Assembly (NCBI GenBank): GCA_012728235.1
Contig: JAAYFL010000028.1
Span: 1-64,000 of the forward strand
From: Synergistaceae bacterium
GTDB taxonomy: Bacteria; Synergistota; Synergistia; Synergistales; Synergistaceae
DNA: 64,000 nucleotides
Reading direction: 5' to 3'
This document shows positions 1 through 64,000 of this stretch, piece after piece. Positions within the stretch are counted from its first letter, which is position 1. Each line of letters starts with the position of its first letter. Under the pieces are notes generated by a model. It was not told the DNA's origin. It ran no database searches and saw only the letters and a program-made list of their open reading frames with translations. Position numbers and translations under genes: made by a program.

Positions 1-731
1 GAGAAAGAAAGGATCCACAAAGAAAAGATTATATAGGCATGTCAAAAGCAGCAATAGATTCTACTCTCTGTATTAACTGCGGAGAGTGTCTAAAGCACTG
101 CAGATTTGATGCAATTTCAGTGAAAAATGAAACACATGTAGTTAACCCTTTTGCCTGTGAAGGTTGTGCCGTTTGTCAATTAGTATGTCCAGTGAATGCC
201 ATCTCTTTTTATCCCAATGTTGCAGGAAGTCTTAACCTCTACAAAGATAAAGAAAAGGTTTTTTCGACGGCCCAATTAAAAATGGGAAATGGAACAACAG
301 GGTTGCTTGTCTCAGAAGTTAAAAAACAACTAAATAATGAAGCACAGGACACTGACTTTGCAATAATAGATGGCTCTCCCGGAATAGGATGCCCTGTTAT
401 TGCATCTATAAGCGGTGTGGAGATGGTGCTGGTTGTTGCAGAACCTTCCATATCAGGAATAAGCGACATGGTGCGGGTAATAGAGGTCTCTCAGTCTTTC
501 GGAGTAAAAATTGCTGTATGTATTAATAAATACGACGCAAATAAAGAAAAAACAAGAGAAATCATAGATTACTGTGACAGGAACAAAATCCCTTTCGTCG
601 GCAATATTCCTTATGATTCTTTGGCAACAAGGGCATTAAACTCAGGGTTGAGCATAGTGGAAATGGCATGTTCATCAGGAACTGCAGTGAGAAATGTTTA
701 CAGACGAACCATGCAAATATTTTCGTCTTAG
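1..731 (+). CDS. MinD-superfamily P-loop ATPase with inserted 2[4Fe-4S] ferredoxin domain (5' end outside window)
   Basis: The reading frame stays open to the left edge (first full codon at 3), so the ATG at 39 is internal and the N-terminal Walker A part lies outside the window. Two ferredoxin clusters are visible, CINCGECLKHC and CEGCAVCQLVC, followed by the MinD-like half with DFAIIDGSPGIGCP (Walker B/switch region) and NKYD. This is the COG1149 family of soluble ATPases with a ferredoxin insert, usually found near NifX/NifB-like proteins and thought to act in Fe-S or Mo/Fe cofactor handling. The next gene is such a NifX-type protein 57 nt downstream, which fits one operon. The actual substrate is unknown. 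Confidence 0.88.
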   Translation, partial: ERKDPQRKDYIGMSKAAIDSTLCINCGECLKHCRFDAISVKNETHVVNPFACEGCAVCQLVCPVNAISFYPNVAGSLNLYKDKEKVFSTAQLKMGNGTTGLLVSEVKKQLNNEAQDTDFAIIDGSPGIGCPVIASISGVEMVLVVAEPSISGISDMVRVIEVSQSFGVKIAVCINKYDANKEKTREIIDYCDRNKIPFVGNIPYDSLATRALNSGLSIVEMACSSGTAVRNVYRRTMQIFSS

Positions 732-788
732 CTTTTAACAAAAAAATGAACCGCAGAATATTTCAATTATAAATAGGGGGAAACAAAC

Positions 789-1139
789 GTGATGAAAATA
801 GCAGTAGCAACAAATAATAACGAAGTAGCTGAGCATTTCGGGCATTGTGAAACTTTTAAGCTTTTTGAATGTGAAAATGGAAAAGTACTATCAACAGAAA
901 ATAAACCTAATCCCGGACATAAGCCAGGATTTTTGCCAAACTTCTTAAACGAGTTGGGTGTAAACGTAATTATCTCAGGAGGGATGGGAAGCGGTGCTGT
1001 CGAAATATTCAGCGAGCATGAGATAGAGGTTGTTTTAGGATCCTCAGGAGATGCGGATGCGGCAGTAAACTCTTATTTGCTGGGAGAATTAAAATCTACA
1101 GGTACTATCTGCGATCATAGTCATGAAAATATAAAATAA
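789..1139 (+). CDS. NifX/NifB-type dinitrogenase iron-molybdenum cofactor domain protein
   Basis: A small single-domain protein of about 116 residues. It opens MMKIAVATNNNEVAEHFGHC, the typical N-terminus of the dinitrogenase Fe-Mo cofactor biosynthesis family (COG1433), and has the internal GGMGSGAVEIF element and a His-rich end (CDHSHEN). Such proteins bind Fe-S or Fe-Mo precursors in NifX/NafY. In non-diazotrophs they accompany MinD-ferredoxin ATPases and their role is unsettled. GTG 789 and ATG 792 are both usable starts after the AGGGGG at 775-780. No nif genes are visible, so nitrogen fixation should not be inferred. Confidence 0.85.
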   Translation: MMKIAVATNNNEVAEHFGHCETFKLFECENGKVLSTENKPNPGHKPGFLPNFLNELGVNVIISGGMGSGAVEIFSEHEIEVVLGSSGDADAAVNSYLLGELKSTGTICDHSHENIK

Positions 1140-1152
1140 GTATGTTAGTAAC

Positions 1153-1196
1153 AAAGAGCTCTTAGAAAAAATATCTCCAAGAGCTCTTTTACTTTT
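1153..1196 (+). terminator. Rho-independent terminator after the NifX-type gene
   Basis: Perfect 11-bp inverted repeat, 1153-1163 pairing with 1179-1189, separated by a 15-nt loop and followed by a T-rich stretch. It closes the MinD/NifX unit. Confidence 0.85.
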
Positions 1197-1258
1197 AGTT
1201 TAACAAGTCTTCAATAAATCTATTATATGTTTTTTTGCAATAAAAAAAGTAATATTTA

Positions 1259-1287
1259 TTGTCAAAATAATAACTGGCAGATATAAT
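1259..1287 (+). promoter_or_regulatory. Sigma-70 type promoter of tRNA-Gly
   Basis: TTGTCA at 1259-1264 and TATAAT at 1282-1287 with a 17-nt spacer. The predicted start, near 1294, is about 15 nt before the tRNA 5' end. Confidence 0.75.
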
Positions 1288-1308
1288 ACCCTACATGCAC
1301 TCATTATT

Positions 1309-1383
1309 GCGGACATAGCTCAGTGGTAGAGCATCAGCTTCCCAAGCTGAGGGTCGCGGGTTCGAATCCCGTTGTCCGCTCCA
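1309..1383 (+). tRNA. tRNA-Gly (anticodon CCC)
   Basis: Complete cloverleaf. The acceptor stem GCGGACA (1309-1315) pairs with TGTCCGC (1373-1379). The D arm is GCTC/GAGC, the anticodon loop TTCCCAA gives anticodon CCC, the T loop is TTCGAAT, the discriminator is T, and CCA is encoded at 1381-1383. It reads GGG glycine codons. Confidence 0.95.
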
Positions 1384-1522
1384 TATCATTCAATCTTTCT
1401 CCATATTTTCAAACAACACAATTAAGAATCTATATAAAAACTTTCTTTTTGTTAAATTAATCCTCTTTGTTTAATATATGTTTTATAATGTATTTATTAT
1501 GCTTACTTATAAAGATAGAGCT

Positions 1523-2209
1523 ATGAAGCTCATAAACAGAGGATTGAAAAATTGTGTGGTTTCTTACAGCTGTGGCAAGGACAGTGCTCTAGCCCTACAT
1601 AGAGCCATAATATGTGGTTTCATGCCCAAATCTCTCATAACAACATATAACGAGGAGAAAGATAGTTCATGGTTTCACTCTATACCTGAACCTTTGCTGA
1701 AGCAGGTAGGAGAATCTTTGGGTATTGAAATGACGCTAATTAAGACGAAGGGGGACGAATACACTTCAAATTTTGAGCTTGTTCTTGAAAAGTTTAAAAA
1801 TGAGGGTGTGGACGTTTGTATTTTCGGTGATATAGATATAGAAGAGCATATTGATTGGTGCAGTGAAAGATGTAAGAACGTCGGAATAGAGCCCTTTTTC
1901 CCGTTGCTAAACGAACCGAGAATTTCGTTGGTGTATGAGTTTATCAATAGTGGTTTTATAACACATATTACGACTATCGATACTAGTAGAATGGATGGGA
2001 AACTATTAGGTAAAGCCTTAACGATAAATCTCGTGGAGAAGCTTATAGTTCATGGAATAGACCCTTGTGGAGAGAGCGGAGAATTTCATACTTTTACATC
2101 GGACGGGCCTATATTTAAAAAACCTGTATTATTCAGATTCGGAAATATGATATATAGAGAAAACCATGTTTCTGTGCTACTTTATTCCCCTCTTGCAAGT
2201 TCTAAGTGA
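1523..2209 (+). CDS. DUF71 / Dph6-like ATP pyrophosphatase (PP-loop) protein
   Basis: An adenine-nucleotide alpha hydrolase of the DUF71/COG2102 family. It carries the PP-loop SYSCGKDSALA near the N-terminus and the C-terminal DPCGESGEFHTF signature. Eukaryotic and archaeal relatives are diphthine-ammonia ligase. Bacteria make no diphthamide, so the bacterial substrate is unknown; an ATP-dependent amidation or thiolation is the reasonable guess. The start is uncertain. ATGs at 1478 and 1499 are in frame, but a TATAAT lies at 1484-1489, and ATG 1523 gives the family's usual short lead-in before the PP-loop. No strong SD supports any of them. It stands alone between the tRNA and tig. Confidence 0.85.
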   Translation: MKLINRGLKNCVVSYSCGKDSALALHRAIICGFMPKSLITTYNEEKDSSWFHSIPEPLLKQVGESLGIEMTLIKTKGDEYTSNFELVLEKFKNEGVDVCIFGDIDIEEHIDWCSERCKNVGIEPFFPLLNEPRISLVYEFINSGFITHITTIDTSRMDGKLLGKALTINLVEKLIVHGIDPCGESGEFHTFTSDGPIFKKPVLFRFGNMIYRENHVSVLLYSPLASSK

Positions 2210-2263
2210 TTAATAAAAGAAATATCGAATACTTAATTTCTCTTTATTGTTGGTTATTTCGTT

Positions 2264-2288
2264 TTTACAACGTTAAGATACGTATAAT
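2264..2288 (+). promoter_or_regulatory. Possible promoter upstream of tig
   Basis: A perfect TATAAT at 2283-2288 lies in the 161-nt gap before tig. The best upstream hexamer is TTTACA at 2264-2269, only 13 nt away, so the -35 is weak. Confidence 0.35.
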
Positions 2289-2370
2289 GCCATGTTCAAA
2301 GATGTTTTATGTGGTAAAATATTGCGGTTGTTGTCATTAAGCAGTTAATATCCGAAAGGGGAAGTTGTCA

Positions 2371-3756
2371 TTGCGTACAGAAATAGTTTCACAGGAAAAA
2401 AATAAAGTGGTAGTTAAAGCTAATTTTACGGCTGAAGATGTAACAAAAGCCATTCAAAAAACATATAACAAACTTTCGAAGAAAACAAACTTAAAGGGTT
2501 TTCGTAAAGGGAAGGTACCTTTTAAAACAATCAATCTTTATTTTGGGAAAAAGGTTGTGTTAGAGGAAGCTTTGGAAGAAATTTTATCTACTTCATTGGA
2601 TGAAATTGTAAACGAATATGGGTTTAAGCTTATAGCAGAACCCGATCTAAAACCGGAGCCGATTGAAGAAGATAAGCCTTATGAATTTACCGTAATCTTT
2701 GAAGTTTCACCGGAGGTAATTTTGCCGGATCTTGAAACCATAGAAGCAGAAAAAACAGTTTACATCCCAACTGAGAAAATGGTAGAAGAGAACGTGACAA
2801 GACTTCTTGAAGCTCACAGCGAACTTGAACCTTCATATGAAGAGCGTGAAATCAATAAAGATGACCATCTTTCCGTAAAATTTACGACAAGCATTCTTGA
2901 TGCAGAAAAAACGATAAAAGAATTGGAAAAGGATAAGAAAATCGAAATTCACTTGGGAGAGGCAAATATGCGTCCTGAAGTGGTGAAGGGCCTAATAGGC
3001 AAGAAACCCGGAGAAACTGTAAAAATAGAATTCCCTGTTGAAAAGGATAACGAGCACAAAGAACTCGCTGGAAAAACTATGGTGTATAACATCGAAGTAT
3101 TGGGAATAATGAATAAAGTAACTCCTGAGCTAAATGATGAGACAGTAACCAAAATAACCAGAGGGCAAAATAAAACTGTTTCTGAGTTTAAGGACGAAAT
3201 TATGAAGCAGCTAAAGATATCGGCCGCACAGAAGAGTGAAGATACGCTAAAAGATTCGGCTTTAACACAAATAATAGAAAAAACAGAGGTTGAATTACCT
3301 GAGTCATTAATAGAGCGACAGAAAGCAGCAATGAAGACAGATCAAGAAGAGCGCTTGAAAAGAGAATCCGGTATGTCGATGGAGGAATTTTACGAAAAAA
3401 GTGGAATTACCAAAGAAAAATATGAAGAAGAATTGAGCCATGCAGCAGTTCAAGGTGTTAAGAGATCTCTTGTGTTGGAAGCTATAGCAGAAGACAACGA
3501 CATTAATTGGACAGGAGAAGAAATCGAGGCTGAACTCAGAAGCATAGCTTTAAATTCCCGTATTGATTATAAAAAATTACAGGAATACGCTTATTCCAAT
3601 AATGACTATATTTATGAAATAGCAACAAGAATTAAAAATCGTAAGACAGTTGACTTCATTATGACAAAAGTAAAAGTCAGAGAAATTGAGGAAACTAAAT
3701 CAAAAAACGCTGATAAAAAAGAAGAGAAAGCAAGTAAAAATAAAAAAGAGGAATAA
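2371..3756 (+). CDS. tig: Trigger factor, ribosome-bound chaperone and prolyl isomerase
   Basis: Binds the ribosome exit site and shields nascent chains. The ribosome-binding signature GFRKGKVPF is at about residues 43-51. It is followed by the FKBP-like central region, with GEANMRPEVVKGLIGKKPGE, and a long helical C-terminal chaperone domain. The 461-residue length is slightly above the E. coli protein because of a Lys/Glu-rich tail. TTG 2371 is preferred over TTG 2365: the SD AAAGGGG (2355-2361) is 9 nt from 2371 but only 3 nt from 2365. It opens the tig-clpP-clpX-lon quality-control block, a widely conserved order. Confidence 0.95.
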   Translation: MRTEIVSQEKNKVVVKANFTAEDVTKAIQKTYNKLSKKTNLKGFRKGKVPFKTINLYFGKKVVLEEALEEILSTSLDEIVNEYGFKLIAEPDLKPEPIEEDKPYEFTVIFEVSPEVILPDLETIEAEKTVYIPTEKMVEENVTRLLEAHSELEPSYEEREINKDDHLSVKFTTSILDAEKTIKELEKDKKIEIHLGEANMRPEVVKGLIGKKPGETVKIEFPVEKDNEHKELAGKTMVYNIEVLGIMNKVTPELNDETVTKITRGQNKTVSEFKDEIMKQLKISAAQKSEDTLKDSALTQIIEKTEVELPESLIERQKAAMKTDQEERLKRESGMSMEEFYEKSGITKEKYEEELSHAAVQGVKRSLVLEAIAEDNDINWTGEEIEAELRSIALNSRIDYKKLQEYAYSNNDYIYEIATRIKNRKTVDFIMTKVKVREIEETKSKNADKKEEKASKNKKEE

Positions 3757-3799
3757 GACTTTCACTTATTTTAATAAAAAATAAAGAAGAGGTGTTTAC

Positions 3800-4384
3800 A
3801 TGTCATATCTCATTCCTATGGTGGTAGAAGATACAGGTAGAGGCGAGCGCTCATACGATATTTATAGTAGGCTGTTAAAAGACAGAATAATATTTTTAGG
3901 TACAGCTATAGATGATACTGTTGCAAATTTAATAGTGGCACAAATGCTATTTTTGGAGAGTGAAGATCCTGAAAAGGATGTTTTTCTTTATATCAATAGC
4001 CCTGGTGGGGTTGTAACTGCAGGGCTAGCCATTTATGACACAATGCAGTACATAAAACCGCAGGTATCAACAATTTGTACCGGACAGGCAGCTAGCATGG
4101 CTGCAGTCCTTCTTGCAGCTGGAGCAAATGGCAAAAGAATAGCGCTTCCCAACTCACGTGTGATGATTCATCAGCCACTAGGGGGCGCACAGGGACAGGC
4201 TTCAGATATACAGATTCAAGCAAACGAGATTCTCAAAATAAAAAACAAATTAAATGAAATACTGGCTTCTCATACTGCTAAATCCATGAAACAGATACAA
4301 GTCGATACGGATAGAGACTTCTTTATGTCTGCAGAGGAAGCAGTAGAATATGGGATAGTAGATAAGGTTATAGAAAAAAGATAA
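3800..4384 (+). CDS. clpP: ATP-dependent Clp protease proteolytic subunit
   Basis: Barrel-forming serine peptidase that partners with ClpX. At 194 residues it has the normal ClpP length. The catalytic triad is visible: Ser99 in GQAASMAAV, His124 in MIHQPLGG, and Asp173 in TDRDFFMSA. The signature YINSPGG is present. The SD AGAGGTG lies at 3788-3794. It sits 43 nt after tig and 70 nt before clpX. Confidence 0.97.
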
Positions 4385-4454
4385 GTAATCGCAACTAATA
4401 CATGCTTCAGTGAATGTATAACAATAGTATTTTAACAACAGAGGTGCATCAAAA

Positions 4455-5777
4455 ATGTCTAATTCAGAAATTAATAAACCGGAGCGTAATTTGAGAAAAA
4501 AATTTCGTTGCTCTTTTTGTGGGAAAAGTCAGGACGAAGTTGCTAAACTAGTGGCCGGACCTTCTGGTACATATATTTGTTCTGACTGCATTCAACTATG
4601 CAACATAATAATGCGGGATGAAAATGCCACTCCGGACTTTACAGTTCAGCATAAAAATAATGATCAGCCAGACTATACCTCTTTGCCATCAATGAAAGAA
4701 CTGCCCAATCCTAAAGCTATTAAGTCTTTCTTAGATCAGTATGTTATAGGGCAGGAGCATGCTAAAAAAGTTTTGTCTGTTGCTGTTTATAATCATTATC
4801 AGAGGATCATGAATCCCATCTCTGATGAAGATGAAGTAGAGCTGCCTAAGAGCAATGTTTTGTTGGTAGGACCTACGGGATGCGGTAAAACCCTTCTTGC
4901 ACAGACACTTGCAAAGAGATTGAATGTGCCGTTTGCCATGGCGGATGCAACTACTCTTACAGAAGCCGGTTATGTTGGTGACGACGTAGAGAACATATTA
5001 TTACGCTTATTACAAGCAGCAGATTACGATATTATTTCTGCACAAAGAGGCATTATTTATATTGATGAAATAGATAAAATAGCCAGAAAGTCTGAGTCAG
5101 TTTCAATAACAAGAGATGTCTCAGGCGAGGGAGTTCAGCAAGCATTGCTTAAAATTATTGAAGGCACTATTGCTAATATCCCTCTAAAAGGCGGCCGCAA
5201 GCATCCTAATCAAGAGATGGTTCCGGTTGATACCAGTAATATTCTTTTTATATGCGGCGGAGCTTTTGACGGACTAGAAAAAATAATCGCAAAAAGAACA
5301 GACGAAAAGTCTATGGGTTTCGGAGCCACCCTTTCTAATAAGAAAGATAAGGGGAGTAGTTATGACCTATTGAAAATGGTCGAACCAGACGATTTGAGAT
5401 CATACGGCTTTATTCCTGAATTTATAGGAAGATTGCCTGTGCTTGTTGCGTTGGAGCCTCTTTCAGAGGAGGCTCTTGTTAAGATTTTGTTGGAACCTCG
5501 CAATGCACCGTTAAAACAGTACAAAAAGCTTTTTTCGTTAGAGGATATTTACTTAGAATTCACTGAAGATGCAGTAAAAACTATCGCAAAGAAGGCGGCT
5601 AAGCTTAATACAGGTGCACGAGCATTGAGGACAATTCTTGAATCGTTAATGCTCGATATTCAATATGAACTTTCCGGAGACTCTTCCGATATATCAAAGC
5701 TTACAATCTCTAAAGAAGTTATAGAGGGGAAAGTAAAACCTATAAGGACCGAAAAAGAAGAAAGAAAGGCTCTTTAA
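4455..5777 (+). CDS. clpX: Clp protease ATPase subunit ClpX
   Basis: AAA+ unfoldase that feeds substrates to ClpP. The N-terminal C4 zinc-binding domain uses Cys19, Cys22, Cys42 and Cys45. Walker A is GPTGCGKT (139-146) and Walker B is IIYIDEIDK. The [11 protein letters not shown] element, with the sensor and arginine-finger region, is present. The 440-residue length is normal. The stop codon overlaps the lon start by one base (TAATG), so clpX and lon are probably translationally coupled. Confidence 0.97.
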
Positions 5778-8104
5778 TGCAAATTATTCCAATTCTTCCC
5801 GTTCATGAGATAATCTTTTTCCCCGGTGTTATAGCACCCCTTTTTATAACGAGGCCTTCTTCGATTGCGTCACTAATGAGTGCAAGCGAGACGGATGGAT
5901 ACGTTTTCCTTTCGATTAGAAAAAATCATAAAAACACTATTTTAAAACCTGAGGATATGAGTACATTTGGAACAATTTGTAGAGTATTACAGACTGTTAA
6001 TTTGCCTGAAGGTGTAGTTAAAGTTGTTCTTGAGGGTGTATCTAGAGCTAAAGTAAGGAAATTTTTGCCTGCTGAAATTTTAAAAGATGTGGAAGTTGAA
6101 CGAGTTGAATCTGTAAGCGCACCGGACAAAGTACAAGCAGAGGTATTAAGAAGAACGGTGTATTCTGAATTTGAGACGTATGTAAGGTTAAATCCTAAAT
6201 TGTCGGAAGAAATGCTGAGATCTGTTGAGGAAATAAAAGATCCTGATGTGTTTTCAGACTTTGTTGCTTCGCATAGCGCTCTTAAGCTTACACAAAAACA
6301 GATAATACTCGAAGAGATTGACGTTATAGAGCGAATGGAAAAGCTTCTCAAAATATTAATGTATGAAAATGAGTTGCTGGCATTGGAGCATAGTATACAC
6401 GAGAAAGTCCGCAAAGAATTAGATAAAGGACAACGTCAATACTATTTGCGTGAGCAATTAAAGGTTATTCAAGAAGAACTGGGAGATTTTGATCCGGCAA
6501 ATGAGACAACTGAATTAAGAAAGAAAGCAGAAGAATTAAATTTACCCGAAGAAGTTAAGTCAAAATTGGAACACGAGATAAATAGATTTGCAAGAATGGC
6601 ACCTATCTCACCAGAGGCGACTGTAGCTAGGTCTTATATTGACTGGTTGCTTGCGATGCCTTGGAATATTTCCTCTGAAGAGCATCTTGACCTTTCGAAA
6701 GCAGAAAAAATTATAGAAGAAGATCATTTTGGTCTAGAAAAACCCAAAGAGAGAATTCTTGAATATTTGGCGGTTAAAAAACATGCAAAAGATAACATGC
6801 GAGCACAAGTGCTTTGTTTCGTAGGTCCTCCGGGTGTGGGAAAAACCTCATTAGGACGTTCCATAGCAAGGACTATGGGTAGAGAATTTGTTAGTATGTC
6901 TTTAGGAGGATTGCGTGATGAAGCTGAAATTCGTGGTCACCGACGGACATATGTAGGCGCTCTGCCTGGTAGAATAATACAGAAAATAAAACAGGCTGGC
7001 GTTAATAATCCAGTATTACTAATGGATGAAATTGACAAAGTAGGTTCTGATTTTAGAGGAGATCCGGCTTCAGCACTGCTTGAAATATTAGATCCCGAGC
7101 AGAATTCAAAATTCACAGATAATTTTCTTGAGGTTGCTTTTGATTTAAGCAAGGTGATGTTTATAACAACTGCTAACACGATTGAAACAATACCAAGACC
7201 ATTGTTAGATAGAATGGAAGTAATATCTCTGCCAGGTTATTTAGCGGAGGAAAAACTTGGCATAGCCAAGAAACATCTTCTACCAAGAATTTTGAAAGAA
7301 CATGGATTAACTAAAAATGAGCTGCATATACCGGATTCAATACTAAAAACAATAATTTCTTCTTATACTTTGGAGGCCGGGGTGCGTAATCTAGATCGAG
7401 AGCTTTCGAAAATAGCCCGAAAAATCACAAAGAATATAGTGCAAAACGTAAAAGAAACTAAAGAAAAGAAGTTTACTGTTTCAAGAAAAGATATGATTGA
7501 AATGTTGGGAGCACCTAAACTTCATAAAACAAGAATACCTAAAGGTTATTCTTTAGGGACAGCCCTGGGGCTTGCTTGGACCGAATCAGGCGGTTCTGTA
7601 CTGCTGATAGAATCAGTAACAATGAAAGGGAAGGGAAATATTACATATACTGGCAACTTAGGGAACATAATGAAAGAATCAGTGCAAACGGCTTTTGCAT
7701 ATCTTCGTTCTAATGCCGCCGCTTATAATCTAGCGAAATTTCAATGGAATGATATGGACATTCATATACATGTTCCAGAGGGAGCTATCCCAAAGGAAGG
7801 TCCTTCAGCTGGGGTAACTTTGGCCCTGTCTATATGCTCAACCCTAACAGGAAGATTGGTTGATACATCTTATGCCATGACTGGTGAAATGACACTGCAT
7901 GGAGATATTTTGCCAATTGGCGGAGTTAGAGAAAAACTCCTTTCTGCCAAAAGGCTAGGTGTGAAAAAGTTAATTTTGCCATTGGATAATAAAGAGGACG
8001 TCAAAGAGTTGGATGATTGGATGTTAAAAGATATAGAAGTTTTTTTTGTCTCTAAAATTGATGATGTTTTTGATTTGGCTTTAAGTAAGGATAAACATAA
8101 ATGA
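5777..8104 (+). CDS. lon: ATP-dependent endopeptidase La
   Basis: Homo-oligomeric AAA+ protease that degrades misfolded and regulatory proteins. The N-terminal LAN substrate domain covers about residues 1-190. Walker A is GPPGVGKT (350-357) and Walker B is LLMDEIDKV. The proteolytic Ser-Lys dyad is Ser677 (PKEGPSAGVT) and Lys720 (VREKLL). Its 775 residues are typical of LonA. It overlaps clpX by 1 nt and engB by 4 nt (ATGA). The lon-engB coupling also occurs in Firmicutes. Confidence 0.97.
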   Translation: MQIIPILPVHEIIFFPGVIAPLFITRPSSIASLMSASETDGYVFLSIRKNHKNTILKPEDMSTFGTICRVLQTVNLPEGVVKVVLEGVSRAKVRKFLPAEILKDVEVERVESVSAPDKVQAEVLRRTVYSEFETYVRLNPKLSEEMLRSVEEIKDPDVFSDFVASHSALKLTQKQIILEEIDVIERMEKLLKILMYENELLALEHSIHEKVRKELDKGQRQYYLREQLKVIQEELGDFDPANETTELRKKAEELNLPEEVKSKLEHEINRFARMAPISPEATVARSYIDWLLAMPWNISSEEHLDLSKAEKIIEEDHFGLEKPKERILEYLAVKKHAKDNMRAQVLCFVGPPGVGKTSLGRSIARTMGREFVSMSLGGLRDEAEIRGHRRTYVGALPGRIIQKIKQAGVNNPVLLMDEIDKVGSDFRGDPASALLEILDPEQNSKFTDNFLEVAFDLSKVMFITTANTIETIPRPLLDRMEVISLPGYLAEEKLGIAKKHLLPRILKEHGLTKNELHIPDSILKTIISSYTLEAGVRNLDRELSKIARKITKNIVQNVKETKEKKFTVSRKDMIEMLGAPKLHKTRIPKGYSLGTALGLAWTESGGSVLLIESVTMKGKGNITYTGNLGNIMKESVQTAFAYLRSNAAAYNLAKFQWNDMDIHIHVPEGAIPKEGPSAGVTLALSICSTLTGRLVDTSYAMTGEMTLHGDILPIGGVREKLLSAKRLGVKKLILPLDNKEDVKELDDWMLKDIEVFFVSKIDDVFDLALSKDKHK

Positions 8105-8781
8105 GCGGTTGGAATTCAGAGTTGTTTTGCACCGCTTTTAATAAACAACAACTTCCTCCGTCAGATAGCCCAGAAATTGTATTTGTTGGTCGCTCTAATG
8201 TGGGGAAGTCATCGCTTATCAATTTATTGTTGGGGAAGAAAATAGCGAAGGTGAGTTCAAAACCAGGCAAGACAAGAAGTATCAATTTTTATAAAATATC
8301 TACAAAAGAAGGAATTGCGTTTAACTTGGTAGATATCCCCGGATATGGATATGCCAAACGAGGATTTGAAGAAAGAAAATCCTGGTGGAAACTTATTGAT
8401 GACTATTTTAATGAAGATAGAAATATTTCATACGTTGTTCATCTGATAGATTTTCGTCACGGTCCACTTGTTAATGATTATGAACTAATAGATTGGCTTG
8501 ATAGCATGAATATGCCGCGATTAGTCGTTTTTACAAAAGGAGATAAAATTTCACAAGGTAGAAAAAAAGGATTTTATCAGGAACACATGAAGAAAGGTAT
8601 AGTTTCTGTTTTACCTCCATTTATAACGTCTAGTGTAAAAGACAAGGAGTCAGCCTTGTTAAGAGAGGGAATAGTTGATGTGTTAAAGGAAATGCAACTA
8701 CTAGACTTTAAAGAAGAAAGAGAAGCAGCTAAACGTAATTTAAGACAGCAAAAAACAGTCGAGAAAGATATTATAAATTAG
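8101..8781 (+). CDS. engB: Ribosome-biogenesis GTPase YsxC/EngB
   Basis: TRAFAC-class GTPase needed for late 50S subunit assembly. Motifs are G1 GRSNVGKSS (30-38), G3 DIPGYGYAKRG, G4 TKGDK and G5 TSSVKD. The core is followed by a charged C-terminal extension, making 226 residues against about 200 in most relatives. Translation begins inside the end of lon. Confidence 0.95.
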   Translation: MSGWNSELFCTAFNKQQLPPSDSPEIVFVGRSNVGKSSLINLLLGKKIAKVSSKPGKTRSINFYKISTKEGIAFNLVDIPGYGYAKRGFEERKSWWKLIDDYFNEDRNISYVVHLIDFRHGPLVNDYELIDWLDSMNMPRLVVFTKGDKISQGRKKGFYQEHMKKGIVSVLPPFITSSVKDKESALLREGIVDVLKEMQLLDFKEEREAAKRNLRQQKTVEKDIIN

Positions 8782-8831
8782 TCTGATTTTACAGATAATG
8801 TTACAAGCTATTCTAAGAGGAGGAGCAATTT

Positions 8832-11486
8832 ATGGCATCAGAAAAAATAATTTTAGAGAAAAATTATGATCCGGTTCCCATAGAGGACAAGTGGTATCAG
8901 ACATGGATAAATAAGGGGTTATTTGTAGCTGATCCGGAGTCTCCAAAGCCTCCTTTTTCAATAGTTATTCCACCACCAAATGTAACAGGTTCTCTTCACG
9001 TAGGTCACGCGTTAGATAATACATTGCAAGATATTTTGTGTAGGTACAAAAGACAGAAAGGTTTTGAGGTCCTATGGATGCCAGGTACGGATCATGCCGG
9101 CATTGCAACACAAAATGTTGTAGAGAAAAAACTCCTTTCGAACGGAATTAGCCGTCACGATCTGGGCCGCGACGAGTTTGTAAAGGAAGTCTGGAAATGG
9201 AAAGAACAATATGGAAGCACAATTATTAATCAACTTAAAAAATTGGGAGCTTCCTGTGACTGGGATAGAGAACGTTTTACGATGGACCATGGTCTTTCTG
9301 AAGCTGTTAGAAAAATCTTTGTTGATTTATATAAAAAGGGTCTTATATATCGTGGGAAATACCTAATTAATTGGTGTCCTAGGTGTCAAACAGCCCTTTC
9401 TGACTTGGAAGTTGAGCACCACGAACATGATGGAAAATTTTATGAGGTAGCCTATAAATTTGAAGGTGAAGCAGGACACATTGTAGTGATGACTACACGA
9501 CCGGAAACAATATTGGGAGATACTGCTATCGCTATACACCCGAGAGATGAAAAAAACCGACATTTGGTAGGCAAAAAAGTATTAGTACCTCTTATTAATA
9601 GGGTTATCCCCGTGATTGAAGACAATATGGTTGACCCTGAGTTTGGTTCAGGTTGTGTAAAAATAACACCTGCACATGATCCTAATGACTTCCTAGTTGG
9701 ACTTAGACACAATCTAGAGCAAATACAAGTTATTGATGGATATGGCGTGATGCTTCCTGACTTAGGCAAATATGCCGGAATGGATCGTTTTGAAGCCAGA
9801 AAAAAAATTGTTGAAGATTTAGAAAAAGAGGGACTTCTGCTTAATATTGAAGACATTAAACATTCAGTAGGGGAGTGTTATCGTTGCCATACGATTATAG
9901 AGCCTTACCTTTCTGAACAGTGGTTTGTAAGCACACGAAAGCTTGCTGACGCAGGGGTAAGTGCAGTAAAGGCAGGCAAGATAAAGTTCGTTCCGGAACA
10001 ATGGACAGACGTTTATTTCCAATGGATGGAAAATATAAGAGATTGGTGTATTTCAAGACAACTCTGGTGGGGGCATCGTATTCCTGCTTGGTATTGTGAT
10101 GATTGTGGAGAAATAATTGTTGAAACTGATACTCCAAAAGAATGTCCTAAATGTAAATCTACTAATTTGAGGCAAGATGAGGATGTCCTGGATACCTGGT
10201 TTTCTAGCGGGCTTTGGCCCTTCTCAACAATGGGGTGGCCCGAGAAAACAAACTTGCTTAAGAAATTTTATCCTACATCAGTGTTGATAACAGGATTTGA
10301 TATCATTTTCTTCTGGGTTGCTAGAATGATTATGTTTGGCCTTGAATCAATGGATGGAGAAGTTCCCTTTCATGATGTCTATATTCATGCTCTAGTTAGG
10401 GATGAAAAGGGACAAAAAATGAGCAAATCTAAAGGAAACGTCATCGACCCCTTAACTATAGTAAAAGACTACGGTGCAGATGCCTTAAGGTTTACAATGG
10501 CAGCATTAACTGTTCAAGGAAGAGACATTTTTCTTTCTACGGATCGTATTTCTACATATAGATTATTTATAAATAAACTTTGGAATGCTAGTCGTTTTGC
10601 GTTAATGAACCTTGACGACGTGGTAAACGGACAAAATTGGGAAGGAAAAGATTTGTATTTGCAAGACAAATGGATACTTACTCGTTTGTCACAAGTAATT
10701 AATGACGTAACTAGACTTCTTGATGGCTATTTTTTTGGAGAATATGCAAGGCTCTTGTATGACTTTACTTGGGGTGAATTATGTGATTGGTATCTAGAAT
10801 TATCTAAACCCGCTCTTCGTGGAGAAGAAGGAGAAGGAAGGCGAAAGACAACACAGGCGATTTTACTAGTTGTCTTCGAAGACATACTAAAAATGTTACA
10901 CCCCATAATTCCTTTTGTCACAGATGAACTGTGGCAAGCCTTCCCCTTTGGAACAGATATAATTGAGCATCTTCCTTGGCCTAAATCTCGAGTTGAACAA
11001 TTTGATGAAGAAGCTCTCTCTGATATGAGTTTTCTTCAAGAAGTAGTTCGTACTATAAGAAATCTAAGAGCAGAAGCGAGGATTTCCCCTCAACAGACAA
11101 TTTCTATGGTTGTGCTTTCTGTACATAACTCAGAGAAACTTTCAATGCTAAAAGTAACAGAAAACCAAATTCGTTTATTGACTAAAGTAGATTCCATAAA
11201 ATATTCTACAGAAAAACCTGCTCGTAGCTTAGCAACAGTACTTAATGAAATAGAAATATATTTGCCAATTGGAGATTTGCTAGATGTAGATAAAGAAATT
11301 TTCAGACTTGAGAGTGAACTTGAAAAACTTGAAAAGGAAATAAGCAAAAGTACGACAAAATTATCGAATACAAATTTTGTAGAGAGAGCACCAGAAGAAG
11401 TAATAGAGAAAGAAAAGAGAACTCTTGATGAAAATAAAGGGAAAAGAGACAGGATAAGGGAGAATTTGACGAGTCTCTCGGTATAA
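8832..11486 (+). CDS. valS: Valyl-tRNA synthetase
   Basis: Class Ia aminoacyl-tRNA synthetase that charges tRNA-Val. HIGH motif in PPPNVTGSLHVGHAL; KMSKS motif in GQKMSKSKGN; CP1 editing domain with TTRPETILGDTAIAI. Cys pairs (CPRCQ; CDDCGE and CPKCKS) form zinc knuckles. An anticodon-binding domain and a C-terminal coiled coil (about residues 810-884) complete 884 residues. A strong GAGGAGGAG SD precedes the ATG. Confidence 0.97.
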   Translation: MASEKIILEKNYDPVPIEDKWYQTWINKGLFVADPESPKPPFSIVIPPPNVTGSLHVGHALDNTLQDILCRYKRQKGFEVLWMPGTDHAGIATQNVVEKKLLSNGISRHDLGRDEFVKEVWKWKEQYGSTIINQLKKLGASCDWDRERFTMDHGLSEAVRKIFVDLYKKGLIYRGKYLINWCPRCQTALSDLEVEHHEHDGKFYEVAYKFEGEAGHIVVMTTRPETILGDTAIAIHPRDEKNRHLVGKKVLVPLINRVIPVIEDNMVDPEFGSGCVKITPAHDPNDFLVGLRHNLEQIQVIDGYGVMLPDLGKYAGMDRFEARKKIVEDLEKEGLLLNIEDIKHSVGECYRCHTIIEPYLSEQWFVSTRKLADAGVSAVKAGKIKFVPEQWTDVYFQWMENIRDWCISRQLWWGHRIPAWYCDDCGEIIVETDTPKECPKCKSTNLRQDEDVLDTWFSSGLWPFSTMGWPEKTNLLKKFYPTSVLITGFDIIFFWVARMIMFGLESMDGEVPFHDVYIHALVRDEKGQKMSKSKGNVIDPLTIVKDYGADALRFTMAALTVQGRDIFLSTDRISTYRLFINKLWNASRFALMNLDDVVNGQNWEGKDLYLQDKWILTRLSQVINDVTRLLDGYFFGEYARLLYDFTWGELCDWYLELSKPALRGEEGEGRRKTTQAILLVVFEDILKMLHPIIPFVTDELWQAFPFGTDIIEHLPWPKSRVEQFDEEALSDMSFLQEVVRTIRNLRAEARISPQQTISMVVLSVHNSEKLSMLKVTENQIRLLTKVDSIKYSTEKPARSLATVLNEIEIYLPIGDLLDVDKEIFRLESELEKLEKEISKSTTKLSNTNFVERAPEEVIEKEKRTLDENKGKRDRIRENLTSLSV

Positions 11487-11489
11487 ATT

Positions 11490-12794
11490 GTGTCAGAGAT
11501 TAATTCTTTTAACGAATTAGAAGAAAAACTTGCAATGTTGGCCGGACCGGGGATCAATCCAGGTCTTGGTCGTATTTCCAGGCTACTTTTATTACTTGAT
11601 AATCCGGAACGTAAGTTTAAAGCCATTCACATTGTAGGAACAAATGGTAAGGGCTCTACTTCTGTAACGATTGCCTCTATACTGAAAGAATCAGGGTACA
11701 CAGTTGCCGTCTATACAAGCCCTCACTTAATTTCTCCTGGTGAGAGGCTTGTGATTAACGGCAAAAAAATTTCACCAGATAGATGGCAAAATTCTTTATT
11801 AAAAGTAGAAGAATTGATCAAAGAGGATAGCTCTCTTTCAGAAAAACCTCCCACATATTTTGAAATAATAACGGCAATCGCTTTTTTTATAATAGCTGAA
11901 GAAAAAGTCGATATCGCAGTTGTAGAAGCTGGATTGGGAGGGCGTCTTGATGCTACAAATATACTAAAAAACGTGATATTAACACTTCTAGTTTCAATCA
12001 GCATAGATCACACTGAATACCTTGGAAATTCTTTGAGAGAAATTGCTAATGAGAAATTTGCAGTATTAAGGAAAGACGTTCCCGCAGTTTTTCAAGGAGG
12101 AGATGACTATTTAAATAGTCTTTTTTTACAGCAAGCAAAAAAAGTGGGAGCACAGAGCAACATATTGAGTGATATTTGTACCTTTAATACAACAAAATTA
12201 TCTGAAGATGGTACAAGTTTTATATTAGAAAAAAACAATTCGGCAGTTTTGTATCACACTCCTCTTATAGGTTTTCATCAAACTAAGAACGCTACTCTTG
12301 CACTTATTGGAGCAGACATATTGGAACAAAAATTTAATAAGATAGATGATAAAGCAAAAAAGATTGGAGTTTCAAAAGCCAAGATATCAGGACGTTTCGA
12401 ATTAATATCAAAAAAACCTATCTTTATTCTTGATGGTGCACATAATCCGGCTGCAATGAAGGAATTAGTGAATACTGTAGCAGAGCTTTTTGGAAAAACA
12501 CATGTTAACATTGTTATTACCATGATGAGAGACAAAGATATAAAAGAGTCACTAACTGTATTATCAAAACTAAATTGCTCTCTTATATGTACAGAAGTGC
12601 CAGGTATGTCTCGAAGTATGAAAGCGTTTAATTTAGCAAGGGAAGCGCAAAAAATAGGGCTTGATGTCTTGTCTACAAATGAAAATCCTTTGGAAGCTGT
12701 AAGGTTGGCTCTTTCTCTGAAAGGTATAACTATATCTTGTGGAAGTCTTTATTTAGTAGGATTTCTCAAGAATAACATTGCTGATTTAATATAG
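11490..12794 (+). CDS. folC: Bifunctional folylpolyglutamate synthase / dihydrofolate synthase
   Basis: ATP-dependent Mur-ligase-like enzyme that adds glutamate to dihydropteroate and folates. It has the P-loop GTNGKGSTSVTIASIL, the folate-loop region YTSPHL, GLGGRLDATN, and LDGAHNPAAM in the C-terminal domain. At 434 residues it has the normal family length. The GTG start follows the valS stop by 3 nt with no clear SD, so it probably depends on coupling. The valS-folC order is common in Firmicutes. Confidence 0.95.
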   Translation: MSEINSFNELEEKLAMLAGPGINPGLGRISRLLLLLDNPERKFKAIHIVGTNGKGSTSVTIASILKESGYTVAVYTSPHLISPGERLVINGKKISPDRWQNSLLKVEELIKEDSSLSEKPPTYFEIITAIAFFIIAEEKVDIAVVEAGLGGRLDATNILKNVILTLLVSISIDHTEYLGNSLREIANEKFAVLRKDVPAVFQGGDDYLNSLFLQQAKKVGAQSNILSDICTFNTTKLSEDGTSFILEKNNSAVLYHTPLIGFHQTKNATLALIGADILEQKFNKIDDKAKKIGVSKAKISGRFELISKKPIFILDGAHNPAAMKELVNTVAELFGKTHVNIVITMMRDKDIKESLTVLSKLNCSLICTEVPGMSRSMKAFNLAREAQKIGLDVLSTNENPLEAVRLALSLKGITISCGSLYLVGFLKNNIADLI

Positions 12795-12832
12795 GGTTAC
12801 CTTGCAAAAAACAAGATAATAGGAGAAGACTA

Positions 12833-13606
12833 GTGACCGAATATTTACCATTTTATATAAATACTTATCATGATAGTGAATGTATTGATTTTCTTATGCC
12901 GAAGGAATTGGAAGGTATTTTCTCTGTTACCCTTTTTCTTAAAAATAAGCTAAGTGACGTTGCCGAAGGTAACCAAGAAATTTTATGGGAGAAAATATCT
13001 AAGCATTTTAATAATAAAAGACTTGTAGCACCCAAACAAGTACATGGCATAAATATAATTGAGGCTAAATCTTTTAATGCTTTGCCACAAAAGCCGGAAG
13101 CAGATGGAATATTTGTTGAAGAAAAAAACGATTGTTGTTTTAGTTTGCAATTTGCTGACTGCACTCCTGTTGTGATTGCAGGTACAGATCCATTGCCATG
13201 GATGCTCTTTCTTCATTCTGGTTTCTGGGGAACGACTCAAGGAATAACTAGGGCTTCATTTGTTTTCTTACGCAAAAAATACAAAGGCTTTACTATTAGC
13301 AATAATATATGGGCTTGGATAGGTCCATCTATATGTAAGGAGTGTTATAGTAGAAATAGCGAGGATGAAGATACTGTTAAGGCGGTAAGGCAATTTGATA
13401 TAGATAATATACTAAGAATTGACAATCACATTTTTTTTGATATAACAATGGAGATTAAAAGACAGCTGATTGATAATGGGATAAAAGAATCTAATATTTA
13501 TGTTTTTGATGAATGTACGAGATGTAATAGTAACCGTTATTATTCATATCGGGCTGGAGATAAAAAACGACGGCTGTTTCTTTTGGGATATTGTGCCACT
13601 AACTAA
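12833..13606 (+). CDS. YfiH/LACC1 (PgeF) family multicopper-oxidase-fold protein
   Basis: Family of peptidoglycan-editing factor / polyphenol-oxidase-like proteins; some members have purine nucleoside phosphorylase and adenosine deaminase activity. The zinc/active-site residues are present: His in KQVHGINII, Cys in FADCTPVV and His in FLHSGFWGTT. The third motif departs from the usual HAGWRGT: the Trp-Arg pair is Phe-Trp here. The end reads YYSYRAGDKKRR in place of the usual FFSYRR. GTG start after an AGGAGAAG SD. Domain assignment is firm; activity is unproven. Confidence 0.82.
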   Translation: MTEYLPFYINTYHDSECIDFLMPKELEGIFSVTLFLKNKLSDVAEGNQEILWEKISKHFNNKRLVAPKQVHGINIIEAKSFNALPQKPEADGIFVEEKNDCCFSLQFADCTPVVIAGTDPLPWMLFLHSGFWGTTQGITRASFVFLRKKYKGFTISNNIWAWIGPSICKECYSRNSEDEDTVKAVRQFDIDNILRIDNHIFFDITMEIKRQLIDNGIKESNIYVFDECTRCNSNRYYSYRAGDKKRRLFLLGYCATN

Positions 13607-13668
13607 CGCAAACAGGTGAGAATATTATTAGTTAGTATATAGAAAATATTTTTATAGAGGTGTTTTTT

Positions 13669-14640
13669 GTGGAAGAAATTAAAGTTGGTGTGGTAGGTGT
13701 TGGTCACCTTGGAATGCATCATGCTAGAGTTTATACAGAGATATTGGGAGCAAAACTCGTAGGTGTAATTGATACAGACGAAGACAGAGCACATGCGGTA
13801 GGGGATCCTATATCGGTACCTTCTTTCACTGACATAGAGTATTTTATTAAACAGACAAAACCTGATGCGTTGAGCATTGTAGTTCCGACTAGCATGCACT
13901 ACGAAGTGGCTAAAACAGCGTTAGAGCACGGAGTGAATGTGCTTGTAGAAAAACCTGTTACAACCACAGTTGATGAAGCAGAGAAACTACTAAGACTTGC
14001 CGTAAAAAAAGATTTAATATTACAGGTTGGACATATTGAAAGATTCAACAGTGCAGTTCAGCATGCACGAGATTTTGTCCACAATCCCAACTTTATTCAA
14101 ACACATAGAATGGGGCCCTTTTCTCCTAGAATCAGCGATGTGGGAGTGGTTCTTGACCTTATGATACATGATGTTGATATTATATTATCAATGATAAATT
14201 CAGAGCTCGTATCAATATCTGCTATAGGAAGATGCATTAGGACAGAACATGAAGACATTGCTTCGGCACAGCTTATGTTTGCAAATGGCGCAATGGCTCA
14301 AATTTTGGTTAGTAGGGTTTCTGAAAAACGCCTTCGCCAAATGCAGATATCTGAGCCAGAGCGTTATACCACGGTTAATTTTGAAACCCAGGACATAACG
14401 GTCCAACGTAATATAAAACAAAGTAATGGCAAGGTGGTTGAGGTTATAGAACACCCTGTATTTACTAAAGCTGAGCCTCTAAAACTAGAACTTCAGCATT
14501 TTATATCATGTGTTAGAGATGGTAGGCAGCCTTTAGTAGGGATAAAAGATGGGAAAAGAGCCTTAGAAGTTTGTGTTGCAATACTTAGACAGATTCATGA
14601 GCAGAACGAAGAATTGTCAGAAGGATTTGCAGTAATATAA
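13669..14640 (+). CDS. Gfo/Idh/MocA-family NAD(P)-dependent oxidoreductase
   Basis: Rossmann-fold sugar-type dehydrogenase. VGVVGVGHLGMHHARVY is the nucleotide-binding motif, VEKPVTTTVDEA contains the family EKP catalytic motif, and VGHIERFNSAV follows. The pattern resembles UDP-GlcNAc 3-dehydrogenase-like members (GnnA/WlbA group), but the usual aminotransferase partner is not adjacent, so the substrate is open. GTG 13669 is the likely start: the SD AGAGG (13656-13660) covers the earlier in-frame GTG at 13660 and is 8 nt from 13669. Last gene before a terminator. Confidence 0.88.
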   Translation: MEEIKVGVVGVGHLGMHHARVYTEILGAKLVGVIDTDEDRAHAVGDPISVPSFTDIEYFIKQTKPDALSIVVPTSMHYEVAKTALEHGVNVLVEKPVTTTVDEAEKLLRLAVKKDLILQVGHIERFNSAVQHARDFVHNPNFIQTHRMGPFSPRISDVGVVLDLMIHDVDIILSMINSELVSISAIGRCIRTEHEDIASAQLMFANGAMAQILVSRVSEKRLRQMQISEPERYTTVNFETQDITVQRNIKQSNGKVVEVIEHPVFTKAEPLKLELQHFISCVRDGRQPLVGIKDGKRALEVCVAILRQIHEQNEELSEGFAVI

Positions 14641-14680
14641 GTAATAAGACAATGACATTATATTAAATAAGGATTATTAT

Positions 14681-14709
14681 AAAGAGAGGAGAATACTCCT
14701 CTCTTTTTT
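14681..14709 (+). terminator. Rho-independent terminator after the Gfo/Idh gene
   Basis: An 11-bp perfect stem (14681-14691 with 14696-14706), an AATA loop and a T run. It ends the tig-to-oxidoreductase run. Confidence 0.92.
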
Positions 14710-14736
14710 GTTGAGTAAAAGTAGCCTTTGTATAAT
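14708..14736 (+). promoter_or_regulatory. Sigma-70 type promoter of the long envelope/isoprenoid operon
   Basis: TTGTTG (14708-14713), a 17-nt spacer, then a perfect TATAAT (14731-14736). The predicted start near 14743 leaves only about 11 nt of leader before the GTG at 14754. It begins inside the T run of the preceding terminator. Confidence 0.75.
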
Positions 14737-14753
14737 GAAAGGACTGAAGTAAG

Positions 14754-14987
14754 GTGAGTTATTTTAAGAATGTTCCTCTCGTTAACATACAAGCACTTGT
14801 TGCGCTGTTGCTGTTTTTTCTTTCTCTTTTCATAGCAAATATCGTAATGAAAATACAAACAGGCAAATGGTCGTCAACACCTATATTTTTAATTTATCTG
14901 AGATTAGTCTTAGGTTTTATCTTTGCAGCATCTGTTGGACTAGCTTTTTATTCATTTGCAGGTATTAATATCCTTTTTAAAAATTAG
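14754..14987 (+). CDS. Small two-helix membrane protein of unknown function
   Basis: 77 residues. Two hydrophobic helices are visible: about 12-32 (ALVALLLFFLSLFIANIV) and about 47-70 (LVLGFIFAASVGLAFYSF). They are joined by a short basic/polar segment. I do not recognise a family. It has a GTG start after a weak GAAGTAAG SD. The stop TAG is part of the next gene's SD, which supports real translation and coupling to meaB. It could be a small envelope or energy-complex accessory protein; no function is assigned. Confidence 0.7.
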   Translation: MSYFKNVPLVNIQALVALLLFFLSLFIANIVMKIQTGKWSSTPIFLIYLRLVLGFIFAASVGLAFYSFAGINILFKN

Positions 14988-14999
14988 AGGTGTTTTTTT

Positions 15000-15938
15000 T
15001 TGCATGAACCAATTTTAGATCTTGCATTAAATGGAGAACAGCGTGCGATAGGTCGTTTAATATCGTATGTTGAAAATAATGGCAAAGAAGCTACGGAAAT
15101 AATGAAAAAAATATATCGTAGAACAGGTAAAGCGCATGTCATCGGGTTAACGGGCAGCCCGGGAGCTGGGAAAAGCACAATGATTGCATGTTTGATTAAT
15201 CTTTTTAAGGCAGAGAATAAAAAAGTTGCTGTAATAGCAATAGATCCTACTAGCCCATTCACAGGAGGGTCTATATTAGGGGATAGAGTTAGGATGCAAG
15301 AGCACGTTCTTAATCCTAATGTTTTCATACGAAGTATGGCTACAAGAAGTTATTTAGGAGGAATAAGTAAGGAAACGAAAAATGCCGTGCTTATTTTAGA
15401 TGCATGTGGGTACGATGTTGTTATAATTGAAACCGTTGGCGTCGGACAGACGGAGATAGATATTGTAAAAATAGCTGATACGGTATGCCTAGTGTTGGCT
15501 CCCAATATGGGGGACGATGTCCAGATAATGAAAGCTGGTGTTATGGAGATCGCTGATGTTTTTATAGTAAATAAATCAGATTTAGATGGTTCCACTAAAA
15601 TGGCATCGATACTTCACGGGATGTTGAATATATTAGAAAAGCGCACTTGGAATCCAAAAGTTTCTTTGGTTTCATCTCTAAATAATACTGGATTTGAAGA
15701 AGTAAAAAAAATATTTTTAGAACATCAAAAGTTTATTAAAACAACAAAATCAGGTAAAGAGAAACGTTATATACGCCAGAAAGAAGAAATAAAACTAATA
15801 TTCAATGAAATGCTAAAGACTCTTATAGAATCAAACTTTAAAGAAAGAATAAATAATGAAATAATAGAAGATATAATAAATCGAAAAATAGATCCTTATA
15901 GCGTAGCAGAAACCCTAATTAATGAAATCATTAAATAA
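15000..15938 (+). CDS. meaB: MeaB/ArgK-type G3E-class P-loop GTPase
   Basis: GTPase chaperone that loads and protects B12-dependent acyl-CoA mutases. Walker A is GSPGAGKST (about 52-60); IDPTSPFTGGSILGDRVRM and IIETVGVGQTE are the family switch regions; NKSD is the G4 motif. TTG start after SD TAGAGGTG. The 312-residue length fits the family. No methylmalonyl-CoA, isobutyryl-CoA or ethylmalonyl-CoA mutase gene is in the window, so its client must be encoded elsewhere. Confidence 0.92.
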   Translation: MHEPILDLALNGEQRAIGRLISYVENNGKEATEIMKKIYRRTGKAHVIGLTGSPGAGKSTMIACLINLFKAENKKVAVIAIDPTSPFTGGSILGDRVRMQEHVLNPNVFIRSMATRSYLGGISKETKNAVLILDACGYDVVIIETVGVGQTEIDIVKIADTVCLVLAPNMGDDVQIMKAGVMEIADVFIVNKSDLDGSTKMASILHGMLNILEKRTWNPKVSLVSSLNNTGFEEVKKIFLEHQKFIKTTKSGKEKRYIRQKEEIKLIFNEMLKTLIESNFKERINNEIIEDIINRKIDPYSVAETLINEIIK

Positions 15939-15965
15939 AACAGACAACAGATGGAGGAAGAAAAA

Positions 15966-17081
15966 TTGAAAATTGCATTAGGAGCTGACCATGCAGGATT
16001 TGCGTTAAAAGAAACAATAAAGACATATCTTTTGGAAAAAGGACATGAAACAATTGATTGCGGAACAATGAATGAAAATATGAGTACGGACTATCCCGAT
16101 TGGGGTTTTAAAACGGCAATGGCTGTGGCGAACAATGAAGCTGATAGGGGAATCCTTATTTGTGGTACAGGGATAGGTATGAGTATGGTCGCTAATAAAG
16201 TTAAGGGGATTCGTGCAACTTTATGTCACGATCATTATACCGCTCAAATGAGCAGGAAACATAATAATTCAAATATACTTGTGCTAGGCAGTCGTGTGAC
16301 CCCTCTGGATTTGGCTTTAGAAATCACAGAGATATGGCTAACAACAGATTTTGATTATGGCAAACATGAAATTAGAGTAGAGAAAATAAATAAACTTGAG
16401 CGAGAGTGTCATACAGAATCTTCCATGTCCTCTTGTTCTTGCAAAACAACTCCTGGAAAAACCTTTGTGGTTGATCATCCCCTGATACAACATAAACTAA
16501 GTCTTTTAAGGGATAAGAATACTTCATCAAAAGATTTTAGAGATGCACTTCAAGAAATTTCAACTCTTTTAGTTTTTCCAGCAACGAAGAATCTTTCATT
16601 AGAAAAAGTTGAGGTCGAAACTCCCATTGAAAAAACAGAAACACTTGCCCTTTCTGGGAAAAAACTTGCTATTGTAGCTGTTCTTAGAGCGGGGTTGGGG
16701 ATGGTAGATGGGATACTGAGAGTCATACCTAATGCAAAAGTCGGACATATTGGTCTTTATAGAGATCCTGAAACATTGCAACCTGTAGATTATTATTGCA
16801 AGTTGCCGGGAGATATTTCAGAAAGAGATATTCTTTTAGTTGACCCCATGCTAGCAACAGGCGGTTCTGCATCTTCAGCTGCAGATCATTTAAAAAAAGA
16901 GGGAGCTAAGCGAATAATGCTTTTATCTTTGCTAGCTGCGCCTGAAGGCATTGCTCATTTTCATGAAAAACATCCTGATATTGATATATATGTTGCTGCA
17001 ATAGACAGTCATTTAAATAAAAATGGATATATTGTGCCTGGCTTGGGAGATGCAGGCGACAGATTATTTGGTACAAAGTAG
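15966..17081 (+). CDS. rpiB-upp: Fusion of ribose-5-phosphate isomerase B and uracil phosphoribosyltransferase
   Basis: Two complete enzymes in one 371-residue chain. Residues 1 to about 145 are RpiB ([10 protein letters not shown] start, catalytic Cys66 in ICGTGIGMS), converting ribulose-5-P and ribose-5-P. A Ser/Cys-rich linker (SSMSSCSC region) leads to UPRTase (about 169-371), with [13 protein letters not shown], the PRPP loop [10 protein letters not shown] and the uracil site [15 protein letters not shown] 15966 is chosen because the SD GGAGGAAG (15953-15960) lies inside an in-frame extension from ATG 15951 and this start matches the RpiB N-terminus. Coupling ribose-5-P formation to PRPP use is an inference. 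Confidence 0.93.
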
Positions 17082-17105
17082 ACGAAGGAAAGCTAAGGTG
17101 GTCGA

Positions 17106-17984
17106 GTGCTCTCTATTTATCTATTTACATTAGTAACTTTTTTGTGGGGACTTATAGCAACCCCGGTATCAATAGGCCTTGCTAAAAAATTTAGATTGCT
17201 TGATAAACCTGGCGGAAGAAAACATCATAAATTTCTCATGCCGCGTGGAGCCGGAATTGTCCTCTGGGGAGGCTATCTATTATGGGCTTTATTCGTTGGC
17301 AATAGAGGTGTAGAACTTCCATTTATTGCTACAGGAGGCACGTTTGTCTTTATAATTGGATATATGGATGATATGCAGCCACTGCCTCCTTTAATTAGAC
17401 TATTTTTTCATCTTGCAGCAGCTGCTTGGGTTTCGTATCCTTTGCCAATAGTTGTATGGCAGAGACTTCTAATTGTTATTTGGATAGCGGGTGTAACAAA
17501 TGCTTATAATTTGATAGATGGTATGGATGGTCTTTGTCTTATGATTTCACTATTAACTTCCATAGCTGCATTTGCAACAGGCAAATTAAACATCTGGTTG
17601 CCTATAGCAGGATTGATATTTGGTGTTTTTCTGTGGAATTTCCCTAACCCTAGAACATTTTTGGGAGATGGTGGTAGCACATTTTTGGGATATATTTGTG
17701 CATCACATATTGTATGGAGTATATTCCCCAATTTTTTTGGGATTAACTTTATAAAATTAGCTTTTATACTTTTATTCATTGGTGGGATACCTGTAACTGA
17801 TACTATTGTAGCTATGGCAAGAAGGGTTTTAACAAAAAAATCTCCTTTTGTCGCTGATCGTGGACATACTCATCATAAGCTTCAAGACACAGGTTTTTCT
17901 AAGCTGACTACATTGCTGTTAATGGGTTCAGCGCACTTATTAATTATTACTATAGGCTTCAAAATAATATTAAAATATATTTAA
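17106..17984 (+). CDS. WecA/TagO/MraY-family undecaprenyl-phosphate sugar-1-phosphate transferase
   Basis: Polytopic membrane enzyme that moves a sugar-1-phosphate (often GlcNAc-1-P) from a UDP-sugar to undecaprenyl phosphate. Motifs: GYMDDMQPLP (DD, Mg site), NAYNLIDGMDGL, FLGDGGSTFLGY, and the cytoplasmic HTHHKLQDTG His loop typical of WecA/TagO rather than MraY. Many hydrophobic helices. The GTG start follows SD AAGGTGG. Pairing with the downstream UDP-GlcNAc 2-epimerase suggests surface-glycan initiation; the final polymer is unknown. Confidence 0.9.
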   Translation: MLSIYLFTLVTFLWGLIATPVSIGLAKKFRLLDKPGGRKHHKFLMPRGAGIVLWGGYLLWALFVGNRGVELPFIATGGTFVFIIGYMDDMQPLPPLIRLFFHLAAAAWVSYPLPIVVWQRLLIVIWIAGVTNAYNLIDGMDGLCLMISLLTSIAAFATGKLNIWLPIAGLIFGVFLWNFPNPRTFLGDGGSTFLGYICASHIVWSIFPNFFGINFIKLAFILLFIGGIPVTDTIVAMARRVLTKKSPFVADRGHTHHKLQDTGFSKLTTLLLMGSAHLLIITIGFKIILKYI

Positions 17985-18010
17985 TTTAGGCACGACAGGT
18001 GGGTTTATTT

Positions 18011-19138
18011 TTGAATAAAAAAACGATAGTGTGTGTTGTTGGTACAAGACCAGAAGCTATAAAAATGGCTCCTGTTGTTTTAGCATTAAGAAAAGAACCT
18101 AATTTTAATGTAAAAATATTGGCAACTGGACAACATTCTGAGATGTTGATTCAGGCATTAAAATACTTTAATCTTACAGCTGATTTAAATCTGAATATAA
18201 TGAAAGATTGTCAAACTTTAGATCATATAACATCAACCGTTATTACTGGCGTTGGTAAGTATTTTGATCAAACAATGACCGATGCTGTATTGGTGCACGG
18301 CGATACCACGACGACGTTTGCAGCATCGCTTGCAGCGTTTTATAGAGATATTCCAATAGGACATGTTGAGGCAGGGTTAAGAAGTGGCGACATAAAGTTG
18401 CCATTTCCAGAAGAAATGAATAGAGTCCTAACAGATAGAATAGCGAAGTGGGGCTTTGCACCTACAGAACTTGCTAAAGAGAATTTAATAAAAGAAGGAA
18501 TGATTCTAGATAACATACAGGTTACAGGCAATACTGTAATAGACGCTCTTTTATACACAGTAAAGAAAACCACTAAGCCAACTACGCACGAACTCCTTAA
18601 TATCCCTGAAGACGTGCCGTTTCTTTTATTTACCGCACACAGGAGAGAATCTTGGGGTGCACCTTTGGAGAATATCTGCTCTGCATTATCTGAAATTTTA
18701 GAAAAACGTACAAATTTATGGCTTTTGGTGCCGATGCACAAAAATCCAACGGTACGTAATACTATAAAAAAATATTTAGGCGATAAAAAGCGGGCTATAT
18801 TGTGCGAACCCCTAAGTTATCAAGATTTTGTTTGGAGTATGAACGCCTCGGTTTTTATATTAAGCGATAGTGGTGGAGTTCAAGAAGAAGCATCTGCTTT
18901 AAAGAAGCCTGTACTGATTTTAAGAGACGTAACAGAGCGACCTGAAGCCATTGAAAATGGTAGCGGGATTCTTGTAGGAACCAATAAAAAGAAGATTCTA
19001 GATAGCGCAAACAGGTTGTTAGATGATGCAAACTATTTATTGGAAATAAAGCGGAAATGTGACAGCCAGCCATTTGGAGATGGGAATGCATCAATTAAGA
19101 TTGCAAGTTTTTTAAAAAAATACTTTTTTAACAATTAA
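18011..19138 (+). CDS. wecB: UDP-N-acetylglucosamine 2-epimerase (non-hydrolysing)
   Basis: Converts UDP-GlcNAc to UDP-ManNAc for surface polysaccharides. Family signatures are VVGTRPEAIKMAPV, VHGDTTTTFAASLAAFY, GHVEAGLRSGD, FTAHRRESWG, and SDSGGVQEEA near the C-terminus. 375 residues from TTG 18011. This start is preferred because the SD AGGTGG (17997-18002) overlaps the earlier in-frame GTG at 17999 and is 8 nt from the TTG. It follows the WecA-like transferase and precedes murA, so all three draw on UDP-GlcNAc. Confidence 0.94.
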   Translation: MNKKTIVCVVGTRPEAIKMAPVVLALRKEPNFNVKILATGQHSEMLIQALKYFNLTADLNLNIMKDCQTLDHITSTVITGVGKYFDQTMTDAVLVHGDTTTTFAASLAAFYRDIPIGHVEAGLRSGDIKLPFPEEMNRVLTDRIAKWGFAPTELAKENLIKEGMILDNIQVTGNTVIDALLYTVKKTTKPTTHELLNIPEDVPFLLFTAHRRESWGAPLENICSALSEILEKRTNLWLLVPMHKNPTVRNTIKKYLGDKKRAILCEPLSYQDFVWSMNASVFILSDSGGVQEEASALKKPVLILRDVTERPEAIENGSGILVGTNKKKILDSANRLLDDANYLLEIKRKCDSQPFGDGNASIKIASFLKKYFFNN

Positions 19139-19179
19139 TTTAACAGATAGGTAACACCAAAGACTGGAGTGTACTGCGT

Positions 19180-20442
19180 ATGCAAGAAAAAATGTTAATA
19201 AAGGGTGGCAATAAACTGGTTGGTTGTATAGATGTACAAGGCGCTAAAAATGCCACATTGCCTATTATGGCCGCTTCTATTTTACTTAAAGATCAAACTT
19301 TAAGATTAAATAATGTTCCTAATTTGCAGGACATACGTACTATGTCCGCATTACTTTGCAACCTTGGAGCAGACGTACAGTATAAAGACCAAACTATGGT
19401 AATTTTTGTGCCAGAAACTTTAAAATCAGAAGCTCCTGTTGAACTTGTCAGAAAAATGAGAGCATCATCACTCGTACTAGGCCCTCTAGTTGCAAGAAAT
19501 GGGAGAGCAGTTCTACCACTTCCAGGTGGGTGTGTGCTCGGTAGCCGTCCGTTAGATTTTCATTTTAAAGGATTAACAAAGATGGGAGCCACAATAGAAC
19601 TTGAGCATGGATCAGTTTATGCAACAGCGAAGGAGCTAAAGGGCGCCAAAATAACTTTAGATTTTCCTTCTGTGGGAGCTACAGAAAACCTAATGATGGC
19701 TGCAACTCTGGCAAAAGGTACTACCTATATAGAAAATGCAGCACTTGAACCAGAGATATTAAACTTAGCAGATGTGCTTCGATCAATGGGAGCAAAAATA
19801 ACAGGTGACGGCACTAATGTTATTGAAATTATAGGACAAAAATCTTTATGCTCAGCTACCGGAGACATTATCCCTGACAGAATTGAGGCTGCAACATATT
19901 TATTAGCTGGTCTTATAACGAAGGGCTCTGTAACAGTAAGTGGTATAAATCCTAATTATCTTGAGCAAATAATAACAAAATTAGAGGAAGCTAATGTTTC
20001 TATCGATATAAATAATGATGCAATTACTGCATCGTGGAACGATTCAATAAGAGGAGTTTCTGTAAAGACATTACCACATCCTGGTTTTCCGACGGACATT
20101 CAGCCTCAATTGATGGCACTGCTTACATTAACCCCTGGAACTAGCGTCATAAATGAAAGTGTTTTTGATTCAAGATTACTTCATGTAGATGAATTTAAAA
20201 AAATGGGTGCAAAGATCGAGATACAGGATAACGTTGCTATTGTTACTGGAGTATCAAAAATAACAGGAGCAACTGTACATTCTTCTAATTTAAGAGCGGG
20301 AGCTGCTCTTATCTTAATGGGGCTTGCAGCGGAAGGAGAGACCGTAGTTTGCGACCTTCATCATGTTTGGAGGGGATATGAAAATATGGTCGATAAACTT
20401 TTATCCTTGGGTGCAAACATAACTTTACTAGAAGACGAGTAG
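19180..20442 (+). CDS. murA: UDP-N-acetylglucosamine 1-carboxyvinyltransferase
   Basis: First committed step of peptidoglycan synthesis: enolpyruvyl transfer from PEP to UDP-GlcNAc. The loop LPGGCVLGSRP carries the catalytic Cys118, the fosfomycin target, so a Cys-to-Asp resistant form is not present. The family start KGGNKLVGCIDVQGAKNA and a 420-residue length are normal. SD GGAGTG upstream. The stop overlaps the next GTG by one base. Confidence 0.96.
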   Translation: MQEKMLIKGGNKLVGCIDVQGAKNATLPIMAASILLKDQTLRLNNVPNLQDIRTMSALLCNLGADVQYKDQTMVIFVPETLKSEAPVELVRKMRASSLVLGPLVARNGRAVLPLPGGCVLGSRPLDFHFKGLTKMGATIELEHGSVYATAKELKGAKITLDFPSVGATENLMMAATLAKGTTYIENAALEPEILNLADVLRSMGAKITGDGTNVIEIIGQKSLCSATGDIIPDRIEAATYLLAGLITKGSVTVSGINPNYLEQIITKLEEANVSIDINNDAITASWNDSIRGVSVKTLPHPGFPTDIQPQLMALLTLTPGTSVINESVFDSRLLHVDEFKKMGAKIEIQDNVAIVTGVSKITGATVHSSNLRAGAALILMGLAAEGETVVCDLHHVWRGYENMVDKLLSLGANITLLEDE

Positions 20443-21296
20443 TGGATAATAAATTGACTACGATAGACAATAATCCTCTATCAAAAGTTAAAACTTTTGC
20501 GTTCATTGGTGCAGCCGGAACAGGAAAAAGCCAACGAGCTCAGCTTGTAGCTTCCTTGTTAGAAGCTGATTATATTATTGATGACGGATTAATAATACAT
20601 AAAGGAAGCATCGTTTCTGGCAAAAGTGCTAAATCAGAAAGAAACCAGATTAGCGCGATAAGAAGAGCTTTATTTGAATTTGAGGATCACAAAGATGAGG
20701 TTGTGTCTTTTTTTAAAAAAATGGCTCCTTGCTCGGTCATGGTAATTGGTACTTCAGATACTATGGTCCATAGAATAATAAGAAAATTAGGACTTAGTGA
20801 TTTTTCAAGAATATTAAGAATAGAAGACGTTGCAACACCAGAAGAAATAGCAAAAGCAAGAAGAGAGCGTCTAAGTAAAAAACAACACGTAATCCCAGTG
20901 TCACACGTTTTGGTGAGGAAAAATTTCGCAGGGAAATTAGTAGGTCAACTTAGAGTGTTTTGGAAATCTAAGGATTATAGCGAAGGCGAAAAAACCATAG
21001 TACGACCGCCCTTTAGCTTCTACGGAGAAGTCCATATTGAGCCTGAGGCGGTCAAGCAGCTTGTTTGTTTTGTTGCTACCCGTACGGACCAAGTTTCCAA
21101 AGTAACAGAGGTTAATATCGTGCAAAGAAAAGAAGACAACTTATCTATAGAAATTAAAATTTCAGTTACAATCGGAGAAATGACGTTTATGGAAATAGCA
21201 TCGTCCGTAAAAGAGAGGGTTGCGGTCAGTGTAAGATATTTTACTGGATTAAATATTAACAACATAGATGTTATTGTATCGGAGGTATTTTTATGA
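20442..21296 (+). CDS. P-loop protein fused to an Asp23/Gls24-like domain, function unknown
   Basis: 284 residues. The N-terminal part opens FIGAAGTGKSQRAQ (Walker A at about 23-30) and resembles a nucleotide-binding domain. A very basic middle follows. The last 95 or so residues (from about 190) have the alternating pattern of Asp23/Gls24 (DUF322) proteins: GEVHIEPEAV, VTEVNIV, IEIKISVTIG, FTGLNINNIDVIVSEV. Gls24 proteins in Gram-positives are envelope-stress or membrane-linked scaffolds. It overlaps murA by 1 nt and the udg gene by 4 nt, so it belongs to the operon. Both domain calls are made by eye; the nucleotide and role are unknown. Confidence 0.72.
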   Translation: MDNKLTTIDNNPLSKVKTFAFIGAAGTGKSQRAQLVASLLEADYIIDDGLIIHKGSIVSGKSAKSERNQISAIRRALFEFEDHKDEVVSFFKKMAPCSVMVIGTSDTMVHRIIRKLGLSDFSRILRIEDVATPEEIAKARRERLSKKQHVIPVSHVLVRKNFAGKLVGQLRVFWKSKDYSEGEKTIVRPPFSFYGEVHIEPEAVKQLVCFVATRTDQVSKVTEVNIVQRKEDNLSIEIKISVTIGEMTFMEIASSVKERVAVSVRYFTGLNINNIDVIVSEVFL

Positions 21297-21964
21297 TAGG
21301 TCCTAATGAAAAAATATTAGAGCTAACACCAGAAGAACGAGCTCACGCAAAAAATGTTCTTATGAATCAAGCTTATAAGATGGCTACAACTTGTAAGAAC
21401 TGTTCACTAAATTTAACCAGAAATCAGGTAGTATTTGGTGACGGAGACATTAATACAAAGTTAGTTTTTATAGGGGAAGCTCCCGGAGGCGACGAAGACG
21501 AGCAGGGCGTGCCATTCGTAGGTAGAGCGGGGCAATTATTAACTAAAATATTAGAGCAAGTCAACATTAAAAGAAGTGAAATCTATATTACAAATATTGT
21601 CAAATGCAGACCTCAGAACAATAGAGACCCGGAGCCAGAAGAGATGCTTGCTTGCTATCATTTTTTACAAACTCAAATACTACTTATTGACCCTGCCATA
21701 ATAATTCTTTTGGGAAATACTCCCGCTCAATGGATTCTTAAAACAAACGAAAGGATTTCAAAAATTAGAGGAAAGTGGTTCGATTGGCATGGGATCGCAA
21801 TTATGCCAATCTTTCATCCGAGTTACTTGTTGCGCTTTGCTTCTCCTAAACAAAAAGAGGGGAGTCCTAAACACTTAACATGGATTGACATACAAGAAAT
21901 TAGCAGGCAATGGGATTCAGTAAAAAAGACAGGACAAACAACAAATGATATCAAGTTTGGATAA
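21293..21964 (+). CDS. Family-4 (Fe-S) uracil-DNA glycosylase
   Basis: Removes uracil from DNA. Active-site motif GEAPGGDEDEQGVPFVGRAG and motif HPSYLL are typical of UDG families 4/5. Four Cys that would ligate the [4Fe-4S] cluster are seen: CKNC near residues 35-38, then KCRP and ACYHFL. 223 residues, with an N-terminal extension of about 30 residues before CKNC. It overlaps both neighbours, by 4 nt upstream and 20 nt with uppS downstream. Confidence 0.92.
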   Translation: MIGPNEKILELTPEERAHAKNVLMNQAYKMATTCKNCSLNLTRNQVVFGDGDINTKLVFIGEAPGGDEDEQGVPFVGRAGQLLTKILEQVNIKRSEIYITNIVKCRPQNNRDPEPEEMLACYHFLQTQILLIDPAIIILLGNTPAQWILKTNERISKIRGKWFDWHGIAIMPIFHPSYLLRFASPKQKEGSPKHLTWIDIQEISRQWDSVKKTGQTTNDIKFG

Positions 21965-22664
21965 ATCAAAAGAAGAAGAACAACAACAAATAAAACACAT
22001 AGCCATCATTATGGATGGTAATGGCAGATGGGCAAAGAAACGAGGGTTACCTCGTATTTTAGGCCATCACGCTGGCATTAAGGCAGTGGAGAGAGCTGTT
22101 CGTGCAGCAAAAGAATATAACATACAGTACGTTTCCCTATATGCATTTTCAACGGAAAACTGGAATAGACCTAAAGCAGAGGTACTGGGATTAATGGGCC
22201 TCTTAAGGTTTTATATAAAAACTAAAATAGAAGAGTTGTGTAAGGAAGAAGCTAGAATTCGCTTTGCAGGTAAGCTTGAAGAACTGCCCGAGGACATCCG
22301 TGATATTTTGGCAGATGCGGAAAATAAAACAAAGTGCTTTACAGAAAGACAACTCGTTATTTGTTTAAATTATGGAGGTAGACAAGAAATTCTTGATGCC
22401 GTGAATAGTATATTGAAATCCGGTGTCAAAGGGCCAATATCAGAGGATGTTTTTCGTGAACATCTATATATAAATAATCTTCCGGACCCTGATCTTATTA
22501 TAAGAACAAGTGGGGAACTACGATTAAGTAACTTCTGGCTTTGGCAGAGTTCGTACAGTGAGCTTTATTTTATAGAAAAGTTTTGGCCAGATTTTTCGAA
22601 AAAAGACCTAGAAGATGCTATAGCCGCTTATTATAGGAGGAATAGACGATATGGGAGAATTTAA
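21945..22664 (+). CDS. uppS: Undecaprenyl diphosphate synthase
   Basis: cis-Prenyltransferase that extends farnesyl diphosphate to the C55 carrier lipid for cell-wall glycans. IIMDGNGRWAKKRG carries catalytic Asp24. GHHAGIKAVERAV, AFSTENWNRP and RTSGELRLSNFWLWQSSYSE follow the family order. 239 residues. Translation starts inside the uracil-DNA glycosylase gene and ends 14 nt into cdsA. Its product feeds the WecA-like enzyme in the same operon. Confidence 0.96.
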   Translation: MISSLDKSKEEEQQQIKHIAIIMDGNGRWAKKRGLPRILGHHAGIKAVERAVRAAKEYNIQYVSLYAFSTENWNRPKAEVLGLMGLLRFYIKTKIEELCKEEARIRFAGKLEELPEDIRDILADAENKTKCFTERQLVICLNYGGRQEILDAVNSILKSGVKGPISEDVFREHLYINNLPDPDLIIRTSGELRLSNFWLWQSSYSELYFIEKFWPDFSKKDLEDAIAAYYRRNRRYGRI

Positions 22665-23484
22665 TAAAAAAAATAAATCTAAAACGAATTTAATGCTACG
22701 AACATTCAGCAGTTTTTTTATTGTAGGTATTATTTTAAGCGGAATATATTTTGGAGGCGTTTATTGGAATGTTATAGTGTCACTCGCAGCCATGTTATCT
22801 TTACTAGAGTTTTATAAAATTCAATCAACAAAACACGATCTGTCAGCTTCACTTGTTTTGGCATCCGGAGCATTTATATTACTGGGAACATCGCTCAACA
22901 TGTCGCTTACTTCAATACTGTGTACAATCTCTTGTATTGTTTTTATAGCATTGTTTATAGAAATACTTAAACATCAGTTGAAGGGCGAGAGCTTTGCTCT
23001 AGAAAACATGGGAGCAGTTATCTCTGGCATAGCATATATTGTTTTGCCTTGGTCTTTTATGATAATAATTCGTGAAAGAGAACTAGGGATTGTTGTGCTT
23101 TTAGCTTTATTCTTATGTACTTGGTCATGTGATGTCGCTGCATATTTCGTTGGAACAACCTTTGGCAGAACTAAGTTGTGTGATAAAGTGAGCCCTCATA
23201 AAACTTGGGAAGGGTTCTGGGGAGGAGTTTTTGCTAGTTTTATCTGTGGAGGCTTACTTTATTTTTTATTTCCTTCGGTTCCATTTTTCTCTCTTTTGCT
23301 AATGGGACTTTTATTTGGAATTGCTGGCCAGATAGGAGATCTTGGAGAATCCTTGTTAAAACGAGAAGCGGGAGTAAAGGATGCCGGAGTGGCCATTCCT
23401 GGACATGGAGGATTTATGGACAGGTTTGATAGCATACTCATTAATGCAACCTTAGCATTTTTGATATTAGAAATAATAGGATAA
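22651..23484 (+). CDS. cdsA: Phosphatidate cytidylyltransferase
   Basis: Makes CDP-diacylglycerol, the precursor of the main phospholipids. Polytopic membrane protein with several hydrophobic helices. The CDP-alcohol cytidylyltransferase signature lies near the C-terminus: GDLGESLLKREAGVKDAG followed by PGHGGFMDRFDS. SPHKTWEGFWGG precedes it. 277 residues is normal. uppS-cdsA-dxr-rseP is a widely conserved order. Confidence 0.95.
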   Translation: MGEFNKKNKSKTNLMLRTFSSFFIVGIILSGIYFGGVYWNVIVSLAAMLSLLEFYKIQSTKHDLSASLVLASGAFILLGTSLNMSLTSILCTISCIVFIALFIEILKHQLKGESFALENMGAVISGIAYIVLPWSFMIIIRERELGIVVLLALFLCTWSCDVAAYFVGTTFGRTKLCDKVSPHKTWEGFWGGVFASFICGGLLYFLFPSVPFFSLLLMGLLFGIAGQIGDLGESLLKREAGVKDAGVAIPGHGGFMDRFDSILINATLAFLILEIIG

Positions 23485-23494
23485 TAACATAAAA

Positions 23495-24664
23495 ATGTAT
23501 GTTAAGAATCTCCAGAGGATAGCACTTATAGGAGCTACAGGCAGTATTGGAACTTCTGTTCTTGACATCTGTGCGCGATTTCCCGAAAATTTTAAAATCA
23601 AGGCCTTGGCCGCTCAATCTAACGAAGAAAAGCTTTTGAAAATAGCTAAAAAATACGATGTTAATAGAATTTGCTTGACAAATCCTGTAGATGGAAAGTT
23701 TGACGTTCCTGGGTATGAATGCTTAATAGGAGCTAAATCATTAGAAGAGATTGTTTCAGACAGTGATATTGATCATGTAGTTTTTGCATCTGCTGGCGTT
23801 TGCGCAATAAAAGCATTGCAAGTAGCTCTGAAACTCGATAAAAATGTTTCATTAGCGAACAAAGAAAGCATTGTTGTTGCCGGGCCTTGGGTGATGCCTC
23901 TCATAACTAGGACAGATCAGCTTCGGCCGATAGATAGTGAACATAATGCGATTTGGCAATGTATAAAAAATGAAAATTATAATGAAATTAAAAAGATTTA
24001 TTTGACTGCTTCAGGAGGTCCCTTTCGAACTTATTCCGATAATCAAATGAAGAAAATAACTTCAAAAGAGGCTTTAAATCATCCAACTTGGAAAATGGGA
24101 GCAAAGGTGACGATTGATAGTGCAACTTTGATGAATAAGGGGATCGAGTGTATAGAAGCAATGCAACTTTTCAATTTGCCCGTAGACAAAGTGGGGGCTG
24201 TTATACATCCCGATTCGTTAGTACATGGAATTGTCCTCTTTACAGATGGGACTATAAAAATGCATTTATCGTATCCAGATATGAGAATCCCAATTGCTTC
24301 AGCAATGTCTTGGCCTGAACGGCTAGATCTCATAGATGTCGGGATTGATCCTCCCTTTTTACGTGAAACACCTCTAAGCTTTCAGGATATAGATAAAAAG
24401 AAATTTCCTTGTTTTCAATTGGCACTAGATGTAGCTGCTGCAGGAGGTGCATATCCTGCTCTTCTTATAGGAGCTGATGAAACGGTAGTAAATGGTTTTC
24501 TCAAAGGTGAAATTCCCTATCAAGCAATACCTATCATCATTGAATCGGCTCTTTCGAAATGGCAGGGTTTGTCTCCTGTTTCACTAGAAGAGGCTGTGAA
24601 TTTGGTATATGAAGGACAGAGAATTGCATCTGACTTAATTCAAAAATGGAGGACATCTTATTGA
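23495..24664 (+). CDS. dxr: 1-deoxy-D-xylulose-5-phosphate reductoisomerase
   Basis: Second step of the MEP isoprenoid pathway, NADPH- and metal-dependent; the fosmidomycin target. NADPH motif IGATGSIGTSVLD; LANKESIV; metal/substrate region RPIDSEHNAIWQ; LTASGGPF; ATLMNKGIEC. 389 residues, complete. Its TGA overlaps the rseP start (TTGA). Confidence 0.96.
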   Translation: MYVKNLQRIALIGATGSIGTSVLDICARFPENFKIKALAAQSNEEKLLKIAKKYDVNRICLTNPVDGKFDVPGYECLIGAKSLEEIVSDSDIDHVVFASAGVCAIKALQVALKLDKNVSLANKESIVVAGPWVMPLITRTDQLRPIDSEHNAIWQCIKNENYNEIKKIYLTASGGPFRTYSDNQMKKITSKEALNHPTWKMGAKVTIDSATLMNKGIECIEAMQLFNLPVDKVGAVIHPDSLVHGIVLFTDGTIKMHLSYPDMRIPIASAMSWPERLDLIDVGIDPPFLRETPLSFQDIDKKKFPCFQLALDVAAAGGAYPALLIGADETVVNGFLKGEIPYQAIPIIIESALSKWQGLSPVSLEEAVNLVYEGQRIASDLIQKWRTSY

Positions 24665-25710
24665 TAAATTTTTTAGCGTTTTTACTTGTTATTGGAATAT
24701 GTGTGATATCACATGAGGGGGGACATTATCTTGCGGCAAAATGGAGAAATGTTCTTGTACATGAGTTTTCATTTGGCATGGGCCCCTCTATTTTTCATAA
24801 ACAAAAAGGCGAAACACTTTGGTCATTTAGAGCCTTACCAATTGGTGGCTACGTTAAATTAGACGGAGAAGATATGGAGTTAAACGAAATAGATAGGCAG
24901 GAAAATTATGATTGCACTCGTTCGTTAAACAATAAAAAACCTTGGGAACGTCTAATCATTATATTGTCGGGTGCCGCTGTAAATTTGTTTTTGGCATGGA
25001 TTCTTACCGTTATATATTTATCGTGTCAAGGTGTTTATGTTGTAGATTCACCTGTAATAGGTAATGTCTTACCTGATACGCCTGCGTTTGTTGCAGGCCT
25101 CAAAGAAGGAGATGTTATAAAAAGTATTAATGGAGTAGATTTAAAAGATTGGTCCGATATTAAAAAAAGGCTTCAAGAAAAAACGATAGACGATAGTTTT
25201 TTATTTGTTATTACAAGAAATGGTGAAAATAAAGAACTGAGAATAGACATACCTCTAGATAAAGAACGAAACGAACGTCTCTTGGGTGTCCAACCACCGT
25301 TTCATAAATATCCAATTTTAAAGTCAGTGGTACTAGCTTGGAGTTACTCTTGGAATATGGGAGTAGAAATTATAAAAGGTTTGCTAAAAATAATATCTGG
25401 CAAGGCATATTCTGATGTTGTAGGACCGGTAGGTGTTGCAGTTATTGCAGGAAACGCTATAAAACAAGGATTTTGGTCTTTTATTATTTTTTTGGGAGTA
25501 ATAAACCTTAATTTAGGTATTCTTAATTTGTTCCCATTTCCTGCGCTAGACGGTGGACGAGCTGTCTTTATAATTGCAGAGATGATTACTAAGAAAAAAG
25601 TTCCAGAAAAATACGAAACCTGGATACACTATATTGGGTTTATTATATTAATATCCTTAATAATATTTATAACTGCTAAGGATTTGCTTAGAGTTTTTAA
25701 GGGATGGTAA
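24661..25710 (+). CDS. rseP: Site-2 (RseP/RIP) membrane zinc metalloprotease
   Basis: Intramembrane protease that cleaves anti-sigma factors and signal-peptide remnants. The first helix carries HEGGH (zinc site HExxH) and the C-terminal part NLNLGILNLFPFPALDGGR, the second metal-ligand motif. One central PDZ domain (GNVLPDTPAFVAGLKEGDVI). TTG 24661 is chosen over ATG 24646 because the SD GGAGGA (24648-24653) lies inside that extension and gives a 4-nt overlap with dxr. 349 residues. Confidence 0.94.
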   Translation: MINFLAFLLVIGICVISHEGGHYLAAKWRNVLVHEFSFGMGPSIFHKQKGETLWSFRALPIGGYVKLDGEDMELNEIDRQENYDCTRSLNNKKPWERLIIILSGAAVNLFLAWILTVIYLSCQGVYVVDSPVIGNVLPDTPAFVAGLKEGDVIKSINGVDLKDWSDIKKRLQEKTIDDSFLFVITRNGENKELRIDIPLDKERNERLLGVQPPFHKYPILKSVVLAWSYSWNMGVEIIKGLLKIISGKAYSDVVGPVGVAVIAGNAIKQGFWSFIIFLGVINLNLGILNLFPFPALDGGRAVFIIAEMITKKKVPEKYETWIHYIGFIILISLIIFITAKDLLRVFKGW

Positions 25711-25713
25711 TGT

Positions 25714-26760
25714 ATGTACGGTAAAAGAACTGTAAGTATAGATGGTTTAAAAATAGGAGGGAATAACCCCGTTAGAGTTGAAAGTATGTTAAAAACTCCA
25801 CTCTCAGATTTGAAGGCATGTCTAAAAGAAACGGAGGATCTTGCAACAAGCGGATGTGAACTGGTTAGAGTCGCTTTTCCAGATATATCTTTAGCAGGTA
25901 ACCTTAAAAAGATAATAGAATTATCAAGTTTAAAAATTATGGCAGATATTCACTTTAATTATATATTAGCTGTTAAAGCACTAGAGCTGGGCTGTAGATC
26001 AATAAGAATAAATCCCGGAAATATGAGTAATGCCACAGGGATAAAAGAAATAGTAGAAACAGCAAAAGATACAAATTCGGTTATACGTATAGGTGCAAAT
26101 GCAGGTTCATTAAGTAATAGTCAAATAAAGGAGGCAAAAGGAGATAGGTCTATAGCTCTTTTTAACGCAGTTGAAAAACAGCTGGCAACCCTTCTTGAAT
26201 ATAACTTTCATGATATTATTTTGTCGGCTAAATCCACGGACGTGTTAGATACCATAAGAGCCAATGAGTTACTTTCTCAAAAATATGCATATCCCATTCA
26301 TATTGGCATAACAGAGGCAGGAGAAGCCTATTCTGGGATTATTAAAAGTGCAGTAGGAATAGGCATTTTATTATCTCAGGGAATAGGAGATACTTTACGT
26401 GTTAGTTTGACAGAACCTCCAGTCAAAGAAGTAGAGTGTGCATATCATATTCTTAGAACACTGCATATAAGAAAAAGAGGATATAATTTTATAAGCTGTC
26501 CCACTTGTGGTCGAAAAAGAATTGACGTTAAAAAATTGATACGGTTGGTGCAAAAAAACTTGCCTGAAAACTTACCAGATGGCACAACTATAGCAATTAT
26601 GGGGTGTGAAGTGAACGGGCCAAGAGAAGCGTCCGATGCAGACATCGGAATAGCGGGCACACCGGAAGGATTTCTGTTGTTTAGGAAAGGAGAACATATA
26701 TGTTCTGAAACGATTGATAAACTTCCAGAAATTTTAAAAAAAATAATATCAGAAATATAA
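25714..26760 (+). CDS. ispG: 4-hydroxy-3-methylbut-2-enyl diphosphate synthase (flavodoxin/ferredoxin)
   Basis: Penultimate MEP-pathway step, a [4Fe-4S] reductive dehydration of MEcPP to HMBPP. The cluster ligands are in SCPTCGR and MGCEVNGPREASDADIG. MADIHFNYILA and RINPGN are family motifs of the TIM-barrel part. 348 residues, the short bacterial form without the plant-type insert. Placed directly after rseP as in many bacteria. Confidence 0.96.
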   Translation: MYGKRTVSIDGLKIGGNNPVRVESMLKTPLSDLKACLKETEDLATSGCELVRVAFPDISLAGNLKKIIELSSLKIMADIHFNYILAVKALELGCRSIRINPGNMSNATGIKEIVETAKDTNSVIRIGANAGSLSNSQIKEAKGDRSIALFNAVEKQLATLLEYNFHDIILSAKSTDVLDTIRANELLSQKYAYPIHIGITEAGEAYSGIIKSAVGIGILLSQGIGDTLRVSLTEPPVKEVECAYHILRTLHIRKRGYNFISCPTCGRKRIDVKKLIRLVQKNLPENLPDGTTIAIMGCEVNGPREASDADIGIAGTPEGFLLFRKGEHICSETIDKLPEILKKIISEI

Positions 26761-26781
26761 ATTTTATAAGGAGGAACGAAC

Positions 26782-27747
26782 ATGCAAATTAATCTTCAAA
26801 ACCGTAATCTTCTAACTCTTAAAAACCATACACCAATGGAGATTGAATATCTATTAAATTTAGCAGAAAAATTAAAAATAAAGAAAAAAAAGGGAATATA
26901 TGGTTCTCTTCTTTCAGGAAAAAATATAGCTTTAATTTTCGAAAAACCTTCAACTCGTACAAGGTGTTCATTTACAGTAGCTGTGATAGATGAGGGTGGA
27001 CATCCTGAATTTCTTGGGAAAAATGACATCCAATTAGGGCACAAGGAAGATATAAAAGATACAGCAAGAGTATTAGGAAGACTTTTTGACGGAATTCAAT
27101 ATAGAGGTTTTAGTCAAGACAATTTGGAAGAGCTTGCAAAATATGCAGGCGTTCCTGTGTGGAATGGATTAACGGATGAATACCATCCAACCCAAGTTCT
27201 GGCAGATCTTCTTACAATAAAAGAAAATTTTGGACATCTGAACGGACTAAAATTTGCATTTATCGGGGATGGAAGAAATAATGTGGCGAATTCATTAATG
27301 ATTGGTGCAGTAAAAATGGGAATGAATTTCTCAATAGGGACGCCCAAGATTCTCTCCCCTAGTTCTAAACTACTTGGAGAATGTTTAGAAATGGCAAATA
27401 CGTTGAATTCTGGAAGTACCATCGAGATTACTGAGGATCCATTCATTGCAGTAAAAAATGCAGATATAATTTATACAGATGTTTGGGTCTCGATGGGGGA
27501 AGATGAAAAAGAAGAGGATCGAAAGAAAATGCTTGCTCCATATCAGGTTAATATGGATTTAATAAGGGCTACTTCTAATCCAAATGTAATCTTTCTACAC
27601 TGTCTTCCCGCTGTCAAAGGCGAAGAGGTAACAGAAGAGGTGTTTGAATCTAAATACGCAAAACAATTTGACGAAGCAGAAAACCGGATGCATACAATAA
27701 AAGCTGTCATGGTTGCAAGCATATGTAAAAAAGAAGAACTATTATAA
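26782..27747 (+). CDS. argF: Ornithine carbamoyltransferase
   Basis: Forms citrulline from ornithine and carbamoyl phosphate, or the reverse in arginine fermentation. Carbamoyl-phosphate motif [22 protein letters not shown], and the HCLPAVKG ornithine-site loop. 321 residues. A strong AGGAGG SD at 26769-26774. It is the only amino-acid gene in this operon, so it could be biosynthetic (argF) or catabolic (arcB); no arcA or arcC is nearby. Confidence 0.93.
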
Positions 27748-27790
27748 ATAAATGGCATTATAAATTAAAACTTTATACTACAATAACAAA

Positions 27791-27820
27791 TTCTTAGCTC
27801 TCTTTTTAATATGATAAAAT
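27791..27820 (+). promoter_or_regulatory. Extended -10 promoter upstream of nadE
   Basis: TTCTTA (27791-27796), an 18-nt spacer and TAAAAT (27815-27820) preceded by TGA, an extended -10. The predicted start is near 27827, about 33 nt before the TTG of nadE. Confidence 0.55.
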
Positions 27821-27859
27821 ATAAACAACCTGTTGTGTTGTAAGTAGGGGGCTTGTCAT

Positions 27860-28612
27860 TTGTCAATTTACAGAAACGTAGAAAAACTGCATAACTATTT
27901 ATTAAGTTGGATAACCGAGCAGTTTGCTTTAAATGGAATTAACGGTGCAGTACTAGGTGTAAGTGGAGGCGTAGATTCGGCCTTACTCGCCGGGCTTTTA
28001 GTCGAATCTTTGGGTGCAGATAAGACTATTGGAGTTTTAATGCCTTGCCATAGTTCCTCAAAAGATGAGGAATATGCTTATCTTTTGGCTGAAAAATTTA
28101 AATTTAAAACGTATAAAGTTGATTTAACGGAAACGTACGATACCATATTAAATTTTTTAACAAGAGAACTAGGCACATTGACTAGCATAGCTAAGGCTAA
28201 TATAAAACCTCGTCTAAGGATGACGACTCTATATTCGATTGGCCAGCAACATGGATATATGGTCTGTGGGGCAACAAATAAAGATGAATTGGAATATGGC
28301 TATTTTACCAAACATGGTGACTCTGGTGTAGATATATTACCCTTGGCAGATTTATTAAAGGGAGAAGTGATAGCATTAGCTACACATATAGGTGTCCCAC
28401 GCAAGCTGGTAGAAAGAGTTCCTACTGCCGGATTATGGGAAGGACAGTCTGATGAAAAAGAAATGGGCTTTACCTATGAACAATTAGATAGATATTTATT
28501 TGACGGATATGCTACATGTGAAATAAAAAATAAGATTGAAAGTGCAATTAAAAAATCTGGCCATAAAAGGGAATTTCCAATAATAGCAAGAATACCTGAA
28601 TATATAACCTAG
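27860..28612 (+). CDS. nadE: NH3-dependent NAD+ synthetase
   Basis: Amidates nicotinate adenine dinucleotide to NAD+. PP-loop SGGVDSA at about 35-41; GATNKDELEYGYFTKHGD and PTAGLWEGQSDE are family substrate-site motifs. 250 residues, with no glutaminase domain, so ammonia-dependent. TTG start with SD AGGGGG (27846-27851). nadD and nadK are also in this window. Confidence 0.93.
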   Translation: MSIYRNVEKLHNYLLSWITEQFALNGINGAVLGVSGGVDSALLAGLLVESLGADKTIGVLMPCHSSSKDEEYAYLLAEKFKFKTYKVDLTETYDTILNFLTRELGTLTSIAKANIKPRLRMTTLYSIGQQHGYMVCGATNKDELEYGYFTKHGDSGVDILPLADLLKGEVIALATHIGVPRKLVERVPTAGLWEGQSDEKEMGFTYEQLDRYLFDGYATCEIKNKIESAIKKSGHKREFPIIARIPEYIT

Positions 28613-28647
28613 GTTTAAACAAATTAATATAATATGGAGTGATTTTT

Positions 28648-29394
28648 TTGGCAGGACATTCAAAGTGGGCAAATATAAAACATCGCAAAGCTGGTCAAGA
28701 CGCTAAAAGAGGAGCAGCATTTCAAAAGTCTATAAAAGCCATCATTTCTGCTGCAAAAGAAGGTGGTGCTGACCCCAATATCAATTTCAGATTAAAAGTT
28801 GCGATTGACAGAGCAAGAGCAATAAATGTTCCTACGGATAATATTGAAAGGGCAATCAAGCGTGCTACCGGAGAGTTTGGAGGCTCCATGGAAGAAGTTA
28901 TTTATGAGGGGTATGGACCCAATGGAGTCGCAGTAATGGTCCAAACAATGACAGATAATCGGAATAGAACAGCTTCTGAGATGAGGCTCTTGTTTACAAA
29001 AACAGGAGGCTCCATAGGGGAGCTTGGTTGTGTGGCTTGGAATTTTGATCGTAAGGGAGTTTTGTATATAACAGGCGAAGGAATAGATGAAGATGAGCTA
29101 ATGCTTATCGCAATTGATGCAGGTGCAGAGGATATAACTTCTGATGGAGAAGGCTATGAAGTGGTCTGTCTTCCGAGCGACCTTTCCGTTGTTGGACAAG
29201 CAATAAAGGATGCCGGTTATAACCTAGAGTCAATGGAAATAGAAATGGTTCCTCAAAATACAGTTGCTATTGCTGATAAATTTGAGGCAGAAAAACTAAT
29301 TTCACTTGTTGAAAGATTTGAAGAAAATGAAGATGTACAAGCTGTTTATGCAAACTTTGATATCCCGGACGATATATTAGCAGAAATTGAATAA
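28648..29394 (+). CDS. YebC/PmpR-family protein (TACO1-like)
   Basis: Family implicated in transcriptional regulation (PmpR) and, more recently, in translation at difficult sequences. The TTG at 28648 gives the canonical start MAGHSKWANIKHRK and follows SD GGAGTG (28635-28640) by 7 nt; the earlier in-frame GTG at 28639 lies in that SD. The IYEGYGPNGVA and MTDNRNRTASE motifs are clear. 248 residues. Directly upstream of ruvC, the usual place in many bacteria. Confidence 0.95.
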   Translation: MAGHSKWANIKHRKAGQDAKRGAAFQKSIKAIISAAKEGGADPNINFRLKVAIDRARAINVPTDNIERAIKRATGEFGGSMEEVIYEGYGPNGVAVMVQTMTDNRNRTASEMRLLFTKTGGSIGELGCVAWNFDRKGVLYITGEGIDEDELMLIAIDAGAEDITSDGEGYEVVCLPSDLSVVGQAIKDAGYNLESMEIEMVPQNTVAIADKFEAEKLISLVERFEENEDVQAVYANFDIPDDILAEIE

Positions 29395-29917
29395 TAATTT
29401 GATAGGAAATAAAATAAGGTCACTCGGAATAGACCCAGGTCTAGGTACTTTAGGATATGGAGTGGTTACTCAGGTGGGAGATAGATTAATTTGTGAGTGT
29501 TATGGTGTAATAAAAACTCCTACCGATTTGTCTTTGACGCAAAGGTTACATGTTTTATATAACGAATTAAAAGTAAAAGCATTAGAGTATGAGCCAGATA
29601 TAATAGCAGTAGAAAAATTATTTTTTGGTCGTAATGTAACAACAGCTGGTATGGTTTGGCAAGCAAGAGGCGTTATTTTATTAATGGCAGCGGAATTGGG
29701 CAAAGAACCATATGAAATGAAGCCATCAGATGTCAAGTTAGCTGTTTGTGGTTATGGAGCTGCAGAAAAATGCCAGGTGCAAGGTATGGTAGCCAATATT
29801 TTAGGCCTTACAAAAAGACCAAGTCCAGATGATGCAGCGGATGCCCTAGCAATCGCTATAGCAGGTCTTTATTCAAGAACTTACGATGTTAATCTTGCAA
29901 GGGGGTATCAGCAATGA
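29387..29917 (+). CDS. ruvC: Holliday junction resolvase RuvC
   Basis: Cleaves Holliday junctions moved by RuvAB. RNase H-fold acidic residues: Asp in LGIDPGLGTLGYG, Glu in AVEKLFFGRN, and Asp pairs in SPDDAADALAIA. 176 residues. The start is a TTG overlapping the yebC end by 8 nt, or the TTG at 29399; no strong SD, so coupling is likely. It overlaps ruvA by 4 nt. Confidence 0.95.
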   Translation: MNNNLIGNKIRSLGIDPGLGTLGYGVVTQVGDRLICECYGVIKTPTDLSLTQRLHVLYNELKVKALEYEPDIIAVEKLFFGRNVTTAGMVWQARGVILLMAAELGKEPYEMKPSDVKLAVCGYGAAEKCQVQGMVANILGLTKRPSPDDAADALAIAIAGLYSRTYDVNLARGYQQ

Positions 29918-30525
29918 TAGAAACGTTGCAAGGCAAGGTGCTTTTCATAGAAGGGGATGGCATAGTTTTAGACGTTTCAGGATTTGGCATAAAGGTGTTT
30001 AGCACAGCTTCTCTTCTCCGAACGATTTCTGTCGGAGATGATCTTTTTTGTTATACGTTTTTACAGGTATCTGCAGCAGGAATTTCTATTTTTGGTTTTC
30101 TTACCGAAAGAGAACGTGATTTATTTTTAGAATTGGTAAAAGTTAAAACAGTTGGTGGTAAATTAGCGATAACAATACTACAGTATTTAGATGCTGAAGA
30201 TATTCTAAAGGCCATAACCTTAGGCAATACAACCGTTCTCTCTGTTCCAGGGCTCGGTGCCAAGCGTATTGAAAGGATTTGTTTTGAGCTAAAACCCAAA
30301 ATAGCAAAGAAATTTCCTGATATAAACCTAAATGATAGCTCTGGAATAAATCAAACGGCATTTACATTGGATAAAATTGTATTGGATGCATTGACTGGCT
30401 TAGGTTTTTCAATTACAGAATCAATGAAGGCTATATCTTTATCGAAATCTGCATATGAAGATAAAAGTATGCTAACGGAAGAAAATCTTTTAAAAGCTAC
30501 CCTGTCAATACTACAGCGTAACTAG
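29914..30525 (+). CDS. ruvA: Holliday junction DNA helicase subunit RuvA
   Basis: DNA-binding tetramer that positions RuvB on the junction. N-terminal OB fold (about 1-63), helix-hairpin-helix region with KVKTVGGKLAITIL and SVPGLGAKRIERI, and a C-terminal RuvB-binding three-helix domain (about 150-203). 203 residues. Confidence 0.95.
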   Translation: MIETLQGKVLFIEGDGIVLDVSGFGIKVFSTASLLRTISVGDDLFCYTFLQVSAAGISIFGFLTERERDLFLELVKVKTVGGKLAITILQYLDAEDILKAITLGNTTVLSVPGLGAKRIERICFELKPKIAKKFPDINLNDSSGINQTAFTLDKIVLDALTGLGFSITESMKAISLSKSAYEDKSMLTEENLLKATLSILQRN

Positions 30526-30551
30526 TTAGGTTTTTAATGTGAGGGAATATA

Positions 30552-31610
30552 ATGATTGAAGACAATTCACAACCAAATAAACTAATAGAGTCTATCCGAT
30601 TAGAAAAAGAAGAAGATGTCTTATCTTTAAGACCACAATGCTTAGATGAGTTTATAGGCCAATCGACACTTAAGGATAAGCTTAGTATTTATTTGGAGGC
30701 ATCAATTTTACGCGAAGAACCTTTAGATCACACTCTCTTCTATGGTCCGCCAGGGCTTGGAAAAACAACCCTAGCAGGAATAATTGCTATGGAAATGAAA
30801 GGAACGCTTCGCGTAACTACGGGCCCTGCATTAGAAAGAGCAGGGGACCTGGCAGCCATATTATCGAACATACAACCGAATGACGTGTTATTTATTGATG
30901 AAATACATAGAATGTCAGCTAATATTGAGGAAATTCTTTATTCAGCTATGGAAGATTTTTCCCTATCTATAATTGTTGGCAAGGGACCTCTAGCAAGAAG
31001 CATAAGGCTTTCACTTCCGAAATTTACGTTAATAGGTGCAACTACAAGGCTAGGTCTATTAACATCTCCATTAAGAGCTAGATTTGGTATTGTAGAACAA
31101 CTTAGTCTCTATTCTCCGAAAGAATTGACTGATATTGTAAAAAGAGGGGCCTCAGTTCTAGGAATTGAGATTTTAAATAATGCAGCAGAAGAAATCGGCA
31201 TAAGATCAAGAGGAACCCCTAGAGTCGCCCTTCGTCTTCTAAGGCGAGTTAGAGATGTAGCAGAAGTCAAAAGAGTGAAGAAAATAGAACGAGACCATGC
31301 AAAGTTTGCACTAGACATGTTGGGTATCGATGCGGAAGGTTTAGATGAAGGGGATAGAAAGTTTCTAAAAGCACTTGTTGAGTTATTTGATGGTGGTCCA
31401 GTAGGTCTTTCCACTCTGGCTGCGGCCTTAAATGAGGATGCTCAAACTATTGAAGATATATATGAACCGTACCTTATACAAAAAGGTCTTCTTGAGCGAA
31501 CTCCAAGGGGAAGAAAGGCTACGCGTGCCACATGGGAGTATTTGTGCATTCCAATACCACAACACTTTTCTAATAACAATCAAACTCAACTTTTAGATGA
31601 TTTAGAATAG
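30552..31610 (+). CDS. ruvB: Holliday junction branch-migration ATPase RuvB
   Basis: AAA+ motor of branch migration. Start region LRPQCLDEFIGQ; Walker A GPPGLGKTT (65-73); Walker B FIDEIHRMS; arginine-finger region GATTRLGLLTSPLRARFG; C-terminal winged helix with RTPRGRKATRATWEYL. 352 residues. It ends the nadE-yebC-ruvCAB run. Confidence 0.96.
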   Translation: MIEDNSQPNKLIESIRLEKEEDVLSLRPQCLDEFIGQSTLKDKLSIYLEASILREEPLDHTLFYGPPGLGKTTLAGIIAMEMKGTLRVTTGPALERAGDLAAILSNIQPNDVLFIDEIHRMSANIEEILYSAMEDFSLSIIVGKGPLARSIRLSLPKFTLIGATTRLGLLTSPLRARFGIVEQLSLYSPKELTDIVKRGASVLGIEILNNAAEEIGIRSRGTPRVALRLLRRVRDVAEVKRVKKIERDHAKFALDMLGIDAEGLDEGDRKFLKALVELFDGGPVGLSTLAAALNEDAQTIEDIYEPYLIQKGLLERTPRGRKATRATWEYLCIPIPQHFSNNNQTQLLDDLE

Positions 31611-31817
31611 AAAAGATAACTTTATAAGCTCATTTCACGGAACGCTATATTTTTTCAAAAAACTTTTCTCATATCTTCATTTTTATATAATATAAAATTA
31701 CACTGATCATGATTGATTTTTATATTGTGATTATTTGTTTTTGTTTATTAAGAAATGTAATATTATTCTTGTTAGTAGTAATTAGGTTATATTGCAAAAG
31801 AAGGAGAATGCACAACC
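31611..31817. other. Intergenic gap ruvB-queA without a firm element
   Basis: 207 AT-rich bases. A TATAAT occurs at 31686-31691 without a convincing -35, and a short palindrome ATCATGAT lies near 31706. I see no hairpin with a T run. A queA promoter is likely somewhere here but cannot be fixed by eye. Confidence 0.4.
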
Positions 31818-32897
31818 TTGCAAAACAAAAACTCAATTGACTTATCTCAGACCTCATCTTTTGACTATGTATTACCCGAAGAGCTTATAGCACAAGATCC
31901 TGTGGAACCAAGAGATGCTTGTCGATTGTTAATTGCAAGCAGAGCGGGGGATAGCCCATTTAAGCACGTTTTATTTAAGAATTTATCAGACCATCTACAC
32001 CCCGGAGATCTTCTTGTTCTTAATGATACGAGAGTTCTACCCGCACGCCTTCAGGGAGTGAAAAAGAACGGTGGGGCAAAAGTTGAAGTGCTATTTCTAA
32101 ATGAAAATAAAACCATAGAAAACGAAAGTGCCGGTAAAACATGGACAGCACTTGTTAAACCTGGCAGAAAACTCCCCATGGGGACAGCCGTTGTTTTGGA
32201 AGATGGTACAGAAATTATTATTGGTAAAAAGCTTGATGACGGGGTTAGAGAAGTTTATTTTAAAGATTCTCTTAATCCTCTTTTGATAATGGAGAAGCTT
32301 GGAAGGTTGCCATTACCACACTATATCACTAACACTCATAGTGAGCCGGAACAGTATCAAACTGTTTATGCAAAAAAAGAAAAAGAGAACTCAGTCGCCT
32401 CACCTACTGCCGGATTGCATTTTACACAGGAACTACTGGAAAAATTGGATGCAAAAGGCATAAAACGCACCTGTATAACATTAAGAGTGGGACTGGGGAC
32501 ATTTAGGCCAGTAAAAGAGGAGCTTATTTCTAAACACATAATGCATAAAGAATTATGTGAGGTCTCAGATATCGCTGCGAAAATGATTATAGAAACAAAA
32601 AAAAGGGGGGGGCGCATTATAGCTGTAGGGACTACAGTAGTCCGCACACTAGAATCATTTGCTAAAGTTTTTGGAACAATACGCAGTGGAAGCTTAGAGA
32701 CAGATTTATTTATCACTCCCGGATATAAATTTAAGGTAGTCGATGCCCTGATAACTAACTTTCATCTTCCCAAAAGCACTTTGTTAATGCTTGTAGCCGC
32801 TTTTGGGGGGTATGACAATCTTTTGTCAATTTATCAAGAAGCTATATCTGAAAGATATCGTTTTTTTTCATTTGGTGACTCTTTATTTCTTAATTAG
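31818..32897 (+). CDS. queA: S-adenosylmethionine:tRNA ribosyltransferase-isomerase
   Basis: Queuosine pathway: transfers the ribosyl moiety of SAM to preQ1-tRNA, giving epoxyqueuosine. Motifs: FDYVLPEELIAQDPVEPRDACRLL, LNDTRVLPARLQG, SPTAGLHFT, and GGRIIAVGTTVVRTLES. 359 residues. TTG start after AAGGAGAA. It follows ruvB after a 207-nt gap; ruvB-queA is a common order. tgt is not in the window. Confidence 0.95.
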   Translation: MQNKNSIDLSQTSSFDYVLPEELIAQDPVEPRDACRLLIASRAGDSPFKHVLFKNLSDHLHPGDLLVLNDTRVLPARLQGVKKNGGAKVEVLFLNENKTIENESAGKTWTALVKPGRKLPMGTAVVLEDGTEIIIGKKLDDGVREVYFKDSLNPLLIMEKLGRLPLPHYITNTHSEPEQYQTVYAKKEKENSVASPTAGLHFTQELLEKLDAKGIKRTCITLRVGLGTFRPVKEELISKHIMHKELCEVSDIAAKMIIETKKRGGRIIAVGTTVVRTLESFAKVFGTIRSGSLETDLFITPGYKFKVVDALITNFHLPKSTLLMLVAAFGGYDNLLSIYQEAISERYRFFSFGDSLFLN

Positions 32898-32935
32898 CTT
32901 GTTATAACGCAATTATACTGCCCGATATTACAGAA

Positions 32936-32963
32936 TTGAGTAATGTAAATAACCTGTTATACT
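32936..32963 (+). promoter_or_regulatory. Promoter of rapZ-yvcK-whiA
   Basis: TTGAGT (32936-32941), a 16-nt spacer and TATACT (32958-32963) with an upstream TGT, an extended -10. The predicted start, near 32970, leaves about a 60-nt leader. Confidence 0.6.
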
Positions 32964-33030
32964 TAATGTAAGAATGAAGATTGCTCCATATAAATAAACT
33001 TTTTAAACTTCATCGTTGAAGGAGAAGATT

Positions 33031-33927
33031 TTGTTTATGCGAGAAATTCTTAAAAATAATAAAATAAAACGTTTTGTAATTATCACAGGAATGTCAGGAG
33101 CTGGAAAATCCTCTGCTCTTAACGTTTTTGAAGATCAAGGTTTTTATGTTATAGATAACTTACCTCTAATCCTCATGCCACAACTTATAGAAGTGCTTAC
33201 TACTAGGCCATCTGCAATCAATAATGGTGTAGCTGCCGTCGTGGATGTGCGGGGAGAGAAACCACTTATAGAACTTAAAGAAGCTACTGTAGAGCTAAAA
33301 AAGAGCATTAATAACTTTGAAATCCTCTTTGTAGAGGCTTCAGACGAATGTTTAGTAAGAAGATTTGAAACAACTAGACGTCGCCATCCGATGGCAAAAG
33401 GGACGACATTGCTCGGTGGAATCACAAGAGAAAAAGAACTTTTAGGACCTATACGCAATCAGGCTGATATAATAATAGATACTTCCGAATTTAGCTTGCT
33501 TGATTTTAAGAAAAAACTTTTAGACAGTATTAATGTTAATGCAGATAGACCAATTATTGTCATAAGTTCATTTGGCTTCAAATATGGACTACCACATGAC
33601 GCTGATTATATTTTAGATGTTAGATTTTTAAATAATCCTAACTATGTAAATGAGCTAAAACATTTAACAGGCAAGGATAAACAAGTCCTTAATTTTTTAA
33701 AGAAAATAGACGCATTTGATGAATTTATAGATAAGGCAGAAGATCTATTTACTTTTGTAGCGCCAATTTACAGTAATACTGGTAAAAAACAACTTCATAT
33801 TGCAATAGGATGTACAGGAGGGCGTCACCGTTCTGTTGCTATTGTGGAGACACTTGCATCTAAACTGTTGAAAATAGGCAACAAAATAGTTATAGAGCAT
33901 CGAGATATCGGCAAGGAGAATCATTAG
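33031..33927 (+). CDS. rapZ: RapZ/YvcJ-family nucleotide-binding protein
   Basis: P-loop protein. In E. coli, RapZ controls glmS small-RNA decay; in Bacillus, YvcJ affects competence. Walker A GMSGAGKSSA at about 20-29; GGITREKELLGPIRNQAD in the middle; C-terminal IAIGCTGGRHRSVAIVE, the conserved RapZ-C motif. TTG 33031 is chosen because the SD AAGGAG (33019-33024) falls inside the extension from TTG 33016; ATG 33037 is also possible. The rapZ-yvcK-whiA trio is characteristic of Firmicutes-like genomes. Confidence 0.93.
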   Translation: MFMREILKNNKIKRFVIITGMSGAGKSSALNVFEDQGFYVIDNLPLILMPQLIEVLTTRPSAINNGVAAVVDVRGEKPLIELKEATVELKKSINNFEILFVEASDECLVRRFETTRRRHPMAKGTTLLGGITREKELLGPIRNQADIIIDTSEFSLLDFKKKLLDSINVNADRPIIVISSFGFKYGLPHDADYILDVRFLNNPNYVNELKHLTGKDKQVLNFLKKIDAFDEFIDKAEDLFTFVAPIYSNTGKKQLHIAIGCTGGRHRSVAIVETLASKLLKIGNKIVIEHRDIGKENH

Positions 33928-35063
33928 TGAGTTCCTTACTTTATTTTATATTAATGTTGATATTAATAGTCGCATTGTTGGCCTATTTAATTTACTCTGG
34001 CAAATATTCTGTTCTTATGAGTATTAACCCCAAACATTTCCCTCGTATTAACAATGAGGACTATCGGCTTTCATTGGGGCCTAAAATAGTTACAATCGGT
34101 GGTGGCACAGGACTTTCTACACTTTTAGTCGGCTTAAAAGGCTATACTAGGAATATCACCGCTGTAGTAGCAGTAACGGACGAAGGCGGGAGTTCCGGTC
34201 GAATACGACACGAATGGGGGATGCTGCCCCCAGGTGATATACGAAATTGCATAGTCGCTTTGGCAGAGAATGATAACTCATTGAACAGTCTGCTTAACTT
34301 TAGATTTGATAGAGGAGAGCTAAGAGGACATAGTCTAGGAAATCTTATTTTGCTAGCTGCTACGGAAATGGTTGGAGATTTTCAACGGGCTGTGCAAGAA
34401 CTTAATAAATTACTTGCAATAAGAGGCCAAGTTCTACCAGTTACTACTGAAACAGTCACGCTTAAGGGTGAAACATTTGACGGTAAAATAGTAAGTGGTG
34501 AACTTGAAATATCTGATAACGGCAGCAATCTTTCTAAACTTTGGTTAGAGCCAACAAATGCAAAGCCCCTTGAAAGTGTCATCAAAGCAGTGGATGACGC
34601 GGATCTTATAGTATTGGGCCCCGGGAGTTTGTTTACAAGTCTTTTGCCAAACCTTTTGTTAAAAGACTTGGCTTTTCAACTAAAAAACACATCAGTGCCT
34701 ATTGTCTATATTGCAAATCTTGTTACACAACCAAAGGAAACAGAGGGGATGAATATCCTTTCTCATATTGATTGGATTACTGGTGTTTTAGGAGTTGTTC
34801 CGGACTATGTAATCGCAAATCAAGCTCCTATTTCAGAAGAATACTTAAAAAGATATAGCAATATTGGAGCAGATCCACTGTATTTGTCTGATCGAGAAGA
34901 GAAATATTTACAGTCATTAGGCGTAACGGTAATATACGGTGATTTTATATATATAAAGGACGATAAGTATCTTAGGCATGATACGTATAACTTGACAGAC
35001 AGCATAATGACGTTAGCTGAAGAAAACAGAGTAAAATTTGGTAAAGTGAATGAAACATCTTGA
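33927..35063 (+). CDS. yvcK: YvcK/CofD-like protein (gluconeogenesis/cell-shape factor)
   Basis: Member of the CofD-like family that binds UDP-sugars in Bacillus and is needed for normal envelope growth on gluconeogenic carbon. IGGGTGLSTLLVGLKG, VAVTDEGGSSGRIRHE and LPPGDIRNCIVALA are the diagnostic motifs; LGPGSLFTSLLPNLL follows. An N-terminal hydrophobic helix (about 4-24) suggests membrane anchoring. The GTG start overlaps the rapZ stop by one base. Confidence 0.92.
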   Translation: MSSLLYFILMLILIVALLAYLIYSGKYSVLMSINPKHFPRINNEDYRLSLGPKIVTIGGGTGLSTLLVGLKGYTRNITAVVAVTDEGGSSGRIRHEWGMLPPGDIRNCIVALAENDNSLNSLLNFRFDRGELRGHSLGNLILLAATEMVGDFQRAVQELNKLLAIRGQVLPVTTETVTLKGETFDGKIVSGELEISDNGSNLSKLWLEPTNAKPLESVIKAVDDADLIVLGPGSLFTSLLPNLLLKDLAFQLKNTSVPIVYIANLVTQPKETEGMNILSHIDWITGVLGVVPDYVIANQAPISEEYLKRYSNIGADPLYLSDREEKYLQSLGVTVIYGDFIYIKDDKYLRHDTYNLTDSIMTLAEENRVKFGKVNETS

Positions 35064-35925
35064 ACATATTTTGTGGGACGAATGGCTCACTATCCCATTT
35101 ATTAAGCCAGTAGAAGACGAAATTGCAGGAATAATTAATGGACTAAATTATAGGAAAGATTCTGATTATTACGTTTTTTCGTCTCGTAGGTTGTTTACAA
35201 TTCGTAGACTACTTTATCTTTTTTCAGAGATTCCAACATTCAATAAAACAATGAATGCCAAAGATGTAATACAAATAATAAATACAAATATAAAAGGCAA
35301 GACAGTTTTCCGAATTAAAGAGAGCATGGCTAAAGATATTATACTAAGATCATCTAGTTTTGGACGAAGAGAACGCAATTGGAATTGGATCAGAGGGGTA
35401 TGGGGTAGTTGCGGCTCTCTTTATCTACCTAAATCTGGTTATTATCTTGTAATAAGGTTGCCAGAAAACAACAGTATCCCCGATAGATTACAAAGTATAC
35501 TTAAATCTGCAGGATTTTCAATAGGAGTAAGAAAAAGAATAAAAACACGTGAGTTAATTTTAAGAAATCAACAACAAATTGTGACACTTCTTTCCCGTCT
35601 GGGTTTTGTTCGAACAACACTTGCATTAGAAGAAACGGCAATTTTACGAATGATGAGAAATAGGGCAAACAAACTTGTAAACTGTGATTCTGCAAATATA
35701 AACAAAAGCTTAGCGGTTGCACAAAACCAGCTTCAAACAATTAAAAAATTAGAAACTCAAGGTTTGGTAGAGACCTTACCAGAGCATCTTAAAGAGCTAG
35801 TTTTTCTAAGAAAAGAAAACCCGAGTGCAACTTTGGGTGAATTGGGACAATTTTTATCAAGACCAATTACCAAAAGTACGGTAAAATATAGATGGAGAAA
35901 ATTGGAAGAAGTATTAAGAAAATAA
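35050..35925 (+). CDS. whiA: WhiA-type DNA-binding protein
   Basis: LAGLIDADG-homing-endonuclease-like N-terminal domain joined to a C-terminal helix-turn-helix. In Streptomyces it controls sporulation genes; in Bacillus it affects division and chromosome segregation. SSSFGRRERNWNWIRGVWGSCGSLYLPKSGYYL matches the LAGLIDADG-like region in broken form; the C-terminus has HLKELVFLRKENPSATLGELG. 291 residues, slightly short. It starts inside the yvcK end, so it is coupled. Confidence 0.9.
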   Translation: MKHLEHILWDEWLTIPFIKPVEDEIAGIINGLNYRKDSDYYVFSSRRLFTIRRLLYLFSEIPTFNKTMNAKDVIQIINTNIKGKTVFRIKESMAKDIILRSSSFGRRERNWNWIRGVWGSCGSLYLPKSGYYLVIRLPENNSIPDRLQSILKSAGFSIGVRKRIKTRELILRNQQQIVTLLSRLGFVRTTLALEETAILRMMRNRANKLVNCDSANINKSLAVAQNQLQTIKKLETQGLVETLPEHLKELVFLRKENPSATLGELGQFLSRPITKSTVKYRWRKLEEVLRK

Positions 35926-35950
35926 TATTTCTGATAAGGAGATGGTGAGT

Positions 35951-37912
35951 ATGTATCTTGGAAAAGCAGATGTCAATACCTATGAAAAGGGGGCGGGAAG
36001 AGAGTTTTTAGTTTCAAACGGATTAGGAAGTTATAGCTTTTCAACAGTAATAGGAGCCAATACAAGAAGAGAGCATGGACTCTTAGTTACCCGCCCAAAT
36101 GAAGATACGCAACACTCTGTACTCATAAGTAAAATCGAAGAGACTGTTTCTTACCAAAACAAAAAATATCTACTTTCTACAAACCACTATAAAGATTTAG
36201 TATATCCGGATGGATATAGGTATATACAAGAATATCAAGGTAATCCCTTTCCAAGCATCTTATTTGTTATTCACAGCATACTTCTCAAAAAATCAATTTT
36301 TATGCCACGAGGCAAACCTTGCACAATTCTAAAATATGAGTTGCTAGCAGCACCTGACAAGATCAAGCTTGACTTACGTCCTCTATTTGCACACAGACCC
36401 AATAATCAAACTTCAGATTTAGGAAAAGATAAATTTGAGGTGAATAATCTAGCTACAAACCTCCTTAATATTGAAGGAAGAGGGCTAAAAAGCTATTGTT
36501 CATTTACGTCAGGGGAATGGTCAACTAAGCCTTTATGGTTTGAAAATATATACTATAAACAAGACGATAGTGAAGATGCTTTGTCTCTCGACAAACTATG
36601 GTCACCAGGATCTTTGACAAAAGAAATTGCTGAAGGCGATACATTATATGTTGTTCTTTCTTCAGAGCCTACTGTTTTTTCCATGGAAGAGCTTGCTTTA
36701 CTGGAAAAAGAAGCTGCAGGAAGATTTGATCATGTAATAAAAAAGGCTAAATTACCTGCGTTGAGTAGTGCGGAACAAGATATGCTTTTTGCTTCCTATC
36801 ATTTAGTAGACGACAGGCCAGATTCTATTCCTACAATATATACTGGATACCCTTCGGTAGAAATAAGATCAAGGGACACTTTTATTTCTCTTCCAGGTTT
36901 AACTTTAGCAACAGGACGGGAATCACTAGCTGAAAGGACTTTAACCCTATGGTTAGAAAGAGCTAGAGAGTGTGGTTGGATTATGCCCGAATATTTAACT
37001 GCAGATGGAGTCCCTATTTTCGAATGTGTCGATAGTGGTCTTTGGTTTGTTTATGCAGCCGATAAATTTCTAAATCATGTCGAAAATATCACAATAGATA
37101 ATAAAAAGCTAATCACAGATGCCATTCATTCTATAGTAGACAAATATTTGTATGGAATTCCTGAGCTTGATACAACCTACGAAGAAAACGGCTTATTGTG
37201 TATAAAAAAAACAGATACACCAAGACAATGGATGCATAGTGTAATTAACGGAAAAGAAATAGTATCAAGGATTGGCTATTTAGTAGAAGTTAATGCTCTT
37301 TGGTACAATGCAATAAAAGTAGCTGAAAAGTACTCTGAAGAAAGTAATTTGAAAGAGAAATATTCTAGAATTGCCGCCTTATGTGTTGAATCATTTCATA
37401 AAGTCTTCTGGTGTTCAGAAATGGGTGGATTATTTGATTTTGTTGACCCTGAAAGCAAGCAACAAGATATGTCTATCAGGCCAAATCAAATTTTGGCTAT
37501 ATCATTGCCATATAGTCCTTTTGAAGGACATGATTTCTCCAAAAAAATATTAAGACTTTGTTGGGATGAGTTGTATACAACATATGGGCTACGCACCTTA
37601 GATCCGCATCACGATAAGTTTAAAGGCCGTTCAGAAGGAAGACTAGATCAGAGACAAAAGGCGCGTTTTCGTGGAATGGCTTGGACGTGGTTGCTAGGAC
37701 ATTTTATTACTGCCTATTTAAAATGTAATCCTACTAGAAAAGACTTAGGTTGGATTTTTATAAGACCTTTTAATTCTCACTTAAGACATGGGTGTCTTGG
37801 TGGTGTGGCAGAATATTTTGACGGCATTATGCCTTACAGGGCACATGGAGACGTATTAAGTGCCACTGCCCACGGAGAGCTTTTAAGAGTGCTTTTCGAA
37901 GATCTTGTATAG
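35951..37912 (+). CDS. Amylo-alpha-1,6-glucosidase (glycogen debranching enzyme type)
   Basis: 653 residues. The N-terminal part, with FLVSNGLGSYSFSTVIGANTRREHGLLV, matches the bacterial/archaeal GDE N-domain. The C-terminal half is a GH133-type (alpha/alpha)6 catalytic region with EIRSRDTFISLPGL, SIRPNQILAISLPYSPF, the GLRTLDPHHDKFKG segment and GLGHFITAY-like packing. It hydrolyses alpha-1,6 branch points. ATG 35951 is used: the SD AAGGAGA (35936-35942) overlaps the earlier ATG 35942. It is downstream of whiA by 25 nt and precedes gap-pgk-tpiA. No signal peptide, so cytoplasmic glycogen turnover is inferred. Confidence 0.88.
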   Translation: MYLGKADVNTYEKGAGREFLVSNGLGSYSFSTVIGANTRREHGLLVTRPNEDTQHSVLISKIEETVSYQNKKYLLSTNHYKDLVYPDGYRYIQEYQGNPFPSILFVIHSILLKKSIFMPRGKPCTILKYELLAAPDKIKLDLRPLFAHRPNNQTSDLGKDKFEVNNLATNLLNIEGRGLKSYCSFTSGEWSTKPLWFENIYYKQDDSEDALSLDKLWSPGSLTKEIAEGDTLYVVLSSEPTVFSMEELALLEKEAAGRFDHVIKKAKLPALSSAEQDMLFASYHLVDDRPDSIPTIYTGYPSVEIRSRDTFISLPGLTLATGRESLAERTLTLWLERARECGWIMPEYLTADGVPIFECVDSGLWFVYAADKFLNHVENITIDNKKLITDAIHSIVDKYLYGIPELDTTYEENGLLCIKKTDTPRQWMHSVINGKEIVSRIGYLVEVNALWYNAIKVAEKYSEESNLKEKYSRIAALCVESFHKVFWCSEMGGLFDFVDPESKQQDMSIRPNQILAISLPYSPFEGHDFSKKILRLCWDELYTTYGLRTLDPHHDKFKGRSEGRLDQRQKARFRGMAWTWLLGHFITAYLKCNPTRKDLGWIFIRPFNSHLRHGCLGGVAEYFDGIMPYRAHGDVLSATAHGELLRVLFEDLV

Positions 37913-37948
37913 GGCATAAAAGACAATTTTTTAGTTAATGTACGCCTG

Positions 37949-37983
37949 CTAATAGGGGAATTCTTTAATGTGCCTCCTATTAG
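37949..37983 (+). promoter_or_regulatory. Hairpin in the leader of gap
   Basis: CTAATAGG (37949-37956) pairs with CCTATTAG (37976-37983) around a 19-nt loop. No T run follows, so it is not a simple terminator. It could be an operator-like inverted repeat or a leader structure ahead of gap-pgk-tpiA. Confidence 0.45.
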
Positions 37984-38020
37984 TAAGCAACAAATATATA
38001 TAAATTAGGGAGGCTTTTTT

Positions 38021-39043
38021 ATGTCAAAATATAAAGTGGCTATCAATGGATTTGGAAGGATAGGACGTCTATCAATGCGGGCTTTTTTTGCTAATAGTGA
38101 AGTTGATAATCTCTTTGATATTGTTGCAGTCAATGATCTGACTCCACCTACATCTTTAGAATATCTTTTAAAATATGATTCTGTATTTCGTCGTTTCCCT
38201 GGAGAAGTATCTTTAGAACAAAATGATCTTGTTGTAAATGGCAAAAAAATAAGAACTTTTTCTGAGGCAGATCCAACAAGGCTTCCATGGAATGATTTAG
38301 GAGTAGATTTGGTAATTGAATCAACAGGAAGATTTACAAATGCCGAGAAGGCCGAAGCTCACATTTCATCGGGTGCCAAAAAAGTTATCATAACAGCTCC
38401 TGCAAAAAATCATCATGTCACGGTGGTAATGGGGGTTAATGAAAACATCTATAATGCTAAAACTCATAACATTATTTCGAACGCTTCTTGTACAACTAAT
38501 TGTCTTGCACCTGTTTGTAAGGTTCTGCACGAAGAATTTGGTATTATTTCTGGTTTAATGAACACCATACACTCTTATACAAACGATCAAGTAACGCTAG
38601 ATTTCCCTAAAGCGAATCTTGCTCGTGGACGAGCTGCTGCTTTGTCTATAATTCCAACAACTACAGGTGCAGCAAAGGCAATATCTGAAGTAATGCCGGA
38701 GCTCAAAGGCAAGTTAAATGGATTAGCCCTAAGAGTGCCAACTCCTAACGTATCTGTTGTAGACCTTACTGTAACTTTAGATAAGAAAGTAAAAGTTGAG
38801 GATATTAATGGAGCTATGAAAGAATATTCCGATGGAGTTCTCAAGGGTATACTTGGTTATGAAACGGAAGATTTGGTTTCGATGGATTTTATAGGAGACA
38901 GTCACTCTTCTATTTTTGCTCCAAATCATACCTTAGTTATTGGAGATAATCTTGTAAAAGTACTTGCGTGGTATGACAATGAATGGGCCTACAGTAAAAG
39001 AGTTATCGATTTAGCAAACTTTGTTTTTAAGAAAGGCTTATAA
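38021..39043 (+). CDS. gap: Glyceraldehyde-3-phosphate dehydrogenase
   Basis: Glycolytic/gluconeogenic NAD(P)-dependent dehydrogenase. NAD fold INGFGRIGR at 9-17; active-site SNASCTTNCLAP with Cys157; SYTNDQVTLD and LAWYDNEWAYSKRV near the end. 340 residues. A clear AGGGAGGC SD. Heads the gap-pgk-tpiA run. Confidence 0.97.
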   Translation: MSKYKVAINGFGRIGRLSMRAFFANSEVDNLFDIVAVNDLTPPTSLEYLLKYDSVFRRFPGEVSLEQNDLVVNGKKIRTFSEADPTRLPWNDLGVDLVIESTGRFTNAEKAEAHISSGAKKVIITAPAKNHHVTVVMGVNENIYNAKTHNIISNASCTTNCLAPVCKVLHEEFGIISGLMNTIHSYTNDQVTLDFPKANLARGRAAALSIIPTTTGAAKAISEVMPELKGKLNGLALRVPTPNVSVVDLTVTLDKKVKVEDINGAMKEYSDGVLKGILGYETEDLVSMDFIGDSHSSIFAPNHTLVIGDNLVKVLAWYDNEWAYSKRVIDLANFVFKKGL

Positions 39044-39045
39044 CC

Positions 39046-40245
39046 GTGTGTCTTAATGCTTTTACCCCTAACGAAGTTAGGGGTAAAAGAGTATTACTTC
39101 GGGTGGATTTTAATGTTCCTTTTCACGATGGAAAAGTAAGTGATAACACTCGAATCATATCTCACCTGGCTACCATAAAGTCCCTTCTCGAAGCAGATGC
39201 CAAAGTGGCGATATTGTCACATCTAGGCCGCCCTAAAGGTGTTCGTAACCCAGAATTTTCTCTTGAACCAATGGGAGAAGAGTTGGCTAGGATAACAGGC
39301 TGGAATGTCCGATTTGTGCAAGACTGTATAGGAGAGAAAGTATTAGAAGCGGTTTCTAACTGGGATTCTAAAGATATTCTTCTTCTTGAGAACGTTCGTT
39401 ACTATGCTGAGGAAGAGAAAAATGATTATGTTTTTGCTCAACAACTTGCCGAAAATTTTGATTTATTTATTATGGATGCTTTTAGTGTGGCACATAGAAC
39501 ACATGCATCTACGGTTGCAATTGCAAAGATATTGCCTACATATGCCGGAAAATTAATGCAAAAAGAAATTGAAATTCTTGGTTCTATAAGAGATACCCCA
39601 GAAAAACCCTTTCTCTTAATACTTGGAGGAGCAAAGGTGTCCGATAAAATAGGAGCGGTAAAAAACTTAATAACTAAAGCAGATACAATACTTATCGGTG
39701 GTGGCATGGCATTTACTTTTTTAAAGGCTGCGGGATATTGTATAGGTAATTCTCTTTGTGATTATGATCGACTTGACTATGCTAAAGAAACATTGTCTTA
39801 CGCAAAGGAATTAGGAGTGAAGGTGCTGCTACCTATAGACATTGTTGTCGCAGCTGAATGTAGTTTTGCCTCGCCCTGTAAAACAGTATTAGTTGATAAA
39901 ATCCCTTCCGATTTAATGGGATTGGATATTGGTCCTCTAACAGTTGAGTTGTTTAAAGAAGAAATATCAAAGGCAAAAACGATTCTTTGGAATGGGCCAA
40001 TGGGGGTCTTTGAAATACAGAGTTTTTCAAATGGAACAAGATCGATTGCTCTTGCTTTAGGTGAGGCCACGGCAAAAAATAATGCATTTACTGTTATAGG
40101 CGGTGGAGATTCAGCTGCAGCAGTAGTAGTTTTTCAAGATAAAGACAGAGTCTCTCATGTCTCAAGTGGTGGGGGAGCGAGCCTGGAATTTTTTGAAGGA
40201 AAGATGCTTCCAGGAATAGAACCATTAATGAAAACAGGCTGCTAA
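39046..40245 (+). CDS. pgk: Phosphoglycerate kinase
   Basis: ATP-forming step of glycolysis. RVDFNVPFHDGKVSDNTRI, SHLGRPKG, LLENVRYYAEEEKND, and C-terminal VIGGGDSAAAV with SSGGGASLEFFEG. 399 residues. GTG start 2 nt after the gap stop. Its usual fusion partner tpiA is separate here. Confidence 0.97.
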   Translation: MCLNAFTPNEVRGKRVLLRVDFNVPFHDGKVSDNTRIISHLATIKSLLEADAKVAILSHLGRPKGVRNPEFSLEPMGEELARITGWNVRFVQDCIGEKVLEAVSNWDSKDILLLENVRYYAEEEKNDYVFAQQLAENFDLFIMDAFSVAHRTHASTVAIAKILPTYAGKLMQKEIEILGSIRDTPEKPFLLILGGAKVSDKIGAVKNLITKADTILIGGGMAFTFLKAAGYCIGNSLCDYDRLDYAKETLSYAKELGVKVLLPIDIVVAAECSFASPCKTVLVDKIPSDLMGLDIGPLTVELFKEEISKAKTILWNGPMGVFEIQSFSNGTRSIALALGEATAKNNAFTVIGGGDSAAAVVVFQDKDRVSHVSSGGGASLEFFEGKMLPGIEPLMKTGC

Positions 40246-40272
40246 TTATACTTTATTAGGAGGCGTGTGTTG

Positions 40273-41070
40273 ATGCGTGAAAAATTTATTGCTGGTAATT
40301 GGAAAATGGCTAACGGACCTAAGGAAGCCACGGATTATATATTACGATTTGCGGAGTTGTTTTTTCAAACAACGAGCGTAATAAAAGCTCAAAAAGATGA
40401 AAAGATAAAAATAGCGATATTTCCACCTTCAATCTCACTATCAAATATTATCCATGAAAAAGTAAAAACAGGACTACCTATTATATTAGGTGGCCAAAAC
40501 ATGCACTGGGAAAAAAAAGGTGCTTATACAGGGGAAATTTCAGCACAGATGTTGAAAGAAGCAGGCTGTTCACATGTTATTATAGGACATAGTGAGAGGC
40601 GTACTTTGTTTAATGAAACAAATATATTTCTAAATAAAAAAATATCAGCTGCACTTGAAGAAGATCTGACAACAGTATTCTGTTTAGGCGAGCATCTTGA
40701 AGAAAAAGAGTCACAAAAAACACATGAAGTTATAAGAAAGCAATTTCTAGAGGGACTAAATGAAATAAAAATTGATCAATTTTCCAAAAAAATAATAATA
40801 GCTTACGAGCCGATATGGGCAATTGGATCTGGAATCACAGCAACTTCTTCTGATGCACAAAATGTTTGCTCTTTTATAAGGGAGTTAATATCCGAATCAT
40901 TTGGAGAAAAGGAAGCCAGTAAGAGTGTTATTCTCTATGGTGGAAGTGTAAAAACAAATAACACAGAATCATTTTTAACTGAAAAAGATATTGATGGTGT
41001 TCTAGTCGGTGGTGCTTCGATAGACCCTAATAGTTTTTTTGATATAGTTAAAAAAGCTGTGAAAAGTTAA
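40273..41070 (+). CDS. tpiA: Triose-phosphate isomerase
   Basis: Interconverts DHAP and GAP. AGNWKMANG (Lys and Asn of the active site), GHSERRTLF (catalytic His), YEPIWAIGSG (catalytic Glu), and phosphate loop LYGGSVKTNN with VGGASIDP. 265 residues, about 15 longer than usual through a loop after residue 25. ATG 40273 is preferred to GTG 40267 or TTG 40270 because SD AGGAGG (40258-40263) is 9 nt away. Confidence 0.96.
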   Translation: MREKFIAGNWKMANGPKEATDYILRFAELFFQTTSVIKAQKDEKIKIAIFPPSISLSNIIHEKVKTGLPIILGGQNMHWEKKGAYTGEISAQMLKEAGCSHVIIGHSERRTLFNETNIFLNKKISAALEEDLTTVFCLGEHLEEKESQKTHEVIRKQFLEGLNEIKIDQFSKKIIIAYEPIWAIGSGITATSSDAQNVCSFIRELISESFGEKEASKSVILYGGSVKTNNTESFLTEKDIDGVLVGGASIDPNSFFDIVKKAVKS

Positions 41071-41130
41071 ATAATAATTTTATAGAATTAACGTAACATA
41101 AGATATATTATAAGACATTAATTTAATATT

Positions 41131-41190
41131 AAATATAGCGGTCTTTTTATGTTTTCTGTTTCTTTATAAAGTTGGCCGCTATATTTTTGT
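41131..41190 (+). terminator. Terminator between convergent tpiA and rsfS
   Basis: Perfect 11-bp stem, 41131-41141 with 41176-41186, a 34-nt loop and a following T run. AT-rich flanks on both sides could let it also serve the minus-strand rsfS operon. The rest of the 228-nt gap shows nothing definite. Confidence 0.75.
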
Positions 41191-41298
41191 ATTCTTTATA
41201 CCCACTTCTCTCACTCAAAGTGATTCTAAATGTAGGTTATAAAACTAATATTTATTTAATAGAAATTAACTTTGTATATGTGTAAAAGGTAAAAAATA

Positions 41299-41676
41299 TC
41301 AAAGCTTATTTTCTTCGTCTTCAAAGTGTTTTGCCGGAGCGTCTCCCCAAAGAGAATCTAGTCGATAGTACTCATTCCCTTCTTTGCTTAATATATTAAC
41401 TACAAGGTGTCCAGCATCCATTAGGCACCATTTAGAACTGTTTTCTCCTTCAATATTATGTGGTAATTTTAAATCGTCTAATATTCTACTTGTAATGTCT
41501 TTTAGTGTTTTCGCGTGTAAATCTGATTGTGCAATTGCGACAATAAAGGCCTCTGTGAACCCTGACACCTGGGATAAGTCATGTAAGGTGACGGATAAAG
41601 CGTGTTTTTCTATTAAGGCATCTGCTATAGGCTTATATTGGGCTAAAAATTCATCTCTTAATGTGTTTGTATTCAT
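41299..41676 (-). CDS. rsfS: Ribosomal silencing factor RsfS
   Basis: Binds L14 and blocks 30S-50S joining in starvation. 125 residues. VTLHDLSQVSGFTEAFIVAIAQSDLHAKTL and WCLMDAGHLVVNIL, then YYRLDSLWGDAP, match the family. The usual vvHif element reads VVNIL here, with Asn at the His position. Last gene of the rplU-rpmA-obgE-nadD-LCP-rsfS run. Confidence 0.93.
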   Translation of the reverse strand: MNTNTLRDEFLAQYKPIADALIEKHALSVTLHDLSQVSGFTEAFIVAIAQSDLHAKTLKDITSRILDDLKLPHNIEGENSSKWCLMDAGHLVVNILSKEGNEYYRLDSLWGDAPAKHFEDEENKL

Positions 41677-41723
41677 AAAATATCATCCCTTTTATATTCT
41701 TTTGTATATTTTTGTTTAATTGC

Positions 41724-43145
41724 TTAATGTGTCTTTTTGCTTGTAATTTCAATAATCCTATCTAGCCTGGACAATAAAAGATCATAGTCGTGTCCAATTA
41801 TAATTGTTGCATAATAAGCTTGTTTGTTTTGCCTAATGAGAGTTTGTGGAATATTCATCAAACGACCCAGTGTTTGGGCAGTATTTATACATGATAATGA
41901 TGCTGTTGTTGGGTATATGATATTCATAGTCTTGTAGTCAAAGTGTTTTGCATTGCCTTTATGGATAACATCTATTCCTATTTGTTGTAATTTAGTCGCA
42001 ACTTTTTCGGCTATTCCTGCCTTGCCAGTTCCATTTAATACCGCTATAGAATCGGACATGGACTTTATGTTTGTTAATATATTCTCTTTGTTATCAATTT
42101 CAGATCCTTTAATAATATTATTATTACTACTACTATTTTCAGTGCCAAGATTATTTATATCATCTGTAGCATTAGAATATGTCATTGATACACCAGCAAA
42201 AGTTGTAGTTTTATTTAATTTACCATTTCCAGACAGGAGAACTTCTACAGGCTCACTTATAAATTGTTTTGCTTCTTCTACATCTCCAATCCAGTAACTA
42301 AGTTTACCTATAAAGTCTGGGGTCCCATGTAAAGTTGAAAAGAATATCTGATTTCTAGGCAACTCATTTTGTATGAATCCTGCTAACTGAACAGCTAATA
42401 ATGGCGACATATCTGTTTTAAACAGCCTTATTAATTGTTTTGTTATTTTGGGAATTTTTATAATATTACTTGGATCGTAAGCTTTTTTAACCAAGGCTTT
42501 GATAAATTGTTGTTGTCTATGTACTCTCCCTATATCTCCAGATGCATCCTTACGATATCTTACAAAATGTAATGCAGTTTGCCCATCCATAAGCTGAAGC
42601 CCGGGTTTTATATTGATGTCTAGCTTTCCTGCTCGATCTACATACCGCATCTTTTTGGGTACATCAATTTCTATGCCACCCAAAGCGTCTACAAGGGCAG
42701 GGAAAGAGTCATAGTCAACAAGTAGATAGTATAGAATAGGTTGGTCAATATATTTTTCAACAGTAGCTTTTATAAGATCTGGCCCTCCGAAAGCAAAAGC
42801 ATGGTTTAATTTTTGGTAGCCGTATCCAGAAACCTCTACCCTTGTATCTCTAGGTAAAGATAATATGCGTACATTTTTATCATCTATATCGATAGTTACA
42901 AATAAGATGGTGTCAGATCTTCTTGAACTGTCAACATTATCTTCTCCCAAAACTAAAATATTAAAGCGTCCTTGCTCCTTTAATATCCTATACTGAGCAC
43001 TTTCACTATCAATATTTTTTTGAACCTCTTTTAAAATATCGCTTGAGGTTGAGTGAAGGGCATTATAAAAACGTAATCCTATTCCAGCAGTTAGAGAAAG
43101 AATTGCACAAAAAATCATAATAATACTTTTTTTATTGAGCTTCAC
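41724..43145 (-). CDS. LytR-CpsA-Psr (LCP) family protein with LytR C-terminal domain
   Basis: Membrane-anchored phosphotransferase type. In Gram-positives LCP enzymes attach undecaprenyl-linked glycopolymers to peptidoglycan. One N-terminal TM helix (about 8-26), then the LCP domain: ILVLGEDNVDSSRRSDTILFV, ILSLPRDTRVEV, KLNHAFAFGGP, GLQLMDGQTALHFVRYRKD and GDIGRVHRQQQFI, with its conserved Asp/Arg residues. A low-complexity Asn/Ser segment leads to a LytR_C domain (about 365-460). GTG start immediately after the nadD stop, SD GGAGG 7 nt upstream. Confidence 0.92.
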   Translation of the reverse strand: MKLNKKSIIMIFCAILSLTAGIGLRFYNALHSTSSDILKEVQKNIDSESAQYRILKEQGRFNILVLGEDNVDSSRRSDTILFVTIDIDDKNVRILSLPRDTRVEVSGYGYQKLNHAFAFGGPDLIKATVEKYIDQPILYYLLVDYDSFPALVDALGGIEIDVPKKMRYVDRAGKLDINIKPGLQLMDGQTALHFVRYRKDASGDIGRVHRQQQFIKALVKKAYDPSNIIKIPKITKQLIRLFKTDMSPLLAVQLAGFIQNELPRNQIFFSTLHGTPDFIGKLSYWIGDVEEAKQFISEPVEVLLSGNGKLNKTTTFAGVSMTYSNATDDINNLGTENSSSNNNIIKGSEIDNKENILTNIKSMSDSIAVLNGTGKAGIAEKVATKLQQIGIDVIHKGNAKHFDYKTMNIIYPTTASLSCINTAQTLGRLMNIPQTLIRQNKQAYYATIIIGHDYDLLLSRLDRIIEITSKKTH

Positions 43146-43778
43146 CTATATACCTCCATATGATTTTTTGTATAAATTATTTTTTTCAATAAAATTATCA
43201 ACAAGTGGTGGCACCAAAAAACGTATACTTCTATTGTTTCTAATTCGCTCGCGTAATTCTGTGCTTGAAATAGCCAAGAGAGGTATTTCAAGGGGAATGA
43301 TAAGCTTTAAAAAATCTTTTGTTAGCTCATTTTGAAGATGTTTATGTGTATAGCCATAGCGACTAACAGCTACAAATTTACACTTTTTGAGAATGTCACC
43401 TGTATTTTTCCACGTAAGTATATTCATAACTGCATCTAAGCCTGTAATAAAATAAAACTCCGCGTCTTGATATTCTGGCATTAAACTAAGTATGTTTAGT
43501 GTGTCTGCAGTGTAACTTGTTCCCTTTCTTTCTATTTCTATTCTTGAAACACTAAAATAGGGACAGTCAGTAGTTGCTAATACGGTCATCATATACCGGT
43601 CTTCGGCAGAGGTAACCCTTTGTCCTGTTTTGTGTGGGGGAACTCCTGTTGGTATAAAAATTACTTCGGACAAGTTCAGTGCAGCATGAGCTTCATCTGC
43701 AGCCCTAAGGTGTCCGTAGTGTATAGGGTCAAAAGTCCCTCCCATTATTCCTATCTTTCTAATAGGGCAGTTTTTCAT
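43146..43778 (-). CDS. nadD: Nicotinate-nucleotide adenylyltransferase
   Basis: Forms deamido-NAD from nicotinate mononucleotide and ATP. Family start IGIMGGTFDPIHYGHLRAA, with FIPTGVPPHK and SSTELRERIRN at the C-terminus. The frame extends upstream to 43925, but the ATG at 43778 follows SD GGAGG by a short spacer and gives the canonical N-terminus, so the longer version, which would overlap obgE, is rejected. 210 residues. Confidence 0.94.
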   Translation of the reverse strand: MKNCPIRKIGIMGGTFDPIHYGHLRAADEAHAALNLSEVIFIPTGVPPHKTGQRVTSAEDRYMMTVLATTDCPYFSVSRIEIERKGTSYTADTLNILSLMPEYQDAEFYFITGLDAVMNILTWKNTGDILKKCKFVAVSRYGYTHKHLQNELTKDFLKLIIPLEIPLLAISSTELRERIRNNRSIRFLVPPLVDNFIEKNNLYKKSYGGI

Positions 43779-43827
43779 GTGGCCTCCGTAGGTAATGATA
43801 GTTGATTTTTTCATATTTTGTTTAATA

Positions 43828-45186
43828 CTATTCGCTTGTATTTTCATTACTATCTGTTTCTTGATTATCTTCATCCATATCTGGTGGAAAATAACCAGGA
43901 TAAAAATTAAAATCACTATATCCAATTGTCACTGTATCACCGGCTTGTGCACCAGCTGCCTCAAGAAGTTGTTCAACTTTATATTTTCTAAGTAATATTA
44001 TAAAGCGTCCTAAATTTTCATCCTGGGTTAAATCATATCTTTCTGCGGCCTTTTCGAGCTGTCTATGTATGACTTGAAATCCGCCTCCATGGAGTTTTAT
44101 TACTTCTATCTTGTTTTTCTGACGCTTTAAAGTATTATCTATTTTCTCTTCAACGGCAAATAATCGTACCTCACTGTGGGGTCTGGGGTTTGATTTGGAA
44201 AATTCTATTATCTGTTTTACTAAGTCTACAACTCCTTCTCCAGTTAATGCACTGATAGGATAAAACTTAATATTATTCTTTTTAAAATGTTTTTCTAAAG
44301 CTTTTATAACTTCATTAGTATCATCCAATACGTCGATTTTATTTCCAACTACTATATAAGGGCGTTCTTTTAATTGATTATCATATGATTTCATTTCATG
44401 TCTAATTATTTCGAAATCCGCTATATGTTGATTAAAATCATTGTGTTCTAAACTAAGCACGTGTATTAAAAGTCGAGTACGTTCTATGTGCCTTAAAAAT
44501 TCTAAGCCCAATCCTTTATTAAGATGGGCTCCTTCAATAAGGCCAGGAATATCTGCGATTACAATCCGTTCGAATCCAGTGTTTAATACCCCAAGATTCG
44601 GCGAAAGTGTAGTAAAGGGATAATCAGCAATTTTTGGTTCTGCATTGGATATCGCTGCTAAAATACTTGATTTACCAACATTTGGTAACCCTACCAACCC
44701 TATATCAGCTATTAGATGCAATTCTAAACGTAATTCAACTTCTTCTCCTAAATCACCTTTCTCGCAAAATCTGGGGGCTTTTCTTCTAGAAGACGCGAAG
44801 TGTTTGTTGCCTCGTCCTCCCCTTCCACCCATAGCAGCAAAAAAGCGATCTCCAGGCTCTACAAGATCTGCAAGTCCTAAGTTCGTTTCTGCGTCATAAA
44901 AAAGAGTACCACATGGCACAAAGATGACAGTATCTGTTCCGGCTGCACCATTTTTTTGGCGTCCTTTTCCGTGTACACCATTGACTCCTTTTATGATTCT
45001 TAAATGTTCCAGGTCAGCGAGAGTCTGTATATTTGTAGTGGCTTCAAATATTATACTACCTCCACGCCCACCATTTCCACCGTCAGGTCCGCCATTAGGT
45101 TTAAATTTTTCTCTTAAAAAACTCATACATCCGTTTCCACCTCTTCCAGCCTTGGCAGAAACTCGTAGTGAATCAACAAATTTCAT
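43828..45186 (-). CDS. obgE: Obg-family GTPase
   Basis: Essential GTPase in 50S maturation and stress control. N-terminal glycine-rich Obg fold (SAKAGRGGNGCMSFLREKF through about 155), G1 GLPNVGKSS, G3 DIPGLIEGAHLNKGLG, G4 NKID, and a C-terminal OCT domain (about 340-430) ending in an acidic tail (DEDNQETDSNENTSE). 452 residues. Downstream of rpmA after an attenuator-like hairpin. Confidence 0.95.
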   Translation of the reverse strand: MKFVDSLRVSAKAGRGGNGCMSFLREKFKPNGGPDGGNGGRGGSIIFEATTNIQTLADLEHLRIIKGVNGVHGKGRQKNGAAGTDTVIFVPCGTLFYDAETNLGLADLVEPGDRFFAAMGGRGGRGNKHFASSRRKAPRFCEKGDLGEEVELRLELHLIADIGLVGLPNVGKSSILAAISNAEPKIADYPFTTLSPNLGVLNTGFERIVIADIPGLIEGAHLNKGLGLEFLRHIERTRLLIHVLSLEHNDFNQHIADFEIIRHEMKSYDNQLKERPYIVVGNKIDVLDDTNEVIKALEKHFKKNNIKFYPISALTGEGVVDLVKQIIEFSKSNPRPHSEVRLFAVEEKIDNTLKRQKNKIEVIKLHGGGFQVIHRQLEKAAERYDLTQDENLGRFIILLRKYKVEQLLEAAGAQAGDTVTIGYSDFNFYPGYFPPDMDEDNQETDSNENTSE

Positions 45187-45227
45187 ATAAATACCTCATT
45201 TTTAAAAACTTCTAGGGTAATCTGAAA

Positions 45228-45261
45228 ATTAAAGGGGGCCTAATTTAAGGCCCCCTTTAGT
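45228..45261 (-). terminator. Hairpin between rpmA and obgE, probable partial terminator
   Basis: GC-rich perfect 10-bp stem, 45231-45240 with 45249-45258, and a short AT loop. On the minus strand a short AATTTT follows. It may reduce read-through from the abundant ribosomal genes into obgE. Confidence 0.7.
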
Positions 45262-45279
45262 AGCTTTATTTTTGAAGAA

Positions 45280-45537
45280 CTAAAGAGTTTCGGGTTCGAC
45301 AGTTACGAACTTCCGTTTTGCTTTAGTTAAAAAGCGAACCTTACCAGTTCTAAGTGCAAAGAGTGTATAATCTCTTCCCAAACCTACATTATTGCCGGGA
45401 TGAAATTTTGTTCCACGTTGACGTACTAAGATTGTACCAGCATTGACAAATTGTCCGTCACTACGTTTTATACCAAGATATTTGGGCTGACTATCGCGAC
45501 CGTTTGTACTACTGCCCTGTCCTTTTTTATGTGCCAT
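45280..45537 (-). CDS. rpmA: 50S ribosomal protein L27
   Basis: 85 residues with [16 protein letters not shown] start, [29 protein letters not shown]. The chain begins directly with AHKKG, without the cleavable N-terminal extension found in Firmicutes L27. The cysteine protease gene that cuts that extension (ysxB/prp) is absent between rplU and rpmA, as expected. Confidence 0.97.
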
Positions 45538-45552
45538 GTTTATTGTCCCCCT

Positions 45553-45864
45553 TTAGGCATTAATGCTTTTGATTAATATAGATGTATACTGCTGGCGATG
45601 ATTTCTAAACTTTCTGTAGTTCTTTTTTCTACGATATCGAAAAACTATAACCTTATCTTCTTTACCGTGTTCAAGAATTTTCGCCGTTACAGATGCGCCT
45701 TCTACATAAGGCGTGCCGATAAGAGGGGTGTCATCCTTACCTAAGAGAATAACCTTATCGAAAGTAATCTCTGCATCATTTTCTGCATCGATTTTTTCTA
45801 CACGAATTTTGTCCCCTTCTGATACTCGATACTGTTTACCTGCTGTTTCAATTATTGCATACAT
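45553..45864 (-). CDS. rplU: 50S ribosomal protein L21
   Basis: 103 residues: MYAIIETAGKQYRVSEGDKIRVEK and VFRYRRKKNYRKFRNHRQQYT. First gene of the minus-strand rplU-rpmA-obgE run, 15 nt upstream of rpmA, with a GGAGGGAGG SD. Confidence 0.97.
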   Translation of the reverse strand: MYAIIETAGKQYRVSEGDKIRVEKIDAENDAEITFDKVILLGKDDTPLIGTPYVEGASVTAKILEHGKEDKVIVFRYRRKKNYRKFRNHRQQYTSILIKSINA

Positions 45865-45943
45865 CGATTTTCCTCCCTCCGCTGTATGTTAGGCAGCTAA
45901 AAAGCTTTTAAAGCCCACATCAAGCGTGTTCTATAACTTGTGC

Positions 45944-45972
45944 ATTCTACTGGTTTTATATATAAATGTCAA
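45944..45972 (-). promoter_or_regulatory. Promoter of rplU-rpmA-obgE
   Basis: Read on the minus strand: consensus TTGACA (45972-45967), a 17-nt spacer and TAGAAT (45949-45944). The predicted start near 45937 gives about a 73-nt leader before rplU, possibly the seat of ribosomal-protein feedback, though no structure is clear by eye. Confidence 0.8.
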
Positions 45973-46069
45973 GAATTTTTAATTAAAATTAGAAATATAT
46001 ATTTTAAATTTCATGAAACATATAAGATTTTAAGTAATTATAGAAGAATATTTAGACTAAGGAAAGGTA

Positions 46070-47725
46070 TTAGGTGTTATAAAGAAGGGCATTAGCATGT
46101 TTTAAGGCTTCTGCTGAGTTTTCATCCCCGGCTAGCATTCTTGCAATTTCACGCTCGCGTTCTACTCCTCTAACTTCTTCAATACTTGTGTTATCTCCTA
46201 CCCTTTTTACTAAAAAGTGTTGATCAGCCATAGCCGCAATAGTAGCCTCATGTGTTATAAGTATAGTTCTACATCTTTTGGACAACTCTTTAAGTTTGTA
46301 TCCAGCGAGAAGGGCCGTTCTACCACCAAGTCCCGCTTCCACTTCGTCAAAGACAAGTGTGTCAGGTAAGTTGTTGTCTCCAAGTGCTAATTGTAAGGAT
46401 ATCAATATTCGGCTTAATTCTCCACCTGAAGCATTCTTTGCAACAGGAAGGGGCTCTTGATTTAGGAGTGCAAGTGTGAAAGAGACTCTGTCAGCACCAG
46501 TAGCACGAACTTTATCATGTCCATCAATTACAACTCCAAAATTAGCATATTCCATAGCCATTTCTTTTAAATTATTATTCACAATTTTAGATAGCGCTTC
46601 TCCGGATTCTTTTCGAAGTGCTCTAAGAGCAAGAGCTTTTGAAGAGATATCTCTTTTATGTTTTTCTACTTGGTCTGTCAAGTCGTCAAGCGTCTTATTA
46701 GAGTTTTTAAGCCATTCTATATCGTAAGTTGCTTTTCTTGCATAATCAATAACATCTTTGGAATCAGAAACACCTAATGTTCTTTTTAGTTTTCTCAGCG
46801 AACCTATCTTTTTTTCTAGGAGGAGGTGCTTTTCTTCTATTTTTTTTAATTCAAGATCAGAAAGTGTAATTTCAGCAAGCTTTTTTGTAAGTTCTTGAGT
46901 TGAGAAGAGTATCTTTTCAATACAATGATGGATAGATTTATCGTCAGTCGTTAAGTCATATGTTTGTTTGGAAAGCTTTTCTAACTCATCCAAGACTCCA
47001 TCGTTAGAAGGAGAGCCCTGTAGTTTTTGAGAAATGTCTCTAAATGTCATATTGTGTTCATACGTATTTTGCAGTTCGGCCAGTTCTTTCTGCCATAATT
47101 CTTCACTATTTACTTGTAGGTTTAGTATTTTAATTTCTTCTAAAATAGTTTCGTAGTCTTGATATGTATTTTCAATTTCTCTGCGTTTTTTTCTAAGGTT
47201 AAGTAGTTCTTTTTCAATGTTAATGGTTTCGTTAAATATATGATAAAGTTCACTTGCTGTTTTTTTTAGCAAGTCACTTCCAAATGAGTCTAATAATTCC
47301 ATTTGTTTTGATTGGTCAATAAGGTCAAGCTGAGAGAACTGGCTTTGTATTACAACCTTTTTTTCCATTAAGTTGGATAGCATGTTAATTGAAGTAGAAA
47401 AACCTTGTATCGAAGTTTTTCCTTTACCTGATTTACTAAAAGATCTTTCCACCACAGTTATTCCATCCTGTGATTTATACACATCTGGCAGATTATCGTT
47501 TTCTTTTTTATTATTAGATGATAAAGACATCGTAATATAACATGAATCTTCCAAAGTATGAATCATATTTGTTTGAGCTCTTTTGCCAGTGATAAATTCC
47601 ATTGCTCTTACGAGGCTACTTTTGCCTGCCCCGCTTTCTCCTGTAAGTACAATAAAATCACCCTTAAAGGTTAGCTTGGCTTCTTTTATACCACCAACTC
47701 CACGGACGAAAAGTTCTTCTATCAA
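46070..47725 (-). CDS. recN: DNA repair ATPase RecN
   Basis: SMC-like protein in double-strand break repair. Walker A TGESGAGKSS at about 28-37, long coiled coils in the middle, C-terminal signature NASGGELSRILISLQLAL and Walker B TLVFDEVEAGLGG. TTG 47725 is the likely start: it overlaps the nadK stop (TTGA) and follows SD GGAGGAG; the frame extension to 47764 has no SD. 551 residues. Confidence 0.95.
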   Translation of the reverse strand: MIEELFVRGVGGIKEAKLTFKGDFIVLTGESGAGKSSLVRAMEFITGKRAQTNMIHTLEDSCYITMSLSSNNKKENDNLPDVYKSQDGITVVERSFSKSGKGKTSIQGFSTSINMLSNLMEKKVVIQSQFSQLDLIDQSKQMELLDSFGSDLLKKTASELYHIFNETINIEKELLNLRKKRREIENTYQDYETILEEIKILNLQVNSEELWQKELAELQNTYEHNMTFRDISQKLQGSPSNDGVLDELEKLSKQTYDLTTDDKSIHHCIEKILFSTQELTKKLAEITLSDLELKKIEEKHLLLEKKIGSLRKLKRTLGVSDSKDVIDYARKATYDIEWLKNSNKTLDDLTDQVEKHKRDISSKALALRALRKESGEALSKIVNNNLKEMAMEYANFGVVIDGHDKVRATGADRVSFTLALLNQEPLPVAKNASGGELSRILISLQLALGDNNLPDTLVFDEVEAGLGGRTALLAGYKLKELSKRCRTILITHEATIAAMADQHFLVKRVGDNTSIEEVRGVEREREIARMLAGDENSAEALKHANALLYNT

Positions 47726-48615
47726 GCCATATCTCCTCCGTCTGAAATAGCATTGAAACCCCAACGTAATTTTTTCTTAAGAGTGTCATAATAACTACGA
47801 CCTTCAAGTTCTATTGTATATACGTGAAGGTCTGAGTCTAGCTTAACCTTTATAATATCGTCGGGTAAAATGCCATAGCCAATTTGCCCGTCTTGAGTAA
47901 GGACCAAGTTTCTGGCGTTTCCTTTTGGGGTTACCGTCAGGATATCATTGCTGCTTAAAACTACGGGACGAGTATAAAGAGAGTGTGGGCATATTGGCGC
48001 TAAGAGCATGCACGGTACATGTGGCGGTATTATTGGGCCTCCTGTTGAAAGAGCATATGCCGTCGATCCAGTTGGTGTCGAGATTATTAAACCATCTCCA
48101 AGATAGAGAGAGAGAATTTCGTTTTCAATGGTGACTTCAAGATCTATTACTCTGGCGAGGGCACTATTAGTAATAACAAAGTCATTTAGAGCATGTAGTT
48201 CATGTATAATCTGATTGTCTCTTATAACGTGTCCTTTAAGGAGAGAACGTTTTTGTAAAGAGTATTTGTTTATTAATATTTTTTTAATGTCGTTTATCGC
48301 TGATTTGGGACTGCCTGTTGCTAGAAAGCCAAGCCGTCCCAAGTTTATGCCATAAAGTGGAATTTTATATCCTAACGAAAATCTGGCGGCTCGTAAAAAA
48401 GTTCCGTCTCCCCCTAATACAACGGCAAAGCTAACGGTTTCTTTCCAAACCTTTTCTTCTGTTTCATTTAGATTTAAAGATGCCGCTTCTTGTTGTGGCA
48501 ACATAAAATTAATATGATTAGAAGAACCCCATGAAAGAAGTTTCACAGCCATTTGTATGGCCTCTTTTTTTTGCGTATTAAAAAGTAGGCCTATATTTTC
48601 TTTTTTTCTTTTCAT
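47722..48615 (-). CDS. nadK: NAD kinase
   Basis: Phosphorylates NAD+ to NADP+. GGDGTFLRAAR nucleotide motif, GINLGRLGFLA, and TPTGSTAYALSTGGPI near the active site. 297 residues. tlyA-nadK-recN is a widely shared order. Confidence 0.96.
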   Translation of the reverse strand: MKRKKENIGLLFNTQKKEAIQMAVKLLSWGSSNHINFMLPQQEAASLNLNETEEKVWKETVSFAVVLGGDGTFLRAARFSLGYKIPLYGINLGRLGFLATGSPKSAINDIKKILINKYSLQKRSLLKGHVIRDNQIIHELHALNDFVITNSALARVIDLEVTIENEILSLYLGDGLIISTPTGSTAYALSTGGPIIPPHVPCMLLAPICPHSLYTRPVVLSSNDILTVTPKGNARNLVLTQDGQIGYGILPDDIIKVKLDSDLHVYTIELEGRSYYDTLKKKLRWGFNAISDGGDMA

Positions 48616-48642
48616 TTAATTCTGCCCGACTTTCTTTATAAA

Positions 48643-49455
48643 CTATGTGAATTTATATGCATTTTTGACAAGATAATCAATATTTATATTGCCAGTAGGC
48701 CGTTCCTTCCAAACCTTTTCTTTACTTAAATGCAATAAAAACTCTATGTTCCCTTCATGTCCTTTTACAGGTGAGTAAGTTGCATTTATGAGACTTAAAT
48801 TCGTTTCTTTATCTATAAAATAAAATATACGTTCGATAATTCTTGTGTGAATACTTTGTTCCGATATTACTCCCCCATTAATCTCATCTTTATTTGCTTC
48901 GAACTGAGGTTTTAGTAATACAACCATCTCGCCTTCTTCTTTTAAAAGCTTTTCAAGTGGAAACAGCAACTTGGTTATGGAGATAAAGGAAACGTCCAAT
49001 ACAATTATATCAACCTTTTGTTTATCTAGCATATCTGTTGTTAAAAATCTGGCATTTGTACGGTCCAAGATAGAAACCTTTGGATGATTTTGTAATTTCC
49101 ATGCAAGTTGACCATAGCCAACATCAACTGCATATACATGCTTAGCTTTTTTTGTAATAAGAACATCAGTAAAGCCACCAGTAGAAGCTCCTATATCTAC
49201 GCAGACTTTATTTTCCGGAACTATCTTAAAATCATTTAATGCTTTTAAAAGTTTAAGGGCACCTCTACTCACCCATTTTTTATCTTGAATATCCAATTTT
49301 AGAGATATATCTGGAGGAACCTGTCTATTAATTTTATCTGATTTTATTCCATTTATGTATACTCTTCCTGATTCTATATAGCTCTGTGCTATTAATTTAT
49401 TTGCCGCTAGTTTTTTATCAACCAGCAATTTATCTAATCTTATTAGTTTAGCCAT
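48643..49455 (-). CDS. tlyA: TlyA-family rRNA 2'-O-methyltransferase
   Basis: N-terminal S4 RNA-binding domain (about 4-65: RLDKLLVDKKLAANKLIAQSYIESG) and an FtsJ/RrmJ-like methyltransferase: DIGASTGGFTDVL is the SAM motif, then AVDVGYGQLAW and LDVSFISITKL. In mycobacteria TlyA methylates 16S and 23S rRNA and affects capreomycin sensitivity. 270 residues. It overlaps dxs by 8 nt. Confidence 0.94.
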   Translation of the reverse strand: MAKLIRLDKLLVDKKLAANKLIAQSYIESGRVYINGIKSDKINRQVPPDISLKLDIQDKKWVSRGALKLLKALNDFKIVPENKVCVDIGASTGGFTDVLITKKAKHVYAVDVGYGQLAWKLQNHPKVSILDRTNARFLTTDMLDKQKVDIIVLDVSFISITKLLFPLEKLLKEEGEMVVLLKPQFEANKDEINGGVISEQSIHTRIIERIFYFIDKETNLSLINATYSPVKGHEGNIEFLLHLSKEKVWKERPTGNINIDYLVKNAYKFT

Positions 49456-51319
49456 TATGATTTATACAAATTTCGATAATATTTTTAACAGTTAGCCCAG
49501 ATTCTTCAAATTGATCTTTTATTGGAGCTTGAGCAATGAATTTATCAGGAACGCCTATGGATAATACCTTACAATTATATCCGTTTCTGTTTACGTAAGA
49601 AGCAATTGCCTCTCCAATTCCTCCAATGAGAAAGGATTCTACTGCTGTTATTATCAAGTTATGTTTACTTAATATTTTATCTATTGTAAAAAAATCTATG
49701 GGTTTTATGAACCTTAAATCTACAAGAGTTACATTAATGTTATATGTCGACGCCAGTATCTCCTGGGCATCTAAAAGTAGCGGAATAGTGCTGCCTATAC
49801 CGATAAGGCAAATACTATCTCCTTTAACTAATATTTCAGCCATGCCCCACTCTTCAACAGATTGAGAGTTTTTACGACAAAGTAATTCTTGGGCAGTCCC
49901 TCTAGGGTATCTGATTACTATTGGTCGATTTAAATTAATCCATTTTGCAACAAAAAAATTTAAGTCAGCTATATCTCTAGGAGCAACAAACGTAAGTTCA
50001 GGTATTGCTCTCAACCAAGAAACATCCAATACCCCATGATGAGTTTCTCCATCAGCTCCAACTAGTCCAGCTCTATCAATACCAATTAATACAGGTAATT
50101 TAGGAATGCAAATATCATGTACTACTTGGTCAGCAGCACGCTGTAAAAAAGTTGAATAAATACATATTGCAGGTTTTAATCCACCAGCCGCCATGCCTGC
50201 AGCAAATATCAGTAAATGTTCTTCAGATATTCCGACATCAAAAAATCTTTCAGGGTAATTATTTGCAAAATTACCAAGTTTAGTCCCTTCTTTCATCGCT
50301 GCAGTACAAACAACAATACGAGGATCAGTTTGAGCTAGTGCTGTTAAAGATTTTTCCATGGCAGAGCTCCACGAAATTTTTGATGGTTTTGTTAGAAAAG
50401 ATGGGCGGATTAAGCTACTATTTGCATCTACGCCATGGTAGTAATCTGGAAATTCTTCGGTGATTTGGTTCCCCTTTCCTTTTTGGGTTATAACATGCAG
50501 GATTAAAGACTTTTCATATTTTTTTGCGAGTTCAAATGCTTCTTCTAATTCTGAAACGTTGTGTCCATTAAATGGTCCCCAATAGCTTATGTCCATTTCT
50601 TCAAAAATATTTGTAGGCAAGAGCAGTGACTTTAATTTATTTTTAATCTTGCCGATTCTATTTTCTAGAGAAATAGGTTTTGTTGAATTTCTAGAGTGTT
50701 GTTTTATAAAATTTTTAATTTTCTTGTATGCCGGATTAACGGCAAGATGTGCTAAATGGCTAGCCATGCCACCTATACGAGAATTTATAGACATTTTATT
50801 ATCATTAAGTACTATTATGACTTTAGATTTTGTGCTCTCAATACAGTTCAAAGCCTCAAACGCAACGCCGTTTATGAGAGCACCATCACCAATAACGGCT
50901 ATAACCTCATGAGATTCTTGTTTAAGGTCGCGTGCTTTTGCATACCCCATTGCTGCGGATATAGAAGTGCTGCTGTGCCCTGTTGTAAAGAAATCGTATG
51001 GACTTTCTTGCATTCGTGGAAAGCCTGCTATTCCACTTTTTTTTCTTAACGTTTTAAACTCATTAAGACGTTTAGTTAGAATTTTATATGCATAAGCCTG
51101 ATGTCCTACGTCAAAAATGATTTTATTGTAATCTGGATTGAAGACCTTAAGAAGTGCAACCGTAAGCTCAACTGTGCCAAGAGAAGAAGCTAAGTGTCCT
51201 CCATTTTTTAATGTAACACTTATAATAAGCTCTCTTAGTTCAGAGCATAACTGGTCTATTTCATCTTTAGATAAGGCATTAAGTCCGTTAAAATCTCTTA
51301 CGGTTTGTAGTATGTTCAT
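49448..51319 (-). CDS. dxs: 1-deoxy-D-xylulose-5-phosphate synthase
   Basis: First step of the MEP pathway, TPP-dependent. KNGGHLASSLGTVELTVAL, DVGHQAYAYKILT, the TPP motif VIGDGALINGVAFEALN, and the transketolase-type pyrimidine domain with GISEEHLLIFAAGMA. The middle loop with HHGVLDVSWLRAIP is typical. 623 residues. Operon order ispA-dxs-tlyA. Confidence 0.96.
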   Translation of the reverse strand: MNILQTVRDFNGLNALSKDEIDQLCSELRELIISVTLKNGGHLASSLGTVELTVALLKVFNPDYNKIIFDVGHQAYAYKILTKRLNEFKTLRKKSGIAGFPRMQESPYDFFTTGHSSTSISAAMGYAKARDLKQESHEVIAVIGDGALINGVAFEALNCIESTKSKVIIVLNDNKMSINSRIGGMASHLAHLAVNPAYKKIKNFIKQHSRNSTKPISLENRIGKIKNKLKSLLLPTNIFEEMDISYWGPFNGHNVSELEEAFELAKKYEKSLILHVITQKGKGNQITEEFPDYYHGVDANSSLIRPSFLTKPSKISWSSAMEKSLTALAQTDPRIVVCTAAMKEGTKLGNFANNYPERFFDVGISEEHLLIFAAGMAAGGLKPAICIYSTFLQRAADQVVHDICIPKLPVLIGIDRAGLVGADGETHHGVLDVSWLRAIPELTFVAPRDIADLNFFVAKWINLNRPIVIRYPRGTAQELLCRKNSQSVEEWGMAEILVKGDSICLIGIGSTIPLLLDAQEILASTYNINVTLVDLRFIKPIDFFTIDKILSKHNLIITAVESFLIGGIGEAIASYVNRNGYNCKVLSIGVPDKFIAQAPIKDQFEESGLTVKNIIEICINHNG

Positions 51320-51352
51320 CTTAAATCACCATTGTTCGCATGTTATATATAT

Positions 51353-52246
51353 TTAATATGTCCTTTTTATAAGGTAGTCTGGAAGTTTTATTAAAAAATC
51401 ATTCTCGTCAAGCAGTTGACTCAACGATTGTTTAGCGAGAATAGACTCTTCTAGAGCCATTTTCTTTGCGGTTTCAAGGCCAAATACAGATACATGGGTA
51501 TTTTTCTCTTGTATCATATCTTTCCCTCGGCTCTTACCAAGTTCTTCTGTTGTTCCTGTGACATCAAGTATATCATCAACTATTTGAAACGCAGAGCCAA
51601 GATGTAATCCATAATTCTTATATGCTTTTATGATTTCTTTGTTCCTAGTACCTAAAATAGCACCTGTTTTTACAGCTGCACATATTAAAGCTCCTGTTTT
51701 TAACTTTGCAATTTCACGAACATATTCGGGATTATGATTAGATTGCATATCCATATCTAATGCTTGGCCTCCACAAACTCCGGCCGGTCCTATTGCAGAG
51801 GTAAATATTTGTATTGCAAAAAGGATATTATCTGGTTCAATGTTTTTTAAATTTAGCAATGGGAACTCAATTGATTGTGCCAAAAGAGAATCACCCGCGA
51901 GAATGGCTAATGTCTCTCCAAATTTTTTATGATTGGACGGTTTCCCTCTTCTTAGATCGTCATTGTCCATGCAAGGGAGATCATCATGAATTAGTGTCGC
52001 TGTATGTAACATTTCAAGGCCTAAAGCCATGGGCAGTGCATTTATTGCGGTGCATCCGCAGCGCTCTGCTGTAGCTAGACATAAAACAGGCCTCAGCCTT
52101 TTCCCTCCTACAGTTAATGAATATTCCATGGCTTCAAACAACTCTCGAGGCACACCTTGAGAGCGTTTCGATGAAGTAGATAGAAGGTAGTCTTCAAATA
52201 GAGCACGATATTTATTCATTGACTTTTTCACAATCATATCATTCAT
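51353..52246 (-). CDS. ispA: Short-chain polyprenyl diphosphate synthase (FPP/GPP type)
   Basis: Makes farnesyl diphosphate for UppS. Two aspartate-rich motifs are seen: DDLPCMDND (first, DDx4D form) and DDILDVTG (second); GGKRLRPVL and the FQIVDD region fit. 297 residues. Between xseB and dxs, as in many bacteria. Confidence 0.94.
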   Translation of the reverse strand: MNDMIVKKSMNKYRALFEDYLLSTSSKRSQGVPRELFEAMEYSLTVGGKRLRPVLCLATAERCGCTAINALPMALGLEMLHTATLIHDDLPCMDNDDLRRGKPSNHKKFGETLAILAGDSLLAQSIEFPLLNLKNIEPDNILFAIQIFTSAIGPAGVCGGQALDMDMQSNHNPEYVREIAKLKTGALICAAVKTGAILGTRNKEIIKAYKNYGLHLGSAFQIVDDILDVTGTTEELGKSRGKDMIQEKNTHVSVFGLETAKKMALEESILAKQSLSQLLDENDFLIKLPDYLIKRTY

Positions 52247-52256
52247 TTTTTCTTAT

Positions 52257-52463
52257 TTATTCCTTTCTTTCTGTATAGGGAAGTTCTCCTGATTCTGTTA
52301 GTATTGATACTTTTTGTTTAGCTTTTTCTAGAAAGTTCCTACATTCTTTCACTAATTCTATTCCTTTTTCAAACTCAGCTAAGGCACTCTCAAGAGATAT
52401 AGTCTCACCTTCTAAGGTTTTTAATATCGATTCCAGTTCTTCCATTTTCTTACTAAAATTCAT
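52257..52463 (-). CDS. xseB: Exodeoxyribonuclease VII small subunit
   Basis: 68-residue helical hairpin protein: FSKKMEELESILKTLEGETISLESALAEFEKGIELVKECRNFLEKAKQKV region fits XseB. Clear SD GGAGGAA. First gene of the xseB-ispA-dxs-tlyA-nadK-recN run; its partner xseA is not in the window. Confidence 0.93.
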   Translation of the reverse strand: MNFSKKMEELESILKTLEGETISLESALAEFEKGIELVKECRNFLEKAKQKVSILTESGELPYTERKE

Positions 52464-52485
52464 ATTTATTCCTCCAATAAAATAT

Positions 52486-52515
52486 TTGTAAAAAATTATT
52501 ATAGTATGTTATAAT
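52486..52515 (+). promoter_or_regulatory. Extended -10 promoter of rpmB
   Basis: TTGTAA (52486-52491), an 18-nt spacer and TATAAT (52510-52515) preceded by TGT. About 39 nt upstream of the rpmB ATG from the predicted start. Confidence 0.7.
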
Positions 52516-52526
52516 ACCTTGGTTAA
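52498..52526 (-). promoter_or_regulatory. Probable minus-strand promoter of xseB-ispA-dxs operon
   Basis: Minus strand: TTAACC (52526-52521), a 17-nt spacer, TATAAT (52503-52498). It overlaps the rpmB promoter on the other strand. Confidence 0.55.
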
Positions 52527-52560
52527 TGTTTTTAGGCTTATACAAGAGGAGGGAAACTTG

Positions 52561-52755
52561 ATGTCTAAATTTTGTGATTGTTGCGGGCGTGGTCCGGCGG
52601 CAGGAAATGCTGTTAGCCATTCTAATCGCCACACCAGGCGTCGCTGGCTTGTAAATATACAAAATGTACGAGTTAATGTGGGTGGCGGTGAAACTCGAAA
52701 ACTTCATATATGTACCAAATGCATCCGCTCCGGTAAAGTTCAAAGGGCCGTTTAA
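52561..52755 (+). CDS. rpmB: 50S ribosomal protein L28
   Basis: 64 residues. ATG 52561 follows SD GAGGAGGG by 7 nt and gives the normal MSKFCDCCGRGPAAGNAVSHSNR start; an earlier in-frame start at 52519 has no support. Two Cys pairs (CDCC/CGR and CTKCI) suggest the zinc-binding C+ form of L28. A single-gene unit between convergent/divergent neighbours. Confidence 0.97.
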   Translation: MSKFCDCCGRGPAAGNAVSHSNRHTRRRWLVNIQNVRVNVGGGETRKLHICTKCIRSGKVQRAV

Positions 52756-52769
52756 AAGCGGCCTTTTTT
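52743..52769 (+). terminator. Terminator of rpmB overlapping its stop codon
   Basis: AAGGGCCG (52743-52750) pairs with CGGCCTTT (52759-52766) with one G-U pair, then a T run. The rpmB TAA (52753-52755) lies in the loop. It may also limit read-through from ftsK on the other strand. Confidence 0.85.
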
Positions 52770-52781
52770 ACAATGTTTATC

Positions 52782-55043
52782 TTAACTTAATCTCTCTTCA
52801 AATAAATCTTTTGCTTTTCTTTCATCAACCAAGATCTCACGGGGTTTTGGACCATCAGCAGCTCCAACTATTCCCAGTTGTTCCATCATATCTATCAATC
52901 TAGAAGCTCGTGAAAATCCTACTCTAAGGCGTCTTTGCAATCCGCTAGCCGACGCTATTCCTGTATTCATTATGATTTCAATAGCTTCCTCTAGCAGGTC
53001 GTCATCAAAGTAATCTCCGTCAATACCCCCCATTTGCGAACTTGGTTTAGTTATTTCTATAAATTCTGGTTCTCCAAAAGTATTTTGTAAATAATTTAGC
53101 CAGTTAGCTAAAATGCTATCCTCTATCCATGGTGCTTGTATGCGTATTGGTTTGGGGTGTTTTGTTGAAAGAAATAGCATATCCCCCTTTCCAAGTAATT
53201 TTTCTGCTCCTGCACAATCAATAATGGTTCGAGAGTCTGCATTACTCGGAAGGGTGAAGGCGACCCTTGCAGGAATATTGGCCTTAATTAGCCCTGTAAT
53301 AACATTAACAGATGGACGTTGTGTGGCAAGAATTAAGTGAATTCCAGTTGCTCTGGCCATTTGGGACAATCTACAAATATAATCTTCAACTTCTTTTGGT
53401 GCAGTCATCATTAAATCAGCCAGTTCGTCAACGATGACAACAATAAATGGCAGTCTATCTTTCTCGCGTACTTTTTTATTATAATCTTCAAGATTACGGA
53501 CCCGGAGATCTGCAAATGTAGAATAGCGTTTTTCCATTTCTCTAATTGCCCAAGCAAGCACGTGTACAGCTTTTTTTGTATCAGTCACAGGGGGGGTAAG
53601 TAAGTGCGGTAATTTATCGTATACAGACATTTCTACGCGTTTAGGGTCTACAAGAATCATACGTAACTCTTCTGGAGTGCGTGTTGAACATAGAGCAACA
53701 ATACAAGAATTTATAAAAACACTTTTACCTGAGCCTGTCGTACCTGAAACTAACAAGTGAGGTAGTTTTTCTAATCCTACAACGACAGAACCGCCGTTAA
53801 CACCGACACCAAAAGGCAGTGGTAACAAATGTTTTGAATCCTGAAAATTGTGGTCGCTAATAACTGTCCTTAAGGGAATTCCTCTACGTATCGGATTTGG
53901 TATTTCTATTCCTATGTATGGTTTCCCTGGTATAGGGGCTTCTATACGCAAACTTGGTACAGCAATTGCAAGAGCAATATCTTTACCCAGAGCTGCAACT
54001 TTATTTACTTTTATTCCTGGAGCTAGTTGTATTCTAAATTGAATAACAGTAGGCCCTACCAGTATGTCTGCTAAAAAGGCCTCTATACCAAATTGATCTA
54101 ATGTCTGTATTATTTTTTTGCCAAACGGCGTTGCTTTTTCTTGATCCATCTCTCCTTCATTAGACTCTTCATTTCCGAAAACTTCAATTGGAGGAGGGAA
54201 AATTCCTTGTTTTACTTTGTTTTTTTGTTCAATATTTAAATTAAACGCAGGATCTAAAACTTGGTCTTCTCCAAGTTCTTTTGTTTGAGGCCGGATTTTG
54301 ATGTTTTTCTTATCTAAATCTAGATGATTATTTTTATTTGGTACATTAAAATAGTCATATGAATTTCTGTCAAAATCATTAATATTTGGTGCACCTTCAA
54401 AATCAAATGCATCATTTGATATAACATTTTTTGGGTGATTTTGATTAGTAGCTTTATCTTTTATTTTGTTAATTTTTGCTATAAACATTTGAATAAACTT
54501 TGTAATGTATGGAAGTTTTATATAAGGCTTAATACCATACAAAATTAGCGATATATATATAGATATGAGACCTAAAAGAAATGTGCCTACTACACCAAGG
54601 AAAGCAAAAGATAATCTAGATAACCCTATGCCAAAATCTCCAGGGTTTAACCATTTCAAGTTTAATCTATTTGGCTTATTTGTTAAAAAATACAGACCTA
54701 AAAGTAGGGATACATTTAAAAAAATTAGTATAGTCGCAATTATTTGTCTGCGAAAATATGGTATTGCACGTGATAGCAATTTTAGAGAAGATATATAAAA
54801 AACAAAAAATAAAAGAACAACTATTGAACCACCTATACGAGTTAACAAAAAGGAAGAAATTTTACACCCTAAAGAACCAGTCAAAGGCGTATATATAGAC
54901 ATTATTGTATAAATAGTTAGAAAAAGAACACACAAGAAAAATAGTTTTTCCTGCACCTTGCTAACATGCGGAAAAAATCCTTTGGAGTTTTTATTCTTTG
55001 TTTTGTTTGAATATCTTTTCTCTGACTTTCTACTAAAAAACAT
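52782..55043 (-). CDS. ftsK: DNA translocase FtsK/SpoIIIE
   Basis: Septal DNA pump. Four N-terminal TM helices within about residues 30-175, a charged/Asn-rich linker, the alpha/beta motor with VSGTTGSGKSVFINS (Walker A) and VIVDELADLMM (Walker B), and a C-terminal winged-helix gamma domain (GLQRRLRVGFSRASRLIDMME) that reads KOPS-like sites. 753 residues. Starts immediately after the tldD stop with no gap. Confidence 0.96.
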   Translation of the reverse strand: MFFSRKSEKRYSNKTKNKNSKGFFPHVSKVQEKLFFLCVLFLTIYTIMSIYTPLTGSLGCKISSFLLTRIGGSIVVLLFFVFYISSLKLLSRAIPYFRRQIIATILIFLNVSLLLGLYFLTNKPNRLNLKWLNPGDFGIGLSRLSFAFLGVVGTFLLGLISIYISLILYGIKPYIKLPYITKFIQMFIAKINKIKDKATNQNHPKNVISNDAFDFEGAPNINDFDRNSYDYFNVPNKNNHLDLDKKNIKIRPQTKELGEDQVLDPAFNLNIEQKNKVKQGIFPPPIEVFGNEESNEGEMDQEKATPFGKKIIQTLDQFGIEAFLADILVGPTVIQFRIQLAPGIKVNKVAALGKDIALAIAVPSLRIEAPIPGKPYIGIEIPNPIRRGIPLRTVISDHNFQDSKHLLPLPFGVGVNGGSVVVGLEKLPHLLVSGTTGSGKSVFINSCIVALCSTRTPEELRMILVDPKRVEMSVYDKLPHLLTPPVTDTKKAVHVLAWAIREMEKRYSTFADLRVRNLEDYNKKVREKDRLPFIVVIVDELADLMMTAPKEVEDYICRLSQMARATGIHLILATQRPSVNVITGLIKANIPARVAFTLPSNADSRTIIDCAGAEKLLGKGDMLFLSTKHPKPIRIQAPWIEDSILANWLNYLQNTFGEPEFIEITKPSSQMGGIDGDYFDDDLLEEAIEIIMNTGIASASGLQRRLRVGFSRASRLIDMMEQLGIVGAADGPKPREILVDERKAKDLFEERLS

Positions 55044-56414
55044 TTATGCCTCACTCCCACCAACAGTAAGTCCGTCGACCAGCATAGATGGTTGTCCGTC
55101 GGTTACAGGTACGCCTTGTCCTGATTTGCCACAAATTCCAGAATCCATCACTAAATTATTTCCTAATTCTATAATATTCTTCAAAACAGACGGGCCATTA
55201 CCACTGAGTGTAGCTCCACGCACTGGATAGGACACTTTGCCATTTCTAACCAAATATCCTTCTGAAACAAAAAAAACAAAATCTCCTGTTGTCGGATTAA
55301 CCTCTCCCCCACCCATTTTCTTTACATAAATCCCGTTTTTTATGCGATCTAACATTGATTCGAAAGTTGCATTGCCAGGTAATATAAAAGTATTGCTCAT
55401 GCGTGGAACAGGAGCATATTTAAAAGATTCTCTTCTTCCGTTTCCAGTGGATTTAGCATTATATTTTTTTGCAGATAATATATCTGAAATATAACTTTTA
55501 AGAACTCCATTTTCAATTAGAACGCTTCTCTGAGCAGGCACCCCTTCGTCGTCAAACTTGTAAGAACCATATAAGCTTGGGATAGTTGGGTCATCTATCA
55601 TTGTTATATTTTTGTTGGCAACCAATTGTCCTATTCTATCTCTATATATTGAATAATCTTTATCGACTATGTCAGCTTCTAAACCGTGTCCACAAGCTTC
55701 ATGAATTATAGTGCCACCTGCTTCCCCAGCAAATAAAACTTGCATTCTTCCAGCTGGACATGCCTTAGCTCTTGTCATTAGCAAAGCTCTTTGTAAAGCA
55801 ATATTCGCTATGCTTGATGGAGTTGAGCTCCCCCAAAATTTATCTAATGCAACTGACTTGCACATACGCTCTGAACCCGAATAAAGAATGCCTTTCCGCT
55901 CAACGATTACCTGTGCAACGAAACTACTATAATCGCGTGTATCTGATACAACTGAAGCATCTGGTTTTATAATAAATATGCGTTTTTTAGAAACTGAATA
56001 TCTAAACGTAACTTGTCTTACCAAGGGCGAAGCCTTTCTAATCTCGTTATTTAGGTTTTGTAATATGTCGGGTTCTGGAGAAGATGTTTTTTCACAAGGC
56101 TCAATAATATCTATCGTTTTACTATCAAGGGCTTTTGTTTTTTTATTTAAAGCAGTCTCAATTACCGTTGAAAAAGCTTCATTAATATTTTTAAAATCTA
56201 TCCCAGAGGTATGTGAATAAAAAGTTTTATTATCTAATACAATGCGAGCCCCACTTCCATTTGAAGTAGAAGAAGAAAGCTCTTCAATCTTCCCTTCTTC
56301 ATAGTGAGCTGCATGACCAGAAGAAGACTGTATATAGATATCAGAGTAGTCAGCTCCAGCATTTATTGTGTCTTTTATCCTTTCATGAAGAATGGCAATT
56401 TTTTTAAATTCCAT
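55044..56414 (-). CDS. tldD: TldD-type metalloprotease (PmbA/TldD family)
   Basis: Zinc peptidase subunit of the TldD/TldE complex, which degrades unfolded peptides and processes microcin or RiPP-like precursors. HEACGHGLEADIV contains the HExxxH site; GGTIIHEACG and the C-terminal GICGKSGQGVPVTDGQP are family marks. Start: ATG 56414 follows SD GGAGGC by 10 nt; the TTG at 56432 overlaps that SD. 456 residues. The partner tldE/pmbA is not in the window. Confidence 0.93.
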   Translation of the reverse strand: MEFKKIAILHERIKDTINAGADYSDIYIQSSSGHAAHYEEGKIEELSSSTSNGSGARIVLDNKTFYSHTSGIDFKNINEAFSTVIETALNKKTKALDSKTIDIIEPCEKTSSPEPDILQNLNNEIRKASPLVRQVTFRYSVSKKRIFIIKPDASVVSDTRDYSSFVAQVIVERKGILYSGSERMCKSVALDKFWGSSTPSSIANIALQRALLMTRAKACPAGRMQVLFAGEAGGTIIHEACGHGLEADIVDKDYSIYRDRIGQLVANKNITMIDDPTIPSLYGSYKFDDEGVPAQRSVLIENGVLKSYISDILSAKKYNAKSTGNGRRESFKYAPVPRMSNTFILPGNATFESMLDRIKNGIYVKKMGGGEVNPTTGDFVFFVSEGYLVRNGKVSYPVRGATLSGNGPSVLKNIIELGNNLVMDSGICGKSGQGVPVTDGQPSMLVDGLTVGGSEA

Positions 56415-56519
56415 TATAATCTTTGCCTCCAAAACAAAATAAAGAGTGACTTTTAATTGTTTTTTAATAAAAGTGTCATTTTCGTTTTTATTATCCTTAA
56501 AATCTAATATTTGCCTTTA

Positions 56520-56525
56520 ATTATA
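56520..56525 (-). promoter_or_regulatory. Candidate -10 element upstream of tldD
   Basis: Perfect minus-strand TATAAT in the mltG-tldD gap (56415-56590); the -35 is poor. An imperfect AT-rich hairpin lies near 56447-56480 in the resulting leader. Confidence 0.3.
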
Positions 56526-56590
56526 GTACACTAAATCTATAGATTAAAATGGAATGAATTTGAAATGAAAATAGTTTTAACTGTATTAAA

Positions 56591-57610
56591 TTATTGAATT
56601 TCTTGTAAGAGCCTCTGTTTTTCTAAGTGTTCTTTGTAAGTTTTACTAAAAATATGCCTACCTTCTGATGTAGCAAAAAAGAACAGATATTCTGTTTCTT
56701 CAGGATTTAGGGCACTTAGCCACGATTTTAGTGACGGAACACATATTGGTCCTGGTGGAAGACCATAATTCAGATATGTGTTATATGGGGATTCTATTTC
56801 TAAATCTTTATAAGACAGGCGATCTTTTTTAATTCCTACATTACTCCAAGAATAAATTACAGTCGCACATGATTGTAATCTTATGTTTTTTTTGATTCTA
56901 TTTAAGAAAATACCTGAAAGTATTGGTCTTTCTTCATCAAGTTTAGCCTCTCCTTCGACGATTGAAGCTAAAACAGCTATTTCATTTAACTCCTTTTTTG
57001 TATAATCTTGAGGAATTCTTGCTCCTACTTTTTCAAACCAGAGTTTTGATGCTTCTTTTATAAAAAATTTAGCAGTTTCGTTCTCAGTTAATAGAGAATA
57101 TGTTTCAGGTAGGAGAAACGCTATTCTATCTTGTGGGCTTTTAGGAAGTATTTTGACTATGTTGTCTGGAAAATTATTGTTATTTAATAGTTCCTGGGTA
57201 AAAATATCTATATCATCTTTTATAAATCTTTTTACAAGACTTGCATATTTAACTCCAGGAACCAGCATAAACCGTTCCGTAACAGGCTTTGCTTTTTGTA
57301 ATTCATAAGCAACATTTATCTCATGTCCTTTATGCAAATAATATTTTCCAGGACGTAATGATTTATCAATATTCAAGCGTACCATCCACTGAATTAATAG
57401 GTTAGTATCTTTTATTAGCTCTGCTTCTTTTATTGTAAGAGCTATTTGTTTTGCAGACATCCCATGGACGATTATCACTTCTTTTTCTTCTGTTTTCAAT
57501 GAATAAAAGTTCGGTTGATATACAGGAATTAAAATAGAATAGATTAGATATATTATAAAAAGGAATGAAAAGAAAATGATATCAAAAACACTAGAAAGTT
57601 TATTTTTCAT
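56591..57610 (-). CDS. mltG: Endolytic transglycosylase MltG (YceG-like)
   Basis: Inner-membrane lytic transglycosylase that ends growing glycan strands. One N-terminal TM helix (about 11-32), a LysM-like region and the YceG catalytic domain with VLASIVEGEAKLDEERP, where Glu of EGEA is the catalytic acid, followed by NRIKKNIRLQSCATVIY and NTYLNYGLPPGPICVPS. ATG 57610 follows SD GGAGG by 5 nt; the earlier ATG 57628 is upstream of that SD. 339 residues. Confidence 0.94.
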   Translation of the reverse strand: MKNKLSSVFDIIFFSFLFIIYLIYSILIPVYQPNFYSLKTEEKEVIIVHGMSAKQIALTIKEAELIKDTNLLIQWMVRLNIDKSLRPGKYYLHKGHEINVAYELQKAKPVTERFMLVPGVKYASLVKRFIKDDIDIFTQELLNNNNFPDNIVKILPKSPQDRIAFLLPETYSLLTENETAKFFIKEASKLWFEKVGARIPQDYTKKELNEIAVLASIVEGEAKLDEERPILSGIFLNRIKKNIRLQSCATVIYSWSNVGIKKDRLSYKDLEIESPYNTYLNYGLPPGPICVPSLKSWLSALNPEETEYLFFFATSEGRHIFSKTYKEHLEKQRLLQEIQ

Positions 57611-57645
57611 AAAATCCTCCATAAACATAGACTGTACTGCTGTAG

Positions 57646-57651
57646 ATTATA
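57646..57651 (-). promoter_or_regulatory. Candidate -10 element of mltG
   Basis: Minus-strand TATAAT preceded by TTTG. The predicted start, about 57639, is 29 nt before the ATG. No good -35 is seen. Confidence 0.4.
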
Positions 57652-57693
57652 CAAACTAATCGGCATAAATACCATATCTTTATGGCGAGATAT

Positions 57694-57722
57694 TTGACAT
57701 AAAAACATGTAAATAGTATAAG
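57694..57722 (+). promoter_or_regulatory. Strong promoter of the serine-pathway operon
   Basis: Consensus TTGACA (57694-57699), exactly 17 nt, then TATAAG (57717-57722). The next plus-strand start codon is 241 nt downstream, so a long untranslated leader follows. Confidence 0.7.
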
Positions 57723-57963
57723 CTTTGATTTAGTCTTTAACTACTTGTAGCAGAAAGAACCAACAAAATTATGTTTAAAGCATAGCTTTTTGAGAGTTAT
57801 TTTATTTAATTTATATTTTTGACCCTTTATTATATATGTCACAGGTGTAGAATATGTTTTAGTTGGTGCGGCATTAATATTCACCTAAAATATTATGACG
57901 TATATAAAGGGAAAAGATATATATATCTAGATTCTCATATTTATAATAAGGAGGGTTTTATTT
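57723..57963 (+). promoter_or_regulatory. Long unexplained 5' leader of the aminotransferase-serA operon
   Basis: About 240 untranslated nt between a consensus promoter and the first gene. A hairpin can form: TTTTA-GTT-GGTG (57857-57868) with CACCTAAAA (57882-57890), having a 3-nt bulge and a 13-nt loop. No T run follows and no T-box core or riboswitch family is recognised. The SD AAGGAGGG lies just before the ATG. It may be a cis-regulatory RNA for serine/glycine supply; this is inference. Confidence 0.45.
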
Positions 57964-59109
57964 ATGAGAAGGCATTTGTTAACACCCGGACCAGTAGAAT
58001 TATCACATGATGTAATTTTAGCCGGGGCAAAACAGCTAATAGGACATAGAACAGCTGAATTTTCTGATTTATTAAAAAATTTAGAGGTTAAATTAGCAAA
58101 GTTACTAAAATCGGAAGGACCAGTTGTAATTCTTCCTTCTTCCGGAACTGGGGCTCTTGAGTGCTTAATTTTTAATTTTTTAGATAAAGGAGATAAATTC
58201 CTTTCTGTTTCTTGCGGTAATTTTGGTAGCAGATTTCGTAAAATTGGAGAACAAGTAGGTGCTGAAGCTGTTTGTCTGGATATATCCTTAGGATCTTCTC
58301 CTGACCCAGACGTTGTAGTGGATTTTGTAAAACAAAATCCTGAATGTAAGGTTTTACTTCTAACTCAAAATGAAACTTCGACAGGGGTCCTTGTGCCTAT
58401 TAAAGAAATAATTTATGCACTGCCGAAAGAGAACCGGCCCATCATACTTGTTGATGGAGTCAGTTCCGTAGGAGCAATGGAGTGTTACCCAGAAGAATGG
58501 GGTGTAGATGGGCTTGCTACTGCTTCTCAAAAAGGACTGCTTACTCCACCTGGGCTAGGTCTTGTATGGCTATCAAAAAAAGCATGGGACTTTATAGAAA
58601 AAAGAAAATGTATCAGTCATTATTTTGATTTAAAGTTACACAAAAAAAGATTGATTTCAGATATCCCTGATAATCCCTACACTCCCCCAGTATCTTTATT
58701 TTATGCTCTTGATGAAGCCCTAGATTTTATTTTAAATAATGATAAGGAAAAATGGTTTAAGTCACGTATACAATATGCTAGAGCATTTGCAGCGGGAATT
58801 GAAGCGTTAGGATTAGAGCTTTTAGTCCCTAACTCTAACTATCGTTCACCTGGACTTACAGCATTTTCTTCAAAAACTTTGGATTCAGAAAAAATACGGA
58901 AATACCTCAAGGAAATTGGGATAGAAACTGCTGGAGGATTGGGTTCTCTAAAGGGAAATCTTATACGAGTGGCTCATTATAATGATTGTAATTGGCCAGA
59001 GCTTTCTATGATTCTAGGATCATTGTATGCAGCATTAGTTGCTCTTGGAGAAAAACCAAATTCAGATTTTATAACTAAAGCGTTAAATGAATGGAATAAG
59101 GAGAAATAA
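57964..59109 (+). CDS. Class V aminotransferase (serine/alanine-glyoxylate type), probable phosphoserine aminotransferase role
   Basis: PLP enzyme of about 381 residues. TPGPVELSHDVILAG start, SSGTGALECLIFN, DGVSSVGAMECYPEEWGVDG, and the Schiff-base Lys in TASQKGLLTPPGLG. By sequence it belongs with alanine-glyoxylate and serine-pyruvate aminotransferases. No serC is visible and it sits directly before serA, so phosphohydroxypyruvate amination is a plausible role. Alternative: glyoxylate or hydroxypyruvate transamination. Confidence 0.85.
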   Translation: MRRHLLTPGPVELSHDVILAGAKQLIGHRTAEFSDLLKNLEVKLAKLLKSEGPVVILPSSGTGALECLIFNFLDKGDKFLSVSCGNFGSRFRKIGEQVGAEAVCLDISLGSSPDPDVVVDFVKQNPECKVLLLTQNETSTGVLVPIKEIIYALPKENRPIILVDGVSSVGAMECYPEEWGVDGLATASQKGLLTPPGLGLVWLSKKAWDFIEKRKCISHYFDLKLHKKRLISDIPDNPYTPPVSLFYALDEALDFILNNDKEKWFKSRIQYARAFAAGIEALGLELLVPNSNYRSPGLTAFSSKTLDSEKIRKYLKEIGIETAGGLGSLKGNLIRVAHYNDCNWPELSMILGSLYAALVALGEKPNSDFITKALNEWNKEK

Positions 59110-59116
59110 CAATATC

Positions 59117-60763
59117 ATGAACAAAAAATGGAAAATTCTAGTAACTGAAACTATAGGAGAACTAGGTATAAATATATTAAAAGAGGCTCCTGATATTGAA
59201 TTAATTCAAAAAAAATCAATGTCAAAGGAAGAACTAAAGCTTGCTGTTAGTGATATAGACGGCATCCTTACTAGAAGTGGAACAACAATGGATGCAGAAA
59301 TCATAAACGCCACTACAAACCTTAAAGTAATAGGGCGAGCAGGTGTAGGTGTAGACAACATCGATATTCCAGCGGCCAGTCGCAAGGGAGTCATAGTTAT
59401 AAACGCACCGAGTGGAAACACATTGGCAGCGGTAGAATTGACTATTGGTACCATGTTATCAGTAGTTCGTAAAATATCTCAAGCAAATGCATCTGTTCGT
59501 AGAGGTGAATGGACAAGAAGCAAGTTCACGGGCTGTCAACTAAACGGTAAAAAACTTTTAATAATTGGCTTAGGGAGAATTGGCGGAAATGTGGCAACAA
59601 GGTGTCGCGCATTTGGAATGGATATAATAGCTTATGATCCTTATATAACTCAAAAAAGAGCTGATTCCTTAAGAGCTAACCTGATGTCCAATCTTGAAGA
59701 TGCAATAAAAATAGCAGATATAGTAACTATTCATACACCTCTTACAAAAGAAACAAAAAACATGATAAACAAAGAGACATTAAAATTATTTAAACCTGGA
59801 GCATATCTTATAAACTGTGCAAGGGGCGGCATCGTAGATGAAAAAGCTGTGGCGGATGCCGTAAGAAACAAAAACTTAAATGGCTTTGGCACAGATGTTT
59901 TCTCTATAGAACCTCTTGATAGTAATCATCCTTTCTTGAATGAGGAAATCGCAGACAGAGTGCTTCTTACTCCGCATATTGGAGCGAATACTTATGAGGC
60001 ACAATCCGAAGTATCAAGGATTGCTGTAGAAAACATGCTTTCTGTATTACGTGGAGAGCCATATGTTCACGCGGTAAATCTTCCTTTTATTGAACAAGCT
60101 CTCACATTGGAACAAAAAGTATATCTAAATCTAGCCAGAAAGATAGGAGTCTTAGCGGCGAAAGTTGCTGAGGTAAAAGGCAATGCAGTTAAGTGTGTGC
60201 ATTTTAAAATGAGGGGTAATATTTTTGATAAAGAAGAAGGTTATACCGAACAGCTAATGCCCTACACAATTTCTGCTTTGAAAGGTCTACTAGAAGTTAG
60301 TTTAGGCGAAGAGGTAACCTTTATGTTAGCACCAATACTTGCAAAAGATAGAAATATTAATGTAGTTGAAAGTACTGGCGAAGCTCAAACCTATAAAAAT
60401 ACGATTGAAATCGAGCTAGAAACAGAAAAAGAAAGCATTCTATTGATAGGAACAATTACAGAAGAAGGAAGACAGCGCATTGTAAGAGTTAATGACTATT
60501 GGATTGATTTTGTGCCGAATGGGAAAATATTGATGTTCCAAAACTATGATATGCCAGGAGTAATTGGAAAAATAGGTACGCTTTTGGGCGAAGCCGGTGT
60601 AAATATTGCTAACTTTGCTCTTGGACGAAAAAATGAAAGCGGACATGCTTTAGGCGTACTAGAGATAGACGGTGAAGTAGATGATAAATTAATGAACAAA
60701 TTAATAAAAAGCGGTGATTTACTATGGGAAACAACAGTTGATTTTTCAGGAGATATTAAATGA
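59117..60763 (+). CDS. serA: D-3-phosphoglycerate dehydrogenase
   Basis: First step of phosphorylated serine synthesis. Long form, 548 residues: N-terminal substrate domain; Rossmann motif LLIIGLGRIGGNVA; active-site INCARGGIVDE and LTPHIGANTYEA (catalytic His); an intervening domain and a C-terminal ACT domain (about 470-548: MFQNYDMPGVIGKIGTLLGEAGVNIA) that usually gives serine feedback. ATG 59117 follows SD AAGGAG; the upstream ATG 59087 precedes that SD. It overlaps the phosphatase gene by 4 nt (ATGA). Confidence 0.95.
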   Translation: MNKKWKILVTETIGELGINILKEAPDIELIQKKSMSKEELKLAVSDIDGILTRSGTTMDAEIINATTNLKVIGRAGVGVDNIDIPAASRKGVIVINAPSGNTLAAVELTIGTMLSVVRKISQANASVRRGEWTRSKFTGCQLNGKKLLIIGLGRIGGNVATRCRAFGMDIIAYDPYITQKRADSLRANLMSNLEDAIKIADIVTIHTPLTKETKNMINKETLKLFKPGAYLINCARGGIVDEKAVADAVRNKNLNGFGTDVFSIEPLDSNHPFLNEEIADRVLLTPHIGANTYEAQSEVSRIAVENMLSVLRGEPYVHAVNLPFIEQALTLEQKVYLNLARKIGVLAAKVAEVKGNAVKCVHFKMRGNIFDKEEGYTEQLMPYTISALKGLLEVSLGEEVTFMLAPILAKDRNINVVESTGEAQTYKNTIEIELETEKESILLIGTITEEGRQRIVRVNDYWIDFVPNGKILMFQNYDMPGVIGKIGTLLGEAGVNIANFALGRKNESGHALGVLEIDGEVDDKLMNKLIKSGDLLWETTVDFSGDIK

Positions 60764-61416
60764 GATTTTTCATTGTTCGCCACGGAGAAACCGCATGGAA
60801 TACAGAGGGACGTTTTCAGGGACAAATAGACACAGAACTTAATGAAAAAGGTCTTAGTCAGGCTAAATTAGTGGCGCAGAGGCTTTCTGGGAAAAAGTTT
60901 GATGCAATAGTATCGAGTCCTTTAAAAAGAGCTCTTCATACTGCCCGTGAAATAGCTTCTACTACTAATCACAAAGACATTGTTATAGAAAATGATCTTA
61001 TAGAAATTAATCATGGAGATTGGGAAGGGTGTCACGCAGATCAAATAGAAGCTCAATGGGGACATTTATTAAAAAAATGGCACAAAACACCAGAACTTGT
61101 AACAATGCCAGGCGCTGGTGGTGAATCTCTGTGTGATATAACAAAAAGATCTGTAAGTGTAATTAATCAGATAGCTGATATGTACAATGGTGATGTTCTG
61201 CTTGTTTCTCACGATGCCGTAATTAAAGTTTTGTTCTGTTATTGGACAAATTCTCCCGTTTCAAGTTTTTGGAGATTTCAAATACCTAACTGTAGCATTT
61301 CAATTATTGAGATGCCACAATCGGATTCTCTCTTCCCTCCACGTCTACTTCTAATGGGAGATGTTTCTCACTTAGGCAATTCTTTTTCTCAATTGCAAGA
61401 ACAAAAGGGGCTTTAA
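60760..61416 (+). CDS. Histidine-phosphatase superfamily enzyme, candidate phosphoserine phosphatase
   Basis: 218 residues of the cofactor-dependent phosphoglycerate mutase fold. RHGETAWNTEGRFQGQIDTELNEKG carries the catalytic His of the RHG motif; EINHGDWEGC and the distal LLVSHDAVIKVLF (SHD instead of the commoner SHG) complete the site. Coupled to serA by ATGA. In Hydrogenobacter a phosphatase of this fold is a metal-independent phosphoserine phosphatase, so the same role is a good guess. Alternatives: alpha-ribazole or sugar phosphatase. Confidence 0.82.
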   Translation: MRFFIVRHGETAWNTEGRFQGQIDTELNEKGLSQAKLVAQRLSGKKFDAIVSSPLKRALHTAREIASTTNHKDIVIENDLIEINHGDWEGCHADQIEAQWGHLLKKWHKTPELVTMPGAGGESLCDITKRSVSVINQIADMYNGDVLLVSHDAVIKVLFCYWTNSPVSSFWRFQIPNCSISIIEMPQSDSLFPPRLLLMGDVSHLGNSFSQLQEQKGL

Positions 61417-61480
61417 TATATTTTAATTATTTCAACTAAATAATTAAATTTGTCAATCTCCAATACTTATAAATTTAAAT

Positions 61481-61516
61481 AAAAAGCTCTCTATACATAT
61501 GTATAGAGAGCTTTTT
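61481..61516 (+). terminator. Bidirectional terminator after the serine operon
   Basis: Perfect 16-bp stem (61481-61496 with 61501-61516) and an ATAT loop, with A/T runs on both outer sides, so it can stop both the plus-strand operon and the minus-strand tRNA transcript. Confidence 0.95.
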
Positions 61517-61527
61517 TAATTTATGTA

Positions 61528-61602
61528 TGGTGGGCGGTAGAGGATTTGAACCTCTGACTTCTACCATGTCAAGGTAGCGTTCTACCCCTGAACTAACCGC
61601 CC
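61528..61602 (-). tRNA. tRNA-Val (anticodon GAC)
   Basis: On the minus strand: acceptor GGGCGGT from 61602 pairs with ACCGCCC, D arm GTTC/GAAC, anticodon loop TTGACAT giving GAC, T arm AGAGG/CCTCT with TTCAAAT loop, discriminator A and encoded CCA (61530-61528). It reads GUC/GUU codons. Confidence 0.95.
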
Positions 61603-61613
61603 AACGAGAAGAT

Positions 61614-61641
61614 ATTATACAGTTTTTATAAGATAAGTCAA
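61614..61641 (-). promoter_or_regulatory. Promoter of tRNA-Val
   Basis: Minus strand: TTGACT (61641-61636), a 16-nt spacer, TATAAT (61619-61614), 11 nt before the tRNA 5' end. Confidence 0.75.
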
Positions 61642-61662
61642 TAAAACTTTCTACTCTGTTTT

Positions 61663-63159
61663 TTATTCTACGCCATAGTTTGGTGCTTCTTTTGTTATAA
61701 TTACATCGTGAGGATGACTTTCTTTCATAGATGCTGCAGTAACTTGTACGAATTTAGAGTTTTTATGCATTTCATCCAAGTTGGCTGCTCCTACATAGCC
61801 CATCCCGACTCTTATACCACCAGCTAGTTGATAAATAACGGCAGATAGAGGCCCCTTATGTGGTACCATGCCTTCTATCCCTTCCGGTATAAGTTTGTCT
61901 TCTCTTGTGCCTTCTTGGAAATAACGATCTTTGCTGCATCCTCCCTTCATGGCTCCTAGAGAACCCATGCCTCTATAACTTTTAAATGATCTGCCTTTAT
62001 ATATAACAGCTTCTCCAGGGCTTTCTTCTGTACCGGCAAAAAGAGAGCCAATCATTACTACATCCGCTCCTGCAGCAAGTGCTTTGACAATATCTCCCGA
62101 ATACCTAATTCCTCCGTCTGCAATGACTGTTTTGCCACGTGCATGTGCCATCTCAGCAATATTCATTATGGCTGCAACTTGAGGAACACCTATACCTGCT
62201 ACTATTCTTGTAGTACAAATTGAGCCAGGCCCAATCCCTACTTTTACTCCATCAGCGCCAACCTCTATTAATGCTTCAGCCGCTTCTTTCGTGGCAATGT
62301 TACCTCCTATTAGAGGAAGATCTGGATAAAGCTTACGTAGTTTCGCAACCATGTCGATGACCATAGTAGAGTGACCATGTGCTGTATCTACTACAATTGT
62401 ATCAACTCCAGCTTCAACAAGGGCAGCTGCCCTATATAGAGAGTCTGAACCAACGCCAATGGCTGCACCCACGCAAAGACGTCCATGGCTATCCTTGCTA
62501 GAAGTTGGAAATTCTCTTGCTTTTAAAATATCTTTTATAGTTATTAAGCCTTTTAATATTCCGTTTTTATCGATTATTGGAAGTTTTTCTACCTTTGTGC
62601 CCATCAATATTTTTTTTGCATCTTCCATAGTTGTACCAATAGTTGCTGTTATTAAGTTGTCTTTAGTCATAACATTAGAAATCGGTTGGTCAAGGTTTGT
62701 TACAAAACGAAGGTCACGATTTGTTATTATTCCTACTAAGCGTTTCCCTTCATCTACAACAGGAACTCCTGATATATGGTAATGTTCCATAAGAGCAACA
62801 GCATCTCTTACACTATCTTCGGGATGGCGAAAAAACGGGTCTACTATAACACCGGATTCAGATCTTTTAACCCTATCTACTTCAATTGCTTGCTGTTCGT
62901 ATGTGAGGTTTCTGTGTATTATTCCCATACCACCCTCACGGGCAATTGCTATTGCAAGACGTGCGTCTGTCACTGTATCCATAGCTGCGCTACAAATTGG
63001 GATATTTAAATTTATTTGTGAGGCAAACTTGGTCTTTAAATTAACTTTATCTGGCATAACCTCACTATATCCTGGTACTAATAAGACATCATCAAATGTA
63101 AAGCCTTTATAGTCCACAAATTTGCTGTTATATATTTCTCTTTCTTTTTTATCCATCAT
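61663..63159 (-). CDS. guaB: Inosine-5'-monophosphate dehydrogenase
   Basis: NAD-dependent oxidation of IMP to XMP, the committed GTP-synthesis step. [15 protein letters not shown] start; two CBS domains (about 100-215); catalytic Cys in [18 protein letters not shown]; mobile-flap region [22 protein letters not shown] 63159 (or 63156) follows SD GGAGGG by 8 nt; the TTG at 63177 overlaps that SD. 498 residues. Confidence 0.96.
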
Positions 63160-63219
63160 TTGTAAGCCCTCCATCAAAATTATTATAGTATTATACTTTA
63201 TTTTCGATTTTTTATAATC

Positions 63220-64000
63220 TCATATTTTAGATATAGTTGCTATTGCGTGACATATAATACATTCAGATCTACCCACACTGCCACATTCCTCTGGTGACTT
63301 TAACTTCATATTTACATTCATGTCTGATTCTAATTCTTTCAAATAAAAAAATAAAGAAGCCTTAAATTCATTAAGTTTATTTGCGAGCCTTGGGGTTTGT
63401 GCAATGAGAGTAACATCTACCCAATTGATTCTCCAATGATTTAAATGCAATCTATCAATAACTTTTTTGAGCATTACTCCGCTATTTGCATTTTTCCACT
63501 TTGAATCAATTGCCGGAAATAAGGTACCAATGTCTGGCTCTCCCGCTGCGCCCAGTAAAGAATCCATAACAGCATGAAATACTACGTCTCCGTCCGAATG
63601 TGCCATCAATCCTAATGGCGAATCTTCAATTTGTACTCCCGCTAGAATTAATTTACGATTAGGGACAAGTTTATGAACATCATATCCGTGTCCTACACGT
63701 ACAATTCCTTTTTGCTTAGTCATTAAAACAGCCCTTTTCCAGTCATTTTCTGTTGTTATTTTAAAATTATTTTCTTCGCCTTTAATAGTTGAAATCTTTA
63801 ATCCTTCGTTTATCCATGTACTGGCTTCATCAGTATCCTGAAAAGTTGATTTTTTAAGAATATAAGCTAATCTTTCTTTTTTAAACGCTTGTGGTGTTTG
63901 TGTTATATAAACTATGTTTCTATCAATGGTACTAATATTATCGTTTACGATTGTTTTTAGTGAATCTGTCAGTTCTAATAGAGGGATTGCTGCATCGTTC
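63220..64000 (-). CDS. ispDF: Bifunctional IspD-IspF enzyme (5' part outside window)
   Basis: The C-terminal domain is IspF (MECDP synthase): RVGHGYDVHKL with the metal ligands Asp and His, AHSDGDVVFHAVMDSLLGA, and SPEECGSVGRSE. The frame continues without a stop upstream of the ATG at 63723 to the window edge, and that part reads as the IspD cytidylyltransferase end: ISTIDRNIVYITQTPQAFK, DTDEASTWINEGLKIS and NNFKITTENDW. So this is one fused chain catalysing steps 3 and 5 of the MEP pathway, cut by the right edge. Confidence 0.92.
   Translation of the reverse strand, partial: NDAAIPLLELTDSLKTIVNDNISTIDRNIVYITQTPQAFKKERLAYILKKSTFQDTDEASTWINEGLKISTIKGEENNFKITTENDWKRAVLMTKQKGIVRVGHGYDVHKLVPNRKLILAGVQIEDSPLGLMAHSDGDVVFHAVMDSLLGAAGEPDIGTLFPAIDSKWKNANSGVMLKKVIDRLHLNHWRINWVDVTLIAQTPRLANKLNEFKASLFFYLKELESDMNVNMKLKSPEECGSVGRSECIICHAIATISKI

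Follow-up and report, generated by a model that had tools for sequence, protein, structure and literature searches.

A three-gene operon of Synergistaceae predicted to encode the phosphorylated serine pathway with substitutes for SerC and SerB

The DNA analyzed here, referred to as the window, comprises 64 kb of contig C28 of a Synergistaceae genome (1.57 Mb, estimated completeness 96%). Within it, three tightly linked genes on the plus strand follow a putative sigma-70-type promoter (TTGACA-17-TATAAG, 57694–57722), which matches the consensus at 11 of 12 positions; sites of this quality number three in total on the plus strand of the window. This promoter was missed by the automatic scan because the scan rule requires T at the last position of the −10 element, a rule from which TATAAG escapes. 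Downstream lies a long leader of about 235–240 nt (57723–57963) with the ribosome-binding site AAGGAGG near its 3′ end, preceding the ATG at 57964. An Rfam search with the leader gave no family match, and thus neither a riboswitch nor a T-box; it might carry unrecognised regulation.

The first gene (57964–59109, plus strand) encodes a class V aminotransferase of the AGXT/serine-glyoxylate type, proposed here as phosphoserine transaminase. It is followed by serA (59117–60763, plus strand), the gene for a long-form 3-phosphoglycerate dehydrogenase with intervening and ACT domains, and by a gene for a histidine phosphatase (60760–61416, plus strand), proposed as metal-independent phosphoserine phosphatase. 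For SerA, the start at 59117 is more likely than the mechanical ORF start at 59087, which would overlap the upstream aminotransferase gene; with the former, the gap between both genes is 7 nt. The serA and phosphatase genes are coupled by an ATGA overlap at 60760. Behind the operon, a symmetrical 16-bp stem forms an intrinsic terminator (61481–61516), which can serve both directions since a convergent tRNA-Val (GAC) gene on the minus strand (61528–61602) faces the operon from its other side. A consensus promoter, three linked genes with ATGA coupling and a 16-bp terminator had all been claimed in a first-pass annotation, and all of them were recovered at the claimed places. As the three-gene order is kept in dozens of related genomes, it is not a product of chance. 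Also the family assignments of this annotation (class V aminotransferase, long SerA with ACT domain, histidine phosphatase) agreed with our profile searches.

SerA passes the phosphoglycerate dehydrogenase equivalog TIGR01327 (569 bits, cut-off 454). Its domains are PF02826, PF00389, PF19304, and PF01842, so that the intervening domain and the ACT domain of a long-form enzyme are both there, and PDB entry 1ygy is matched at 1e-92. Furthermore, the arginine-bearing stretches RSxT and GRAG common to the human and mycobacterial enzymes are kept.

The aminotransferase was assigned by Pfam profile search to PF00266 (103 bits) and stays under every NCBIfam equivalog cut-off. Its nearest solved relatives are serine/alanine-pyruvate/glyoxylate aminotransferases from Pyrococcus and other organisms (best PDB match 2dr1), and the homolog in Prochlorococcus is 34% identical. 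It had been described as something other than the classical serC product, which is borne out by scores far below the cut-offs of the SerC models (TIGR01364/NF003764; 18 bits versus 443.6 and 19.8 bits versus 253). A family profile search revealed no classical SerC among the class V enzymes of the source genome. A second class V aminotransferase (L003) is encoded on contig C157, but it was rejected as partner of SerA because it belongs to a different operon with alanine dehydrogenase and other genes. This operon (C157, 15000–27000; L083) also comprises genes for a sodium/glutamate symporter, Ldh2, a D-2-hydroxyacid dehydrogenase and an ornithine-cyclodeaminase-like protein and possibly represents an amino or hydroxy acid catabolic route.

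In a survey of 61 genomes of the order, an ortholog of the operon aminotransferase was present in 39 (one being a fragment at a contig end) and classical SerC in nine, which fall into at least four separate groups, with no overlap between both sets (Fisher p = 3e-5, to be taken as descriptive because the genomes are related to each other). The aminotransferase genes are linked to serA, and the genomes that carry them lack classical SerC. Orthologs of the phosphatase were found in 37 of the 61 genomes, all of them with long SerA and, where contig ends allow, with both genes adjacent. The complete set of three genes occurs in 34 genomes, and the loci read directly show the order aminotransferase-serA-phosphatase with short gaps or overlaps. 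Exceptions were of several kinds. Four genomes, G001 from the same genus as well as G007, G025, and G033 (loci L096, L097, L099, and L098), have the aminotransferase-serA pair but lack both the phosphatase and SerB; in these, either another enzyme can perform the last step or the step is dispensed with. G044, G053, and G060 have serA and the phosphatase gene without the aminotransferase gene, while serA stands without either neighbor in G002, G006, G024, G026, and G042, with G026 also having SerC. The contig of G017 breaks off within serA. Three loci of Acetomicrobium-type genomes (L075, L076, and L079) carry the serA-phosphatase pair with neither the aminotransferase nor classical SerC.

The phosphatase belongs to the histidine phosphatases (PF00300) and not to the HAD-type SerB family, as had been noted before. 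Its best sequence, profile and fold matches all are the phosphoserine phosphatase of Hydrogenobacter. Among the NCBIfam models, PspA (NF045917) scored best with 157 bits, below the equivalog cut-off of 350. The serA-linked homologs of Veillonella and Chloroflexi, with 180 and 214 bits, respectively, also fail this cut-off, which therefore suits close relatives of PspA only. We describe the operon enzyme as iPSP-like and not as an ortholog of PspA. In a fold search with its AlphaFold model (pLDDT 91), the top three PDB entries were the H. thermophilus phosphoserine phosphatase (TM 0.87–0.93, 1.5 Å; 4ij6/4ij5). The catalytic residues R7, H8, R57, E82, and H151 of the histidine-phosphatase fold are invariant. 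His85 of PspA is reportedly needed for activity with phosphoserine, and we take the equivalent position of the operon enzyme to be the same specificity site. Every serA-linked copy has His at this position, whereas none of the 21 unlinked paralogs does. His is also found there in the cyanobacterial homologs, to which the phosphatase is about 42% identical, and in 80 of 80 loci of a genome scan, whose peptide patterns did not cover this position. In the phylogenetic tree, the His85 group was strongly clustered; the best tree needs two changes, and a single clade was neither established nor rejected (p-AU 0.566).

Ordinary serC and serB genes elsewhere in the source genome would have spoken against the first-pass reading, but neither SerC nor SerB was detected there over cut-off, and SerB (TIGR00338) was found over cut-off in none of the 61 genomes of the order. 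With a genome completeness of 96%, these absences are not absolute. HAD phosphatases are present in the source genome (L014–L017), and although its HAD proteins all stay below the cut-offs of the phosphoserine phosphatase models, one of them may still have phosphoserine activity.

Outside the phylum, the complete three-gene set was detected in a metagenome-assembled genome of Chloroflexi. In Veillonella magna, Megasphaera hutchinsoni, and a Veillonellaceae metagenome-assembled genome, a classical serC (453–467 bits, cut-off 253) lies upstream of serA and the phosphatase gene. The order there is serC-serA-phosphatase, and the aminotransferase gene therefore holds the position of serC. No other single argument speaks as strongly for both functions as this exchange of serC and the aminotransferase gene in front of one serA-phosphatase pair; the exchange can be regarded as a natural experiment tying both substitutes to the pathway. 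In Prochlorococcus and Leptolyngbya, the phosphatase gene was located away from serA in the loci read.

It is very probable that all three steps of the phosphorylated serine pathway are encoded in the operon, with an ordinary first enzyme and two non-orthologous substitutes. The route from 3-phosphoglycerate to serine proposed in the first-pass annotation thereby gains support from gene order, SerC exclusion, the serC exchange, His85, and the predicted fold. Substrates, mechanism, and direction given in the following are predictions from these data. SerA would oxidize 3-phosphoglycerate to 3-phosphohydroxypyruvate, probably under feedback control via its ACT domain. In the role of SerC, the class V aminotransferase would form O-phosphoserine, from which the histidine phosphatase, in the role of HAD-type SerB, would remove the phosphate. 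In the latter reaction, His8 is expected to form the phosphohistidine and Glu82 probably donates the proton, while His85 would contribute to substrate specificity.

A non-phosphorylated route via glycerate would assign the same genes differently: the phosphatase would act on phosphoglycerate, the dehydrogenase on glycerate, and the aminotransferase would convert hydroxypyruvate and serine into each other in order to make or degrade serine. The names of the nearest solved relatives of the aminotransferase fit this route, as do the varied substrates of histidine phosphatases. However, SerA is clearly a phosphoglycerate dehydrogenase, having an ACT domain as well as the RSxT and GRAG stretches, classical SerC takes the place of the aminotransferase in Veillonellaceae, and the phosphatase bears the His85 signature. 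On these three grounds the glycerate route was rejected as improbable. Still less probable is a function of the third gene product as alpha-ribazole phosphatase (CobC), or as a general phosphatase located behind serA by chance. Its score with the CobC model (TIGR03162, 149.7 bits) comes close to the cut-off of 162.9 without reaching it and is nearly tied with the PspA score. Yet the source genome contains a separate CobC-like paralog (L084) between genes for CobD/CbiB, an aminotransferase and CobO, and the presence of this paralog in a cobalamin operon weakens the alpha-ribazole reading of the operon enzyme. In addition, the phosphatase accompanies serA in 37 of 37 genomes, and His85 is confined to the serA-linked group when compared with the unlinked paralogs, so that this explanation was rejected on the serA context, the paralog, and His85. 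A role in the riboflavin pathway like that of Aquifex HFP is highly improbable and was rejected. Among solved folds, HFP is closest to the phosphoserine phosphatase of Hydrogenobacter, and it illustrates that an iPSP-like fold can serve another biosynthetic substrate (PMC12051542); in its favor, HFP (9mmh) ranked seventh in the fold search with the operon enzyme. Against such a role stand the identities of the operon enzyme, 22% to HFP versus 34–35% to the phosphoserine phosphatase, and its consistent linkage to serA.

Serine hydroxymethyltransferase (SHMT, PF00464) was not found over cut-off in the source genome (G000) and in 23 others of the order, while it was present in 37 of the 61 genomes and in 14 of 14 controls. 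Single-contig genomes with the operon but without SHMT are G015, G029, G049, and G057. In a genome without evident SHMT, no de novo route to serine other than the operon would be evident. The source genome could derive its glycine from threonine, as it has a GntG-family/threonine-aldolase-like gene (L087, 4821–5855). That a lineage of Synergistota has a two-substitute serine operon as sole serine source in its SHMT-less members, the source genome included, with glycine drawn from threonine, is a tentative idea to which we give somewhat less than even chances; if true, serine, glycine, and one-carbon metabolism would be connected in an unusual way. For practical purposes, the operon provides a gene set with which serine synthesis can be annotated throughout Synergistota; the standard models for SerC and SerB find nothing there and would predict a false serine auxotrophy. 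By the His85 signature, likely phosphoserine phosphatases can be told apart from other histidine phosphatases.

Several known systems resemble the operon in part. The phosphatase is like PspA/iPSP1 of Hydrogenobacter thermophilus (4ij5, 4ij6) in its fold, the catalytic residues, His85, and an HLG stretch near the C-terminus, but differs by an identity of about 34–35%, below the equivalog cut-off, and by DAV instead of TVP after the second catalytic His. In Synechocystis, according to two reports, Sll1559 is a non-SerC phosphoserine transaminase (PMC9997740; Klemke et al. 2015) and Slr1124 (slr1124) a phosphoglycerate-mutase-like phosphoserine phosphatase (PMC12077085; Klemke et al. 2015). The Synergistaceae operon likewise combines a non-SerC class V transaminase with a phosphatase of this type, a likeness drawn via the homologs of Prochlorococcus and Leptolyngbya; in contrast to the cyanobacterial loci read, in which the phosphatase gene is not near serA, its genes are all in one operon. 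The Veillonella/Megasphaera operon (L172, L164, and L166) has a homologous serA, the same His85 phosphatase and the same order, but classical SerC where a class V aminotransferase is found here. In gut genomes, PF00266 (SerC2, SerC3) and PF00300 (SerB2) substitutes were predicted in 2022, with partial operons (PMC9026213). By description, the two Synergistaceae genes are like SerC3 and SerB2, a PF00266 substitute for SerC in a serA operon and a PF00300 substitute for SerB near serA. That study reports them separately, SerC3 with serA or serA-serB1 and SerB2 with serA in Peptoniphilus, and its text does not describe both in one operon; nor was the union of both substitutes in one operon across Synergistota found in the literature searched. 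Each substitution has thus already been published and the newness is modest; what is new is the presence of both substitutes in one operon across Synergistota, together with the SHMT-less setting.
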